A stretch of 64,000 nt of DNA. Origin: Clavulina sp. PMI_390 (taxonomy: Eukaryota; Basidiomycota; Agaricomycetes; Cantharellales; Hydnaceae). The stretch lies in assembly GCA_015039315.1 (NCBI GenBank), contig WIDE01000063.1, forward strand, positions 5,326 to 69,325, given 5' to 3'. Under the pieces are notes generated by a model. The model ran no database searches. It was given only the letters and a program-made list of their open reading frames with translations, and had not been told where the DNA came from. This document shows, one piece after another, positions 1 to 64,000 of the stretch (within the stretch, counting starts at the first letter, position 1; each line of letters opens with the position of its first letter). Both the position numbers and the translations under genes were made by a program.

Positions 1-1
1 T

Positions 2-289
2 GAACTCCATCACCTATATGATGCCCACCCGCCTCCGTACTACCCATATCGCCTCTCCCCATCCACGTATTCCTTGACTGTCCAACTCCAGAGTCGCTCC
101 GGCCAGCTACCGACTGCTGACACCCTTTTTGCACGGAGAATGACATCTTCGCCAGCTTGTCGCTTTAACTGCGGCGCCCAACGAGAAACCATGCACCATA
201 TCTTTGTCCACTGTCCCCACTCAAAGCCCTTCCGTCTCGAAGCGGGCTCGAGTACAACTACCTCCTATTGCGACCTATTCCTCCCTTGA
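2..289 (+). mobile_element. 3' fragment of a LINE-type retrotransposon reverse transcriptase
   Basis: An open frame enters from the left edge and stops at 287-289. It reads a GQLPTADTLFARR segment followed by a zinc-knuckle-like CRFNCGAQRETMHHIFVHC stretch (C-x3-C-x7-H with H and C following). That arrangement is typical of the C-terminal zf-RVT region of fungal non-LTR reverse transcriptases, where it is thought to bind RNA or DNA. Only the tail is in view, so it cannot be judged whether the element is intact to the left. It is probably a truncated copy. Confidence 0.6.
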
Positions 290-470
290 TTGATTATTTC
301 CTTTGAAATTAGCCCGCATTCCATTTGCTTTATTTCCTTTCTTTCCTTTCATTTGCTTCTGTCTTCCTTCTCTCCTATCGGTGACGTGGTTCATAGTTTT
401 CTGTGTACCTTAGTTAGCTTCGCTTTCGGAGTCAGCCGAATTCATTGTTATTCATTGTTATTCACAGAGG

Positions 471-940
471 GTCTGGTCAATTTCGTCTTGTGGCGCCCCC
501 CTGTCACCTGACGTAAGCCTTTCACAGCCTATAGGTCTCGCCTCCCGATATGAGCCCACTATTGCACAGAGAAATTTTTGTCTAGAATACTAGCGAGTAC
601 CATTTAGTCGTAGTTCCGGGCAGTTCGGGCTCGTGAAACGTGTTCCTTGAGGTAGGGACCGTTGCAGGTCGAGCGTGGTATCTCATAACCCAAAGTTAGC
701 CAAACAAGGCCTTGGGGTGATATTTGTAATCGAATCCGCAACATCGAATCAATCCTCCCCCCCAAAACCCCATTCGCAAGCGGTTTTTTTCGCTCATTAG
801 GTCAAGGCGTCACATCTAGAGGGGTCCCCCACCCAAATCGATGTTTTCATGGTGCGCGGTGTGCACGATCGAAAGCCCAACCCCATGTGAAAGGCTTACG
901 TCAGGTGACAGGGGGGCGCTACAGGACGAAATGGACAGAC
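471..940. mobile_element. Inverted-repeat (MITE-like or fold-back) element
   Basis: Bases 471-525 reappear as reverse complement at 886-940. The inner 33 bases of the two arms are identical and the outer part differs at only a few positions. The arms enclose about 360 bp without any plausible gene. This is the form of a non-autonomous DNA transposon or fold-back element. No clear target-site duplication was found next to the arms, so superfamily and exact ends are open. A CAC/CCA microsatellite follows the right arm at about 940-957. Confidence 0.65.
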
Positions 941-2830
941 CACCACCACCACCACCCTATGGGGACTTTTCGCCGTCCGACCCAAACAAACAATAGGCGA
1001 AAACAAGTCCCGACTGAATAGGGTCTGGGTACGAGACTAGCAGCTTGGCAGGTTGGTTGGACTTTGCGTGAGGCCCAAATAAGGCCATACAAAGAGCCAC
1101 AACAGTCGCTGACGTCTTTCCTCGATCCCTATGGTCTTGAGAGCAAAAGAGGAACCGATTTACATGAACAAAACCGCTCCACAAAAATGATCGACGCAAT
1201 CTGGAACCTCAACAATGCTTTCGGCCACATGGGGGACATTTGACGCAGTGCTTTTGACCCCTTCCACAATCCTAGACCCACTGTCGCCTTCATAGATTCG
1301 ACGTCAATATTAACAAGTCCAACAAGAGCACACTAGCATCTTTGATTTCTGGTGTCCATGTACAACGATCTCTGCACCGTGCAGCCGGGTCATGTCCACC
1401 GTGACCTAGCCTGGTAAGAAATATATCCGATGCTCAATCTTGGGGAACCCTTGTGTTGAGACAAATAGCTCTTCCAATAACGGTGATATCGTTTTATGAG
1501 CTCTGTATATAAGGAAAAACTGCATGTGTCGCCTATCGGAGGGGCCTGACTCTGTGCTGATGTTCCTGAAGTGCAGTTGCCTGAAGGTGCGGATACTCTT
1601 GGTCTGTAGCAAAGCATATTTGATACACGTCGATATCAATAAAGGCTTTTAAATTTCATTCTCGCAGGCAAGCATTCTTGGAAGCGAATTGTGGGTCAAA
1701 GACACATCATTCGCACCAGAACTCGCTTAATTTGACTTAAGGATGAGCGTGTTGAAGCTTACCGAGGCGAAAAGGGCACTAATAGCTTCGTTCGGACGGC
1801 GATGGACCCCACCCCCATTCAGCACCCGATCAACCATCATCAGAATCACGGCGACGGCGAAGAACCCGAGAACACCAGTGTCTTATCTATTATTAATGCT
1901 CACTTGGCACGACTTCGTCATCGGGGCCCGAGTATCGAGTTGGTGGGACCCGAAGTCGATGAATCAGCATAATATGATCTACATCACACCTTCAATATGT
2001 CGGTGTGAGGCTATGAATCGCTCCTGGAGGAAGCTTCAGCCACATCGAGATGACTATACAAGCCTCGCTGCACCTCAAGTTCCGTCTGCTCTTCCCTGTC
2101 ATCGGGCAGCCAAGATCCACCATATGGGTAGAGCCTTCTGATAGTGGCTTGGATTTGATTTCCTCCAGTCAACGTCGAGCACCCGACGTATCCACAACCC
2201 AGGGAGCTTCTCAAGGAGGGCTCATCGTACTCTTCCCCAGTGAGGATTGGCCAAAAATGTGACTCAGACTTTGGTCCACCCCATGATTATTCTTTTGTGG
2301 CGCTGCGCCTTGGGGCCAGCAAGTCGTGGCTCCGCTCCCTACGTTTATTCGCTGCTATACACTATCTTCCTATGCATCCGCTGGGTATTCGGGACACACG
2401 CTGCAGGCTGGCGTCACTCGTCGCTGGCCCAGAGCTGATTTGCAGCCTCAACACGGACCCGAATTCCAGAACTGCGGCGCTTCACCCTCGCGGTCCAAAC
2501 CCCCTGTCTCATCGCCGGCCGAATCAAAGAGAGTGGGGAATAGCAGCCTACCAATTCTGCGCGACGTCGATCGTTCACCTCGATTGTTTACCTTGAAGCT
2601 TCCGCATGATCCCTAGCTTCGTGTACAGCAAGCCGCTGAGCGCGCCATTCAGATTCGTACTTTCTATGCCTGATGACACAAATGCGTATGAAGGAAAATA
2701 TCTTTGCATATGTGATGACAATGACGTGCAGACCTAAGGTTGGGGTTGAAAAAGGTATAAAGCAGGCCAGTTTCTGCCTTTCTTCATGGTCAGCACCCAA
2801 CTTCACCCCACGAGCGCCTGTCTAGTCAGA
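941..2830. other. Gene-poor stretch with degenerate open frames
   Basis: No gene is recognised in these 1.9 kb. Several overlapping open frames of 60-130 codons exist on both strands. The most protein-like is a 56-codon plus-strand frame from an ATG at 1802 containing LSIINAHLARLRHRG. Another, at about 2326-2616, is rich in Ser, Pro and Arg. They do not join through obvious introns into one product. Given the transposon debris on the left they may be eroded mobile-element sequence. A TATA-like GTATAAAG at 2755-2762 belongs to the gene starting at 2831. Confidence 0.4.
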
Positions 2831-3617
2831 ATGTTCTTCTCTCGCATCCTTTCCATTGTCGCCCTCGCTTCCACCGCTCTCGTGGCGTGTGCAACGCCCG
2901 TAGCTGTCGCTCGCTCAACTGGTGAGACTTGGGTTGTATATTCGTGGCCCTCCAACACTGAAGATTTAATTCGAATCATTATGAAGATCCCATTCTCCCC
3001 CTAGTCACTGCGCTCGAGAGCAACATCGAGAGTCTTGCCGCTGGTCTAGGTGATTTCTTAGCCCTACTATAGTGCTATGTCGACGGCTAATGGTTTGACG
3101 TACTCACTAGATGGCGTCGTCGACCCTACTGAGATCCTTGCTGAAATTGTCGCCGAAGTGACTTCGACGGTCAATTCCATCGTCACTGTGACTGTCCACT
3201 GGGATCAGATTGCGGCCGATGTTGACGCCATTGTTGATGCCACCTCGAAAGCCTACACTGTGAGTCCAGCAGAATACTTTTGTTTAGCTAGGGCTGAAGG
3301 CGTGTGCTCTAGGCCGTTACTGCCGCACTTGAGAAATATGGCACTGCTACTGCGGAGGAGATTATCGACGCTGTCGAGGCGGGCGAGAGTGCCTTTGCCA
3401 CGGCTTTCTCAACCCTGCTTCAGGATGTGCAGACCTTCATCCCTGGCTTCGTTAGCAAGGTTGTTAACGCGTACGTAAAACTCCGCGTTCTGTCTCAGCT
3501 TTTTCCTTTCCAACAATCTCTCTCGTTCATAGCGTCGAAGCTCTTGACAAGCTCCTCGGCATTACGCTTACCCTGAAGCTGAAGCTCACCATCCTCGGCC
3601 TCACGATTGTGCTGTAA
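2831..3617 (+). CDS. Small secreted protein of unknown function
   Basis: A signal peptide (MFFSRILSIVALASTALVAC) starts the frame. The mature part is short, acidic and alpha-helical, with repeated hydrophobic spacing and no cysteine-rich core. The product, about 150 residues, is assembled from five exons. Introns begin with GTGAGACT, GTGATTTC, GTGAGTCC and GTACGTAA, and each junction keeps frame. The C-terminus is a very hydrophobic LTLKLKLTILGLTIVL. A TATA-like box lies about 70 bp before the ATG. Length and composition resemble the broad group of basidiomycete small secreted or surface-binding proteins (HsbA-like proteins are one possibility), but no family motif proves it. The role is unknown. 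Confidence 0.65.
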
Positions 3618-4619
3618 TTTCGGGGTTATCCTTTGAATCATTAGCCTAGCTCTCTATTTGGATTGTAAAACTTGTATCCCGCCTCGTAGACTCTTTCAAT
3701 CCGACTCTGTTCTGACACAAATGCTCCTGGCACCACCCCTGATAGGATTGAGCTCTAAATAAATCGGTTGTAGCATGGGATATTTTTGAGAGAATTTCTT
3801 GTTTTTATTTTTGTGCCTAATAGTCGAAGTATCCTCGGATTTGTTCGGGTCGTTTACAGCCAAGGTGAAAGACAAAAAGCTCTGGCTCTGCCGGCATGAT
3901 ACACACTATCCGATGATCAATACGGCAACAGCGAGGAGGCTGGAGCAAGAATATTTGTTCTTGATTGCGCTCTGCTTAATTCAACCCGATGTCTTGATGC
4001 TTCGAGGACCGAGTGTTGTGGGGGGCGCGAGGGGTTGCTGTGGGGCTGGCGGATTGTACACCTGACTTAACACCAAGTTTATTCAGGTGCACAGCGGACT
4101 CAGCCTTGCATACTGGAGCCTATTTCCAATAAATTTCTCAAGATAGCGTCGAATGGCCTGAACACGCCTTTAGTCTTGTGGTAGTACATCTCGCTCATAC
4201 CTCAAGCTGCGTAGATATCAAATTACCACGTATATCCGCGACTCGCGTCCGGAACATGCCTCTCAATTTTCACGTGGAACCTAACCTACGATTGCCCCTG
4301 ACAGCACCCTCAGATTGAGCTCCAAGAGTGCTTTGAGTATATCACATTGATCAAACTCCAGCCATGGGGCACGCTTGCTGACCGAGGAAGCAAATTTCTC
4401 GTATGACGGTGTTCTATCCGATTCCTATTGTGAATGGCGATGAAGATTTAGCCGGACATCGGACGTCTCCCGTCGTCGGCAGTGAAGCCATGCGTGCAGT
4501 CTTGGTGGTGGTGTTGTCAAAAGTTTGGCGGAATTCCCACGACGTCCATCAGCTACGGACGGCCACCAACCAACTCCTGGTGTGTAGAGGAAGCAGCGAA
4601 CCAGCTCGCTAAACCTCTA
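3618..4619. other. Intergenic, no gene seen
   Basis: About 1 kb between the small secreted protein and the dipeptidyl aminopeptidase. It contains one uninterrupted 88-codon frame (3799-4065) without recognisable protein features. The rest is presumably terminator and promoter sequence of the flanking genes. Confidence 0.5.
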
Positions 4620-7600
4620 ATGGTCGGCCTACCTACTGCCTACGAGGCGGTTGCGCAAGATGACAGCACAGAGCTGTCAAGCAATCCACATCCTCGTCGC
4701 GAGCGTTCCCCAAGTCCGTCACTCCTCACACGACCCCCAATATACTTCGGCGACGGTCGATTCTCACCACCAAGCTCTACAGAGGACCTTAACGATGGCT
4801 TTGAAAAATCGCCGACAGCTCTGTCACATGAATACAACGAAGATGAAGAAGACGAAGGTTACCGAGATGTCCCTGGGTCTCCGGGCCCGTTTCTGGAGAC
4901 TGGGATGAGACGAAAGCAACCCGTAAGGCATTGAAGTGGCAAAAAATATGTGCCCAGCTGACCAATGTCACATTCGTTTAGCCAACGGCTCTAAGAGCAC
5001 TACTAATCTCTCTCGGGGCGCTGATCGCATCAGCGGCAACAATTGGCATCTTTGCCGCCCACTCATACAATGGGAGCACCTTCAGAGCCCGTGGAAAGTC
5101 CCAGATTACTATGGACCACGTAATGAATGGTACTTTCGGCGCACATTACGGCTCTGTCAACTGGGTACCCGAAGGTCCGCCAATGTGCATCTGTCCTCCC
5201 TTTATGCTGGCTTACTTACCATCCTGCGACTGTAGCTGGCGATGGAGTGTTCTCACAGGAATCTCATGGAGATATCATCCTTGTCGACCTCAAGAGCGGA
5301 ACAAATCGGACCTTGGTTTCACGACAGGATGTCAAAGATGTCAGTTCGCCGAGCCCGCCTCACTTATGGAGCTTTTCCGCATTGATAACCCTGAAACGTG
5401 TCATAGGAGCATGGAAAGCCCCTGGAATGGTATTCATGGCAGCCTTCTGCCAACATGGACTACATTCTATTCAAGGCCGATTGGGTCCAGGTGCGCGCTG
5501 GGATACTCTGAGGCTGTGTTCTATTATGCTGAGTCGTTCTTACAGAACTGGCGATGGAGTAGCTTCGGAAACTACTATATACACTCACTGGAGGATGGTA
5601 CGACAGTACCACTTACCCCTCCTTCGAGTCCCCCCAAAGTCGTCTATGCATCTTGGTCTCCTGTTGGCAATTCAATCGCCTATGTGAGCGAAAACGATAT
5701 TTACATCGTCCCAGAGGCCGCGTGAGTCGATTTTGTCTCGTTCGTCTTCCGATTATCTCATCGCGTTATGGCTAGGTCTCCTGGTTCGCCTATCCGAGTC
5801 ACAACTGGAGGTAATTCAAGCTTCTTCCATGGAGTCCCCGACTGGGTGTATGAGGAAGAGGTTTTCGGTGGCGAATCCGTACTCTGGTGGTCACCTGATG
5901 CTCGAAATCTCGCTTATCTGGCTCTCGACGAGACGAAGGTACCGGTATATGAGTATCCAGTGTACAATCCCTCCGAAAACTCCGACGAAGTGCATCCATA
6001 TCCTTCATCGGCTTCTATGCGGTACCCCAAGGTAGTTCACTACTCCAACTGACTTGTACTTCGAGCTCATGATCGCCCCTCTTGTCAAAGCCTGGCTATG
6101 AGAACCCAATCGCCACTGCCCACATCTTCTCCCTCGATACTTATAACACCGAGCAAGACGACGGCCTGTACTCCCCATCTGTGTCTGCGGTTCACGCAAC
6201 TCAAACGCTCACCTGGGACTCTCAGCTTGCTCCAGAGGACTCGATTCTTTTCGAGGTGGCGTGGGTGGGTAATGAGACACTTCTCATCAAGGAAGTGAAC
6301 CGCGCGGCGAGTGAGGGCAGTGTGGTGTTCTTCGATGTGGGTGCATCATCGTTCAAAGGCACCGGACGAGTTGTTAGGACTTTGGGCGAAAAGGGCGAGG
6401 AGGGCGACAGCGGCTGGATTGACAGCGTAAGTTTGGCCAGCAGCATGAGAAATCGCAGGAAGCTTACTGTTATAATTATACGTATCTTCCTCCAGGCGCA
6501 AAACGTGCATCCCCTGCTCAATAGTGGCTTTGTCTCGCTTGTCGGCTCCTCTGCCTACCTCGATGTCCTTCCTAACAAGGATGGATTCAACCACATCGCT
6601 CTCTTTAGTCCTGCAGACTCGAGCACACCTCGTTGGCTAACAACAGGCGATTGGGAAGTCGACGGCGAAGTACTTGGCGTTGATGTTACTCGCGGTCTTG
6701 TGTATGTCCTCCTGTATCTGGTTCCACAGGCAATTCCTGACTCCATCATGTCAACAGCTACTTTGTTGGGGCCTCCTCGTCAGGGCTCGACAGACACATC
6801 TACTCGGTCATGTTGCCCACTGTGACTGGACCTCCACCCTCAGTGGCTCCGTTACCAAAAGACCCTCCGAGCGCCCTCACCGACGCGACGAGGCCTGGCT
6901 TCTACGGGGCTAGCTTCTCGCCCCAAGCCGGCTTCTATCTCCTCACTTACAAAGGACCTTCCACGCCATCACAATCAGTGCTGAGTATTGCGAATTCGAG
7001 TGAGTCGCTTGAGTCACCTAACCTCTCCCTTGCGCTGATCATCTATCATACAATAGCTTTCGAGTTCACCTTGACAAACAATCAAAAGTTGAACGATACC
7101 AATGCGATGTTCCAAGCCCCAATCACATCCTACACTACAATTGACAGCGATGGGTACGAACTTAACGTCAAGGAGATGCGGCCTCCAGGATTCGACGAGT
7201 CGGGCCGTGTGCGATATCCTGTCTTGTTCAAGGTGTACGTCTCCTTCTAATTACTGCACCTACATCTCCTCATCACGTGCTCCGCACTCCTCATATGCAT
7301 ATAGTTATGGAGGTCCTTTCTCGCAACAAGTGACCTCCCAGTATGGGCGTGACTGGCACGACTACCTCGTCTGCACTCTCAAGTACATTGTTGTTATTGT
7401 TGATGGTCGCGGTACTGGCTTCAAAGGACGAAAGCTAAGGAACCCTGTGCGGGGGACATTAGGAACGTATGAAACGATTGACCAGATCAATGCTGCGAGG
7501 TATGTCGCAAACCATCAAGTACACAACCAGGTGCTAATGTCTATCCATGACCCTAGGATCTGGGCAAAGAGACGCTACGTCGACCCCAAGAGGATCGGAA

Positions 7601-8195
7601 TTTGGGGCTGGGTACGTTATCGGCCTCTCTGTTCTCCCTGCCTTCAAGCCGTTCACCATCTACACCTGTAGTCATACGGCGGTTTCATGTCAGCGAAGGT
7701 TCTCGAAGCGAACGCCGGCATCCACTCGCTTGCCATGTCTGTTGCCCCTGTCACTTCGTGGCGAATGTACGACTCTATCTACACCGAGCGCTACATGGGT
7801 ACACCTCAGAAGAACCCTGAAGGGTACGTGAACGCAAGCATCAGCAGTGTCGAAGGGTTCAAGAACGCCGATTATCTGCTCGCTCATGGGAGCGGAGACG
7901 ACAATGGTGCGTGACACAGAATTTCTGTAGAGCGCTTTCGGGCGTTATTTCCCTTTGATTTTATTTATTTATTTCGGTTTCGTGTCTGATCGCTCGACCC
8001 CTCACAGTCCATTTCGCACACACCGCGCACCTCATTGACATGTTCACCCAACATTCTATTCGGCGGTATCGCTTCCGTATGTTTACGGACTCTAACCACC
8101 GCATCATCACGAGGAACGGGTTCCGGGAATTGCACGAGTGGATGACAGCCTTCCTCATTGAAAAGTGGGGCAAAGGTCCTGTGCGGAGATCATAA
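4620..8195 (+). CDS. Dipeptidyl aminopeptidase, type II membrane protein (peptidase S9B, DPP IV / Ste13-Dap2 family)
   Basis: This serine peptidase removes X-Pro or X-Ala dipeptides from peptide N-termini. Yeast relatives act in late Golgi (Ste13) or vacuole (Dap2). The first exon (101 codons) encodes an acidic cytosolic tail rich in Ser and Pro. The second starts with the membrane anchor (ALRALLISLGALIASAATIG). The beta-propeller follows with the family signature DWVYEEEVF. The hydrolase domain holds the nucleophile in GWSYGGF (Ser codon 7672-7674, first codon after an intron), the Asp in HGSGDDN (7897-7899) and the His in DSNHRI (8097-8099), so the triad is complete. More than ten introns were traced, for example 4923-4981, 5175-5235, 5340-5406 and 5491-5545. 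Total length, roughly 900 residues, fits the family. The ATG at 4620 is chosen because it opens the acidic tail directly before the anchor. Confidence 0.93.
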
Positions 8196-8741
8196 GAAAG
8201 CGATATCTGTATCATGGAGCGGATGATGGCTGCATGGGGTGCAGTGATAAACTCGCAGACAGATATTGCCGACTTACCCACCGCCATGGGGCAACCAACT
8301 AGTATATTCGCTGGTTGCATGATGAGCCATTGCACGCTCGTTTGGGTCTCCACAGAAAAGCCCTTCGGCTGATTCTTGCAGACTGTTCCATATTTTGGAT
8401 TATAAGGCCTATTAATTTGTCGCCGCATATTGCAATTGCATCGTAATATCATTTGACTGTTCTGCACATGGCTTTTGGGAACGCTGAGTGAAGGCCGCAG
8501 CACGCCAACAGCCGCTAGCACGTCAATAGTATTCTGGTCCATCGCAAGGCAGTGGTATGAGAACCAGAGAGTCTCCCCACACTATTATGGCTAAAGCTTG
8601 GAGGACACATCTATAATAGCTACAAGTGAGATACACTGGTGTCTAAAGGTCTCAGAAAGTACGTGGGTATTACGAATCGCAAAGCAGTGATCTGCAGTAA
8701 TTGGCGAGCGAGTCGTAGAAAGTGAAGCTCGGCTGTGGTTT
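8196..8741. other. Convergent 3' intergenic, no gene seen
   Basis: These bases separate the 3' ends of the dipeptidyl aminopeptidase and the methyltransferase. A 193-codon minus-strand open frame overlaps here (7961-8542) but runs antisense over the last peptidase exon and has no recognisable features, so it is not called. Confidence 0.5.
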
Positions 8742-9616
8742 TCAGCTAGCCACCGGCCGCATGATGTAGCAGTAATAGTGGAAGGTCTCCCCGAGTTCTC
8801 GAATCTCCAGGGACCACCCCTCTCGAGTGAGGAACCGTCTACGGAAATGCGGTTGGCCGAAAGTAATGTAAATGAAAACACCCGTTGATTTTCGTAACAC
8901 CCTGGAAGTGAAAAGGGTAGGTTAGAAACCAAAAATGTTCCGGAGTGGCGAAGATACATTCAGACGATCCAACTAACCGTATCACCTCGTCTATTTCCTT
9001 TGTGCAGTCTTCAACAACCTGCGCAGGAGGGTTCCAAACACTCCCTTTCGCGGTCATCATGGCGTCCATTGTCCCTTTATCAAGAGCAACATCGAACGTG
9101 CTATCGTCAAAATTGAGGTCACGGATGTCCATTTCTGTCCCTAAGTCGCGGACGATTCGTCTAAGCAAGTTGGCGTGTCGGAGTGAATGATGAACTGCTC
9201 ACATTCCATAGTTTTATCGGAGTGTCGTCGCTTCATGGAGTCGATGACAACAGATGAGTACTGATCTGCGGGAGAAATAAGTCATGCGAAAATTTCCCGT
9301 TACAGGGTGCAATGATGGACCCACGTCAATGTTCACGATGGAATCAAACCCGTCTGCATACATGTCTGCTGACAAAGTCGAGTTTCCACACCCCAGCATC
9401 AGGATGCGGGAATTTTTATTCGGTATAATTTCATTTATTATATCGCTGATTTGATGATACTCCTTAAACCAGTCAAAGGAGGCAGAATCGCCTTCTTCTC
9501 TGTATCGATCGTTCCTAAGTCAGGCTGATCACAACCTTGCCGAGGTTTTAGGTTGGTACACGGTCGGCGCACCAGTATTCAACATTTCCATATAGCTCGT
9601 TGTGATCGGCGACCAT
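8742..9616 (-). CDS. SAM-dependent methyltransferase, METTL13/EEF1AKMT4-like
   Basis: A class I (Rossmann) methyltransferase. The N-terminus reads VEYWNDRYREEGD, matching the YW-(N/D)-x-RY start of the METTL13/EEF1AKMT4/CSKMT group. The SAM-binding glycine motif is ILMLGCGNSTLS, followed by an acidic strand end at NIDV. A MDIRDLNFDDSTFDVALDKG block and a C-terminal YITFGQPHFRRRFL block complete the family pattern. Human relatives methylate lysines of translation factor eEF1A; the fungal substrate is inferred, not seen. The frame is joined over several short introns, the first after codon TAC-TG with acceptor TTAG. The start at 9616 gives the complete N-terminal motif. The gene ends at TGA (8742-8744) after YYCYIMRPVAS. 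Confidence 0.85.
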
Positions 9617-9920
9617 GATGAGATATCGAACGGGAAGAATAGCGGAACGATGGATGATGAATGGCTTGTTTGCCTCGACGGGTATGGTACCCAACCGTCA
9701 ACAAGTCACGCTTTCCTCACTGACCACCTCCCCGGACCGGTTCAATATGCTTCGATCGCCTCCTTCTCAACGTGAAAATCTCCCACAATATATACTGGTA
9801 TACGATAATGATGCCGGCACTCATATTTGTGTTATTATGGAGTCAGGTGCAAAGGCTGAATTATGCGAGGTTTTTCCTAACGATGTGGGCAGCTTCGATG
9901 GCCGATTCAAGAACTTTTGA
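9615..9920 (+). CDS. Doubtful hypothetical ORF, 101 aa
   Basis: An open frame with no intron starts at the ATG next to the methyltransferase start codon on the other strand and ends at TGA. The translation is mildly hydrophilic with no signal peptide, membrane segment or known motif. It occupies the divergent promoter region between the methyltransferase and the CE16 esterase. It may equally be 5' untranslated or promoter sequence. Kept only as a candidate. Confidence 0.2.
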   Translation: MMRYRTGRIAERWMMNGLFASTGMVPNRQQVTLSSLTTSPDRFNMLRSPPSQRENLPQYILVYDNDAGTHICVIMESGAKAELCEVFPNDVGSFDGRFKNF

Positions 9921-10050
9921 GAGATGTTCTTGACCCCACGCTTTCGGAAATGGTCCCCATGATCTAGCTAATGCGAGGTTTATCCTTGGCATAAGTATTG
10001 CAACCCACCCCTATGGAGAGGATTTCGTCCAACCCTCAGAAACTACTCTC

Positions 10051-11295
10051 ATGTTGAAGGTGTTCAAACTCGCCGCTATACTCGGCTCCCTGCAGGTGTC
10101 GTTAGGGAAGATTAAGCATGTAGCCTTGTTCGGGGATTCCTTCACTGGTCAGTGCCATGTGATTCGCTATTCTTAGTTCCACTAACTCACACTCGACTAA
10201 CTTGTACTAGATCAGTAAGTGTACTGAATGCATGTTCAAGCTCAACTCTTTTGAGAGGTTGGATATCGTAGATCTCGATCCCATTCCATCTCCAACGGAA
10301 CCGTGATTGGAAAAGACTACCAGGAGGTTTACCCACCTGTAAGTGTCAGAGCTTTCTTTGGGCGCGATAAATGTTCCAGTAACTCTTCATATAAATCTAG
10401 ACCGATTCTGCTGCGGACGGGGGATTCCAATGGCCCTTCTACCTTGGCCTTTATGGAGGGTTCAAGATTTGGAACTATGCCGTTGGCGGTGCCGTTTGCA
10501 ACTACTATAACTCGGGACTTGCGAGCTCCCCCGTTCCTGATGTGCTGTACGGGCAAACGGCATGGTTCGTCCAAGATCACGTCATTGGCAATAACACGCA
10601 TAACCCTACCCTTGATATCCCTCCCGATGAAACCATGGCTATCCTGTGGGTCGGCACGAACGACGTGGGGATATATAACTTCATTACGAGTGGCGAGCTG
10701 CACAATATGTCGTTCCCTGACGTGGCAGACTGTCAAATGCAGACACTCGAGAAACTTCATTCTGTTGGAGTGCGCAATTTCATCGTCATGTCGATGATCC
10801 CGCTGCAAATCACTGGATTATACCGGAACGCATCTGATCCAATCATCTACTGGCCTTGGGTCCACGACGGTAACGTGTGGAACCAAGGAGCGTATAATGC
10901 CCCGCGCACCATAAACCGATTGGTCCAGGATGGCATCACTTCTCTGCAGCAGAAATGGTCCGACTCCAAGATCGAGTACTTCAATACCTACGACTTCTTC
11001 TTCGAGCTCTACGACAACCCCACCAAATATTTCAACGGAAGCATCCCCGCAAACGTCACTGGCCATTGTCATCAATGCCCCAATGCAACTGACTGGCATT
11101 ATTGCGGAGAGTGCGTCGCTACTTTTCTCTGTCTTTCATCTCTCAAATTACTTACCATGACTTCACAGTGGTGACTGCACGCTCGACCAGCGAGATTCGT
11201 ACATGTGGTGGGATGAGCTCCATCCTTCCGAACAGACGGGCAGGAACATCGCGAAAGAGATGCTGAAGAAGATTCTTGGGACCTCTTTGTTCTAG
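10051..11295 (+). CDS. Secreted GDSL/SGNH esterase, carbohydrate esterase family 16-like acetyl esterase
   Basis: CE16 enzymes remove acetyl groups from xylo-oligosaccharides and other plant-wall sugars outside the cell. A 19-residue signal peptide ends at about VSLG. The nucleophile block is LFGDSFTDQSR (Ser codon 10138-10140), and later blocks are GGAVCNYYNSG, LWVGTNDVGIY and the C-terminal acid-base pair in WWDELHPSEQTG. All SGNH blocks are therefore present. Exon 1 ends at 10147. The frame to exon 3 (from 10272) is maintained only if the four bases ATCA at 10211-10214, flanked by AG and GTAAGT, form a microexon; this restores DQSR, which is conserved in CE16. Length, about 330 residues, fits the family. 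The sugar substrate is inferred from the family. Confidence 0.88.
10211..10214 (+). other. Predicted 4-nt microexon of the CE16 esterase
   Basis: The four bases ATCA lie between ...TTGTACTAG and GTAAGTGT. Intron 1 is 10148-10210 (63 nt) and intron 2 is 10215-10271 (57 nt). With the microexon the frame reads GDSFT-DQSRSH and stays open. Skipping it changes the frame and soon meets a stop. Confidence 0.75.
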
Positions 11296-11439
11296 GGGGG
11301 GTTTTATCTACCATAGCACTTGGTTATCCACTTGTATGGCTGTCTGCCCTCTTGTCTCAAATACATTCGGATTTGTTTGGCCCGATGGTCAAGACCCCCT
11401 CGACCACAACACACCATTCTACTTCCTCAAGTTTTCGTC

Positions 11440-12628
11440 ATGAACGCTCGACTGTTCTCCCGTACTATTTCACGCACTCTTGCTCGCTCTGCAAGCTACA
11501 AGCCGTCTTCCGGTTAGCATTTAGCCGACCCGCTTGCCCGTTGGATGCAACAAGCTGACTACTCGTTGGTAGCTCTCAGCCATTACTCTCGGAGGCCAGA
11601 CGTGTCATTATCTAGGATATGCGATCCGTCAAGTTCTAGAAGTCAGTAATTATGGTCTCTTCACCACTCCAGACCCCCTGTTCTGACATGGCTTGACTAC
11701 AGGATGGGCCACAACGTCCTCAGACTCTGCCTCTTTGGCAACCGACTTTGCTGAAACCGAAGCGCAGCGGATATTAGAGGAGGGAACCAAGCTGTTAGAA
11801 AACGGTGACATCGACTCGGCTAAATCGCTCTATATGCGCTCGGTTCAGATCAAGAAGACGCCTGCAGTGAGCTTCATTCCTCAACAAGCAGACCAAACCT
11901 GACCAATTTCCGCATTTCATAGGGCCTATTCAACCTTGGGGTGACCCATTTCCACTCTAGTGAGTGTATTTCAGCTTCCGCATGTACTTCATTTACTAAT
12001 ATCTTTTTGTTCAGAAAATTTCCCTGACGCGATCAAAGCTTGGAAGGAGAGCATTATCTTGGAACCTTCAAACCCTGACGCACATACTAGTAGGAAATCC
12101 TCTCCCCTTTATAATTCCCCGACATTGCGCTCGCGCACTAATACACTAAAATCACTCCACTGTAGACCTAGCAAGTGCATACATCATGTCCCCAGTGCCA
12201 CAACCCGTGTTGGCGCTTGAGCATCTCCGGTATGTACTTCTCTCGCCTCTCGCGCTTTCCACAGACTCCTGAGTCCAACATTAATACCACAGGGCAGCAG
12301 CCGCAATATCACCCGACGATGCAGAGATCGCATTCAACCTAGGAGCCGTCCTTGAAGCTTGTTAGTCATGTGTGCTTGCTTCCTCTCGCCTATGACTTAC
12401 CCTGTATGTTCCACATAGGCGGTTTCTTGGAGGACGCTTTGGAGCAGTACAAGAAGAGCAATGACGGTGGTGTTGAGCGTGCTGCTGTCTACGTCCGAAA
12501 TGTGAGTATATCATCGTGCTATTCTTGGTTGCAGAATCTCATTCCTGTGATCGTGATAGGTGAGCGCAAAGATCCTCGGACAACAGATGAAGCAGGCGGA
12601 AGCCGAGGAGAACGAGAGGAAGGATTAA
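11440..12628 (+). CDS. Tetratricopeptide-repeat protein, probably mitochondrial
   Basis: The first exon (MNARLFSRTISRTLARSASY) is an arginine- and serine-rich amphipathic presequence without acidic residues, as in matrix-targeted proteins. After two short introns and a spacer come at least three TPR-like helix pairs: EEGTKLLENGDIDSAKSLY, GLFNLGVTHFHSKNFPDAIK and a third with FNLGAVLEACGFLEDALEQY. The C-terminus is a charged QMKQAEAEENERKD. Seven or so short introns cut the gene and all tested joins keep frame. TPR proteins serve as protein-protein scaffolds; the partner is unknown. Mitochondrial location is inferred from the presequence only. Confidence 0.75.
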
Positions 12629-12900
12629 GAAGTTTCTATGATTGCTATATTGTTCAACAACCTTGTTCCTTGTTGTTTTGTCTCTGCGAACAACTGCTGC
12701 CTCATTCAATCTTATGATTGGGACGTCGAGAGACGTGTGGAATGGAGGATGGATGTGTGGATTAGTTGGTGATTGTATAGTGATATACAGGAGCATGGTT
12801 AATAATACAGAAAGCAATAGACAGCGCCATGCAAAGGAGCAAAATAGCAAATGCGAAAACCCCTAGTGGCACAAGAAACAAGTGTGGTCCAGCTCAAGAT

Positions 12901-14875
12901 CTAGATAGACCCTTTTATTCCGACCCTCGCGTGCTTCGTAGCCAAGCAGTCAACCAGCGGTGGATGCGCCAGTTTGCAGTCTAAAATCTTGCCCTCCAGT
13001 GGACCTTCGTCGTTGATAGATAAGGAGCTGACTCGCGATGAGAGATGTGGTGTATTCGAGGCTCCGTTTGTTGTGCTGGAGCCTGGCTTGACAGAGGAAG
13101 ATGAAGTGGTGGATCCTGGTTTGCTTACGAAGAATGCCGCGTCGTTGGCTTCGAGAAATTGGACGGCAGCTTCCGGCGGATCAAATTGGAGTTCTGATGC
13201 GATCTGGGAGAGTTTGACTTGTTGGTACCTGACATTGGGAAAACAATGAGTGGAAGAGCTTCAAGTGAGATTGGAGAGTAAATTACGCTTTTGTCATGAT
13301 GACCAGGGCGCTGATTCGGACGCGATCCACCAGATGGTCGAGAATGTAGCCGCCCATGTTATGCGCAGCTTGGAACAACTTGAAGAATTTGTGGTAGTTG
13401 TTCGTAGCCAGAGCGCGCTGAATGTCTAGTGCCTGCTTGATAAAAACTTGATTCTTCTGTTCTGCGGTTAGTGTAGCTATGAAACGGTTGAGTTCTAATA
13501 GATGCATTCGGTAGTTAGCTGGAGTATGGCGTTGTTGGTGGGGAATCAGCTTACCACTTCGATCACGGGTGTGGCATAGGTAGAGGATTCGGTATGCTAG
13601 GAACTCAGCGCTACTGCCTTTTATACCCAGCGCATATAGGTCTCGAAGGACGGCTTGGCATTGATTATACTCCACAAGATCAGCCTGGATCGCGGGAGTG
13701 AATCTCTCATTAGTGACATAAAACAGAGAAGGACGTACACTTTCTAACGCCATTCGAGCATGGATTTCGTAAACCGATGCAGTGAATTCGTTCTTGATTC
13801 TTTGAACCTGCAGAAACAATCGTCAGTCATGGGGATTTCGGCAAGCATAGAGGTAGACTTGACTGTGAGATCTTGACGTAGACTCTTGAACTGATCACAC
13901 GTCCATAGATAGTCTGGCTGAGTTCTCCAACGTTTACTAAGCTCCTTGAGAGTTTTCTCAAGGACGCGAATGGGCCGGATTTTCGAGGGATCAGGGGCCT
14001 ACGAAAGCTAAGGAAGTGAATACCTAGCATGACGAGCTGCAACACATACACTTGTCAAACGAAGGTACGGCTTGAATAATTCTTCAGAGGTGCCGACAAT
14101 GGTGAATTTGTCCCAATCTACTACATTCTACAGACAATACCTCATCAATCAGTGGTTTGCTCTGAAAGGGGCTCGCACCCACCCCGTCGTATGCTGGCTC
14201 CGGACCAGACTGAGATGCCGGTCCAGAAGCCAAAAACTTTCGTCGCACGCTGTACGATGGACCCGAAGAAGACGCTTGACCATTAGAGGAGTTGACGTGG
14301 AGACTGTACTGTTCGTTTTTAGTATGGCCTAGTTTCTTCTGTCGTTCTATCTCGTGCTCTCGTTGAAACCGCTTAGCCCGTTCTTGAAGCCTGTCGAGAC
14401 CATTCGAGTTGTATGAAGGAGGAACAGAAGTTGGGACCACGAGTTTTGACTTCTTGTTGGTTGCTTCTGCTGGAGGACTGTTGTCCGGAAGGTACTGTGA
14501 GTCATGGTTAGAGGATGGGATAGAGTCCAGAATTTACTCACGTTTCGATCTTTCGCTTCAGACCAGATGGTTGCTTAAGGCTATTAAAGCAGATTGATGT
14601 GAGTTGCTACCGAGTCAGAGATAATCTCTCACTGACCTCTCGAGTTGTTTTGTGGACCAATCAGTCGTCCAAAGAGTATTTTTCGCATACGCATCTGCTA
14701 TCACAGTCTTAAGTTCCGCTTGGGCTGCCTCTCGATTTGTCGAATTCATGGCCTTGAGGCATTTGGAAACCCATTCCCTGTGCACACGCCAGTGGTGAGC
14801 TCGGGAAGTTGGGAAAAGGTAAAATCGGCTCACCTGACTGCTGGAGGCCAAGCCCCGGGACCACCTGTGGACATC
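12901..14875 (-). CDS. SAC3/GANP-domain protein, LENG8 / Thp3-like
   Basis: The protein has the N-terminal segment seen in LENG8/Thp3 proteins (WPPAVREWVSKCLKAM, later LWTTDWSTKQLE). A basic, charged linker with RLQERAKRFQREHEIERQ follows, then the SAC3/GANP domain with QRIKNEFTASVYEIHAR, QCQAVLRDLYALGI and EFLAYRILYL. A PCI-type end follows, and the gene stops at 12901-12903. Yeast Thp3 works with Csn12 in transcription elongation and mRNA maturation. The nuclear role here is inferred from the family. It is transcribed away from the dynein chain gene with 148 bp between start codons and converges with the TPR gene at its 3' end. The start at 14875 gives a first exon that splices in frame (AG|GTGAGCC to CACAG|G). 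Confidence 0.85.
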
Positions 14876-15023
14876 TTGAGGAAGGAAAACAAGGATACGA
14901 GGAAACCGAGAGGAAGGAGGAGACGGCGAGGAGTATTAGTCAGCAAGTCGCGACACACGACCAAACAAACCTCCCCCATCGAGCAGCTATCCGTCGTGTC
15001 TTCCTTCTCCCAGATTTTTGCAC

Positions 15024-17587
15024 ATGCAAGAGCGTAGGCGTGCAGAACTTGAGGCCAAGCGCCAAAAAATTGCCGAACTCAAGGCGCGACGCGAGGCTCG
15101 AGGTGGACCCTCCACTCAACGCGACCAGGCTAGTACCACTCAGTGAAGCTATCAAATATATTCTAACCCTGTGTGTAAACGCCCAGGCGCCCACTCCAGA
15201 GGGTTCTTCATCGGGTGGCCAACTTCGAAGAGCTGATCTCGATGATATCATCAACCAGCTCGTTGGTCCAAGAAGTCCAAGGAGCAAAACTCCTGTTGAT
15301 TCTTCTGGCCCGCCCACACCATATTTAGCACCACGAAACTTCTCTCCGACTGGGCGAGGCGGTCGAGCAAGTGGCCCAGGGTCGGATCGTGGAACGGCTC
15401 TTCTGGGCGACACATTTCATGGGCCCACCTCAGGTCGAGTGAGCACAGGGAGCGATACTGGTTCGGATATCCCTGGGCAAAGCAAAGAGACGGAATCTTA
15501 TCCGAAATCGGACTCGGAAGCGCCACGAGAGTGAGTGCCGCCTACTCCAGTGTTTCCTAACCTCCTGACCTCTGTCATTAGACGATCCTATGTTAATGGC
15601 TCAGCCTCTACGACGACAACGCCTCAATTACCCGCTCCTGTGGAGCGCCCACAGCCGATACCCATACCATCGCGTTTTCCCAAGATCGAAAAAATAACAT
15701 ATAGTCAAGCTATACAGACTATCGATTTTGACGACGGGCCAACAGGTCCTTCAGAAGAGGAGATTCGAAGACAAATCCAGGCCGAACTCGAGGAAGAGAG
15801 AGCGCAACGTGAAAAAGAGTTGGAGAAGGAGAATGATGAACTCGCGAAGCACATTGAAGAACAGATCCGAGGTGACGCTTGCGGCAATCATTTCACTCCG
15901 CTTTGCACTGATCACGACCACTTTTTTCTAGAGCTTACCGAGGAAGAGAGAGCGAGCATCCTAACATCTCCAGAATTCTTCGACTTTGTGGAAGAATCGT
16001 CCAAAATTATTCAACGGGCATTGAGCGATGCATATGACTACACCCGCGACTACCGAATAGGAGCAGAGGACGAAACGTGAGGCCGATTTCGCATGCTACA
16101 ACCCTCACTCGTTCAATATTATCAACACATAGTACCGACTATGAGGGGAAACGGGTAAAACTGCTTTGCGCATTCTCCGACGAGAGATGGACCAAGAATC
16201 GATCAATTACCTCTGTGGACTGGTCCCCGAAGGTAATGCCGACGGATTGCAGTCAATGAAATAGCATATGGCTGATATCTCTCCCCTAGTTTCCTGAACT
16301 TACAGCCGCGTCATATAACAAAAACCCTGCTGCTCTGAATGATCCTGACGGAATTGTCGCAGTATGGAATATGCATCTTACCGATCGCCCGGAATTCGTC
16401 TTCCATTCTCAAGTACGCTACACGCACCCAGATACTTTTTATCTCAACTTACACCCCTCAATAGTCGGACGTGCTCTCCGTGACATTCTCCCCGTTCCAC
16501 CCCAACTTGATTTTCGGAGGAACTTACTCTGGCCAGATCCTCCTATGGGACTCAAGATCGAAACATCTCCCTGTGCTCAAGTCGCCTCTGTCTGCCGCAG
16601 GTCATACATACCCCGTCTATGCGATGCAGATGGTTGGAACTCAAAATGCTCATAGTCTTGTCACATCGAGCACGGATGGGATGGTCTGCAATTGGTCTGT
16701 TGACATGTTAGCCCAGCCCCAGGTACTTGCTACTCCCCTCTCTTCCCATTAGCTCTTTTCTAACATGAATCCTCTTCCTAGGATACGCTTGAGCTTGTTC
16801 ACACAGGGCACAACAAGACTAACGAAGTTGCTATCACATGCTTTGACTTCCCTGACAACGAAACCACCTCGTTCTGGGTGGGCACTGAGGAAGGCAATGT
16901 CTACCAAGCCTATTTCTACGATCGGGCAGGTGCCAAAGCTGGGCTGAACCAGCAAGACATCTACAGAGGACACAATGGACCCGTGACAGGACTGCATTTC
17001 CATCCTCTCCTCGGTCCTATTGACTTCACCGACGTCTTCCTGACTTGTTCCGTTGACTGGACGATCAAGCTCTGGAAGGCAAAGACCGGGACCAAGCCTG
17101 GGTCGGGCATTATGAATGTGGCGCCCATATATTCGTTCGAGGAAGCAGACGACTATGTCTACGATGTGAAGTGGCACCCGAATCATCCAGCGCTGTTTGG
17201 TTCCGTAGATGGCTCCGGCAAGTTCGCGTTGTGGAACTTGAACCAAGATACCGAGGTGAGATTCCCCTCATCCATTGAGATATACGGACGCAGAACCACT
17301 AAATCCGATGCCTAAACTAGGTCCCCGTCGTGTCGACTCCTGTTGGCACGGGCCGCGCCATCAATAAGCTTTCATGGGACCGCAAAGACGGCCGACGGGC
17401 TGCTCTTGGGTGCAGTGATGGCAAGTTATACGTCTACGATATTGGTGATCTCGGCGCCCCTCGCGAAACCGAGTGGACCGACTTCCAGAAGACTCTTGGT
17501 GGTATCATGAGTGGGAATGCACAGACTCTACTGCCAGGGGAGGAGCGCCCAGCAACACCAACGTTGAATGGGATAGGGAGGGTATGA
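15024..17587 (+). CDS. Cytoplasmic dynein intermediate chain
   Basis: This subunit links the dynein heavy chain to dynactin and to the light chains. The N-terminus [20 protein letters not shown] is the charged single-helix dynactin-binding region found in all dynein intermediate chains. A Ser/Pro/Gly-rich segment follows, then a second charged coiled coil ([20 protein letters not shown]). The C-terminal half is a WD40 propeller with repeats such as [38 protein letters not shown] and [14 protein letters not shown]. The end is TGA at 17585-17587. Introns are traced throughout; the first appears to use a GC donor (15129) with acceptor at 15186. Roughly 650 residues, normal for fungi. In fungi the complex drives nuclear migration and endosome transport. 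Confidence 0.93.
15129..15186 (+). other. Probable GC-AG intron in the dynein intermediate chain gene
   Basis: Exon 1 ends in codon CAG and the next bases are GCTAGT. The acceptor is GCCCAG before GCGCCCACT. The 58-nt length is normal, both exons are in phase 0 and the encoded N-terminus matches the family. The nearest GT donor, at 15133, would break the frame. Confidence 0.6.
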
Positions 17588-18567
17588 GGGCATCCGATTA
17601 TGTCATGTCCTTACGTCCGGTCTCCGTTTCGGTTGTTGTCGTTCACATCATTGTTCTGATATACCCAATACTAATCGTGTGGTCACGCCCCTCCCTTTTT
17701 GAACACTCGGGCAAGCCTTCCCTTCAATCCCCGGCGCACTCACACATAACCGTCCCGATGATTCTAAGAAAAGTCGCCATAGAACATCGTGTTATGAACA
17801 TGCCTATTGTCTCGTAGCTGTTGGCATCTATGGAAAACACAATGCCAGTCAACATTGGGGTGACCGGAGTTTTGTTATGTTCATTGATAATAGTAAATTA
17901 TCTTGAAAACTGGGAAATTCTCAAGAGTTAGGCAACACTACACTCTCCCCTGGTCTAGATGCTATTCTTATGCTTGATAGCTGGTTGCTGGAAGCGTTCA
18001 ACCCGAGCTCTCCCCGTCATGATGGTGACTGGTAAGGTGTTCACAATGCGCTCGCTATTCCAGGAGTGTCCACCAGCTATTGTTGTCGTGGTCTAAATAT
18101 ATCTATGCACCCGGAGAATCAACTTCGCTGGCAACATCCCTATGCATCGACAATACTGCTGTGAGAGACTAACCCTACACCATTTGTATCTACCCCCATT
18201 CATCAGCCTCCATGACGCAGTTGCCCAACAGTTTGTCTCTCAGATCTGCCGATTCGAGTAACCTAATCAAGCATTTAACCTCAACCTTCCTCAGAATTGT
18301 GGCTTCGTCAACCCCAATCTGGAAGGTTTCCCGACGTCGTACCGTGTATCCGAGGTACTTCAGATTCAAATAGCCTCGGGCCGGTGTCTTTAGCAATGAT
18401 TTGCGCCAATCAACCTTGTAATCAACCAGATTCCCTTTCGACGACCAACTTAGACCACGTCCCAAAATAACTATGCCAAGACAATACCATCGCATCGTCT
18501 CGCCATGTTCGTAATTGGCAGCTGACTCCGATATGCTGTAGCTATCCCCATTACTACGAGATCTCAA
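17588..18567. other. Intergenic before the AA9 array
   Basis: About 1 kb between the dynein chain and the first AA9 promoter. The only sizeable open frame, 18190-18597 on the minus strand (135 codons), starts inside the conserved AA9 promoter box and shows no known motif, so the region is taken as promoter and spacer. Confidence 0.45.
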
Positions 18568-18597
18568 TCCGACGATGCTCCCAAGTTTTGGCGTCAT
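18190..18597 (-). CDS. Doubtful hypothetical ORF antisense in the AA9-1 promoter
   Basis: An uninterrupted frame of 135 codons with a true ATG. The product is basic, without signal peptide or recognised motif. Its first codons are the reverse complement of the promoter box shared by the five AA9 genes, which argues that the start codon is accidental. No equivalent frame exists at the other four copies. Confidence 0.15.
   Translation of the reverse strand: MTPKLGSIVGLRSRSNGDSYSISESAANYEHGETMRWYCLGIVILGRGLSWSSKGNLVDYKVDWRKSLLKTPARGYLNLKYLGYTVRRRETFQIGVDEATILRKVEVKCLIRLLESADLRDKLLGNCVMEADEWG
18568..18593 (+). promoter_or_regulatory. AA9 promoter box, copy 1
   Basis: Contains GCTCCCAAGTTTTGGCG, which recurs before all five AA9 genes. 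The core CCAA-GTT-TTGG is a short dyad, a common form for binding sites of dimeric regulators. It ends 73 bp before the ATG. An A/T-rich TTTAAAA follows in place of the TTATAA of the other copies. Confidence 0.7.
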
Positions 18598-18666
18598 GAT
18601 TTAAAATCAGCCCATTGCCATGACTTTCAGGAACAACGGCTCCCCCAGCAATTTGTCTCCTCCATC

Positions 18667-20345
18667 ATGAAAACATCAATTTCTCTTGCAGCGGCCCTCA
18701 CTCTGTTCGCTTCAAGAGCTCACCGAGCGAGAGCGCACTACACCTTCCCATACATTGTAGACGCATCAGGAACTGAGAGTGCCGCATGGCAGTACATACG
18801 CGAGACCCAGAACTACGAGACCCAGAACCCAGTAAGAGAGTTCAGATTACCTTGATATCTCAAAACTCATCAGTTTGTTGGCTACATCATCGCTGTTAGC
18901 TAACCGACGTCACTGATCCTCTATTTCGATGCTACGAGAACAACACGGCAGCTCAGACTAGCACGATTACCCTGGCAGCGGGCGGTACCTACAGCTTCAT
19001 TGCAGACAACACTATCTACCATCCAGGAGTACGCGTAGTACCTCTTAATTATATTTCATTGATTCTCAACATTTTGTTCCTGCAGTACCTGGATGTTTAC
19101 ATGGGTTCCGTCTCTGACGCAACAAGTGAAAGCGCCGGGGACGGGAGTGTCTGGTTCAAGATATTCGAAGATGCACCTGTCTATGACGCCGACGTTGAAG
19201 GGTTCTATATCTTCCCTTCGCAAACTACATCCAACGTGACCTTCAAAATTCCAAGCGCGACACCCTCAGGTCAGTAGTCCAGAGTAGACCTTGGTGTCAC
19301 GAGTGTTGACCAGTCAAGCAGGTTCGTACCTGATTCGGGTCGAGCAAATCGCACTTCACGTAGCGTCGGTTTATGGTGGCGCCCAATTCTATATCGCTTG
19401 CGCCGAAGTTGAGGTGCGCTCGATTATTCGTTTAGGTTTTGGTACCGACTAACCTAGCTAACCAGGTTACGGGCGGAGGTAGCGGCAGTCCAGGACCTCT
19501 TGTAGCTATTCCAGGGGTGTACACTGGCTATGAGCCAGGTATTCTCATTAGTCAGTCACCTAGCCAGCTGGTCTACATAGCGCAGGGATTTACAGCGACT
19601 TTCATCTTCCAGACATCTACGAAGCTAATCCCAATGGAACCTATATTTCTCGTACGTCTTCTTTGTCACCCTGGATTCGGCTCATCACGTACTGACTTTG
19701 GCATACTATATTAGCTGGACCCGCTGTCTGGACTGGGTAAGTCGACTCCTGTCTCTCTTTACGAGAAGATCTGATCAACGTTAACTGCGGTCAATCAACA
19801 CGTTGTCTGGCTTCTGGTTTGATACTATTCATCAGTGTAAGCAATTGAAATACTTCTTGTCTTCAGTATACTGACGTTTCAACCGTAACCACAGTCTGGA
19901 TCCACTGGGACAGGGACTACTACTACCACTACCACCAAGGTTTCGAGTACCACCACCAAGGCTACGAGTACCAGCACTACATCCAAGGCTTCATCCAGGT
20001 AGGTTACGTCCTCTGAGACTGCCACCTTCGCAAGCAGCTCGATCATAACATACGAAACATTGAATCCCTGTTGGATTGCTCGCAACCAGTAGCACTACAG
20101 TGAAGACCACATCAACGACCACGTCCACCAGTGCAGCAAGCACAGCGACCGGCACCGTCGCCGAGTACGGGCAATGCGGTGGTACGTCGCCTTATTATAT
20201 TGATACTTATCGGACAACTCATAGCTATGCTCGCTGCCACTGGATCCATTGTGTCGTTGTAGGCATCGGCTACACAGGTTCTACCATCTGCGCGTCACCC
20301 TATACTTGCACATACTCGAACGCTTATTACTCTCAGTGCCTGTAA
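18667..20345 (+). CDS. AA9 lytic polysaccharide monooxygenase with C-terminal CBM1 (array copy 1)
   Basis: Secreted copper enzyme that oxidatively cuts cellulose or related glucans. A 23-residue signal ends in RARA, placing His at mature position 1 (HYTFP), the first copper ligand. The second ligand is His in IYHPG at the end of exon 2 (18900-19028). The motif H-x8-Q-x-Y is intact in [15 protein letters not shown], giving the axial Tyr. After PAVWTG comes a Ser/Thr/Lys linker and a CBM1 beginning EYGQCGG and ending AYYSQCL, with its four cysteines. Gly-Gly of QCGG precedes an intron inside the CBM1. About ten introns are needed, and the linker frame requires the single base 19836 as an exon. 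This copy differs most from the others (for example a [10 protein letters not shown] segment) and lacks the distal upstream module. Confidence 0.9.
19836..19836 (+). other. Predicted 1-nt exon, AA9 copy 1 (T)
   Basis: The upstream exon ends ACTGG at 19736, in phase 2. The next clear linker exon starts TCTGG at 19895, in phase 0. One extra base is required, and T at 19836 sits in ATCAG-T-GTAAGC. It completes a GGT glycine codon. Introns are 99 and 58 nt. Confidence 0.65.
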
Positions 20346-21749
20346 TTCTTTTGGTTAACGTGAAAGGGCCTTTAAATAGCATTTGTGTAAAGTTTGCTTC
20401 TTCTGCAATGAATTTGAGCTTTCGTCCAGGTGTCTATTTTCTTCGAACACTGATGTTCTTACCCCGCTTGGCTCCTCAACTCGGTGATGATTGGACTTAC
20501 GACATGGTACTTAATGGGTCGAGGCTGATGTGATATGTCATCTACAAGGCTCTGATCGAGCGAGAGAGACGGGAAAATCGCCCCTATGAGTTCTTCCGCA
20601 GCGAAGTGCAGAACCACTCTTGGTGTTGGTCTTAATTACAGCGAAATCTGAACATTTTGACATTTTGCATTATGGGCTGATCAGAAACCAAAACTCGGAA
20701 TTCCTTATTGATAGCACTTGATGCCAAGTATGAGCAGTAGAGTTTGAGTAACAGGATAACGAGCTGTGGAGATCGTCTTCACTTCCCACGCCCTCGTTGT
20801 AAATAAATCGAAACTGTCTCTTCTTGGATCATCTGAGGTCCTTTCTTGATACCTTCCTCACTACACTCGTCAGAACGACAGCGAACATCAATCTCTGATA
20901 ATTGTGATCAAACGAGTGTTGCCCCAACTTCCAAACTCATTAGCCTCACTCAATGGATCCTGCAAAGCAGACAATAGTATCGCCTCTGGAAGCAGAACCA
21001 GAAGCTTGCGGATGTAATTCGCTTACGCCGCTCATTGGCCCCGCATCTTCATCGCATCATAGCTCTGTGTTCTTTCGACCAGTCGAAGGTCTTTGTTAAC
21101 GTCAAAGGCAGGGCTTGCAGAACGCTTCAACGGGAAGCCAGCCAGTAGATCCAGACTCTTGGCCACCGGCTAGAATGGGATCCCCACGGCGCTGAAGCTG
21201 CAGTTTTGGGACCACGAGGAAGACACCAGCTAGTATCGCCGGCGCCCTGCCTGCTTTCGTAAGATGATCAGCTTCATCCGATCGCCGGATGTGGTCTCGC
21301 TAACCCCATTGGTTGTTCCGTTGAGGTACCATCGGCTGAACGAGTACTTTACGTCTCGATTATTAAACGATTAGTTGCAATGTTGGAAAGTATCCCGGGT
21401 GCCTCTAATTATGGCGTCCGACCCGGGCTTGGTATTCCTCACAATGGTCGTGTGGTTTTGTGTGAAGAGCTGACGCATAGCATCGATCCTGATTGCCCTC
21501 TTCCCCGTAAGATCTCTCCGATATTTTGGGAGCTTGATATTGTCGGACCGATCGCTTCAATTTCAAATATCTAAATTTCATGGAATGAAGCTTCTCTCGG
21601 TGAATTGTGTGGCGAATGCCAAGCCGAAAGCCATTTTTATCACAGTCACAAGGCACGCCTACGGAAACGACAATATCCAGGGGCCTTTCAAAGGGCTGGC
21701 TGTACGGTTGTTCGATACACGTACTTGATTACAGGCTTCGTGCCGTCAC
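20346..21749. other. Intergenic between AA9 copies 1 and 2, with repeat-unit DNA
   Basis: No gene seen. Around 20785 lies CTTCCCACGCCCTCGTTGT, found again near 24457 and 29270, each about 1-1.5 kb before the next AA9 gene. It marks the far upstream part of the duplicated unit. The 140-bp upstream module of copy 2 is at 21491-21630. Confidence 0.6.
21491..21630 (+). repeat. Distal upstream module of AA9 copies 2-5 (copy 2)
   Basis: A block from GATTGCCCTCTTCCCC to GGCGAATGCCAAGCCGAAAG lies about 340-370 bp before the start codon. Equivalent blocks stand before copies 3, 4 and 5, but none was seen before copy 1. Confidence 0.7.
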
Positions 21750-21775
21750 TGTCCGACGATGCTCCCAAGTTTTGG
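21750..21775 (+). promoter_or_regulatory. AA9 promoter box, copy 2
   Basis: Same GCTCCCAAGTTTTGGCG core as copy 1, followed by CTCTGACTTATAACCACAC, which carries a TATA-like TTATAA. The ATG lies 83 bp further. CCCCAC at 21822-21827 fits the CreA/Cre1 carbon-catabolite repressor consensus (SYGGRG on the other strand), so glucose repression is possible. Confidence 0.7.
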
Positions 21776-21858
21776 CGCTCTGACTTATAACCACACGTCG
21801 ATTTTGATTTAGCCCTACCACCCCCACACAGGTTTTTTTTTCACGCCCTCTAGTCGTC

Positions 21859-23487
21859 ATGAAGTCCTTCTTCTCTTACACAACTGCCACTTTACTCGCT
21901 CTGAGCGCTCATGTGGCGAGAGGGCATTACACATTCCCTGATTTCCAGGGCGATGCGGCCTCGGTTGCTGATTGGCAATATGTCCGCATGACACAAAATC
22001 ACTACTCGCAAGGGCCCGTAAGTAAACGAGCTGTTTGTCAATCGATACCGTTCAGCTCACAATTGTTACCATCTAGGTTACTGATGTTACCGACCCTCTG
22101 TTGCGCTGCTATGAGAACGATACCGCCTCTGCCACCAGCACAACTACTGCCACTGCAGGAAACACTTACAGTTTTGGGGCGGACCAAGCAATCTATCATC
22201 CCGGCGTGAGTACATCGATTTTGAGACTCGATAAGGTAACCGATGTATTGGGCTTTAGTACACTGCTGTTTACATGGCTCAAGTGTCGGACTTGACGAGT
22301 GAGAGCGCAGGAGATGGCTCCGTGTGGTTCAAGATATTCGAAGATGCTCCGGTCTATGATGCCTCCCTCTCGGACTTCTACGTCTTTCCCGATGAGACCG
22401 CCACAAGTGTGACCTTCACCATCCCCAAGGCTCTCCCTTCAGGTTGGTTTTTCACGATGCCATATGCCCAGGGCTATGAATAATTCTGCAATACAGGCAA
22501 CTACTTGATCCGGGTCGAGCAAATCGCTCTCCACGTCGCCTCATCCTATGGAGGAGCTCAATTCTACATCGGCTGTGCCCAAGTTCAGGTGCGTTTTATT
22601 CACTCAGGCTCGCTTGCTTCAGTTCTCGTGCTTACTGATGGGCACATCAGGTGACTGGCGGAGGAAGCGGTTCCCCAAGCCCTCTTGTCGCAATCCCAGG
22701 AGTTTATACCGGCTATGAGCCCGGGATTCTTATTAGTAGGTTGCGGTCTGCTGGCTACACTGCTGATACTGAGGTTGACCTCTATCAATAGATATCTATG
22801 AGGCCAACCCCAATGGAACCTACATCTCCCGTGAGTTGCTTTCGAAACTCGAAGGTACCGTACGCTGACACAGTCACCTCACTAATCAGCCGGCCCCGCT
22901 GTCTGGACTGGGTAAGTTTGGCACCATTGCTCAAATTTGGACCTCATCTCACAAAATATGGCAAATCAATAAACCTCACATCTCGGGTCCGTGACTGTTT
23001 ATTAGAGTAAGTGATACGCCCGCTGGTCGCCTTTACGATATTGAATTCCCAATTCATGTAGTCTGGCTCAACTGGCGGTTCATCTACGACTACTGCCAAA
23101 ACTTCGTCCACGTGAGCCAATTTTTCACCCCTTGGGAAATTGCGGCTCACCATTGAAACGCATCTTACTGGGATTGTATTCAAATAGCACGGCAAAGACT
23201 ACTTCTAGTAGCACCACCGCAAAGACGAGCACTACCACCTTAAAGACTACTGCTACCTCCACGACCTCTAGTGCGTCCAGCACGGCGACTGGCACTGTAG
23301 CTGAGTATGGCCAGTGTGGTGGTATGTCCCCTTCCAGCTTTATTCTCTACATCAATTCACTCAAAACTATCTTCTTTTACCTTTTTGTGATCGCGGCCCC
23401 TCAGGAATTGGCTATACGGGCTCTACCGTCTGCGCGTCACCCTATACTTGCACTTACTCGAATGCTTATTACTCCCAGTGCTTGTAA
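21859..23487 (+). CDS. AA9 lytic polysaccharide monooxygenase with CBM1 (array copy 2)
   Basis: The 22-residue signal ends ARG before His1 (HYTFPDF). The second copper His is in IYHPG at the end of exon 2. After the next intron comes [16 protein letters not shown] and a [12 protein letters not shown] core. The Q-x-Y motif stands in [15 protein letters not shown]. The end of the domain is PGPAVWTG. A long Thr/Ser/Lys linker carries repeated TTAKT-like units before the CBM1 (EYGQCGG, then [15 protein letters not shown], then AYYSQCL). All copper ligands and CBM1 cysteines are present, so the enzyme looks functional. It shares its promoter box with the other copies and its flanks with copies 3-5. 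Confidence 0.92.
23006..23006 (+). other. Predicted 1-nt exon, AA9 copy 2 (A)
   Basis: ATTAG-A-GTAAGT. The preceding exon ends ACTGG at 22911 and the next exon starts TCTGG at 23062. The base completes a GGA glycine codon and restores the Ser/Thr linker frame. Introns are 94 and 55 nt. Confidence 0.65.
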
Positions 23488-25877
23488 TTTCTCCTGTTAG
23501 CAGTTAGCTAGGTCAGAGCGCTAGGGCGCTCATAAGTTCTCTTTCTACAGCCTGCATTCGGGTTTACTTGTTTGGTTCATTTTTCGTGGGTCAGTATCCA
23601 CTGTATTGTTTAGTCGGGGGTCCAATATTTCCCTCGTGTAATTGAGCGTGACCTCTTTTGGAGCTTTACTGACCAGATTTCACTAGTTGTCCGAGTCTGT
23701 GCCGACGCAACGCCAAGAAAATTTCAACCGAATGGGTGCCGAAGCGACCTGAGTGGAAGAGTGAATTGTCACGACATAGTCCTCCTGCATCACTTGACTC
23801 TGTGCTATATTGAGACCAATCGGAATGACCGCCATCTCGGCAACCCCAGCTTGAAATTATGAAGGTTCGTACCGGGAATCGGAGTAATGACCGGTACGCT
23901 TCTCCGTGCCACCTGTCCGAATTCTCGTCATCATCGCCTCATCACAGGCTCAACGATCTCGCAATGTCATTGAACTCCCTGCAATAGCCTCCGCTAAGTG
24001 CCAAATGAATTAGGAGCAGTATTAATGTTTTGATGTTAATGCCACGACGGAAAGAACCCATAATTTAAGGATGAAGATGCGCGTAGGCGGAGGAGGAATG
24101 AAGACATTGTGGCTGTTGAGCTCACGACTCTTGCGTCGAAGCTGCAACTCTGGTTGGAAGGCGGGCAATGGCAGTCTTCGCAACGGAGGATGGTGGATTG
24201 GGTGATGGATGCTTATTTGTCGCCTTACTTACGGATGCCCCCTCGAGACCCTGAGACATACAGGCCAAACCTTGCGAGATGGCTCGCAGGGTTCCGAAAT
24301 CTGTATTACTGTGTAGCCTAGTACAGGTTTAGATATAGGGTCTGGGCATCCGGCTCCGAATACACACCTCCTCCTCCTCCTATCAGCCCTGGTTTGGACA
24401 TGAGGTCTCGGCGACCGGCTCCGAATAAACTCCCCAAAATCCGTTTGTGGGGTACTTCCCACGCTCTCGTTGTCAACATCCCTAAACTATCGCTCGCTGG
24501 ATTTACCTGGCGTCCTACTCTTGGTGCTGAACTTGATAGGGCTGTGAACATCAATATCTGGAAGGGGAAATCAAACTCGGGGTGCCACTCTCCGCCAAGC
24601 TAATTAGTCGCATCAAATGATCTCCGCGAAGCAGACGATACCATCGCTTCCAAGGGCAGCACAGAAGGTTGCGGACTCAATCGCTTATCTCACTCATTCG
24701 CCCTTAATATTGATCTCACTGCGATTCTATAGTTGTTTCTATGAAGGCCTGCATTAACCGGCCTCGTGGAACATAGTCACTCAGTCAGCGATTGGTACGT
24801 CAGATCTTTTTCTTAATCGGGGCTCACTGACGCCTGCAGGTCATCTTTCGCAAAACCACCTTTCAATAACGTCTTCTTTCCCCCAACTGGTTTGGAGTAT
24901 CAATCACCATCCTAAAGGGCCATTACTCCCTACTACCGAAGGGGATGATAATTACCAATTGTCGGTGGGATGCTTCAGTGACTCCGTTAAATTTTATTAT
25001 TTGATATGCTTTGTCCTTGGATCTCAACATTCTCCTTCAGCCATTTCGATAGGCTTATCACACGACGCCAAAGAAGAAGCTACTGAGATCCTTTATCTGA
25101 CCTTCGTCACTACATCTGCAGAAATATTGTAGAAGAAGATCAACTCTCATCCTTGAGCCCATGCGGTATTGCAAGCTGTGAGACTGGTTCTGTGAGCCCT
25201 CTGGGACCAAGAGGCTTCAAACAGCATTGTTAGACCCTAAGAGGAAGCTCGTTACCAGTTTCATGCTAGCTATGTATACCAGGGCGTTCATCAAAAAGTT
25301 GGAGTTATAAACTTCGTCGGCAAGAGGGGTTGCGACTATCAAGAAGGGTTAATATGCACATGTAGCCGGTTCATTTGCCAATTATGCACTAGAATATTCT
25401 GCCATGTGCTGACCGTCTTCCCAGGGTCCCAAGATCGCGAAGTTCTTCAATGATAGGAGATCCTCCCTCCCGGCATGGGTGTTCAAAGTTGCAGGGCCGA
25501 GCCACCTTTGATCCCATTGGCTGATGTGTTGAAGTGCCATCAGCTGAGCACGTAGAATACTTCCGGGTGCCTCGAATTATGTCGTTTGGCCGGGCTTGGT
25601 ATTCCTCGCCATCGCATGGAGTTCATCTTGACTACCCACTTCCCCGTACATCTTTCCGAGATTTGGATTCGCTTGATATTGTCTGGCCGATCGCCTCAAT
25701 TTTAATCTCTAAATTCCATGGAAGATTCGCCCGGTCAATGGTGTGGCGAATGCCAAGCCGAACAGTCTCTTGGCGACAGTCAAAGGCATAGCGACGGAGA
25801 TGTCAGTATCCAGGAGGCTCTCCAGGGCTACTTGTCTGGTAGATCAATCCCCACATTTATATATGGCTTCTCGACTG
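23488..25877. other. Intergenic between AA9 copies 2 and 3
   Basis: No intact gene seen. The 3' flank matches that of copy 3 for several hundred bases. The GH16 relic found behind copies 3 and 4 was not recognised here, suggesting a deletion. At 24348-24428 the phrase CCGGCTCCGAATA occurs twice about 54 bp apart within a short local duplication. The upstream module of copy 3 is at 25631-25764. Confidence 0.55.
25631..25764 (+). repeat. Distal upstream module of AA9 copies 2-5 (copy 3)
   Basis: Diverged but clearly alignable to the copy 2 block: CTTCCCCGTA, CTTGATATTGTC, CGATCGCCTCAATTT and GTGGCGAATGCCAAGCCGAA occur in the same order. Confidence 0.65.
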
Positions 25878-25903
25878 TCCGACGATGCTCCCAAATTTTG
25901 GCG
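25878..25903 (+). promoter_or_regulatory. AA9 promoter box, copy 3
   Basis: Reads GCTCCCAAATTTTGGCG, one base different from the other copies. Here the dyad becomes a perfect CCAAA-T-TTTGG palindrome. TTATAA follows at about 25911, and CCCCAC (CreA-like) at 25946-25951 just before the gap. Confidence 0.7.
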
Positions 25904-25952
25904 CGCTAACTTATAACCAGAACTTGTCTCGATTCAACTCCACTCCCCCACA

Positions 25953-26486
25953 NNNNNNNNNNNNNNNNNNNNNNNNNNNNNNNNNNNNNNNNNNNNNNNN
26001 NNNNNNNNNNNNNNNNNNNNNNNNNNNNNNNNNNNNNNNNNNNNNNNNNNNNNNNNNNNNNNNNNNNNNNNNNNNNNNNNNNNNNNNNNNNNNNNNNNNN
26101 NNNNNNNNNNNNNNNNNNNNNNNNNNNNNNNNNNNNNNNNNNNNNNNNNNNNNNNNNNNNNNNNNNNNNNNNNNNNNNNNNNNNNNNNNNNNNNNNNNNN
26201 NNNNNNNNNNNNNNNNNNNNNNNNNNNNNNNNNNNNNNNNNNNNNNNNNNNNNNNNNNNNNNNNNNNNNNNNNNNNNNNNNNNNNNNNNNNNNNNNNNNN
26301 NNNNNNNNNNNNNNNNNNNNNNNNNNNNNNNNNNNNNNNNNNNNNNNNNNNNNNNNNNNNNNNNNNNNNNNNNNNNNNNNNNNNNNNNNNNNNNNNNNNN
26401 NNNNNNNNNNNNNNNNNNNNNNNNNNNNNNNNNNNNNNNNNNNNNNNNNNNNNNNNNNNNNNNNNNNNNNNNNNNNNNNNNNNNNN
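25953..26486. other. Assembly gap (534 N)
   Basis: The gap removes the start, signal peptide and first two exons of AA9 copy 3. The distance from promoter box to the first visible exon (about 609 bp) nearly equals that in copies 2 and 4 (about 632 and 640 bp). The gap size is therefore realistic and an intact 5' end is likely. Near-identical tandem copies probably caused it. Confidence 0.95.
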
Positions 26487-27587
26487 ATCTTCCCGGATGA
26501 GACCGCCACAAGTGTGACCTTCACCATCCCCAAGGCTCTTCCCTCAGGTCAATTGTTCGCGATGCCGTATGCCCAGGGCTCTGACTAAGCCTGCAATACA
26601 GGAAAGTATTTGGTCCGTGTAGAACAAATCGCTCTCCATGTGGCCTCATCCTTTGGAGGCGCTCAGTTCTACATCGGTTGCGCTCAGGTTCAGGTGCGTT
26701 TTGCTCACTTTGGCCCGTTTGGTCCAGCCCTCGCACTTGCTGAACGGCAGACTAGGTGAATGGGGGAGGAAGCGGTTCTCCAGGCCCTCTTGTGGCGATC
26801 CCAGGAGTTTACACTGGAAACGAGCCTGGCATCCTGATTAGTAGGTTAAAAGCTGCTGGAGCCGTGATGGGTCTTGACATGCAACTGTGCCAATAGATAT
26901 CTACGCAGCTAATCCAAACGGAGCCTACATCTCTCGTGCGTCCTTTTCCCGTATCACGTAACGGACCACATGATTCACACCGGCTTCTTGACAGCTGGCC
27001 CTGCTGTTTGGACTGGGTAAGTCACCATTGTAGTTTTGATTCTGCAGTTTTGATCATAACATATAACAAACTTATGAAAATCCTCTGTTGTTGCGGCCCA
27101 CGAATGCTTTTTAGGGTGAGTGATAAAAATATCTTTCTGTTTTCTATTACTCAAGTGTCCTGTGCTTGCAGTCTGGCTCGAGCGGGACTGGAACTACGAC
27201 TGCCAAAACCACGTGAGCTATTCCGACGTTTCCTTTCTTCAGGCCGGACAAAACTGACCATATGATCGGATTCTCCTTATGGGGGCCCAATCAAACTCGC
27301 TAAAAGTAGTACTACGGCTAAGACTACTAGCACCACGGTAAAAACTAGTACCACCACGTCAAAGACGACCTCCAGCGCGTCCAGCCCTACAACCGGCACT
27401 GTCGCTGAGTACGGGCAATGCGGCGGTATGTCGCCTTGCCGCTGTGAGAATCGATTAATAGACTAACAATTACTTTCAACCTTCTCGTCATTGTGTCGCT
27501 GTAGGGATTGGCTACACCGGCTCTACTGTTTGCGCTTCGCCATACACTTGCACCTATTCGAATGCTTACTACTCTCAGTGCTTGTAG
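26487..27587 (+). CDS. AA9 lytic polysaccharide monooxygenase with CBM1 (array copy 3, 5' part in assembly gap)
   Basis: The visible part starts within the domain at [20 protein letters not shown] and continues to the copper-site motif in [15 protein letters not shown], then [19 protein letters not shown] and AVWTG. The linker is shorter than in copy 2. The CBM1 ([29 protein letters not shown]) ends with TAG at 27585-27587. Mature His1 and the second His lie in the gap and cannot be checked. From copy spacing, the start codon should be near 25980. Everything visible is open and splices like the other copies. Confidence 0.85.
27115..27115 (+). other. Predicted 1-nt exon, AA9 copy 3 (G)
   Basis: TTTAG-G-GTGAGT. 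The upstream exon ends ACTGG at 27016 and the next starts TCTGG at 27172. The base gives GGG glycine. Introns are 98 and 56 nt. Confidence 0.65.
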
Positions 27588-28269
27588 TTTTCTTGTTAGC
27601 GGTTAGCCAGGTCAGAGTGCTAGGGCGCTCATAACTTTTCTTCTCAGCCTGGATTCGGAGTTCCTTTTTGTTCAATTTTTGTGGGGTTCTAACCGTTGTA
27701 TCCACTAGTTTGAATGTACGCTACCCGCCTAATGGAATTTGGCGTGACCTGTTCCGGAGCCTCGTCGTCGTAATATCGCTGGCGGTCCGAGTCTATCCCG
27801 AGACAACGCCAAGACAATCTTGGCTAACAGATATGGAAGCCGGGCCCTATAAGAATGAATGCTTGCAACAGAGTCCTATGCATCACTTGACTCTGTTCTA
27901 AATACGGAATCAATCAGAATGATTGCCCTCTTCGCATTTTCAGTTCGAAGTCACAACTTTCCGCGTCGGGACTCGGAGTAGTGGCCGATTTGCTTCTCCG
28001 TGCCACCTGTCGAACGTGCTCATAATCACCCTCACGTAACAGGCCCAAGTATCCTGGCACTATTGCTAAAAGGCTCCATGCGATAGCCTTTGCCCGGTTC
28101 CAAAGCGAGCTAAGTATAGCAGTATTGTTTTGCTTCTGATAGTACGACGAAGAGAATGCGTGATTTGAAAATGAAGCTGGGAAGGAGTGATGGACCTCCT
28201 GGATTCAACCACCATGTCGTAAACATCCGAGCCTGAGATATTGTTTTACAGGAGACTCTGTTTCGTCGA
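27588..28269. other. Shared 3' flank of AA9 copy 3
   Basis: No gene seen. The sequence aligns by eye with the DNA downstream of copies 2, 4 and 5, including GAGTGCTAGGGCGCTCATAA shortly after the stop. Confidence 0.55.
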
Positions 28270-28575
28270 TCAACACTGTACACAAGCACCTTTGAATGTA
28301 GCCATCGCGCGCGAGGAAGAAGAAGATCAGTTAATCCTTAGCCCGCTCAGACGTACTCTCCAGTGAGTCGGTATCCACGATGCCAAGCTGCACCCATGGA
28401 GTGAAAGGGGTAGTGGCGTCTGCAATTTTCTTTGTTTTAGATACCAAATCTCCACGTCAGAAGCGTCTGAGAAGCCGGATAATACTGAGGCGCATAGAAG
28501 GATCTTAGCCCAATTGACACGTCTTCCGTTGACACTCAAGATGATACGATCGGCGTTCCAGTCATTTCTGTAAAT
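28270..28575 (-). pseudogene. GH16 relic behind AA9 copy 3
   Basis: On the minus strand the phrase ACTGGAACGCCGATCGTATC translates to a remnant of the TIDWNADRI block of GH16, followed by VNGRRVN. Further on is CAGCTTGGCATCGTGG and a degraded TSERAKD, matching VQLGIWD and TSEWAKG of the larger copy at 38373-39470. The frame is broken several times and no start or catalytic site remains. It is a dead fragment that marks the repeat unit. Confidence 0.6.
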
Positions 28576-30664
28576 TAGAAGACGTCTAAGTGATAGCGAT
28601 CTACTGGGAGGGGGCTAAAGCCCTCCGAAGACTCGGTATCAAAGTTTCTTTGTCTAGGCTGAGTCGATAGTAGCTACCACCTGGGATATGTTCAGATGCA
28701 AGCTCGATTGCCAAATGCATATATATAGGCATAGTAGTTTCTAATCCTTAGTTCCTTCTTCCATCCCGATGGGTCCTAGCCCAGATTCCAAGAGGATACA
28801 AGGAAAGCACCATGCATCGGGACGAGGATAGTTTAGTACCAGCTTAGTGATAGAAGTGAGATTTGGAATCTATTGTAGACAGCTTCAAGGCCCAGCATGG
28901 CGAGCACGAGCAAAACAGTGGATAGATGTGTAAAAGTGGACGGCACCAGTGCAGCGCTCAGCGCTGCTTTCTATTTAGCAGGACCAGATTTCACTAGCGT
29001 ATGAATTATCGACGACTTTCGAACAGAGACCCACAAGTTCAGTTCAGATACATGCCTCTGTTGTGTCTGAGGACGTAACCTCTGTCATCATCACGTCGCC
29101 ATGCCACTGGCATGGGATAGGAATTGGCCCCAAAGGAGCTCTTCATTTATCTTTTACGCAGGTTAATGCATTAAGGTGGCGCAGGGACGAGAATTCAAGG
29201 TACAAGGGCCATGAGGAACCTGGTCACATATTAGGAAACAATTTGCCGACAACCTTCGTATTGTCCGGGACTCCCACGCCCTCGTTGTCAACAACTCGAG
29301 ACTGTCTCTCGTCGGAATAATCGCGGGTCCCTCTCTTATCACCTTGCTCACTACACTCAATAGGATACCAATACCTAATGCGCGCAATCAAACCAGGGAT
29401 TTCACTGTCCGGCAAGCTTATTAGCCTCACTTAATGAACTCCGTGAAGCAGATAGCTAGATGGTAGCATCGCGTCGAGAAGCGAGACCAAGAGATGGCAG
29501 ATGTAATCGATTGCGCCGCCCATTGGCCCCTATTCTTCATTGCCTTGCATTTTATGTCGACTCCGTTGGATGATGGTTCATGCCAACATCAATCCTAGTC
29601 TCGAGAGCTTAGCTATTCAACGACTGGTACGTCTCAGGCCCCTAGCTACTGGCCAACATAGGATAGCCGCAGTGCTGACGATATATAAGAAAATAGGAAA
29701 TATTACAGTAATCTGGTGTCGCTAGTTCCCCGCCCTTTCAGAGATTCCTTAATCTCATCCGTTCATCGAATGTGGTCTCATGGAAGGGGGCTTGCTAACG
29801 CAATTGAAACACACCGGCACTTCGCGAGATTAACTTCGAGGAGTACCCTATAATGGCTTCAAGCATTCAGCGCCATCCTAAAGGGGATATTATGCAGTCA
29901 ATTCAATCCGCCGAAGGCCCGACGATTATCACCGATCGTCGATGTTTTTCTTGGCTCTCTCCCCCAAGTCTGATGAGGAACTTATAGAGCCTGGGATCTC
30001 TACTCCACATGCTTCGCATTTACTTCCCGACCATTCCACCTCGGGAACGAATGATCTCCTTGACCAGCACCATGCATTCCAACGATCTCCTTCAACCGTT
30101 TGGGTGGGCGGAGCACACAAAGCTGAAGAATTCATCGATATATCTTATCTGATATTTTTCAGTGCATCTGAAGGTGTGAGGTAGGAAGAGATGAGATCTA
30201 ATCATCAATCATATCTAGTGTTGCCGGTTTTGAGGCTGGCCATGTAAGCTCGCCATGTGGAGAATCTCGGATACGATATCGCCCAACGCTAGAAATTCCT
30301 ATTCCTAGCTTCGTCCTCGCTATCCTAAGCCAGTTCGCCCATCAATAGTCGGGAGTTACAAACTCCATCGGCAAGAGTGGTCATGGCTTGGCTTTGTGAA
30401 GGTTTAGCACATGGCTTTGATCCTGATTGCGCTCTTTCCCCATACCATCCCTCCGAGATTTGCAGCCGTTTGATACTGTCTGGACGATCAAATCAATTTC
30501 AAATCTTCAAACTCCATGGAGTGAAGCTTTGCTCGGTGATTTGTGCGACGAATGCCAAGCCACATTGATGAAGATCACAAGGATGTTTAACTAGCCTACG
30601 ATATACAGGGGGCTTGTGACGCAGATTGACGCCTTTATTTGATTTTGGACCTCTAAAGTCAGCG
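28576..30664. other. Intergenic between GH16 relic and AA9 copy 4
   Basis: No gene seen. The block 29855-30180 aligns with 35080-35400 before copy 5 (shared GCCATCCTAAAG/GCCGCCCTAAAG and TCAATTCAATC landmarks) and more loosely with 24890-25150 before copy 3. It is therefore part of the duplicated unit. The upstream module of copy 4 is at 30425-30563. Confidence 0.55.
30425..30563 (+). repeat. Distal upstream module of AA9 copies 2-5 (copy 4)
   Basis: Same order of landmarks as copy 2: GATTGCGCTCTTTCCCC, TTTGATACTGTCTGG, CAATTTCAAATC and GACGAATGCCAAGCC. Confidence 0.65.
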
Positions 30665-30690
30665 TCCGACGATGCCCCCAAGTTTTGGCG
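30665..30690 (+). promoter_or_regulatory. AA9 promoter box, copy 4
   Basis: Reads GCCCCCAAGTTTTGGCG, then CTCTGTTTTATAATC with a TATA-like stretch. The ATG follows 75 bp later. Two CreA-like CCCCAC sites lie at 30725-30730 and 30732-30737. Confidence 0.7.
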
Positions 30691-30765
30691 CTCTGTTTTA
30701 TAATCACACCTCGCTTTGATGCAGCCCCACTCCCCACATAGGTTGTTCTCACTCCTTCGCTCCCC

Positions 30766-32382
30766 ATGAAGTCCTCCTTGCCTCCTACCACCGCCTTCTT
30801 GCTGGCTCTAACGGCACATGTTGCAAGGGGACATTACACTTTCCCCGACTTCAAGGGAGATGCGTCCTCGGTTGCTGACTGGCAATATGTCCGCCAGACA
30901 CAGAACTACAACTCACAGGCGCCGGTAAGCCAGGCGAATCTTAACAGCTAAATCATCTCCAATTGGTAGCCGTTAACTTTAGGTAACGGATGTCACGAGC
31001 CCCCTGTTGCGCTGCTACGAAAGCAATACGGCTTCCACTACTAGCACAACCACCGTAACAGCAGGAAACACTTACGTCTTTGGGGCAGATCAAGCAATTT
31101 ATCACCCTGGTGTGAGTGAAGCGATCCGTAATATCCTGCTTCTATAGGTTGTAACGAGTGCGATGGATTCAAGTACTTTGCGGTTTATATGGCTGCAGCA
31201 TCGGACTTGACAAGCGAAAGCGCCGGAGATGGTTCTGTCTGGTTCAAGATTTATGAAGATGCTCCCGTATATGCCCCCTCCGGCTCGAAATTCTATAATT
31301 TCCCGAGTGAAACTGCGACAAGCGTGACCTTCACCATCCCCAAGGCTCTTCCTTCAGGTTGGTCCTTCTTGATGTCGCATGATTAAGCCTCTGACTAAAT
31401 TGATCATACAGGTAACTACTTGATCCGCGTGGAACAAATCGCTCTGCATGTTGCTTCGTCCTTCGGAGGCGCCCAGTTCTACATCGGCTGCGCTCAAGTT
31501 AAGGTGCATCTTGATCACTCAGGCTCGCTTGCTTTACTCCTCGTGCCTGCTGACAGGTAGCAAAGGTGACTGGCGGGGGAAGCGGTACTCCAGGCCCCCT
31601 TGTTGCGATCCCAGGAGTGTATACCGGCAACGAGCCTGGTATCCTGATTAGTGGGTTATAAACACTAGAGAGCTTGCTGATAATGACATGGGGCTCTGTA
31701 AATAGATATCTATCAGACTAATCCCAACGGCGCCTACATCTCTCGTACGTTCTTTTCTCATGCCATGGACAAGATCTCACCACTCACGCCATCTTCTTAT
31801 CAGCTGGCCCTCCTGTATGGACTGGGTAAGCCACCACTGTAGCTTCAGTCCTGAATTCTAATTATCGTACAACAACCTTATGGTGGTCCTCTGTTATTTT
31901 GGGCTGTGAATGCTTCTTAGAGTGGGTGACAAATATATCTTTTCGTTTTATATTACTAAAACGTTCTGTGCTTGCAGTCTGGCTCAAGTGGGACTGGATC
32001 CACGACTTCCAAAACCACGTGAGCCCATCCGAACCCTTCTTTCCTTATGATATGTAATTTGACCGTCCCCTTGTTTTCTCCTCTTGGGGATACAACCAAA
32101 CCCATGATTGTAGTACTACTCCTAAGACTTCTAGCACCACATCAAAAACCACTGCCACCTCCACAACTAGCGGCGCATCCAGCACAGCAACCGGTACTGT
32201 AGCCGAGTATGGGCAATGCGGCGGTATGTCACTTTACCAACTTGACCGTATATCGATTACCTCACGGCTTGTATCGTTTTTGTCATCGTGTCGCTGCAGG
32301 AATCGGCTACACGGGCCCTACTGTCTGTGTGTCTCCCTACAAGTGCACTTATTCGAGCGCCTACTACTCTCAGTGCTTGTGA
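30766..32382 (+). CDS. AA9 lytic polysaccharide monooxygenase with CBM1 (array copy 4)
   Basis: Signal of 22 residues (ending VARG), then HYTFPDFKG with copper His1. IYHPG supplies the second His, and [15 protein letters not shown] the Gln and Tyr. This copy has its own surface segment, [16 protein letters not shown], where copies 2 and 5 read YDAS. The domain ends GPPVWTG. The linker is Thr/Ser/Lys-rich. The CBM1 belongs to the GPTVC type ([23 protein letters not shown]), shared with copy 5 and different from GST in copies 1-3. TGA at 32380-32382. No lesions seen. Confidence 0.92.
31921..31921 (+). other. Predicted 1-nt exon, AA9 copy 4 (A)
   Basis: CTTAG-A-GTGGGT. The upstream exon ends ACTGG at 31825 and the next starts TCTGG at 31978. 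The base gives GGA glycine. Introns are 95 and 56 nt. Confidence 0.6.
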
Positions 32383-33084
32383 TTTCTCTTATTGGCTGTT
32401 CGCGAGTCAAGATCAGAGTGCTCGGGCAATCATAGCTTCGCTATGGCCTGGGTTCGGAGTCGCTTCTTTTGTTCAATTTTTTGTGGATCAGTGATGATTG
32501 TATCATCTAGCCTGGATGTCCGACGACTGCCTTATGAAATTTGGCGTGGCTTGTTCTGGAGTTTCGTCGTCCTAATGTTGCCGGCTGTCTGAGTCCATTA
32601 GGAACCACGCTAATACAATATTGGCTGAATAGATGCAGAAGCAACTACCTTTCGGTTGAGTTACCTCGTAGTCATTTGCCCCAGTTGACTCCGCCCTAAA
32701 TATGGGTCCAGTTGGGATGATCGCTCTCTTGGCACGTTTAGTTTGAAGTCACAAAGTTCCGTCCCAGGTCTCGGAGGGATAGATAGCGCGCTTCTTCGTG
32801 CTACTTGTCAAACGTGCCCTAAATACTCCATCGTCTTTGCTACTTTGCATGCCGTTCGCAGCGCTGCCAAGGGGTTCTGTTACGGCGGCTTCCAGGTTCT
32901 AAAGCAAACTGACTATCGTAACAACATTGATATGCTATTAGCAACATGAAAAGCTAAGGCGAAACACAAAGATGATTATCAGTGTATGTAAGAGGGAGGA
33001 GGATCGTGGGGAGCGTATAAACTGAACTACTGTAGTCCTACCATCCGCTCTTGAGATATTGTAGAGTTGGTTCATTTCCAATCA
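32383..33084. other. Shared 3' flank of AA9 copy 4
   Basis: No gene seen. It aligns with the 3' flanks of copies 3 and 5 (for example GATCAGAGTGCTCGGG). Confidence 0.5.
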
Positions 33085-33510
33085 GCACTGAACTCAAAGA
33101 CTCTTGAAAGTAGCTATCATGCGCGAGGGCGCAGAAGATCAGTTGATCGGAAGCTTAGCCCAATTAGATGTGCCTTCCAGCAGCCAGCATCCCAGATGCC
33201 AAGCTCCTGAGATGAGAGCGTAGAAATAGCTGCCATTTTCTTGGTTTCAACTAGCATTTATTCGGTCCAGGGACACGAGGGAGGCTATATAATATAAAAG
33301 CGCAGGAAGGAGCTCACAGCGATTGACAGTACGAACAGGGTTTCCATCCACTTCCCAAGTGATGCGATCTACGTTCCAGTCAATTGTGTAGGTGTGAAAG
33401 TCTCCAGGTGATGGTTCTCCTCTGGAATAAAGGTTCAAGGCCGCCCAAACTCCGTATAAATGTTTCGTCACTCCTGGTTGAGTTGCAAAAACGTTCGTCC
33501 AATAGATCGC
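33085..33510 (-). pseudogene. GH16 relic behind AA9 copy 4
   Basis: An open stretch on the minus strand reads YWTNVFATQPGVTKHLYG, then FHTYTIDWNVDRITWEVDG and VRTVNRC before a GTGAGC donor. This is the central part of a GH16 glucan hydrolase or transglycosylase, close to the copy at 38373-39470. The catalytic E-x-D-x-E segment, signal peptide and first half are missing. The last exon is degraded but recognisable. It is a 5'-truncated pseudogene, convergent with AA9 copy 4. Confidence 0.75.
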
Positions 33511-34086
33511 CTGGGCGCGGCGGGTTTCGGCGGGCTGCTTGGCATGAATCAAGAGCCTGAAGCCGCCATTCACTTTCGAAAGGTGGTCGGATATGAAACA
33601 ATCGGGGACTTGGCGCTTGTCGCCGCTACCGATGAACGACTCGAAACTGTCTCAACGGTCCCTTGTGGGACCCATCCTACCATCACCCTCAACAAATTCG
33701 ATAAGACATTGGACGTTGGTATGTGGCCTGTGTTGTCAAACCGGGGATATCACTATTAGCTAGGCAACTTAGCTTCACTCGGTGGGCTCCGCCGGGCGGC
33801 CGGCCTGAGTTGATAACATCGCTTCTAGAAGCGGGACAAGAAGCTTACGGATGCTTATGCCAACCCCCCGGAACGCAACCACCCAGTGTTTGGGATGTCT
33901 GAGGCTTCCAGCCACCGGCTACCACGAGACAGCCGTCGTGCTGACGAGATAGTGTTAGGATGACGAGACAGCTTTACAGTAAATTGATATCGGCGAGCCC
34001 CTGCCTCTTTCGGAGGGCGATCGATCTCGTCTGTTCGTCGGATATAATCTCATGCAGGGAGCTCGATAACGCAACTGACGCATATA
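33511..34086. other. Intergenic, no gene seen
   Basis: Sequence between the GH16 relic and the inserted element. It retains scattered similarity to the upstream flanks of copies 2-4 (for example CGACTCGAAACTGTCTC near 33640 against CAACTCGAGACTGTCTC near 29293). Confidence 0.4.
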
Positions 34087-35019
34087 CAGGGTTAAACCAC
34101 TCAACGGCAAACCGACACTCAACGGCACAAACCGTCCTCGCGCTACAACTAGGCATGAGAATATTTTTCAAAAATCTGTAGTAGATAGAGCTACTATCTA
34201 TGCATTGACGAACCAGGTTTCAAGTCAATGCAGCCTGTGCTCACCGCTTGACGCCGTTGTCAATAGCCAAATTCATTGATTTGCCGCCACCCTGTTCTAA
34301 CATGTCGGTTTATCCACCCAATATCGCGCATATGGACTGAGAATTTCCCATAATGTATTGTGAGCTTGCCATGAGAGCACTTCTCGCAATTCTAGCCACA
34401 GGACATAACATGGTCTAAGACAGAGAAAAGCTACTCACCAAGCGTGACAGATCAGTCATGCTGCCAAACACGTTATCTCACTTATGAGAACTTTCTACAT
34501 GCTATTGCCTGCAGATATGAGGTATGAACAAGGATTAGGAGGGTAGGGATGTTATCCCTAGCAGTCCAATATGATTTGGAACACAGCAAAGGGTGATCAC
34601 GAAGGTCAAAATAGCGTGACACAAGGAGAAGGATTGCGGCCAAGTGATACAATAGAGGATGCTACTTGATCTCCATAATGACATTAAATTGCAACCATCT
34701 CAGCTATTAGGCGAATTTATGTGAACTGCTTGAGTTGGACAATAGTAGTAAGGAGGTTTCTTGTCGTGAAGTATGGAATCTGTCACAGTTGTCACGCTGT
34801 GCCGTTGATTGGTTTTGGCTCTCTCACCCTATCCCACGCTCCCAACGACCTTCACCGTCTTCAGCAAGATTCAGGCTACATCTGAATAGCTCCATACTGT
34901 AGGTGTATTCTTAATGCACAGCTATGTAGAAATTTAGGGTGCCATACTGCTTATTGCACCTATCAAAAATCATCTCAGCCAGGGGTTAGATTTTTGTGCC
35001 GTTGAGTGGTTTAACCCTG
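34087..35019. mobile_element. 933-bp non-autonomous DNA transposon with 23-bp terminal inverted repeats
   Basis: Both ends carry CAGGGTTAAACCACTCAACG plus GCA, a perfect 23-bp inverted repeat (34087-34109 and 34997-35019). TA stands directly outside on both sides (34085-34086 and 35020-35021), as for elements that insert at TA. The left end has a second partial copy, ACTCAACGGCAC. No transposase frame lies inside. The homologous intergenic sequence upstream of AA9 copy 4 (about 29807) has no such insert, which supports a recent insertion. The superfamily is not settled; TA flanks suggest a Tc1/mariner-like transposase in trans. Confidence 0.8.
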
Positions 35020-35021
35020 TA

Positions 35022-35999
35022 TGCTACATATCACACAGATACCTTCTAGGCGGACCTGCTTTGATTCTTTCTAGGACTAAGCGCCGCCCTAAAGGAGATA
35101 TTGTGTAGTCAATTCAATCTGTCAAAGGCGCGATAATTGTCGCCGATCATTGGTGCCTTCCTTCGGTGGCTCCTCCGAGTCTGATGATGAAGTCACAGAG
35201 CCTAAGCTCTCTGGTCGACATCCTCCACCCTCGCTTCCCGGATATTCTCCCTGGGAAATAAATGATCTTCTTTCCACAGGGGATTGCACCCCAGCAATTT
35301 CCCTCAGCCATTTGGAAGGCATATCGCAGGATGCCAAGAAGCCATCGAGATTTCTTATTTGATGCTTGTCAGTGCATGTGTGGTGGTATTTTAGGAGAAG
35401 ATGAGACCTAATCCTCAATCGCATGCAGTATTGCAGGTTGTAAGACTAGTCGTGTGTGTCCGCAGCGAGGAAGAAGCGTAACATTGTTCAACACCGAAAA
35501 GTTGTTATTACTGGCTTCATCTGAGGTGTATTGAGCTAGTTCGCTCATGGAAAAACGGAGGTGCAAACTCAATTGGCATTCATGATCATCGCCGTCCAAA
35601 AAAGTCAAAGTGGAAGTGCCACAAATGACCTGCAGTATACCTCGGACGAGCACTCAAGACTTTGTTGCGTCCCGGGGACCCTAATTATGGCGTTTAACCC
35701 GGGCTTAGTACTTCTTGCTATCGCTTGGCGTTATGTGAAAGGCTGCCACATGGCTTGGCCCGATTGCCTTCTTTCCCATCCGAGATTTGCAGCCGCTTGA
35801 TATTCACTGGCTTATTACCTCAATTTCAAATATCCAAATCTCCATTGAGCGAAGCTTTGCTCGGTAAATAGGGCGGCAAGCGCCAACCCGAAAAAGCCAC
35901 ATTTGCGACAGCCACGAGCACATAAGCGGAGACGAGAATATTCAGGGCTATGCGGGGTAGATCAGTTTCGGTATTTCATCATAGGTCTCTCAACGTCAC
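35022..35999. other. Upstream flank of AA9 copy 5
   Basis: No gene seen. 35080-35400 aligns with the block before copy 4. Open frames here on either strand (for example 35122-35424) appear to be chance frames in repeat-unit DNA. The 140-bp module lies at 35761-35895. Confidence 0.5.
35761..35895 (+). repeat. Distal upstream module of AA9 copies 2-5 (copy 5)
   Basis: CGATTGCCTTCTTTCCC, CAATTTCAAATATCCAAATC and GCGAAGCTTTGCTCGGT follow in the order seen before copies 2-4, ending with a decayed CGCCAACCCGAAA. Confidence 0.6.
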
Positions 36000-36000
36000 T

Positions 36001-36025
36001 GCCGACGATCCTCCCAAGTTTTGGC
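36001..36025 (+). promoter_or_regulatory. AA9 promoter box, copy 5
   Basis: Reads GATCCTCCCAAGTTTTGGCG, then CTCTGGCTTATAACCACAC as in copy 2. The ATG follows 75 bp later. A CreA-like CCCCAC is at 36059-36064. Confidence 0.7.
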
Positions 36026-36099
36026 GCTCTGGCTTATAACCACACCTCGTTGATTTATCCCCACTCTCCACACAGGCTGTTCTCGTTACTTCGCCAATC

Positions 36100-37724
36100 A
36101 TGAGATCCTTCTTCTCTTCTCCCATCGCAGTCTTATTAGGCTTCAGCGCTAATGTGGCGAGAGGACATTACACTTTCCCTGACTTCAAAGGAGATGCTTC
36201 CTCAGTCGCTGACTGGCAATATGTCCGCATGACGCAAAACCACTATTCTCAGGCACCAGTAAGCCAGGTAAATTTCTTGGCAACTGAACCGTTTAACTGA
36301 CAGTCGCTACTTTTAGGTTACAAGTGTTACGGACCCTCTATTGCGCTGCTACGAGAACGATACGGCTTCAGCCACTAGCATAACCACCGTAACGGCAGGC
36401 AGCCTCTATAGTTTCGGGGCCGACGGACCAATTTATCATCCTGGAGTGAGTGCCGTGATTCAGGGCTGTGTTCCTATGTCGTAATTGATGTAATGAGTTC
36501 TAGTACATTGCTGTTTACATGGCTGCGGCATCGAGTTTGACGAGCGAAAGCGCGGGAGATGGTTCCGTCTGGTTCAAGATCTATGAAGATGCTCCGGTCT
36601 ATGATGCCTCCCTTACAGACTTCTATGTCTTCCCCGATCAAACTGCGACAAGCGTGAACTTCACCATTCCCAAGGCTCTCCCATCAGGTCGGTCCTTCGT
36701 GATATGACACAGTCCAGCCTCCCACTAAATTTGATGATATAGGAAATTACTTGCTCCGTGTTGAGCAAATTGGTCTACATGTTGCCTCATCGTACGGAGG
36801 TGCACAGTTCTACATCGGCTGCGCTCAAGTTCAGGTGTGTTCTTGATTGCCTAGGCTCGTCTTGATTGACTCTTCGTGGTTGCTGATGGGCAAATCAGGT
36901 GACTGGCGGAGGAAGCGGCTCCCCAAGCCCACTTGTGGCGATTCCAGGAGTTTACACTGGATACGAGCCTGGTATCCTGATTAGTACGTCAAAAGCCGCC
37001 AGAGACGTTGCTGGTCTTGACGTGCAAATATGCCAATAGATATCTATGGGCCTAACCCAAACGGAACCTACATCTCTCGTGCGTCCTTTTGCCGCATCAT
37101 GTAACAAACCACATCATTTACGCCGTCTTCTGATTAGCTGGCCCTGCCGTCTGGACTGGGTAAGCCCACCACTGCAGCCCTTGTTATGGAGGTCTGATCA
37201 CCACGTATATCAAAATTTTTGCGATCTTCTGCCCCATCATCCACGAACGCTTCCCAGAGTGAGTGTTAAACATGCTTTTTCTGTTCGTGTTACTCAAACT
37301 TCGATGCTCTCAGTCTGGCTCGAGTGGGAGTGGAACTACAACTGCCAAAACTACGTGAGCTGCTCGGGTGATTGCTTCCCTTAGAATAGACGAATTGACT
37401 ATCCGACCATTTTCTCCTCCTGGGGATTCAACCACATTCACTAAATTTAGCACTACCGCAAAGACGAGCACCACCACGTCGAAGACCACGGTCACCTCCA
37501 CCACCAGCAGTGCATCCAGCACGGCAACTGGTACTGTCGCCGAGTACGGGCAATGCGGCGGTACGTTGTCTTCCAACTTGGTCGCGTATACATTGGCTCA
37601 TAACTACCTTATTGTGTTGTTTTATCACGGTGCCACCACAGGAATTGGCTACACGGGCCCTACTGTTTGTGCGTCTCCATATAAGTGCACGTACTCGAGT
37701 GCCTACTACTCCCAATGCTTGTGA
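36100..37724 (+). CDS. AA9 lytic polysaccharide monooxygenase with CBM1 (array copy 5)
   Basis: Signal MRSFFSS...ANVARG of 22 residues, then HYTFPDFKG with His1. [10 protein letters not shown] carries the second His, and [15 protein letters not shown] the Gln and Tyr. The usual Ile-Ala of this motif is Ile-Gly here. [16 protein letters not shown] follows the second His as in copy 4. The domain ends PAVWTG. A Thr/Ser/Lys linker and a CBM1 of the GPTVC type ([14 protein letters not shown]) complete the protein. TGA at 37722-37724. Complete and apparently functional. It converges with the damaged GH16 gene 650 bp downstream. Confidence 0.92.
37258..37258 (+). other. Predicted 1-nt exon, AA9 copy 5 (A)
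   Basis: CCCAG-A-GTGAGT. The upstream exon ends ACTGG at 37159 and the next starts TCTGG at 37314. The base gives GGA glycine. Introns are 98 and 55 nt. Confidence 0.65.
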
Positions 37725-38372
37725 TTTCTGTTATTCGTTGTTGGTGGGGTCAAGGTCAGAGTGCTCGGGTGATCATAGATTTCCTTCTTCAGCCTGGCTT
37801 TGGAGTTGATTGTTTTGTTCTACTTTTCGCGGATCAATAGTGATTGTATCAATTAATTACGTATCTGATGGGACCTCTTTCGGGACTTTGTCGTCATAAT
37901 GTCGCCGGCTGTCTGAGTCTATCCCGAAGCTACGCCAAGAGATCCTCGGATCAATAGAGAAGCCAGCGACTGTTGGATAGTCGCCACAGGGTCCTTTGCG
38001 TCACTCGACTCCGTCCTAATAATGGGGCCGATTAGAGTGATCGCTCCTCTTGGCACTCTCAGCTCAAAGCCACAAAAGTTCCGTCCCAGGGCTTTGGGGG
38101 GATGGCCGTCCCACCTGTCAAACATGCCCAGAATACTTGATTGACGTCACCAGATCATAGGCTACGGAATACAGCCAAGGAGCTCGATGCTAAGCCGCAA
38201 GCTGGGCCAACTGTATCAATAGCATTGCTTTCCTATCAATATCATGACAAAACGAAGGTGCGACATGAAAATGGGGATTTGTGTATGTAGGAGGGAAATG
38301 GAACACGGAGAGTACGTGAAAGTCACCAGCCAAGCTTGATATATTGTCGTAGGGCGGAGTTGGTTCCGCCAC
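37725..38372. other. Shared 3' flank of AA9 copy 5
   Basis: No gene seen between the convergent AA9 copy 5 and GH16 copy. The first part aligns with the 3' flanks of copies 3 and 4. Confidence 0.5.
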
Positions 38373-39470
38373 TCAGCACTGAACGCGAACACTCTTGAAG
38401 ATAGCTATCATGCGCAAGAGGGCAGTTGACCAGTTGATAGGACCCTTAGCCCATTCAGACGTGCCTTCTGGTGAGATAGCATCCCAGATGCCAAGCTGAA
38501 CACGCATTGGGTGAGAAGGGTAGCGATATCTACCATTTTCCTTTGTTTCTGCTGGAGATAGAGGAGTGAGAATAGCTGGGTGGTGGATACTCGTAGGTAA
38601 GGAACTCACAGCGATTGACGGTTCGAAAGGCTTTGCCGTCGACACCCAGATAATACGATTTGCGTTCCAGTCGATCGTGTAGGTGTGAAAGGTCTCGAGA
38701 GAATCCCCTCCAGGGGAAAACGGCTCTAATCCGCCAAACACTCCGTATAAAGGTTTCGTGTCTCCGGGTTGAGGTGCAAAGATGTTTGTCTGACAGGCCA
38801 TTTGGACGTGACGAGATGATATTGGGATAGCTCAATAGATCATTGGTAATGATCTCAAGCGGAGAGAATATAATTACCTGCCAATGTGTGGGGTCTCCAC
38901 CCAGAAGTTCAATGTCGGTCTCGTCTCCCCCTGGTGCGGTCAAGATCGCGGCAACAACTACCCCTGGGATTATAGGGGCTCGCGGTTCGAAAGAGAACTT
39001 GCCATAACTGGCGTCCGTAATTGATTACCAATCGTGAGTGTCTGATATATATTGCATATGCTTGAATGAGACCCACAGAGTCAAGAAAGTAGAGTTGACC
39101 GTCGCCCCGCTTGCTACAACGCTATTGACGCGTCCTTTACGCGTGATTGTTCCAGAAGATCGTTCTAAATACATATCGAGGCCACCGCCAGGGTTGAGCG
39201 CGTATGAATTCCTCTCAGTACGACAAAAGTCGCGTCAAGATCCGACTGAGTCGCGCTTCCCGCCAGGTGATCAGCAAAGACCGGTACATACTTGTAAGGC
39301 ACAAAATCGGCCGCACTAGGAGCGACAGATCCGGTCGGAAAGCTGGTCTCAAAGGGTACACAAGCCTGCTTGATGGCGCCTTGTTGAACACCTCAGCAGT
39401 GACGCTCAGCGCCGCAGCTTGTTGCAGGTGAGTGAAGAGAAGAAGATGCAGAAACAAAGAAAGGACATAA
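38373..39470 (-). pseudogene. GH16 family glucanase/transglycosylase, nearly complete but frame-damaged
   Basis: Minus-strand exons read CVPFETSFPTGSVAPSAADF, then ALNPGGGLDMYLERSSGTI, YGKFSFEPRAP, GGDETDIELLGGDPTHWQ (catalytic E-x-D-x-E), FHTYTIDWNANRIIW, GVDGKAFRTVNR and VQLGIWDAISPEGTSEWAKG. It ends at a TGA (38373-38375) after FKSVRVQC. This is the secreted GH16 type that acts on beta-glucans of the fungal or plant wall. Two lesions are visible: between IIW and GVDG the frame shifts by one base, as if one G of a GGGG run were lost, and at the 5' end the hydrophobic signal-like frame has no ATG and does not join in frame to CVPFETSF. Sequencing error cannot be excluded for the first. It is probably a pseudogene related to the relics behind copies 3 and 4. 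Confidence 0.75.
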
Positions 39471-39715
39471 GTTTATATCATGATTATTGATGGTTTTCGA
39501 TGTAGTTATAGTAAAGGGATAAAGATGGAACCTGAAAAATTGGTGGGGAGATACAAGTGGCGGAATGTTTACCGTTATTTACAGCGCGTTCTATTCTCTG
39601 AGCGTTCATTGCAGAAAAGTTTATAGGTATGAATAAGAAAGGAATTACCAGATTATCACGGGGAAGTTAGAGGAGTGGCCATCGGGAGACACCCGACGCC
39701 GAGAGAGTTTCCTGA

Positions 39716-42700
39716 CTACATCTCATCAGATTCATCAGATGTCACGACGCGACGATTCCTCATGCTCCTTGTCGAACGACGTGATCCGACGCTACAAATA
39801 AGTAAGCGGCAAGGGTTAGTGATGGGGAGATATGAGAACTGGCGTGGACATTCAACGCACCTGGAAGCATCTGAGCCAAGGTCAATCACCGAGGATGCCC
39901 GCACCTTACTGCGGTTTGCAAGGCTTTGATTAGACCTCTGTGATGGTTGAGCTTGCACGTCCTTGAAGGCAGCATATTGATCTCCATTGCCGAGTTTTCG
40001 CTTCTTCAGGAGTTTGGGCTTTGGTGTAGGGTCAACATCGTCGTCATCATCGTCCAGATCTGTCACCATGGATGGAATAGGCTTCGAGCGCAAGATTTTC
40101 GAATGGTGTGCACTGGATTTCGCCTTGCTAAAACTGGATATTTCATCTTCGGATGGCGAAGAGAGGTCGAGCATCCATGGTGGGGGTGCTGGTTGTGATG
40201 AGGCGGGGAGACGATCCAAGGAGTTTGTTTGAGAGAGGTATTTGAGTTTCGCCGTTGGACTACTTTTGTTCACTGCTCTCCTTGATGGAGCGGCAGTGGG
40301 GTTCGGGGCAGAGGTACGAGGTGAAGATTCTGGAGAAGCAGATGTGGCAGATAGCCGAGCTTCGGCAGGGGCGTACCTGGGTTTGGGTCTGCGTCTAGTG
40401 GGCAGAGGAGGCGCATGATCCCGGACGACTTCGGCACCATCTTGGTTAAGATTCTCGTCATAGTTGATACTGTTATCACTTGGATTATCGACGTCATAAT
40501 AGATCCTCTGGCCCATAGGATCATCCTGAGAGTCCTCAACGGAAACGAGGTCTACCGCTCTTGCTTTCCCTTTCCCGGTGCTTTTCGCCGCATCGACCAT
40601 CATTTCCGCTTCCTTAACATTTCGCGCATGCCTCTCCTTGCCAATAGCTAGCCGCGCACGCATGGCAGGGTCTACCTCATCTTCCTCGTCATCCCCATCA
40701 TCCTCTCCCTTGTCGGGATGAAGGGCAGAACCGAAGTCTTGGCTGTCCAAAAAGTGGTCCAGAGCCTCAGAAGAGGATGATGACAAGGACATGTCTTGGG
40801 CGATGAGTAGAAGGGCTGCTTCGGGTACCAGGACATGGGAGAGGAATGTGGGAGGATCGAGGGGAGCGAAGGTGCTGGAAGCGGGCGATGAGGACGAGGA
40901 AGCGGTCCTAGTAGCTGAAAGCGATGATAGAGAAGGAAAGAGGTACTGTAGTGTTCGCGTTATATGGATAGTACCGCGTTCGCCATAGCTGAGGAAGTAG
41001 AGCACTTGTTATGAAAACCGAAGACGAGATATCATGCGAGATAAGGGAAGACACTGACTATCCTGGTCTTGACCGTTGAAAGAACCCCATCTGCGCATCA
41101 GCCCTAACACTCGCTAGAGTTCCCATACTCTGCACATCGGCAACGCACGAGGCAAAGAAGTACGTGCTCTCCTTTTCGGGACACTCTACTACCTGTGCGA
41201 TGCGCGCCTTTAGATTTTCAAGCCTCGCAGGGAGCTTATCGAAATCGATCTCAGTTGGCCACCCGCGCTGGATACCCTGGGGGATGATCGTGCTTTCCAT
41301 GCGATGGACCGTGCATATGCCGAGCGTTTGAACGGTCGTAGCGAGCCCAAAAGGGTTGTTGAGCCGCCTGTGGGGCTTAGCGGAGCGCCGAGCACGTGTT
41401 AACAAAGTTTGCAAACGCGCTGAGGGTTGGGGCGGCAGGGGCTCATCACAAAATGGACAGAGATCCCGAGGATCCACTTGCGCTGATGGAACGAAACAAG
41501 GCCATTTAGAGCCATTAGACAAACCAGGAAAAAAAAGGAACCATACCATCCACCATGATGCTATCATCGTCAAGGTATGAGATCTCCGCGGGCCTTGGAT
41601 TGAATGATCAAAACGGAGAAAGATGAGCAGAATTATGAGTACATACTGCACGGCCAGTCGCCGCCTTCGTGCCGGTGATCCCTGGCTATTGGGCGACTCG
41701 GAGTGCCGTTTGGTTGACCCGCTGGATTTCCAATCTGGTGTCCTCATGGGGAATGGTTGGACATTCCGTCTAGGTGGAGAATCTACGGGGAGGGGCTTGG
41801 AGAACATTCGTGGCTCATTGAGAAGGTCGTCGAATGGGGAGGGCTTAGCCTTCCTCGGAGGATGTAGATCTTGATTATCCATAGGAAACGCTTGTGGCCC
41901 TCGTGGGGGTACTGGGTTGGACAATGCCGCTGTAGCAAGAAATTCATCTTTTGACACTGGAAATTCTTGGGGCTTGCGTTTTCCTTTGGCGCGCGATGAC
42001 GGTAATGCTCCTTCCTGAGAGGGTGTTTGCCCAAGCTTCTTGACAGTAGTGACGCCAATATCGTCTTCCCCGAGCGGAAATGGCTGCGCAGCCCGTCGAA
42101 TACCCGCATTTGTTTCATCAGGTTCGGTCACTGGCCCTTCCGAATCGACCTCTACATCTCTTCTCTTCGGGCCCCTCCGCGGGCGGTCATGCGCTGAGGG
42201 ACGAGGTGCATCGGGAAGAGAGGGAATGGATGTCTCAACATTATTGCGCCTTCCGAGGGCTATCAGATCGATTGCTGGAGGGGCTCGTTTTTGAACGTTG
42301 GAGAAAGATGAGCCACTTCGGTATTTTCCTAGCGGCACTGTAGACTGTGCAGCTCGTGTGATTTCCTGCTTCCGTTGCTGCATAGTCATCCGCTTGGTCG
42401 GCGAGCGATTAGCGGATGTGGAAGGTTGATCCTGAGACCCAGTGTTATTGACACGCCGAGACGCCGTCTCATTGAAGACTGAGGGAGTCCTCTTGGGCCG
42501 CGTCGGGGCGTTCGAAGCCGAAGCACCAGAGGAAGAAGCGGTACGGTTTTTCAGCATCGGCGGTTTGAATTGTTGCCTAGCAGCCATGGAAGCATTGGGA
42601 GGAGCTTTGGTAGTGCCAAGCAGCATCTCATCGTCCGAGTCGTCGTCGTAGTTTGGGCGCCGAGAGGTTCCTCTTGCGGGAGCTCTTCGAAGGCCAGCTT

Positions 42701-42725
42701 TCTCATGAGTCTCGATGCTCTCCAT
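39716..42725 (-). CDS. RTC4-domain protein (restriction of telomere capping 4-like)
   Basis: A long disordered N-terminal half (RGTSRRPNYDDDSDDEMLLG and several QPFP/QAFP repeats) precedes the conserved region. The latter starts at LCPFCDEPLPPQPSARLQ and continues with GWPTEIDFDKLPARLENLKA, FQRSRPGYYGERGTIHI and FLSHVLVPEAALLLIAQDM, the order seen in fungal RTC4 domains. A third, acidic and Ser-rich tail follows. Introns at about 40998-41060, 41500-41575 and 41580-41640, plus one near the 3' end, restore frame. In yeast, loss of Rtc4 suppresses a telomere-capping mutant; the biochemical role is unknown. The protein is much longer than yeast Rtc4 because of the disordered ends. It shares a 391-bp divergent promoter with the App1 gene. 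Confidence 0.8.
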
Positions 42726-43116
42726 CTCCGCTCAAGAGTGGATTGCAGCACGCGTTCTACCACTGTGGATGCCACAAGATGGGAAGCGCGAGTGAGTGGT
42801 CCGCGTTTGCTTTGTTGACACCGAGTCAGACACGAGCGCGTTTGTTCCCACGCTGCTGAATGCAGAGATACGACGTAAATGTATAGATTTAGATCGAAGG
42901 ACAAGTCATGGCCTAAGATGAAAAAGGTTTAAATAAGGTGGAGCTGCCAAAAAGGCGACCGCCTTGTGCCAAGATGGTCAGCTACACCGCTTTCGATCGA
43001 TTTGAGCGCGCAATGGCCGAATCCCCGGTGACCGTCACAGTCACCGCCTTTGACTGAGCTGGTACTCAGATGTACAGCTTGTCTTCCTACGCTCATGCCA
43101 CCACCTAGTCACCATC

Positions 43117-46100
43117 ATGAAGAAAAGAGACAAACCCTTGCTACCTTCGAACGCTTCTTCCAAAGCATCCATGACCTTCTCAGGTCTCAAGAGCGGCCTC
43201 TTTAGTGCCGGGAAACAGCTCAAAGGCACCTACCAGGACGTCGCGCAATCCGTGGCCGCGGTCAAAGCAGATCGAGCGGCCAATGGCACACAGACAAACT
43301 TCTTGAACCAAATACGCACTCAAATCGTTCACGATAGATCTCAAAGGCGAGAGGAGGAAGCGCGTGGGACCCAGAAAGTGGTCCTGTTTCCAGGATGGGC
43401 AGCTCGCCGGTACGAGCCCAACCAGGATGCAACTGGAGGACGTGCGTATGACTGTCTCCGCCGGCATACTCTCCCTTCTCACTCCAAGATGTTTCTGTAG
43501 CCCTCCCTTTCAGGATCGAGGTATTCGTGTCCGGGTATGGTACGTGAACCATCACACTTGATGCGCGCGTCTCTTACCCATAGCTTGGCGTCTCAGCTTA
43601 TTATAATCGTCCTCCTGAGAAAGCCACACGCTCCCAGAAATTATTCGTCGGAATTGCGAAATGTAAGAAGCACATCGACGTCATCACAACGTGTTGCCCC
43701 CATTGTTAACCGCCCATGCTCCCCTACTTCTAGCGTTTGCGGCTCTCCCAAAAATACCGTCCAGCGTAGGAATCGGTCATGAAGACTCGATCGACGTGGC
43801 CCTCCCGACGAGCCGATCGACCGAAGACTTGCTCAAGCTGGCACCTTTACCGCCGCGACCAGATGAGATGACCCCTGAGCGCGAGGCGGAGACCTTGCGC
43901 GTCCAAGACGTTTCTGCTCCACTCGCTCCCCCAAACCCAAAGTTCTTCTCTGAAGAACCTGAGGCACTTCTTCCGTCAGACGCCTCCCGGCCACGGCTCC
44001 CCGGCGGCATGTCATCGTCCTCCAATCCGATGTACACTCACAGGAACTCCTCCAGCACCTCTGTCTCCACTAGTTCCATTCACTCACGTACCAACTCACT
44101 CAACGGCGAGTCAGGTGGTGTGCTCAAATGGTCGGTAGAAGAGATTATGCGGATGCACGACAACTTCCACCGGCGTCTCCAGCCGTTCTGGGGACGTTTT
44201 GTCACCACAGGAACGGTCCGCCTCTCCCTCTATCCAACGAACCCTGTTACCGGTGTAACAGAACGCCAGCATGGCCCACTTTGGACCACCGAAATCTCGC
44301 TTGCGACTGAAACTGGCTATTTTGGGCACGTAATGGCGATCCCTTACAAGAGCATACTGAAACATCCTGCGGGAGCCCAACTCACAGCTGGAAACAAGCA
44401 AAACATCACTGCAGTGGCGGAGTATATTCTCCCACCCCCTCCACTGAGGCCGGGCTTGACTCCTCAGCCATCAACTGTCGATGCTAATGCCACCCCCATC
44501 GCCTTGAGGGCCACTACCCCGATTTCGCCCAGCAATCTCCGCCCTGAGCCAATTTGCTCGGCTCAGCTTGACTATCATGTGAGCGACACCCGAGTGCGCG
44601 TCATTAGCGACATCGACGACACCATCAAGATATCGCATATCCTTCATGGAGTACGAAGTGTGTTCAGGAATGTTTTCGTCCGCCCTTTGAGCGAACTGGC
44701 ATGTCCTGGGATGCCAGAGTGGTATAATGCGATGGGGGCGTTGGGTGTGAACTTCCATTACGTCGTGAGTTTGACATCTCCCACTAGCGTCTCCCACGGC
44801 GAAGTATCCTCACATCACATCTATTCTTAGTCCAATTCACCCTTTGAACTTCTTCCGGTTATTTCCGAGTTCCTCAAGATTATTGGGTACCCAGCAGGTA
44901 TGTTGATTGGACTCTTCACCATTTGGCTTATCGTTTACCCATTTCTCCATGACCAGGATCGGTGAAACTGAAGTACTATGGCACAAAAAGTTTGTTCAAA
45001 GGTGTTTGGGAGCCAGCAGGTGAACGCAAGCGTGCTGGCGTTGTGGAGGTAACTACTTCACATCCATCCTGCCCATAAGCCGGTCCCTGACACCCCCTAC
45101 CAGATCATGGATTTCTTCCAGGACTCAAAATTCTTCCTCGTGGGGGATTCAGGCGAGCAAGGTGTGTAGGCTCTTTGAGGCGTTCTGGACATTCAACTCA
45201 TAGTCGGATTGTAGACATGGAGCTCTATACATCCCTCGCCAAAGAGTGGCATCTTGCCGGAAGGGATCAGATTCTTGGCATCTTTATCCGCGACGTCAAT
45301 CCGGAACCAAAGTCAGGCCAAAATACGTCGTTGCCCCCACTTGGCAGGCATGACTCAGCGGCTTTTACTCCGCCTCAAATGAGCCCGACCAGGCAATCAT
45401 TCTCTGGTTCCTATCCTGGCACTAGAGCTTCCACTGATGACGATGGTGCATTCCTATCTACTTCATCGTCGGTTGTTGCGCAAGCTGGGCCATCAACACC
45501 TGGTGCGTGGGGGGAGCCACCCAGCTATTCTCCAAGCCTGGCTCGCCCTTCAATAGAGGTGAAAGGATCAAAGTCCTCGGGTGAGCTGAACTCAGCCTCC
45601 ACAATCAAGGTTCCTCAGCAGTATCGCAACGTACCTCCCCCCATCTACACGCTCCCGCCGCCAACTCTATCTCCCACGTCTTTCACTTCCACCCCTACTC
45701 CCAAAGCGCAAGGACAGGAATACTCGAGCGATTACCTGAATGCAACGCCAACGATGCCAACTCCGTATGGAATGCCAATCCCTTCTTCCTCCGGTCGAAG
45801 TGGTGCGACATCACCCATCCCACCCCCCATCCCATCTCCCACACTATCCAACTCCTCGCAACACTCCGGGACAAATGGCCCCACTACACCCCCCCGCCAT
45901 CAATCGTCTGTGGATTCTGCTCTCTCAGATACTGCTGTTGCAGCTGCGATGGCATCGGCTGAATCTTCGAAGCCTTCGCTCACAAAGAAGCGTGCAGAGT
46001 TCAAAGTTCGGCTAGCCAAGGCGAGACACGGCATGCCAGATCACATTCCACTGGTCATTTTTGAGCATCCTGAGGAGTGCTATGATACCGCGGATAGGAT

Positions 46101-46182
46101 TCTTCAAGAGGTTGGGATGGGTAGCTTGAAGGGCGCTGCCGCCTCGATGGGAATGGCTTCTGGCCCTGGGTTTTTCAGATAA
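43117..46182 (+). CDS. App1-type Mg2+-dependent phosphatidate phosphatase
   Basis: App1 dephosphorylates phosphatidate at actin patches in yeast and contains the haloacid-dehalogenase motif D-x-D-x-T, here VISDIDDTIKISH (after 44600). Upstream is the conserved region FRIEVFVSGYAYYNRPPEKA, recovered by splicing over 43444-43493 and an intron near 43541-43597, then AKSFAALPKIPS. The stretch FWGRFVTTGTVRLSLYPTNP is also conserved. Downstream lie FHYVSNSPFELLP, VKLKYYGTKSLFKG and FLVGDSGEQDMELY, the rest of the phosphatase fold. A 280-residue Pro/Ser-rich tail follows and ends at TAA 46180-46182. The start at 43117 is the first ATG; one 17 codons later is possible. Confidence 0.9.
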
Positions 46183-46891
46183 TCACCTATGCCAGGTCAT
46201 TTTTTGTTGCTAACTGAAACTATGCTTTGTTGGAAGAGCATGGCTCCGCTCGAGCTTTTTCTCTATCTCGCTTTCGGTTCTTACGTTGGCCCATGCCATT
46301 CGCCTGAGCTGCTGCTCCTGACTAGACTTTTTCCTTTGTTGTATTTGTATGCTGAGTTATCTCAGTCACGACCCTAGTATCATAGAATCCAATATTCACG
46401 ACCTTATGTTCAATTGACGTCAAGCTTTTCCCGTCGGTGTCTACAGGTACCTCGTTTTTGTGTATGTGCGTAGCTGCAGACGATTTTTCGCAGTCGCAGT
46501 TCTAGACTCGTTCTAGCCCCACTTGCGCGCAGTCAGACCCTTGCCTGCTTTGGCGGCGGTCACCCCAATACAAAAGTGTCAGCATACATCAAGCCTGGCA
46601 AGTAGCATGCAAATTGAGGCACATGCTGGCCTGAGCACCATTGCACAGGTATGCGCAGGGCGATCGTTTCTATTCTCTCTTTTCTTGCCAGCCTCTCAGG
46701 CTTATGGTTGCTTCGTGCTTCATTCTCTGCAGCGAATAGGATTTGACGAATCTTTCCCTACGCGAATGCACCACAAGAAAGTTTGGCCGAAGATAAATGA
46801 AGATAAATTTTGATTGATGGAAGAGACGATATTGATTTTGCTAAGCACATATCATTGAGCTGGTGTACCGACTGCTCACTCCGTGTTCATC
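46183..46891. other. Convergent 3' intergenic, no gene seen
   Basis: 700 bp between the 3' ends of the App1 gene and the unknown gene at 46892. Short chance frames only. Confidence 0.5.
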
Positions 46892-49353
46892 TCAACGTGC
46901 AGCACCATTCTTGGCCCTAGTTCTTGCATCTATTTCCACCAGAGCGCGTAGCTCGTCCAGCACATCTACCTGCCTGGTCATCTGCGCGCTCTTTGTATCC
47001 ATACTCCCCTCATTGCCACATCCCTCGACTGCAGCTGGTTCCGCCAAAGGGTGAGGAACACAGCTCTGGATGTGAAGCACCTTGCGCAGCTCGTCCGAAT
47101 GAGCTCCGCCTTTCTTAGAGAGAAAGAAGTGCTCCTGAATAAAATGGCGCAGCTTGGGGCGGGCAGCGGCATCGTCGTTGAGATCTGAGATCAAGAAGGC
47201 AAGCACATCTCGGACAGGTACTGTCGAGCCTAATGTCGATGCATCATCATGGCTTGATGAAGCAGAGTTGGACTGGGCAGCGAAACGGGATGTCTGATGT
47301 AGGAAGTGTAGCACAACCTGCCACATTCGTCCGAGGAACTCGTCTTGATCCTGGTCAGTGCCAACGCCTCTAGGTCTCAGGTCGAGGATCTGCAACAGGA
47401 ACTTCCAGTGCTTCTCTATCTTCTTGTCAAGCAACGTAATAGTAGCCCTCCGCCGAGGGGATATGTCACGCCTTATTGCAGCAAACGCGTTGTGCAAGAG
47501 ACGCACGTGAGAGCTACGTAGACGGCGCTGGAGATCCTTGGCAGTCACATCGCGCAAACGAGCATGAGTGCGCACAAGGGTTTCGCGATGCGATGGCTTG
47601 AGGGGGGATGGGAGGATGGGAGGGGTAGAGGTGGAAACCAGGAAGGTGTCAAGGACCGATTCGAGGGACTGATAATGTCGGATAGCGATCGCACGGTGGT
47701 TTGATAGAAGGGCATTTTGGATGAGGAGGGCGTAACGATGGCCAGTAATGGCTGCACCAGAAAACTCGGGGCCAAAATGGACCTTGGCAAGGCCGCCCCT
47801 GACTACTGGCTCACCGGTAGAGGGACCATTAGTTCTAGCACCAATGGCGAGATCAACGCTGGACTGGTCGTTGGCATTCGTCAAGTGAGGGGAATGGGTG
47901 GAAGAGGATGTGGGGGGTGTCAACCAGAGCTGGTTGATGACGGTTCGCATGCTGTGCCTAAACGACCAAAGCAATGCTTCCTTCTTGCGGTCTATCGGGG
48001 TGCTTGTGGGCATCTCGAATCCCGCGTCGATTCTGGCGCTGGGTCCATGCTGTTCTCGAAACCTCAAAAGGATATCCGCCCAAGCCATCTCGAACATCGC
48101 GGAATCTGGGACCATCGTCCCACTCGTGTCATCTTCGTCGCATTCCATCTCAGTTCCTTGAGCGTCGTCCTGGATCGCGACACGCAGAAGCCGCAGAACG
48201 AATATAGCATTTGCAGCGTGGTGCTTTAGCTCCCGATGGCTTGCGGCGAACTGTGCGACGCCGAAAAAGCCTCTGACGAGGGTGGCTCTTACACGCTTGG
48301 GAGGGCGTATATCGTGTTTGAGCATATGCTGGAGGAGGATATCGACACTGGCGAATAAAGATTCTAGGCGTTCCGCCTGATCCTCGGCCCACTTGGTAGG
48401 CTGGACAAGTTTGGAGGTGTATGCGAGTGTCTGGATATTGGAATGTTCTTCGAAGTCGTCGAAGAGGGTACGAAGAATCTGCCGGATAGATTTGGGGTAG
48501 AGGAATGGAAGGTTGTGATCGCGAATGAGAGCAAGGACATTGGTGACCGTTTCGCAGTCTTTGCCGCTCCACGCGACGTGAACAATGCGTTGGAGAATTT
48601 TCGATAGAGTCTGAGGAGATGGTTCGGTGGGGCTTGGGTTCTCTTTTGAGGGGAGTAGGCGATGAAGCAGCGTGAGGATGTAGGGACGAAGGGAAATGGG
48701 GGCAGGAGAAGGGAGGGCGTCGCAAATGTCGCGAAGAGCATTGGGAAGAAGACATATCTGGTTGTCGCAGATACGTACCAAGAGTAATTCTGCGGCGTCG
48801 AGGGCATTGCTCGGATTGGTAGATTGGCGCATTTGAAGAAGCATGACCCGAAGAAGATGGACGGTAGGATTGCTCGCATCTAAATGAAGAGAATTTCCTG
48901 CGAGATACTTCGCCATGTACCGCTTGATGAGATCTAGGTGAACAAGCTTGTTCTCCTTGAGACTCCGCACTGCAAGCAGTTCCCGCACGACATCTCGCTG
49001 AATTTCGAGAGGAAGAGCATTGTGGTGCCGGTGCTCCACGCTCCGAATGATACGTTGGAACTGTCTCTTTCCTCGAGTTTGACCTGGGGACAACTTTGAC
49101 AGCATTGGGGACTTCGGAAGAAGTTGAGAGATATGCTAGTGTAAACGTCAGAAATTTCCTGCGGCAAGAAGGGAGTTGAGGGGTGCGCACAATATTCTCT
49201 TCTGACTTTCCCATTCTTATTTCCTCTTCTTCCGACGGAAGGAGGAGCCTCGTTCGACTCTTGGGGTGAACGACTCGACGATGCGCAAGGGGAGCTGGAA
49301 AGCGCGTAAGCTGCCATGGACGACATGGCCGTAGCATGCAGCAATTTCGGCAT
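46892..49353 (-). CDS. Large alpha-helical protein of unknown function, possibly mitochondrial
   Basis: The main frame is open for 737 codons. A first exon (MPKLLHATAMSSMAAYALSS) joins in frame over an intron that starts GTCAGAAG after GNKNGK and ends ACACTAG before HISQLLPKSP, giving about 800 residues. The N-terminus is Ser/Ala-rich with few acidic residues, compatible with a mitochondrial presequence. The rest is rich in Leu, Arg and His with short helical repeats such as LLQHMLKHDIRPPKRVRATL, in which an H-x-I-x-P phrase is reminiscent of pentatricopeptide repeats. No catalytic motif was seen. A PPR-like RNA-binding role is a guess. It shares a 194-bp divergent promoter with the sorting nexin gene. 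Confidence 0.7.
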
Positions 49354-49547
49354 AAGTATCTTATATGTCGCTAGACGTTAGGACACGTGGCTTTATGCCT
49401 CGCTGAGCGCCCGTCACGACGTTCGCTGTTTAGTCGCCAAAAAGCAAGTAGATTGTTTGGCCCTGTTGACGTACAGGTCCTCGGCCAGTACAAGCTCAAA
49501 TCAGCTCGCACTCATCCCCGAAGTCCTAGGCAGCGCTGACGCTAACA

Positions 49548-51948
49548 ATGACGGGCATGTACGACGAAGAGCCAAACCCCTTCCAAGATAGTGATGCTGG
49601 CTTCGAGGTCGGGTCGTCGCTGGGTACGCCGTCTGTTGAGCGCATATCGTTTACGCCTGAGGGCTCCGGAAGCGCAGTCGATTCCTCCCAATCTACCGTC
49701 AATGGAGGCTTCAACGACGACTCGCGGACCCTTCCTCCCCTTCCAAACTCTCCACCTTTGAGTCGTCCTCAGAGGCAGACTACTGGCTTCAAGAATGAGG
49801 TTGACCGGATTATCCACTCAGGGGATGACGTTGAGCTCTACGTAAGTGTAACTTGGACCTAGAATGCTTGAAAGCTGATATGAATTGCTCCATAGATTGT
49901 CGATGCAGTGAAAACTGCAGAAAACTCGGCATCACCATACATCGTCTATGTCATTCGAACAGGAGTGAGCTGCTCCATGGCTGTGTTTCTACCATTCGTC
50001 CAAGCTAACCTTGTGATGTGAACAGAATATAGAGACCAGGCGACGCTATTCTGACTTCGAGTCTTTGCGTAATGGCCTTGTGAAACTTTATCCAACTCTC
50101 ATCATTCCACCCATCCCACACAAACAGTCCATTGGCGAGTATGCTGTAAAGCAGAGCAAGGCAAAGGAAGATGTCGCCATGATAGCCCGACGGAAACGGA
50201 TGCTTCAAGTCTTTCTTAACCGTCTCGCAAAACATCCGATTCTATCAACGGAGTACGTCTTCCACAAGTTTCTGTCAGCTGATGTCTCTTGGGTAGGTGA
50301 TACTTTTGTATCTCACGCCTTCAGTACTTTGCTCACATCTTGCGCATTCACCAAAGTCTGAAATGCTCCGTTCCCCTCCATTGTCACAACTCCCCAAGAA
50401 CCCTCTGAAGGCTCCTGTCCATGACCCCCTTGACACTTCCTCTGCGGTTCCTTATGCTGCGCTGTCTAACCCTTCCCCAACTGCACCACTACGACAACCA
50501 GATCAGCGGTTCTTGGATTCAGAATCATTCACAAATCGATTTGCATCTCACATCTCCCACAATATGGAGCGCGTGAACAGACGAACGGTGAAACGATGGT
50601 CTGGTGAGTAGATGAGTCGTGGGATATGGTCAATCGTCCCTCACAAATCACAAACTTCTCAGAGCTGGCACACGACAATTCGGAGCTTGGTGCTGTATTC
50701 AATGGATTCAGTCTATCTGAGCAAGGTCACTTGGCTGCTGGATTAGAGAAGTCAGGTCAAGCGATTGATACGACCTACATCTCTACCACTCGGCTTGTAT
50801 GTCTCCCACATGTTTTGGCCATTTCCATCAACCTAAGTTTTTATTTTCTCCCAGCTTCAAGACCTACAGCAAACCTGGACAGAACCCCTCCATGAATACT
50901 CCCAATTCTCCGACGTCATCAAGAAACTGCTCCAATTCCGGCACCAGAAGCATGCACAGTATGAGCAGACGTTGGATACCCTCGATAACAAGCGCGAAAG
51001 TCTTGAGGAGCTGGAGAAAAACGAGGCAGAGGCGCAGCGTCTCCAATCTGCCTTAGCGGCCGCAGGAGTACCTGCGGGGCTTGGTGGAAGACGCACCGCA
51101 GCTTCCAATGGTGTCGCTACCTCCCCGCTCGGTGTATCACCTACGGGTGGCGCAAATCAGGATCTGCGGAGCGAGCCCCTCTCTCCCGGCGCTAGCGTGA
51201 ACGGTGGTGTAAGTCCTGGGTTCAGCTCGCCTGAGCGTCTGGACGCGGCCTCCGATGATGAAGAAAATGGGGCGACCTCACCGATTACTCCCAACACGAC
51301 ACACTCTGCTTCTGCCTCTCCGCATGCAGTCCACGGCCTTCCGCAGCCCCTACCCCCTCCTCCAGTATCAACGACAAGGAAGAGTGGTAAAGGTATTGGA
51401 AGTGGTTTCATTAGCGCCCTCTCTCATTCGATCCATGGGATGATGGATGTGGATCCTGAGGCAGCGAGGAGAAGTAATATCAGCAAAACAAGGGAAAACA
51501 TTTCACATGTATGTGTTATTTGACCGCCTCCATCTTTTTTTAGCCATCTCATATTCGTCAACTGATTACATGCATATTATTTGACAGCTCGAGGATGCCC
51601 AGCATCTCGCGGCCCAGGATCTCAAATACGCCTCGTCGACGATCCAGGCAGACCTGGACCGCTTCCAGCGCCAAAAAGTTGCAGACATCCGTGACATGAC
51701 CATCGCGTTCGCAAGGATACACCGAGAATGGGCAAAGGCGGTACGTAACCCTTCTCTCATCCCTGGCTTCATCATCCATTAGTTGCTGGCACTGACACTC
51801 GTGTTACTTTTTTTGTCGTGCTGGGATTTATCAGAATATGGAAGCTTGGATGGCTGCACGTGCGGAGATCACAGCTATCGAGCCCCATCCTAACGCTGCT
51901 CCTCCGCGGGAAGCTCCCGCTGCCGCACCAGGACCATCTAGCCCATGA
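49548..51948 (+). CDS. PX-BAR sorting nexin, Snx41/Atg20-like
   Basis: This family binds phosphatidylinositol 3-phosphate on endosomes and retrieves cargo; Atg20 also serves selective autophagy. The start is a Ser/Pro-rich, disordered segment beginning [14 protein letters not shown]. The PX domain follows with the lipid-binding [10 protein letters not shown], then [13 protein letters not shown] and the [17 protein letters not shown] end block. Downstream exons give a BAR-type helical region ([53 protein letters not shown]). The helix is interrupted by a Ser/Pro/Gly-rich loop, as in fungal Snx41/Atg20 proteins, and ends [23 protein letters not shown] at 51946-51948. Confidence 0.88.
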
Positions 51949-52826
51949 TCGTCACGCTCAAATATGCCACCTTTTCTCGTGTAATCTGGTATCCTGACCA
52001 CGGACCCCTCTTGACTTCGATACTTATCCTGCGGGAAATCAATATATTTGTGTTTTGGCCACCGATTCCAGATCAAACTTGCGGATGAGATCCACGCCCT
52101 AGGCACTTTGAGATGCACAAAGGGCTAGGGTGCGAAGCACGGATGGAGGACTTCGCGTGACGAGATTGATACCCATCGGGTATGTCGTGGACACCTGTGC
52201 GCGTAAAACGACGGTTGTAGAATTAGGCTTGAGAGGCGTCCGATACAGACGTCAGACTTTCCCACCCATCGAACACTGGAAGTAGTGCACCTGGAGTCTC
52301 GAGTCGAACGAGAATCAGAGCAAGTGATCAAACAGGCTTGATGTGCCCACTGACTGACACCTTAGAGTAACCTAAAGAACCGCAGCAACAGTGGCATGTA
52401 GTTCTCGCCAGTGTGCACCCTGCCATAAACGGAAATCGAAGGCTGGCCGCATGATAGGGGTTGGAAGCTCACATTCTGGCTAGGTCATACTGAAGTAACA
52501 GGCAATTTATAGTCCCCTTCGTCATGCGTACTTAGAGGGCGATGGAGGAATTTTGGAGAATTTTACTAGGGTGGCAGGCAACCAAGGGCTAGTTGTTGGC
52601 ACTGTCGAGGTGGTCAAAACGAAGCGGGAAAGTGAATTACTAGTCTATGGGTGATACAACAAAGATGATCCATACGGGAGGGGCATACATGCTAAAAATA
52701 AGCGAATGGAATAGAGAGATATCTCGATGATTAAGGCAATAGAGAATGTGGATTGGAGAAATAGGTGGAATGACAAGGGCATGGGAGAGCTTTGAGAATG
52801 ATGTGCGTCGTTGAAGCCCCAGATCG
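51949..52826. other. Intergenic, no gene seen
   Basis: About 880 bp between the sorting nexin and the Thr-rich protein gene. At 52290-52320 a short hairpin (TCTCGAGTCGAACGAGA) resembles a T-arm, but no tRNA could be built around it. Confidence 0.5.
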
Positions 52827-53347
52827 TTATGCGGAAGAAGTTGTGGAAGAAAAGCCGGATAACTTTTTCACTTCTTGTAGGACGCCATATCCACCCGCCG
52901 GCGGTGCTGCTGCCGTGTCATTGACCTTCTCCTGAAGAGCATCACCAAACCCCTCGAGGCCTTGGCCACCTGCTTGAGATATATGCTCGCGCAGAGATTG
53001 GGCTATCTCGGGCTCTGCTGCTAACCCATTGTTCGACAGGACAGACTCGGCTGTGCGTAGCACATTGGCAGGACCTGTCGTTGTCGTAGTGGTAGTGGTA
53101 GTGGTAGTTGTGGTAGTCTCGGGGAGCGCTCGTGCAGCTAAGGATTTAAGGAGAATCGAGGGTTCAATTATCCTTGTTGAGTATTTGTCACTCTATCAGG
53201 ACGCTTACCAGCCATTGCGTCTGCCCCTGCAGCCCTCACGATCGCGGGTGCTTCTGTCATCACCGTTCGCCGCGTTATAGTTGATGTTGTTACGGATGCG
53301 ATCTGTGTGGTTTCTTCTTTCAAAGCTTGCATAATCACAGATGCCAT
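52827..53347 (-). CDS. Small Thr-rich protein of unknown function
   Basis: Two exons give about 150 residues. The first (MASVIMQALKEETTQIASVT...) joins through an intron with donor GTAAGC and acceptor CTTAG to a poly-threonine run of about 13 residues coded by an ACC/ACT microsatellite (near 53073-53118). The second half (ESVLSNNGLAAEPEIAQSLR; LEGFGDALQEKVNDTAA) is helical and acidic. No signal peptide or membrane segment. An upstream in-frame ATG at about 53431 exists, but the shorter start avoids overlap with the promoter region of the neighbouring Rrp4 gene. Start codons of the two genes are 123 bp apart. Function unknown. Confidence 0.55.
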
Positions 53348-53470
53348 TCGTCGTTTGGTTAGGATGGATGGAACTTGGAAGGGACGGGAGGAGAAAGAGA
53401 CGGAATATATGACGTCAGAGGAAGTGCCCACGTGATGGGTTCACAAATCTCGCCCAATCTGGGAAGAAAA

Positions 53471-54835
53471 ATGTTCACTATCGTTCCTCTCGCACCGCGA
53501 TATGACAACGATGTCTTCGCTCATTCAAAGGTTACGAAGCAAAAACACCATCCGGATGTCCAGCAAGATGTCGATATGGAATTCGATGATATGGATGATG
53601 ATGCTGCGGGACCTTCAAGGGTGGCTTCTCCTGGACAGACGATCGCCTCTTACGCTGCTGTGTTGAGGTAGGGGCGAAGCTGTTGTGGCCTAAATTAAGA
53701 CTCGAAATCCTTATCTTGATATTTATCAGAGGTCACGGCACATACATTGATAACGATGATGTTGTCGCTTCCGTAACTGGACTGGTGGATCGAGTAAATA
53801 AGCTCATTACAGTGAAGACTTTACGATCGAGGTATGCCACAGTTGTTTATTGAAACATACCAGTAGATAGTCCTATTAACTATTTTCACTTAACAAGATA
53901 TAATCCTGAGGTCGGGGACCTTGTGGTTGGGCGAATCTCCGATGTGTGTATTCAATCCGTTCATTTATTGTCAGTGACATTCTCTAATGCAAACTATACA
54001 GGTAGGGAATAAACGATGGCGTGTAGAGCTGAACGCTCGACTTGATGGAATATTGATGTTATCATCTGTCAATCTGCCGGGTGGCGTACAAGTAAGAATA
54101 ACCTTTCCATTCCTCACTTGATATTGTCTTCGCTTCTTACACTATCCATTACCCTTAGAGAAGGAAGCTAGAAGCGGATGAGCTACAGATGCGTAGCTTC
54201 TTCGAGGAGGGGGACCTGCTCGTCGCCGAGGTGCAGTCGCTATTCGCTGATGGGGCTCCTTCGTTACATACTCGATCTCTGAAGTTTGGCAAGGTAAGAG
54301 TCATATCGTATGGCAATAAATGAGACGCAAGGGGTAAAATGTGGGAAATACATTCTTAGCTTCGAAACGGCCAACTCGTCTCAGTATCATCGACCCTCAT
54401 CCGCCGCCTCAAGTCACACTTTTTCTCCATGCCCTGTGGTGTAGACGTTATTCTAGGCATGAACGGATACATATGGGTATCGAAGCATGTGCAACAGAAT
54501 ATGCAAGTTGGAGAGGAGGGCTTTGATGCTGAAGGAGTATATTCAAATGTCAACGACGTAAGCCCATACTTTTCTTGGACGCCTTGGAGTTAGTTGGTCC
54601 CCTTCTAAAGATACTGTTATAGCCGATCGACTCTGCCACTCACACGGCGATTGCTCGTGTCAGCGCCCTGATCCTTTCCCTTGCCCGCTCCAGCATTCCT
54701 CTGACCGACACTCTGCTAAACGATGCCTATGACTGGACTGTAGAGCAGAATGTGGAGGTGACGCAATTGCTCAATGAAGACGTTTCGGAGGCGATGATCC
54801 TGGCTCTGAGTTCTGGAGCCGTGAGGGCCATGTGA
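53471..54835 (+). CDS. RRP4: Exosome complex subunit Rrp4 (EXOSC2)
   Basis: Rrp4 is one of the three S1/KH cap proteins of the RNA exosome, the 3'-5' RNA processing and decay machine in nucleus and cytoplasm. The N-terminal segment has [13 protein letters not shown] followed by [20 protein letters not shown], the typical N-terminal domain. The S1 domain has [20 protein letters not shown] and [17 protein letters not shown]. The KH domain contains [17 protein letters not shown] and [14 protein letters not shown] with the G-x-N-G loop. The C-terminal helix is [19 protein letters not shown], ending at TGA 54833-54835. Six short introns were traced. The start is the ATG giving the conserved MFTIVPLAP; an upstream in-frame option is less likely. 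Confidence 0.93.
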
Positions 54836-54991
54836 GCAGGCAAGAGAAAAGCTTATGATTATTACAACTAGTAAATGCATAAGTATATGTCCATAAACAT
54901 CACACATAAGATTCTACTTTTGGGAAGAGATTCACTCTGGCGAAGGGGAAAATCACACGATCATGGTCTTCAGTGTTTCGATATGTATCGA

Positions 54992-57790
54992 TCACGGAAG
55001 AGTCTCCAAGTGCTTGTGCGCCTTACCCAACGCCCAAATGACAAAGCTGAACTTGAAATTTGGGTACGTGATGGTGCAGGACTTGTTGAAGATGCCTTCC
55101 ATCGCCTCGCCCGCCCATGACCCGTCCTGCAAAGGAAAGTAAATCGATTAGGCTGATTAGGACAGTGACTGAGGGCAAAGGATATGAGACTTACTGGTAG
55201 TTGACGCGACATGATTAGCTTGATTGCCCGCTCGAGCGGTTTTCGTTCTGTGTATCGTGCATACACAAGGGCCATGATGCCCCACGCCGTCTGCACCACC
55301 AAACTTGTCGGGGATTCCGAGTACACACCAGTGACACAGCTCTACAGGAGTATCATGACATCAGCGACCTATCCTAGGTAGTAAAATAGACGTGAAGACG
55401 AACCATGTACGTTTCACCCCATCCACCATCCAGCTTCTGCTTGCTCCTCAGGAACTCGCACGCCCGCTTGACTGCCCGGCTATTCTCGTAGGTCTCCCCA
55501 GTCAGCGCGAGCGATTCAAGTGCAAACATTGTTGCATATGTGAAGCAAATGCCCCAGGATCCAAACCACGAGCCATCAGGCCGCTGGACACTGTGGATAT
55601 AGTTCAGGGCACGACGGATGACGTTTCTATTACGACGAAAGAGTAAGCAACGATTTCACTAATATAGAGATAAGCAGGAGAGCAAACTCACTCCACATCT
55701 GCTCGTCGATAGTCAGGGTAAAATTGTTTGAATACTGAAAGTGCTGAAATTGCTGAGGTAGTACACTCTGGGTAGTTGTAGTCGGTCATGATGTTACCTG
55801 TAAGCAGCGCATGGCTCAGCTCTATGGCCATCAGCATAGACAGCACATTGTAGACTTACCAAACACTTCGGCTGGGTTAATCATTTCGAGGATTGCGGTG
55901 GGCCCTCGGATGAGCTCGTAGCTTGCGAACCCGCCATTGGGGTTTTGCATGGTGAGGATAACGTCGACTGCATCCATCAATCGCCGGTCGGATACCAACT
56001 GTGGAGCACCCCTGTAAATGTCAAAGCGACGATTAGCTACGGCACGAATGAAGTTCGCGGGGCCATTCCACATACTTGACGTGTCTCTGGATGTAAAGGA
56101 CTGCCTTGAGCCCCTCTCCAGTGCAATCGCTGACTGTATAGCCTTGTTCTTTTGTGCTGAAAGGCCATGCACCCTTCGTGGTATGCCTATACGCACTCTC
56201 ATAGTGCTTGGGGTTTTCCCTGATCTGACACTGTTCCAGCCACCCAAGAGCCTTGACCATGCTCTCTCGGTTCTCCTCTTCCTCCGCTAGCCCGCTTTCC
56301 ACCAGCGCCTGAGACATGAATGCAATGTCCCAAAGCTGCGACCCATTGGTGCCACACATCATCATTCCCTCAGCACCAAGCCACATGAAGTCGAGACGCT
56401 TTAGCTTATGCATTCGCCATGCCTCGCTGTCACGACCATCCACGAGATAGCGAACGACCGTGTTCATCATCTTGTTGACGGGGCCGAGACACTGGTAGGC
56501 GGTATTCTCGTCTTCTTTTACGACGAGATCATATGCGCGCCTGAGGGCCCTGGTTCGGATGAAGGGAGGGGCACACATTTCGTACGATCTCACGACGGTG
56601 TTGAGGACGTCAAGGAGCATGGTGTGAGCGTGGTAAATATCGCCAGGGGCAACGTTGTTGCACTGAAGTGGCCAGTCGATTGTGTCATAGTCCTCCACAT
56701 AGAGTTCCTGCAATGATGTGCGTTAGCTGAAGTCTTTCACAAACACCATTATGAGAGAGAATAGGCGCACTTGTCGTAGCGAGAAAATGAGAGCATTCTC
56801 GGGATGCTGGTATTTCATCCCGTAGATAAAGCACATAGGAATATAAACATTACGAGTGTGGATCCACCAGCGGTGGGGGTGAATGGGGAGCCAATCAGGA
56901 AGGAGCCTGCAATGAGATAGCTGAGCATCCAAAAACGATAAAAAAATATTTCGATGGGTAACTAACCATAGTTCAGCCGGAATCGGGTTATTACCAGCCC
57001 AGTCATACACATTCAGTAAGGAGAGCCAGAATTTTCCCCAGGAGGGTATACCAGTGCAGCCACCTGCAATGTGAAATATTGTTCAGTAGGGCATAGCTTC
57101 GGGTGAGATCGGATGTCGTCTGCTCACCTAGTTTATGTAGTGTCTGTCTTGCTCGTACCATGACGGGGTGTTCTTTTGGGACGCCAAGAATCCGTAGGGC
57201 AGTGTAGTTTAGCCCTGTACCAAACACGGTCGACACGCTTTCTGTATGACTGCAGGCAAGAATTCGTGTTAAAACAAAGCACTGTAGTACAACATTATAA
57301 AAAAGTAACTCACAGGCCCCAACCTCCATCGTCCGGATGGGCACGGTTGAAGAGATAGCGAATCATCTCTAACCGCTGTGGCTCAGTGAATTCCATTTCG
57401 CTGACATACGACCCGATAACCAAACCAGGAAGAAGGAACATGGGACCGCCATATTCTCCAGCCCAGTGCCCATCTTCGCATTGGATTTGCTTGTAGAACT
57501 CATAGCCTTTCCTGGCAGCGTCCATAGCATCCTTGGCCGGTGGCGATTCACGAATGCCCTACAGCATACTGTTGAGTGTGAAACCGAGTCCGAAAATGCA
57601 TTGCTATGCTCACAGTTGGTAAGCCCAGCCAGTATTTGTCGACAGTATTTTGTGGCCATGCTTCATCCTGAGCATCCGTTTCCATATAGTGCCAAATTTG
57701 TCTTCCGCCATCATCAGCTTTCAGCCTCCAGCGCGTATAGTCAGTGAATGGTTCACGGCCCGAGGCAGGAAGCTCCACAGGTGCGTGCAT
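54992..57790 (-). CDS. ERG7: Lanosterol synthase (2,3-oxidosqualene cyclase)
   Basis: It closes 2,3-oxidosqualene to lanosterol, the first cyclic step of ergosterol synthesis, on ER and lipid-droplet membranes. The N-terminus has [22 protein letters not shown] repeats include [39 protein letters not shown] and QDGSWAGE. The catalytic acid motif reads [11 protein letters not shown] (usual form DCTAE or DCTSE): Asp and Cys are kept and the Ala/Ser position is Gly. The [20 protein letters not shown] and [15 protein letters not shown] segments also match. At least nine introns join in frame, giving roughly 730 residues. Stop at 54992-54994 after [10 protein letters not shown]. It is divergent from Arp9 (246 bp). 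Confidence 0.94.
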
Positions 57791-58036
57791 GGGTGTTTTG
57801 ACGAGCAGAGGGGAATATGCAGAGTCGATAGCACGCGTGCAGTGGTGTTACTGGCAAGTCGGACGATTCGCACTGTTTGGCTCTGTCGGTGCCGAAGTCG
57901 GCTCAGAAGTGGCGGATAGGCAGTTGAACTTTGTTCTCCTCACGCGTCCTGCAAGACCGCTCTCTGGTGGCTCTGAGGCGCGATCCATTTGGCGTCTGAT
58001 CTATTCCAAGACTCAGGAACATACCCAGATAGCGCC

Positions 58037-59775
58037 ATGTCGTTCCGGAAATCGAGTGTTGTCATCATCGACTGTGGGAGACGCGTTGTGCGTGGAGGGC
58101 GCGGTGTTGGAGAGGAGCTGTTGGCTGCTCCTTCGATCGTAAGGCTTTTTTCAAATAATACACCCCTTACATATGCCGCAACTCATACCTCCTCTCAGGA
58201 AATACAAGCGCGCGTCGGTTTGCGCCGAAGTATCATGAACTTGGATGCAGAGTCATCATCGACTCGCTTTAGAGGCCATCATTTCCTTGTCGGCGCTGCT
58301 TTGGATCAAGCTGAAGCCGCAGGAGAAGATCTTGAGATCTTTTGGCCCTTTGAAGACCCCCAGATCCAACTCTGGGATCAGGTAGAAGCCATCTGGTGCG
58401 TTTCACATATAACCATGCATCCTGCACCATCGTGTTGAGGCAAATCCATAGGAGACATATACTCTTCACCTCTATGCAGCTCCGAAGGACTCAGAACGAG
58501 TACCCTCTCCTGCTCTCCCTTCCCCCACTCATGTCTCGCACAACTCATGAGCGTATCGCACAGATATGTTTCGAGCACCTGAACGTTGCCGGCCTCTCCA
58601 TATTCGAACGGCCCCTCATGCAACTTTTTTCCGCTAATGCTGTGTCAGGCGTCGTCATCGATATCTCTCATAACTACACCGACATCGCTGCTATCGTTGA
58701 TAGCGAGGTCCAAAAAGCGAGTGTCACTAGCGTACCAATCGGCTTGGGCACATGCGAGATGTACCTCGCACATACTTTCAAGCGTAATGCAGCGATCTTG
58801 AAGGAGCTAAACTCACCCGAACCTCTTAGCGCTGAAGATCTCGATCTGGCGCTGTTAGAAGTGGTGCGGATAGCATGGGCCGAGGGACGGATCCAGGTTC
58901 CTCATGTCGAAGGATCTGCCCCACCTCCACCCGCCGAAGAAGAGTCCGCAGGTATCGAAGATATCGCTGCAATCATGGTCTCAGGGAAAGAGAAAGCTAT
59001 CATTGAAGCTGCAGCAAAAAAGAAGACCACTGCTCAAGAGAAGAAAGCAGCTGCCTCTGCAGCAGAAAAGGAGCGCCAAGCGCTTGACCTGATCGACATC
59101 GAGTTCGACTTTACTCCCAAAGGTGGTGAAGAACGGTCGTACAAGGTCACATTGGGCAAGGAGCGACACCAGCTTTGGGAACCGCTATTCGATCCGACGC
59201 TCTTGTCTCGCTTGGGACCTGCCTTGCCAGAGGAACTCAAAACCCAGCTAGAAGACAAGCCTCTTGGTGTGCAGGAGGCAGTGAGGGGATCGGTACAATC
59301 CCTTGAGGGGAAAGATCGAGCTGCCGCATGGGACGGTATTTTCTTAACGGGCGACAGCTCCATGAAGAGTATGTCACCATTTACCCATACTACCATCCAC
59401 GCACTCCTACTGATATGGACTTTCTCCTTCTTAGACTTGGAACCGGCATTCCTCTCTCGTCTCAACCCCTACCTCACCCGTGACCCCGAAAACGGAACTC
59501 AATCCCAGCCAATCGCCACTCGTATGCTCAAACTTCCTGAGTATTTCGCCGAGTATCGTGACAAGGGGTCGGAAATAGCCTCCTTCCTGGGTGCATGTAT
59601 CGTAGCAAAGGTCCGTCAACTTCGAACTTCACTCATCTAGCCCATGGCTGTACTGATGAATCCTCTTCTCCTTTAGCTAACGTTTACAGACACGATTGGT
59701 GGCGGTAAGGCCTTCATTACCAAAACGGAGTATGGCGAGAAAGGGCCGACCGCTATTCGTGATATCCTCCCATGA
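58037..59775 (+). CDS. Actin-related protein Arp9-like (SWI/SNF and RSC remodeller subunit)
   Basis: Arp9 forms a pair with a second ARP on the helicase subunit of SWI/SNF-type chromatin remodellers. The N-terminus MSFRKSSVVIIDCGRRVVRG corresponds to the first actin phosphate-binding strand turn, but with the glycines of actin replaced, as expected for a non-ATPase ARP. Exon 2 continues EIQARVGLRRS. Further exons give FWPFEDPQIQLWDQVEAIWR and NEYPLLLSLPPLMSRTTHER (actin-like LLTE region). Then come SGVVIDISHNYTDIAAIVD (second phosphate loop), a charged insert rich in Lys/Ala/Glu, ATRMLKLPEYFAEYRDKGSE and ASFLGACIVAK. The last exon ends at TGA 59773-59775. The insert is typical of fungal Arp9. 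Confidence 0.85.
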
Positions 59776-59960
59776 AGTTTCTTCCGGAGATGTCTATATT
59801 ACCTTCGCTGGTCAAAATTGCATTATCGCTTTGTAATGTATAGATGAGTAAAAGTCCACGTCAAATGGCAGTAGATAATCGAGTGCCCATTAACACTGTG
59901 GGAAGCAGATAAATTCCAGACATCCTCGGCGAGCTTTGGCATTAAGCGAAGCTTCTACTT

Positions 59961-62182
59961 CTACTTCTTTTTCTTTGCTTTCTTCTTGCCTGCTCCAGTT
60001 CTGGATGACTCCACTCCATCCCCGGGATCAGGTTGAGGTGAGGCAGAAGGTGCAACTTGGACTGAACCTCCCGCCGCCTCACCGAGTATGGTATCCCCTC
60101 CCGCAGCCGCAGCCTCGCCGATCTTGTCCCTCGCTTCCATATAGAACATCAAATCCCGCATCTGATCGCGCAGCTCCGCAATCTCGCGCTGCATCGCCTG
60201 CCTCTCCTCATCTGCCTTGACATTCTTTGCTTTGAGGGAAGCGATCGTCTCCATCAGACCCTGGCTCACTGCGCGTTCATCCTTCAAGTCCTTCTCGAAC
60301 CGCCGGGCCATAGTCGTCGAGCGCTCGGCTCGCAGCTCCGCCTTCGCACTGCGCTCTTCGAGTGCGCGTTGGTTCTCCTGCTCTCTTGCCGCGGCGGCGG
60401 CCGAGGCGCGCGCCTCCGCATCCTCAATCCGACTTCTTGCTTCCGCGAGCTCTGATTGAAGTTTTGATGCGGCGTCTTCGTAGTACGCGCGCTGCGAGTC
60501 CAGTTGGGACGTAAGGAGGTACGAGTACTCGATCCCTATTGCCTCCACTTTCTCGGCTGTAAGTGCGTCTGCTGCGCTCGGGCCCATGCGACCAGCCCCA
60601 AGTGCTGCAGAAGGTGAAGATGAGGAGGGGGTGAGAGAAGTGAATGAAGGTGTGAGGGCCGAAGCGCTCGGTAGCTCAACGAGCTTGCCATCAGCACGAT
60701 TCTATGAGGTAACAACGCATAAGAAATACAGCAATCTGGAAGGAGGAGTAAAACACCACTAACTTGAATAAGCCGATGCACGTATCCGTCCCCAGCATAA
60801 TCCCATACTCGTTGCGTTTCAAGTTCAAGAGCATACAGATGACTTGTCTGAGTATAATGTTGGTGCGCGTGAGCTCGACCGTACCGGCCACAACCAACAT
60901 TTCCGCATATGAGACAGATCCAGAGGTTTGTTGTGCTAGCGCAAGAGGTACAGGTTGAGAGATCGGTGGTAGAGAACGGTATCGAATTATGTCGGGAGGT
61001 TGCAGGGCGAGACGTGGAGGGACTTGATCGCGGGTGAGATGTTAACAAAGCTTGGGAATATCGACACACGGGACAGCTGAAAGGGAGGAAGAGTCGAGAG
61101 AGTTAGTTAATCTAAAAGCTATGGCAGTGGATGCTCCTCACCGACTATCTCCCCACTTGCTCAGACATTGACAGTGAAATGAATGAGAGCAAGGGACAGT
61201 AACGAGGCCAGTAACAGCAGAGTCCATCCGTTCAAGGCAGACAGGACATGTGGGCAACTCGTATACCTCCGTTAAGCCTTTGGTTGGAGTTTGCAATAGA
61301 CCACTGGTTGCGTTGTCCACGGTATTGACCGTCACAGAAGTTATACGGACAACATGACAGGTTTCAGGCTACAAAAAACGATTCGTTGGCGCCAGAATAC
61401 GGCCTAGGAGCGCTACAACCTACCTCAATAGAGTTGAATTCCCGACCATTGTACGCCTGAGCGAATTCTTCCGCATCGTCCCGAGTACGAAATTTAAGCA
61501 ATGCCACAGAGCGATTGTCTGATGCGTCCCTACGTGTGAGGAGATTAGCGAGAGTCAATAAGGTAGTTTCCATCCAAGATAATTACACACCTGACTAATC
61601 GCAAGTGAGCAAGCCCTGCTTCTGCGGGGGCTACATAGCTAAGGAAATCTGCTGGGGTCATATAAGTTGGCACCGCTAGCACTGCGAGCATAGTTCCATC
61701 CCCTTGTGGAATTGTTGCGGTGTCGGCAGTTTCTACCTGAGCATTTTCTCGAAAGAGTCGGATCGTTCCTTCACCAAGAGTTGCAGTGCCGAACGAGATA
61801 TTCGCGGACGCGGACTTTGTTGCTGGGAGAAAATATGCGCTGAGTGCGTCTGCTATCACGTATAGAACGGATGATGCAGTCGTTAGTCGAGTAGAATGTA
61901 GAATCAAAGTGGCATGCACGGACTTGAGGAAGGGGATGCTTTGACCGTAGAGGTGCTCGCTTGATTGGGTCCAGACATAGCGCGTAACCGTGTTATTTCC
62001 TCAAAATCGACCCAGTCGACAGTTATCGGGCCAAAGCGATAGTCCTGTGATGAAGGACGGCTGACAGACTTGCGTCGTAGGTCGATCCGCGTTGGACCCT
62101 CAAAGGCTCTTAGCTCTCCAAATATATCGGAAGGAACAGATCGACGACCAGTTACTCCAAAAGCAATTCTGTATCCTCTCAT
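59961..62182 (-). CDS. BRAP2/Etp1-like RING-H2, UBP zinc-finger E3 ligase
   Basis: BRAP2 proteins are ubiquitin ligases; yeast Etp1 acts in ethanol response and human BRAP2 in Ras-MAPK signalling and cytoplasmic retention. The N-terminus reads [12 protein letters not shown] and [15 protein letters not shown]. An RRM-like BRAP domain follows ([38 protein letters not shown]). The RING-H2 has [23 protein letters not shown] and CPVCRYSQ. The UBP zinc finger has [20 protein letters not shown] and [14 protein letters not shown] coiled coil of about 180 residues ([20 protein letters not shown]) ends in a Lys-rich tail, KKKAKKKK, at 59961. An upstream in-frame ATG exists at 62302, but the 62182 start gives the family-like N-terminus. 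It is divergent from the RabGAP gene (170 bp). Confidence 0.88.
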
Positions 62183-62352
62183 CAAGTTCAAAATGGCACT
62201 TGCAGCATCGAGAGAGGGAGAATGAAAGCTGTGTTGGATGTTGTGACGCCCGAAGTCGTGACAAGCGGGATGTGCCACACCAGCGCTTCGGGCACCGTTC
62301 ATCGGGCCAACTTGAACGCGGTTCGTCGTTGTTGTTGTCGTCGCTGACGACC

Positions 62353-64000
62353 ATGACGACTATAACATCGCTCAGAAAGCATCGCGAACCCACTCCTCAC
62401 GACAATCTACGTGCCCTGTTCTCGGTGCCCGACGATGCACCGTACCAGCAGGAAATCACTGCGGTCCTTACTCTCGAGGGGCAGGAGGAATCATATGTGT
62501 GTACCGTTCTTTGACGTGGATAGCGTGGCATTCAGCTTACACCATATGTGTTGAATAAAGGCCGGGAAGCTGTATGTCTTTGCTCCATACCTCTGTTTCC
62601 TCTCCCTGGACAAGAAGTCTGTGCAATTCACGATCCCACTGAGCACTGTTCGGCGTGTCGAGCGACTGAACTCTCGGGCTGGAGTATACGCCTTGAGCCT
62701 GGTGACTTGGCATAACCTCAAGATCGTAAGTGCTGCGTTCGTGCGCCTATACCACCTCGTTAACTCTCAGGACACCTTGACCTCCTCCTCAGGTTGTGCA
62801 ACTAACATCTCTCCGCCCGGCTGCAGATGCATTCAGTGGACATCTTCGAGACTCCCTCAAGTCCCAACTGGAACTGGGACGCATGAAGGCTGTCAAGCCA
62901 TTTTCGAGGACATTATATTCCGAAGCTATCATTCCGATCGGAGGCACAGCCGCTACCGACAAGGAGAGAGAAGACGGCAGTGTCATAAAGGATCCAGACG
63001 CCCCCGAAGATGGAAATGCTATTCAAGGAGAATATTTGGGTGGGTTGGGCTTCACATTCAAATTCCCAGGAGATGCGAAGAAGTACGTTCACAGTTGCGC
63101 TGCTTTCTGCTTTGTTCTGACCATTTCATGCTTCAGGCTACGTGAAGCGTCTAAAATTAAACTTTGGACGAATTACATGCGAGGTACGAGCCCCCCTTGA
63201 TACATGCACGGCGATTACTGAAACACTCTTTAGCACATGGCAGACACCTTACCCTTCTGCGGTATCCCCAAGCGACCCGTTTGATCCAGGTTGGCTTGCC
63301 GAATCGACTACGTGGAGAGCTCTGGGAGACACTCTCCGGCTCTCTCTACCTTCGGTTCGAGAATCCAGGACTTTACCAAAAGCTTCTCGACGATAATGCC
63401 GGCAAGGTTACCACAAGTACAGAAGAGATAGAGAAGGATCTCAACCGAAGTCTTCCGGAGTACGCAGCGTATCAAACGCCTCAAGGTATTGGTGCGCTGC
63501 GGCGGGTGCTCACTGCGTATAGCTGGAAGAACCCGGAGGTTGGCTACTGCCAGGTATGCTTCAGATTCGTGCTATGTTCCCCTATCTCTAATCACTTGAT
63601 TTGATGCTAGGCAATGAATATCCTAGTTGCAGCCATTCTGATGTTCGTCTCCTTCCTGATGATCGGAAGTTGTCTTGTTTGTTCTTACTTTCCGTCGTCA
63701 CAGCTTCATGTCCGAGGAGCAGGCTTTCTGGCTCCTGGAAGTGCTTTGTGATAGACTTCTGCCTGGATATTATGTGTGAGTGCTGTCCGACTTCGTTATG
63801 GATGCCGAGGCTGATTTCGCTGGGCAGACCGAGCATGTACGGCACTCTGCTCGATCAACGAGTCTTTGAATCACTCGTCCACAAATGCCTCCCGATCATC
63901 CACGACCGCTTCCACGAAATTGATGTACAGCTTTCTGTTGCATCTCTACCTTGGTTCCTCAGTTTGTGAGTGCTACGATCAAATCAGTCGCCATCATCAC
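62353..64000 (+). CDS. GRAM-TBC domain RabGAP, Gyp2/Mdr1-like (3' end beyond the window)
   Basis: TBC proteins accelerate GTP hydrolysis by Rab GTPases; yeast Gyp2 acts on Ypt6. The GRAM-like N-terminus includes [36 protein letters not shown] and [19 protein letters not shown]. The TBC domain begins [20 protein letters not shown]. It has the arginine finger in [11 protein letters not shown] and the glutamine finger in [17 protein letters not shown]. Exons after 63708 continue [39 protein letters not shown] and [14 protein letters not shown]. Both catalytic fingers are present. The frame is open at the last visible exon (to about 63967) and the gene runs off the right edge, so any C-terminal EF-hand region is not visible. 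Confidence 0.9.

Follow-up and report, generated by a model that had tools for sequence, protein, structure and literature searches.

In the coral fungus Clavulina sp. PMI_390, a basidiomycete (Agaricomycetes; Cantharellales; Hydnaceae), an exon of one single nucleotide located between two introns very likely joins the AA9 catalytic domain of a family of enzymes to their linker and CBM1. The window analysed here, a stretch of 64,000 nt (GCA_015039315.1, contig WIDE01000063.1, positions 5,326–69,325 of the forward strand), contains five AA9-linker-CBM1 genes of this cellulose-oxidising enzyme family, all on the forward strand. Copies 1 (18667–20345), 2 (21859–23487), 4 (30766–32382) and 5 (36100–37724) have 11 exons each and predicted products of 331, 325, 314 and 314 amino acids, respectively. 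Copy 3 (26487–27587) is represented by its 3′ part, its 5′ part lying in a run of N (25953–26486), and counts of complete copies refer to the other four. With the one-base exon included, the gene models are open from ATG to stop in 4/4 complete copies, and their products match the AA9 Pfam profile PF03443 with 158.7–176.2 bits (cut-off 27.8) and, at the C-terminus, the CBM1 profile PF00734 with 48.2–51.3 bits (cut-off 20.6). Inspection by eye identified HYTFP after a hydrophobic start, with a histidine that may become N-terminal upon signal cleavage and that in copy 2 aligns with the first residue of the 4b5q chain. Each gene is predicted to encode a secreted AA9 lytic polysaccharide monooxygenase (LPMO) with a Ser/Thr linker and a CBM1 attached via the one-nucleotide exon.

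In all five copies the last catalytic-domain exon ends with GG before a GTAAG donor and the linker exon starts with TCTGG (at 19895, 23062, 27172, 31978 and 37314 in copies 1–5), in agreement with an earlier sequence-only reading of this DNA, whose coordinates hold. The AG-N-GT sites placed by that reading 94–99 nt after the upstream exon and 55–58 nt before the linker exon were likewise recovered in 5/5 copies. In copy 1, intron A (19737–19835, 99 nt, GTAAGT...CAG) is followed by the putative one-base exon, a T (19836), and by intron B (19837–19894, 58 nt, GTAAGC...CAG). The corresponding features on the same strand are located at 22912–23005 (94 nt), 23006 (A) and 23007–23061 (55 nt) in copy 2, at 27017–27114 (98 nt), 27115 (G) and 27116–27171 (56 nt) in copy 3, at 31826–31920 (95 nt), 31921 (A) and 31922–31977 (56 nt) in copy 4, and at 37160–37257 (98 nt), 37258 (A) and 37259–37313 (55 nt) in copy 5. 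The frame needs exactly one base, as had been proposed: if N is omitted, the five copies, including the four complete ones when retested, lose the linker frame. One example, offered for copy 2, was wrong, as the in-frame direct join reads WTGLAQLAV instead of GWLNWR. With N, the junction translates to PAVWTG-SGS in copies 1, 2, 3 and 5 and to PPVWTG-SGS in copy 4.

The same architecture is present at two paralogous loci, L009, where N is T and the linker start differs (GG-T-ACA junction), and L012, where N is A, as it is in the near-identical contig L013. Together with the window copies, L009 and L012 form a set of seven loci, in all of which a single base is flanked by AG and GT and by two putative introns of workable length (88–99 and 55–58 nt). 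This base would complete the last glycine codon of the catalytic domain (GG-N), with intron A in phase 2 and intron B in phase 0. Since the third base of this codon is four-fold degenerate, it would be free to drift (T, A, G, A and A in copies 1–5, T and A in L009 and L012, respectively), with the exon length remaining fixed at one.

Possible splice solutions were enumerated by pairing AG acceptors with GT or GC donors, for introns of at least 40 nt and inner exons of at most 59 nt, and by considering single AT-AC introns. Two of the 45 resulting solution classes work in 7/7 loci: one is the one-base exon, the other a single intron of 156–169 nt. The latter would start 11 nt before the GTAAG, at the GT of a valine codon in the context GCN or CCT|GTNTGG, and extend to the linker exon, so that N would be intronic and the protein would read ...GP(A/P)-SGS. 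It keeps the frame in all seven loci, as does, in 6/7 loci, an equivalent GC donor 3 nt further upstream, which is absent in copy 4. However, at every locus the valine-codon donor has a lower score than any of the 38 reference donors, which come from introns elsewhere in the five window genes. Moreover, this single intron would delete VWTG, although VW is kept in relatives, and it leaves the invariant GTAAG, the AG-N-GTRRG motif and an AG-free stretch described below without explanation; we thus regard it as very improbable. The one-base exon is the only enumerated 7/7 solution that uses the conserved GTAAG donor together with the linker acceptor, which speaks for the CBM1 attachment predicted earlier. 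On the basis of this enumeration and of the rival scores, we rejected single introns that use different donors or acceptors, as well as inner exons of a different length.

Bare AG-N-GT sites with room for two introns occurred in 4.7–15.3% of 2000 dinucleotide shuffles per locus (seven loci) and are therefore not striking in themselves. The extended motif AG-N-GTRRG was observed in 7/7 loci, as against 0–0.4% of shuffles per locus; these loci stem from one genome and are not independent trials, because they are related paralogs (copies 3, 4, 5 and L012 are close, with dS of 0.37–1.03). In three CBM1-less paralogs the motif is absent from the next 400 nt. The 41–52 nt before the terminal AG of intron A are free of AG in 7/7 loci (0 observed vs 14.55 expected), and the same stretches contain 12 GA. 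Read as one intron, the gap measures 145–158 nt, compared with 52–96 nt for the 38 introns found elsewhere in the five genes of the window and 99 nt for the longest other intron of L009. The bases around N are conserved, as previously noted, with pairwise identities of 0.71 from N to +5 and 0.60 from −6 to −1. The accompanying claim that the rest of intron A is unconserved holds for most of its length (0.21–0.38) but not for positions −24 to −7 (0.42–0.60); intron B shows identities of 0.43–0.58.

Several splice signals count against the one-base exon. Several copies have a weak acceptor A: scored with two exon-side bases, it falls into the 0–3% quantile of the 38 reference acceptors in copies 1, 2, 4, 5 and L012, and into the 26–34% quantile in copy 3 and L009. 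Its intron part alone reaches the 3–5% quantile in copies 4, 5 and L012 and 24–79% in the other four loci. Also weak are donor B of copy 1 (5% quantile, even once intron A is removed) and donor A of L009 (3%). A full CTRAY was found in intron A of 0/7 loci, compared with 12/38 reference introns, and intron B of copy 3 lacks even a 4-of-5 match to it.

If the proteins truly ended at the GGG TAA formed across donor A, the CBM1 exons would be untranslated leftovers. Retention of intron A would indeed yield such a protein of 237–239 aa in 4/4 complete copies, and the public records P0001 (copy 2) and P0002 (copy 4) stop at residue 237, at the TAA inside donor A, with the C-terminal ends PAVWTG and PPVWTG, respectively; the solved AA9 chains 4b5q and 7exk end at GPAVWQG. 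However, the CBM1 is open in 7/7 loci and its dN (0–0.11) lies far below dS, which, roughly estimated from about 28 silent sites, is 1.23 for copies 1 and 2, 1.43 for copies 1 and 3 and 2.28 for copies 2 and 3, the lowest value being 0.37 (copy 4 and L012). Leftovers would decay at such divergence. Silent divergence is high and the CBM1 is subject to purifying selection; it is therefore very probably translated, so that dead CBM1 exons were rejected on dN/dS and there is very little chance that the short form is the only product. The short form may arise alongside the long one, in minor amounts or under regulation.

Even less credible is a splice from the GTAAG to an acceptor whose AG lies 11 nt into the linker exon in copies 3–5 and L012, with copies 1, 2 and L009 spliced otherwise. 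This acceptor is in frame in 4/7 loci but unavailable in the remaining three, scores below all 38 reference acceptors, sits 11 nt past a better one and would demand separate mechanisms among close paralogs. It is equally hard to credit that one base modulo 3 is supplied by a microexon of greater length or by a different non-canonical splice pair: such solutions exist in up to 4/7 loci, and none of those enumerated is common to all seven.

For the one-base exon, introns A and B, both GT-AG, would be recognised through intron definition and spliced out in succession, because acceptor A and donor B lie one base apart and their simultaneous use is unlikely. The two-step junction might conceivably act as a built-in on/off switch for the CBM1, although we consider this rather unlikely. 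Donor A (GG|GTAAG) holds the in-frame stop GGG TAA; failed or delayed splicing of intron A would therefore give a complete CBM1-less LPMO with the same terminal glycine as the CBM1-less paralogs, and completion of both steps would give the form that carries CBM1. The paralogs L010 (GGG TGA) and L011 (GGA TAG), which lack CBM1, would then be copies stuck in the off state. Should intron A really be retained, splicing efficiency would be linked to the tethering of the enzyme to cellulose.

One-nucleotide exons with transcript evidence have been published for plant APC11, VPS55 and Fusarium CYP621A (PMC4674806, PMC8831610, PMC12940212). The literature searched thus documents them for three nuclear gene families, to which the Clavulina AA9 genes would add one more; the kind is very rare, as stated earlier, but not unprecedented. 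A single-base exon is also reported for placozoan mitochondrial cox1 (PMC5436844). As reported for Arabidopsis APC11, an AG-N-GT lies between two introns and its base is needed for the frame; substitutions of that base were tolerated in constructs, whereas the Clavulina base varies naturally (PMC4674806). APC11 is a single-copy plant gene studied by cDNA and constructs, in contrast to a domain junction in a fungal multigene family known from its sequence. VPS55 of land plants shares the conserved GTRAGT donor after the base and a microexon missed by reference annotations, and a second transcript arises by intron retention in Selaginella; this microexon alters the N-terminus of a membrane protein, whereas here a C-terminal CBM1 would be added or omitted (PMC8831610). 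The account of Fusarium CYP621A likewise describes a fungal AG-N-GT between out-of-phase exons, which splits an apparent intron of 139 nt in F. graminearum and where nearly all gene models are wrong (PMC12940212). There the base is always G, the middle base of a glycine codon, in ascomycete orthologs with read support, in contrast to a silent third position occupied by T, A or G in basidiomycete paralogs predicted from sequence. That paper calls CYP621A the second example, but VPS55 had already been described in 2022 (PMC8831610). Fungal stwintrons are also two successive introns excised in consecutive reactions, but in them a splice element of one intron is split by another, and nothing coding is left between the two (PMC5639578, PMC12403724). 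We rejected a stwintron here, because the reading frame requires that one base be kept. In recursive splicing, AG and GT adjoin. Its stepwise removal resembles that proposed here but is described for very long introns (PMC13149111), in contrast to a gap of 145–158 nt with one coding base. Among the open-access papers listed (in one search 20 of 89), judged by titles and the beginnings of abstracts, none concerned an exon of one nucleotide in a basidiomycete or AA9 gene. The Clavulina genes would represent a basidiomycete multigene family in which the base drifted at a silent site while the length stayed fixed, and T, A and G would offer a natural series for studying how the spliceosome handles a one-base exon.

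Annotation can lose a functional module at such a junction. Among the best 120 of 1049 protein matches, 7/7 records of Clavulina sp. PMI_390 are without CBM1, five of them from CBM1-bearing loci, which counts against the one-base exon, and neither of the two Clavulina records among the 24 matches of a junction-centred search has one; this loss bears on per-genome counts of cellulose-binding enzymes. Most of the 52 fetched proteins with at least nine residues after GPxVW have another junction (WP in 38), which counts against the one-base exon, and three, which speak for it, have WTGSG at the junction: P0009, P0034 (Mycena belliarum) and P0043 (Roridomyces roridus).

Inclusion of a single nucleotide between the catalytic domain and the Ser/Thr linker yields one ORF of 11 exons, from ATG to stop, in each of the four complete AA9-CBM1 genes (copies 1, 2, 4, and 5). 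The catalytic exons measure 159 nt (165 nt in copy 1), 129, 184, 92, 85, 39, and 22 nt and are followed by the 1-nt exon and then by the linker and CBM1 exons; copy 3, which is not checkable in full because a run of Ns (25953–26486) covers its 5′ part, was modeled from 26487 onward only. The upstream intron (intron A) begins with GTAAG after the first two bases of the last catalytic-domain glycine codon, at 19737, 22912, 27017, 31826, and 37160 in copies 1–5, respectively. The predicted one-base exon itself (hereafter N), the third base of a Gly codon, is T at 19836, A at 23006, G at 27115, A at 31921, and A at 37258, and the linker exon after the downstream intron (intron B) starts at 19895, 23062, 27172, 31978, and 37314. 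All of these elements were re-located in the window where the sequence-only reading had placed them. That reading had also cited GWLNWR as the wrong frame produced by direct joining, but the in-frame direct join is actually WTGLAQLAV; the frame argument for N is unaffected by this error. In every copy the exon preceding N is itself short, at 22 nt (19715–19736, 22890–22911, 26995–27016, 31804–31825, and 37138–37159). The four complete proteins score above the cut-offs for both AA9 (158.7–176.2 bits) and CBM_1 (48.2–51.3 bits). Among solved structures, copy 2 best matches family-61 protein D (4b5q; from Phanerodontia chrysosporium according to record P0079), whose chain stops at GPAVWQG.

The genome searched (39.4 Mb, 301 contigs) gave 51 exon-level matches to AA9, and the codon pattern of GPAVWTG, which misses copy 4 (GPPVWTG) and locus L010 (WKG), occurs at nine places. 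Among the fetched loci, two more, L009 and L012, encode AA9-CBM1 with the AG-N-GT site; the L009 junction reads GTAAGG...CAACAG-T-GTAAGT...CACAG, with a linker starting ACAACT. L012 is nearly identical to L013 on another contig (96.8% over 2313 nt), and the two are perhaps alleles assembled apart; L013 was left out of the seven loci (copies 1–5, L009, and L012) counted here. Over the 38 CBM1 codons of these loci dN is 0–0.11. Silent divergence, each estimate being based on about 28 silent sites, is 1.23 between copies 1 and 2, 1.43 between 1 and 3, and 2.28 between 2 and 3; it lies beyond correction in four pairs involving L009 and falls to its lowest value, 0.37, between copy 4 and L012, the closest pair. 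Judged from these codon comparisons, the encoded CBM1 is under strong purifying selection. With silent divergence this high, unconstrained intron sequence of the deep pairs should share little.

The expectation that the bases around N are conserved and the rest of intron A is not holds in part. Aligned on N, the seven loci show a pairwise identity of 0.71 over N to +5 and of 0.60 over −6 to −1, with low values in the rest of intron A (0.21–0.37 at −60 to −25; 0.21–0.38 over +6 to +59), but intermediate values also extend over −24 to −7 of intron A (0.42–0.60) and intron B (0.43–0.58). Within 30 nt of N, positions −7, −2, −1, +1, +2, +5, +26, and +27 are invariant. A single AG-N-GTRRG flanked by at least about 45 nt on each side is present in each of the seven loci, which are related and hence not independent trials, and it arises in 0 to 0.4% of 2000 dinucleotide shuffles per locus. 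In the same shuffles the bare AG-N-GT appears more often (4.7–15.3% per locus), so the case for the site depends on the match to the donor consensus and on its shared position. A further test is independent of the reading frame: from intron A position 46 to the proposed AG, no other AG is present in the seven loci, against 14.55 expected from composition, and GA, with an equal expectation, occurs 12 times in the same stretches. An AG-free stretch of this kind is expected upstream of an acceptor in use, given that the 3′ splice site is found by scanning.

Alternative splice solutions were enumerated for the seven loci, allowing GT or GC donors, AG acceptors, introns of at least 40 nt, inner exons up to 59 nt, and single AT-AC introns. 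Of 45 solution classes, only two work in all seven loci: the one-base exon, and removal of one intron that runs straight to the linker and whose GT donor lies within the valine codon, 11 nt upstream of GTAAG. This single intron, or its variant from a GC donor 14 nt upstream (workable in six of the seven), is very improbable: in every locus the GT is outscored by all 38 reference donors (a small, non-independent set drawn from the remaining introns of the five window genes), and both donors would remove VWTG and account for none of the conserved sites. Even less credible is a mixed solution in which copies 3–5 and L012 splice to an AG lying 11 nt into the linker exon, an acceptor usable only in those loci and outscored by all 38 reference acceptors, and copies 1, 2, and L009 splice otherwise.

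Some signals flanking the predicted one-base exon are weak. With exon-side bases included, the acceptor of intron A lies at the 0–3% quantile in copies 1, 2, 4, 5, and L012; its intron part alone is at 3–5% in copies 4, 5, and L012, and at 24–79% in copies 1–3 and L009. None of the seven introns A contains a full CTRAY branch point, which is present in 12 of the 38 reference introns; in copy 3, intron B lacks even a four-of-five match. The donor of intron A is at the 3% quantile in L009, and that of intron B is at 5% in copy 1 even with intron A removed. Removal of intron A raises the intron B donor score by 2.8–2.9 bits in all seven loci, which would fit an order of intron A first, then B, although the gain comes from an identical change (AG to GG) in every locus. 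With only one base separating the acceptor of intron A from the donor of intron B, the two introns would most likely each be recognized by intron definition and removed in turn. For the one-base exon of Arabidopsis APC11, intron definition and stepwise removal are likewise argued by the authors (PMC4674806). They also cite potato invertase, in which 33% of transcripts skipped an artificial one-base exon and in which, unlike the order suggested here, the second intron is reportedly removed before the first. Besides APC11, one-nucleotide exons with transcript support are described for VPS55 (PMC8831610) and for Fusarium CYP621A, which its authors present as the first in a fungal gene (PMC12940212). 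The predicted AA9 exon would join this already known, very rare type; a search of open papers found none in AA9 or any basidiomycete gene.

Public protein records of Clavulina sp. PMI_390 that match these genes, including one at 100% identity to copy 2, end before the linker. P0001 (copy 2) stops at PAVWTG and P0002 (copy 4) at PPVWTG, that is, at GGG TAA within the intron A donor; P0013 (copy 1), P0004 (copy 5), and P0016 (L009) end elsewhere upstream of the junction, and none of the five contains a CBM1. Neither copy 3 nor L012 had a record among the matches listed. Such records are expected of a gene predictor unable to place a one-base exon, and a real short isoform would look alike. Computed retention of intron A gives a CBM1-less protein of 237–239 aa in all four complete copies, and skipping of N gives a frameshifted tail in all four, in copy 5 without a stop before the joined exons end. 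In the boldest reading, the short CBM1-less protein would be produced deliberately. Splice-dependent LPMO forms have a precedent too, as a Gloeophyllum trabeum LPMO gene is described as yielding two AA9 forms through alternative splicing (PMC8615602). Fifty-two of the fetched proteins extend nine or more residues beyond GPxVW. Three of them read GPAVWTGSG followed by linker and CBM1 (P0009 from a 1188-nt contig, P0034 from Mycena belliarum, and P0043 from Roridomyces roridus) and 38 have WP at the junction; the predicted junction is thus a natural, though uncommon, protein sequence, the comparison being one of proteins and not of gene structures.

Three paralogs without a detected CBM1 stop right after the same glycine (L010, GGG TGA; L011, GGA TAG; L024, GGC TGA), and no AG-N-GTRRG was found within 400 nt downstream in any of them; records P0012 (L010) and P0011 (L011) likewise lack a CBM1. 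In a catalytic-domain tree of 19 rows (copy 3, L012, L013, and L024 left out; L009 as a trimmed public record), the seven Clavulina rows form one group (100/100). Within it L010 is sister to L009 (100/99), L011 joins both (99/96), and copy 1 joins these three with only 82/80. The simplest reading of this small tree would be that the one-base junction is old in the Clavulina group and that L010 and L011 lost their CBM1. L010 keeps GG|GTGAAT where others have GG|GTAAG, with the TGA inside that former donor, and L011 has GG|ATAGAG, placing its TAG in what looks like a former donor; both sequences suggest CBM1 loss by loss of splicing. Inspected by eye, four AA9-CBM1 genes of another subfamily (L020 and L021, contig C89) lack a one-base exon and pass from ...FTC to the linker across a single ordinary intron; their CBM1 is very similar, with its internal intron at the same position.

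A near-identical element, CCGACGATGCTCCCAAGTTTTGGCG, lies 5′ of all five copies (18569, 21753, 25879, 30666, and 36002), in spite of their high silent divergence, and 98–106 nt before the ATG in the four copies with a visible ATG. A search for its core gave no match in L009 or in L012; the latter locus apparently breaks off within the gene. The element is also present in L013 and looks like a shared promoter element.
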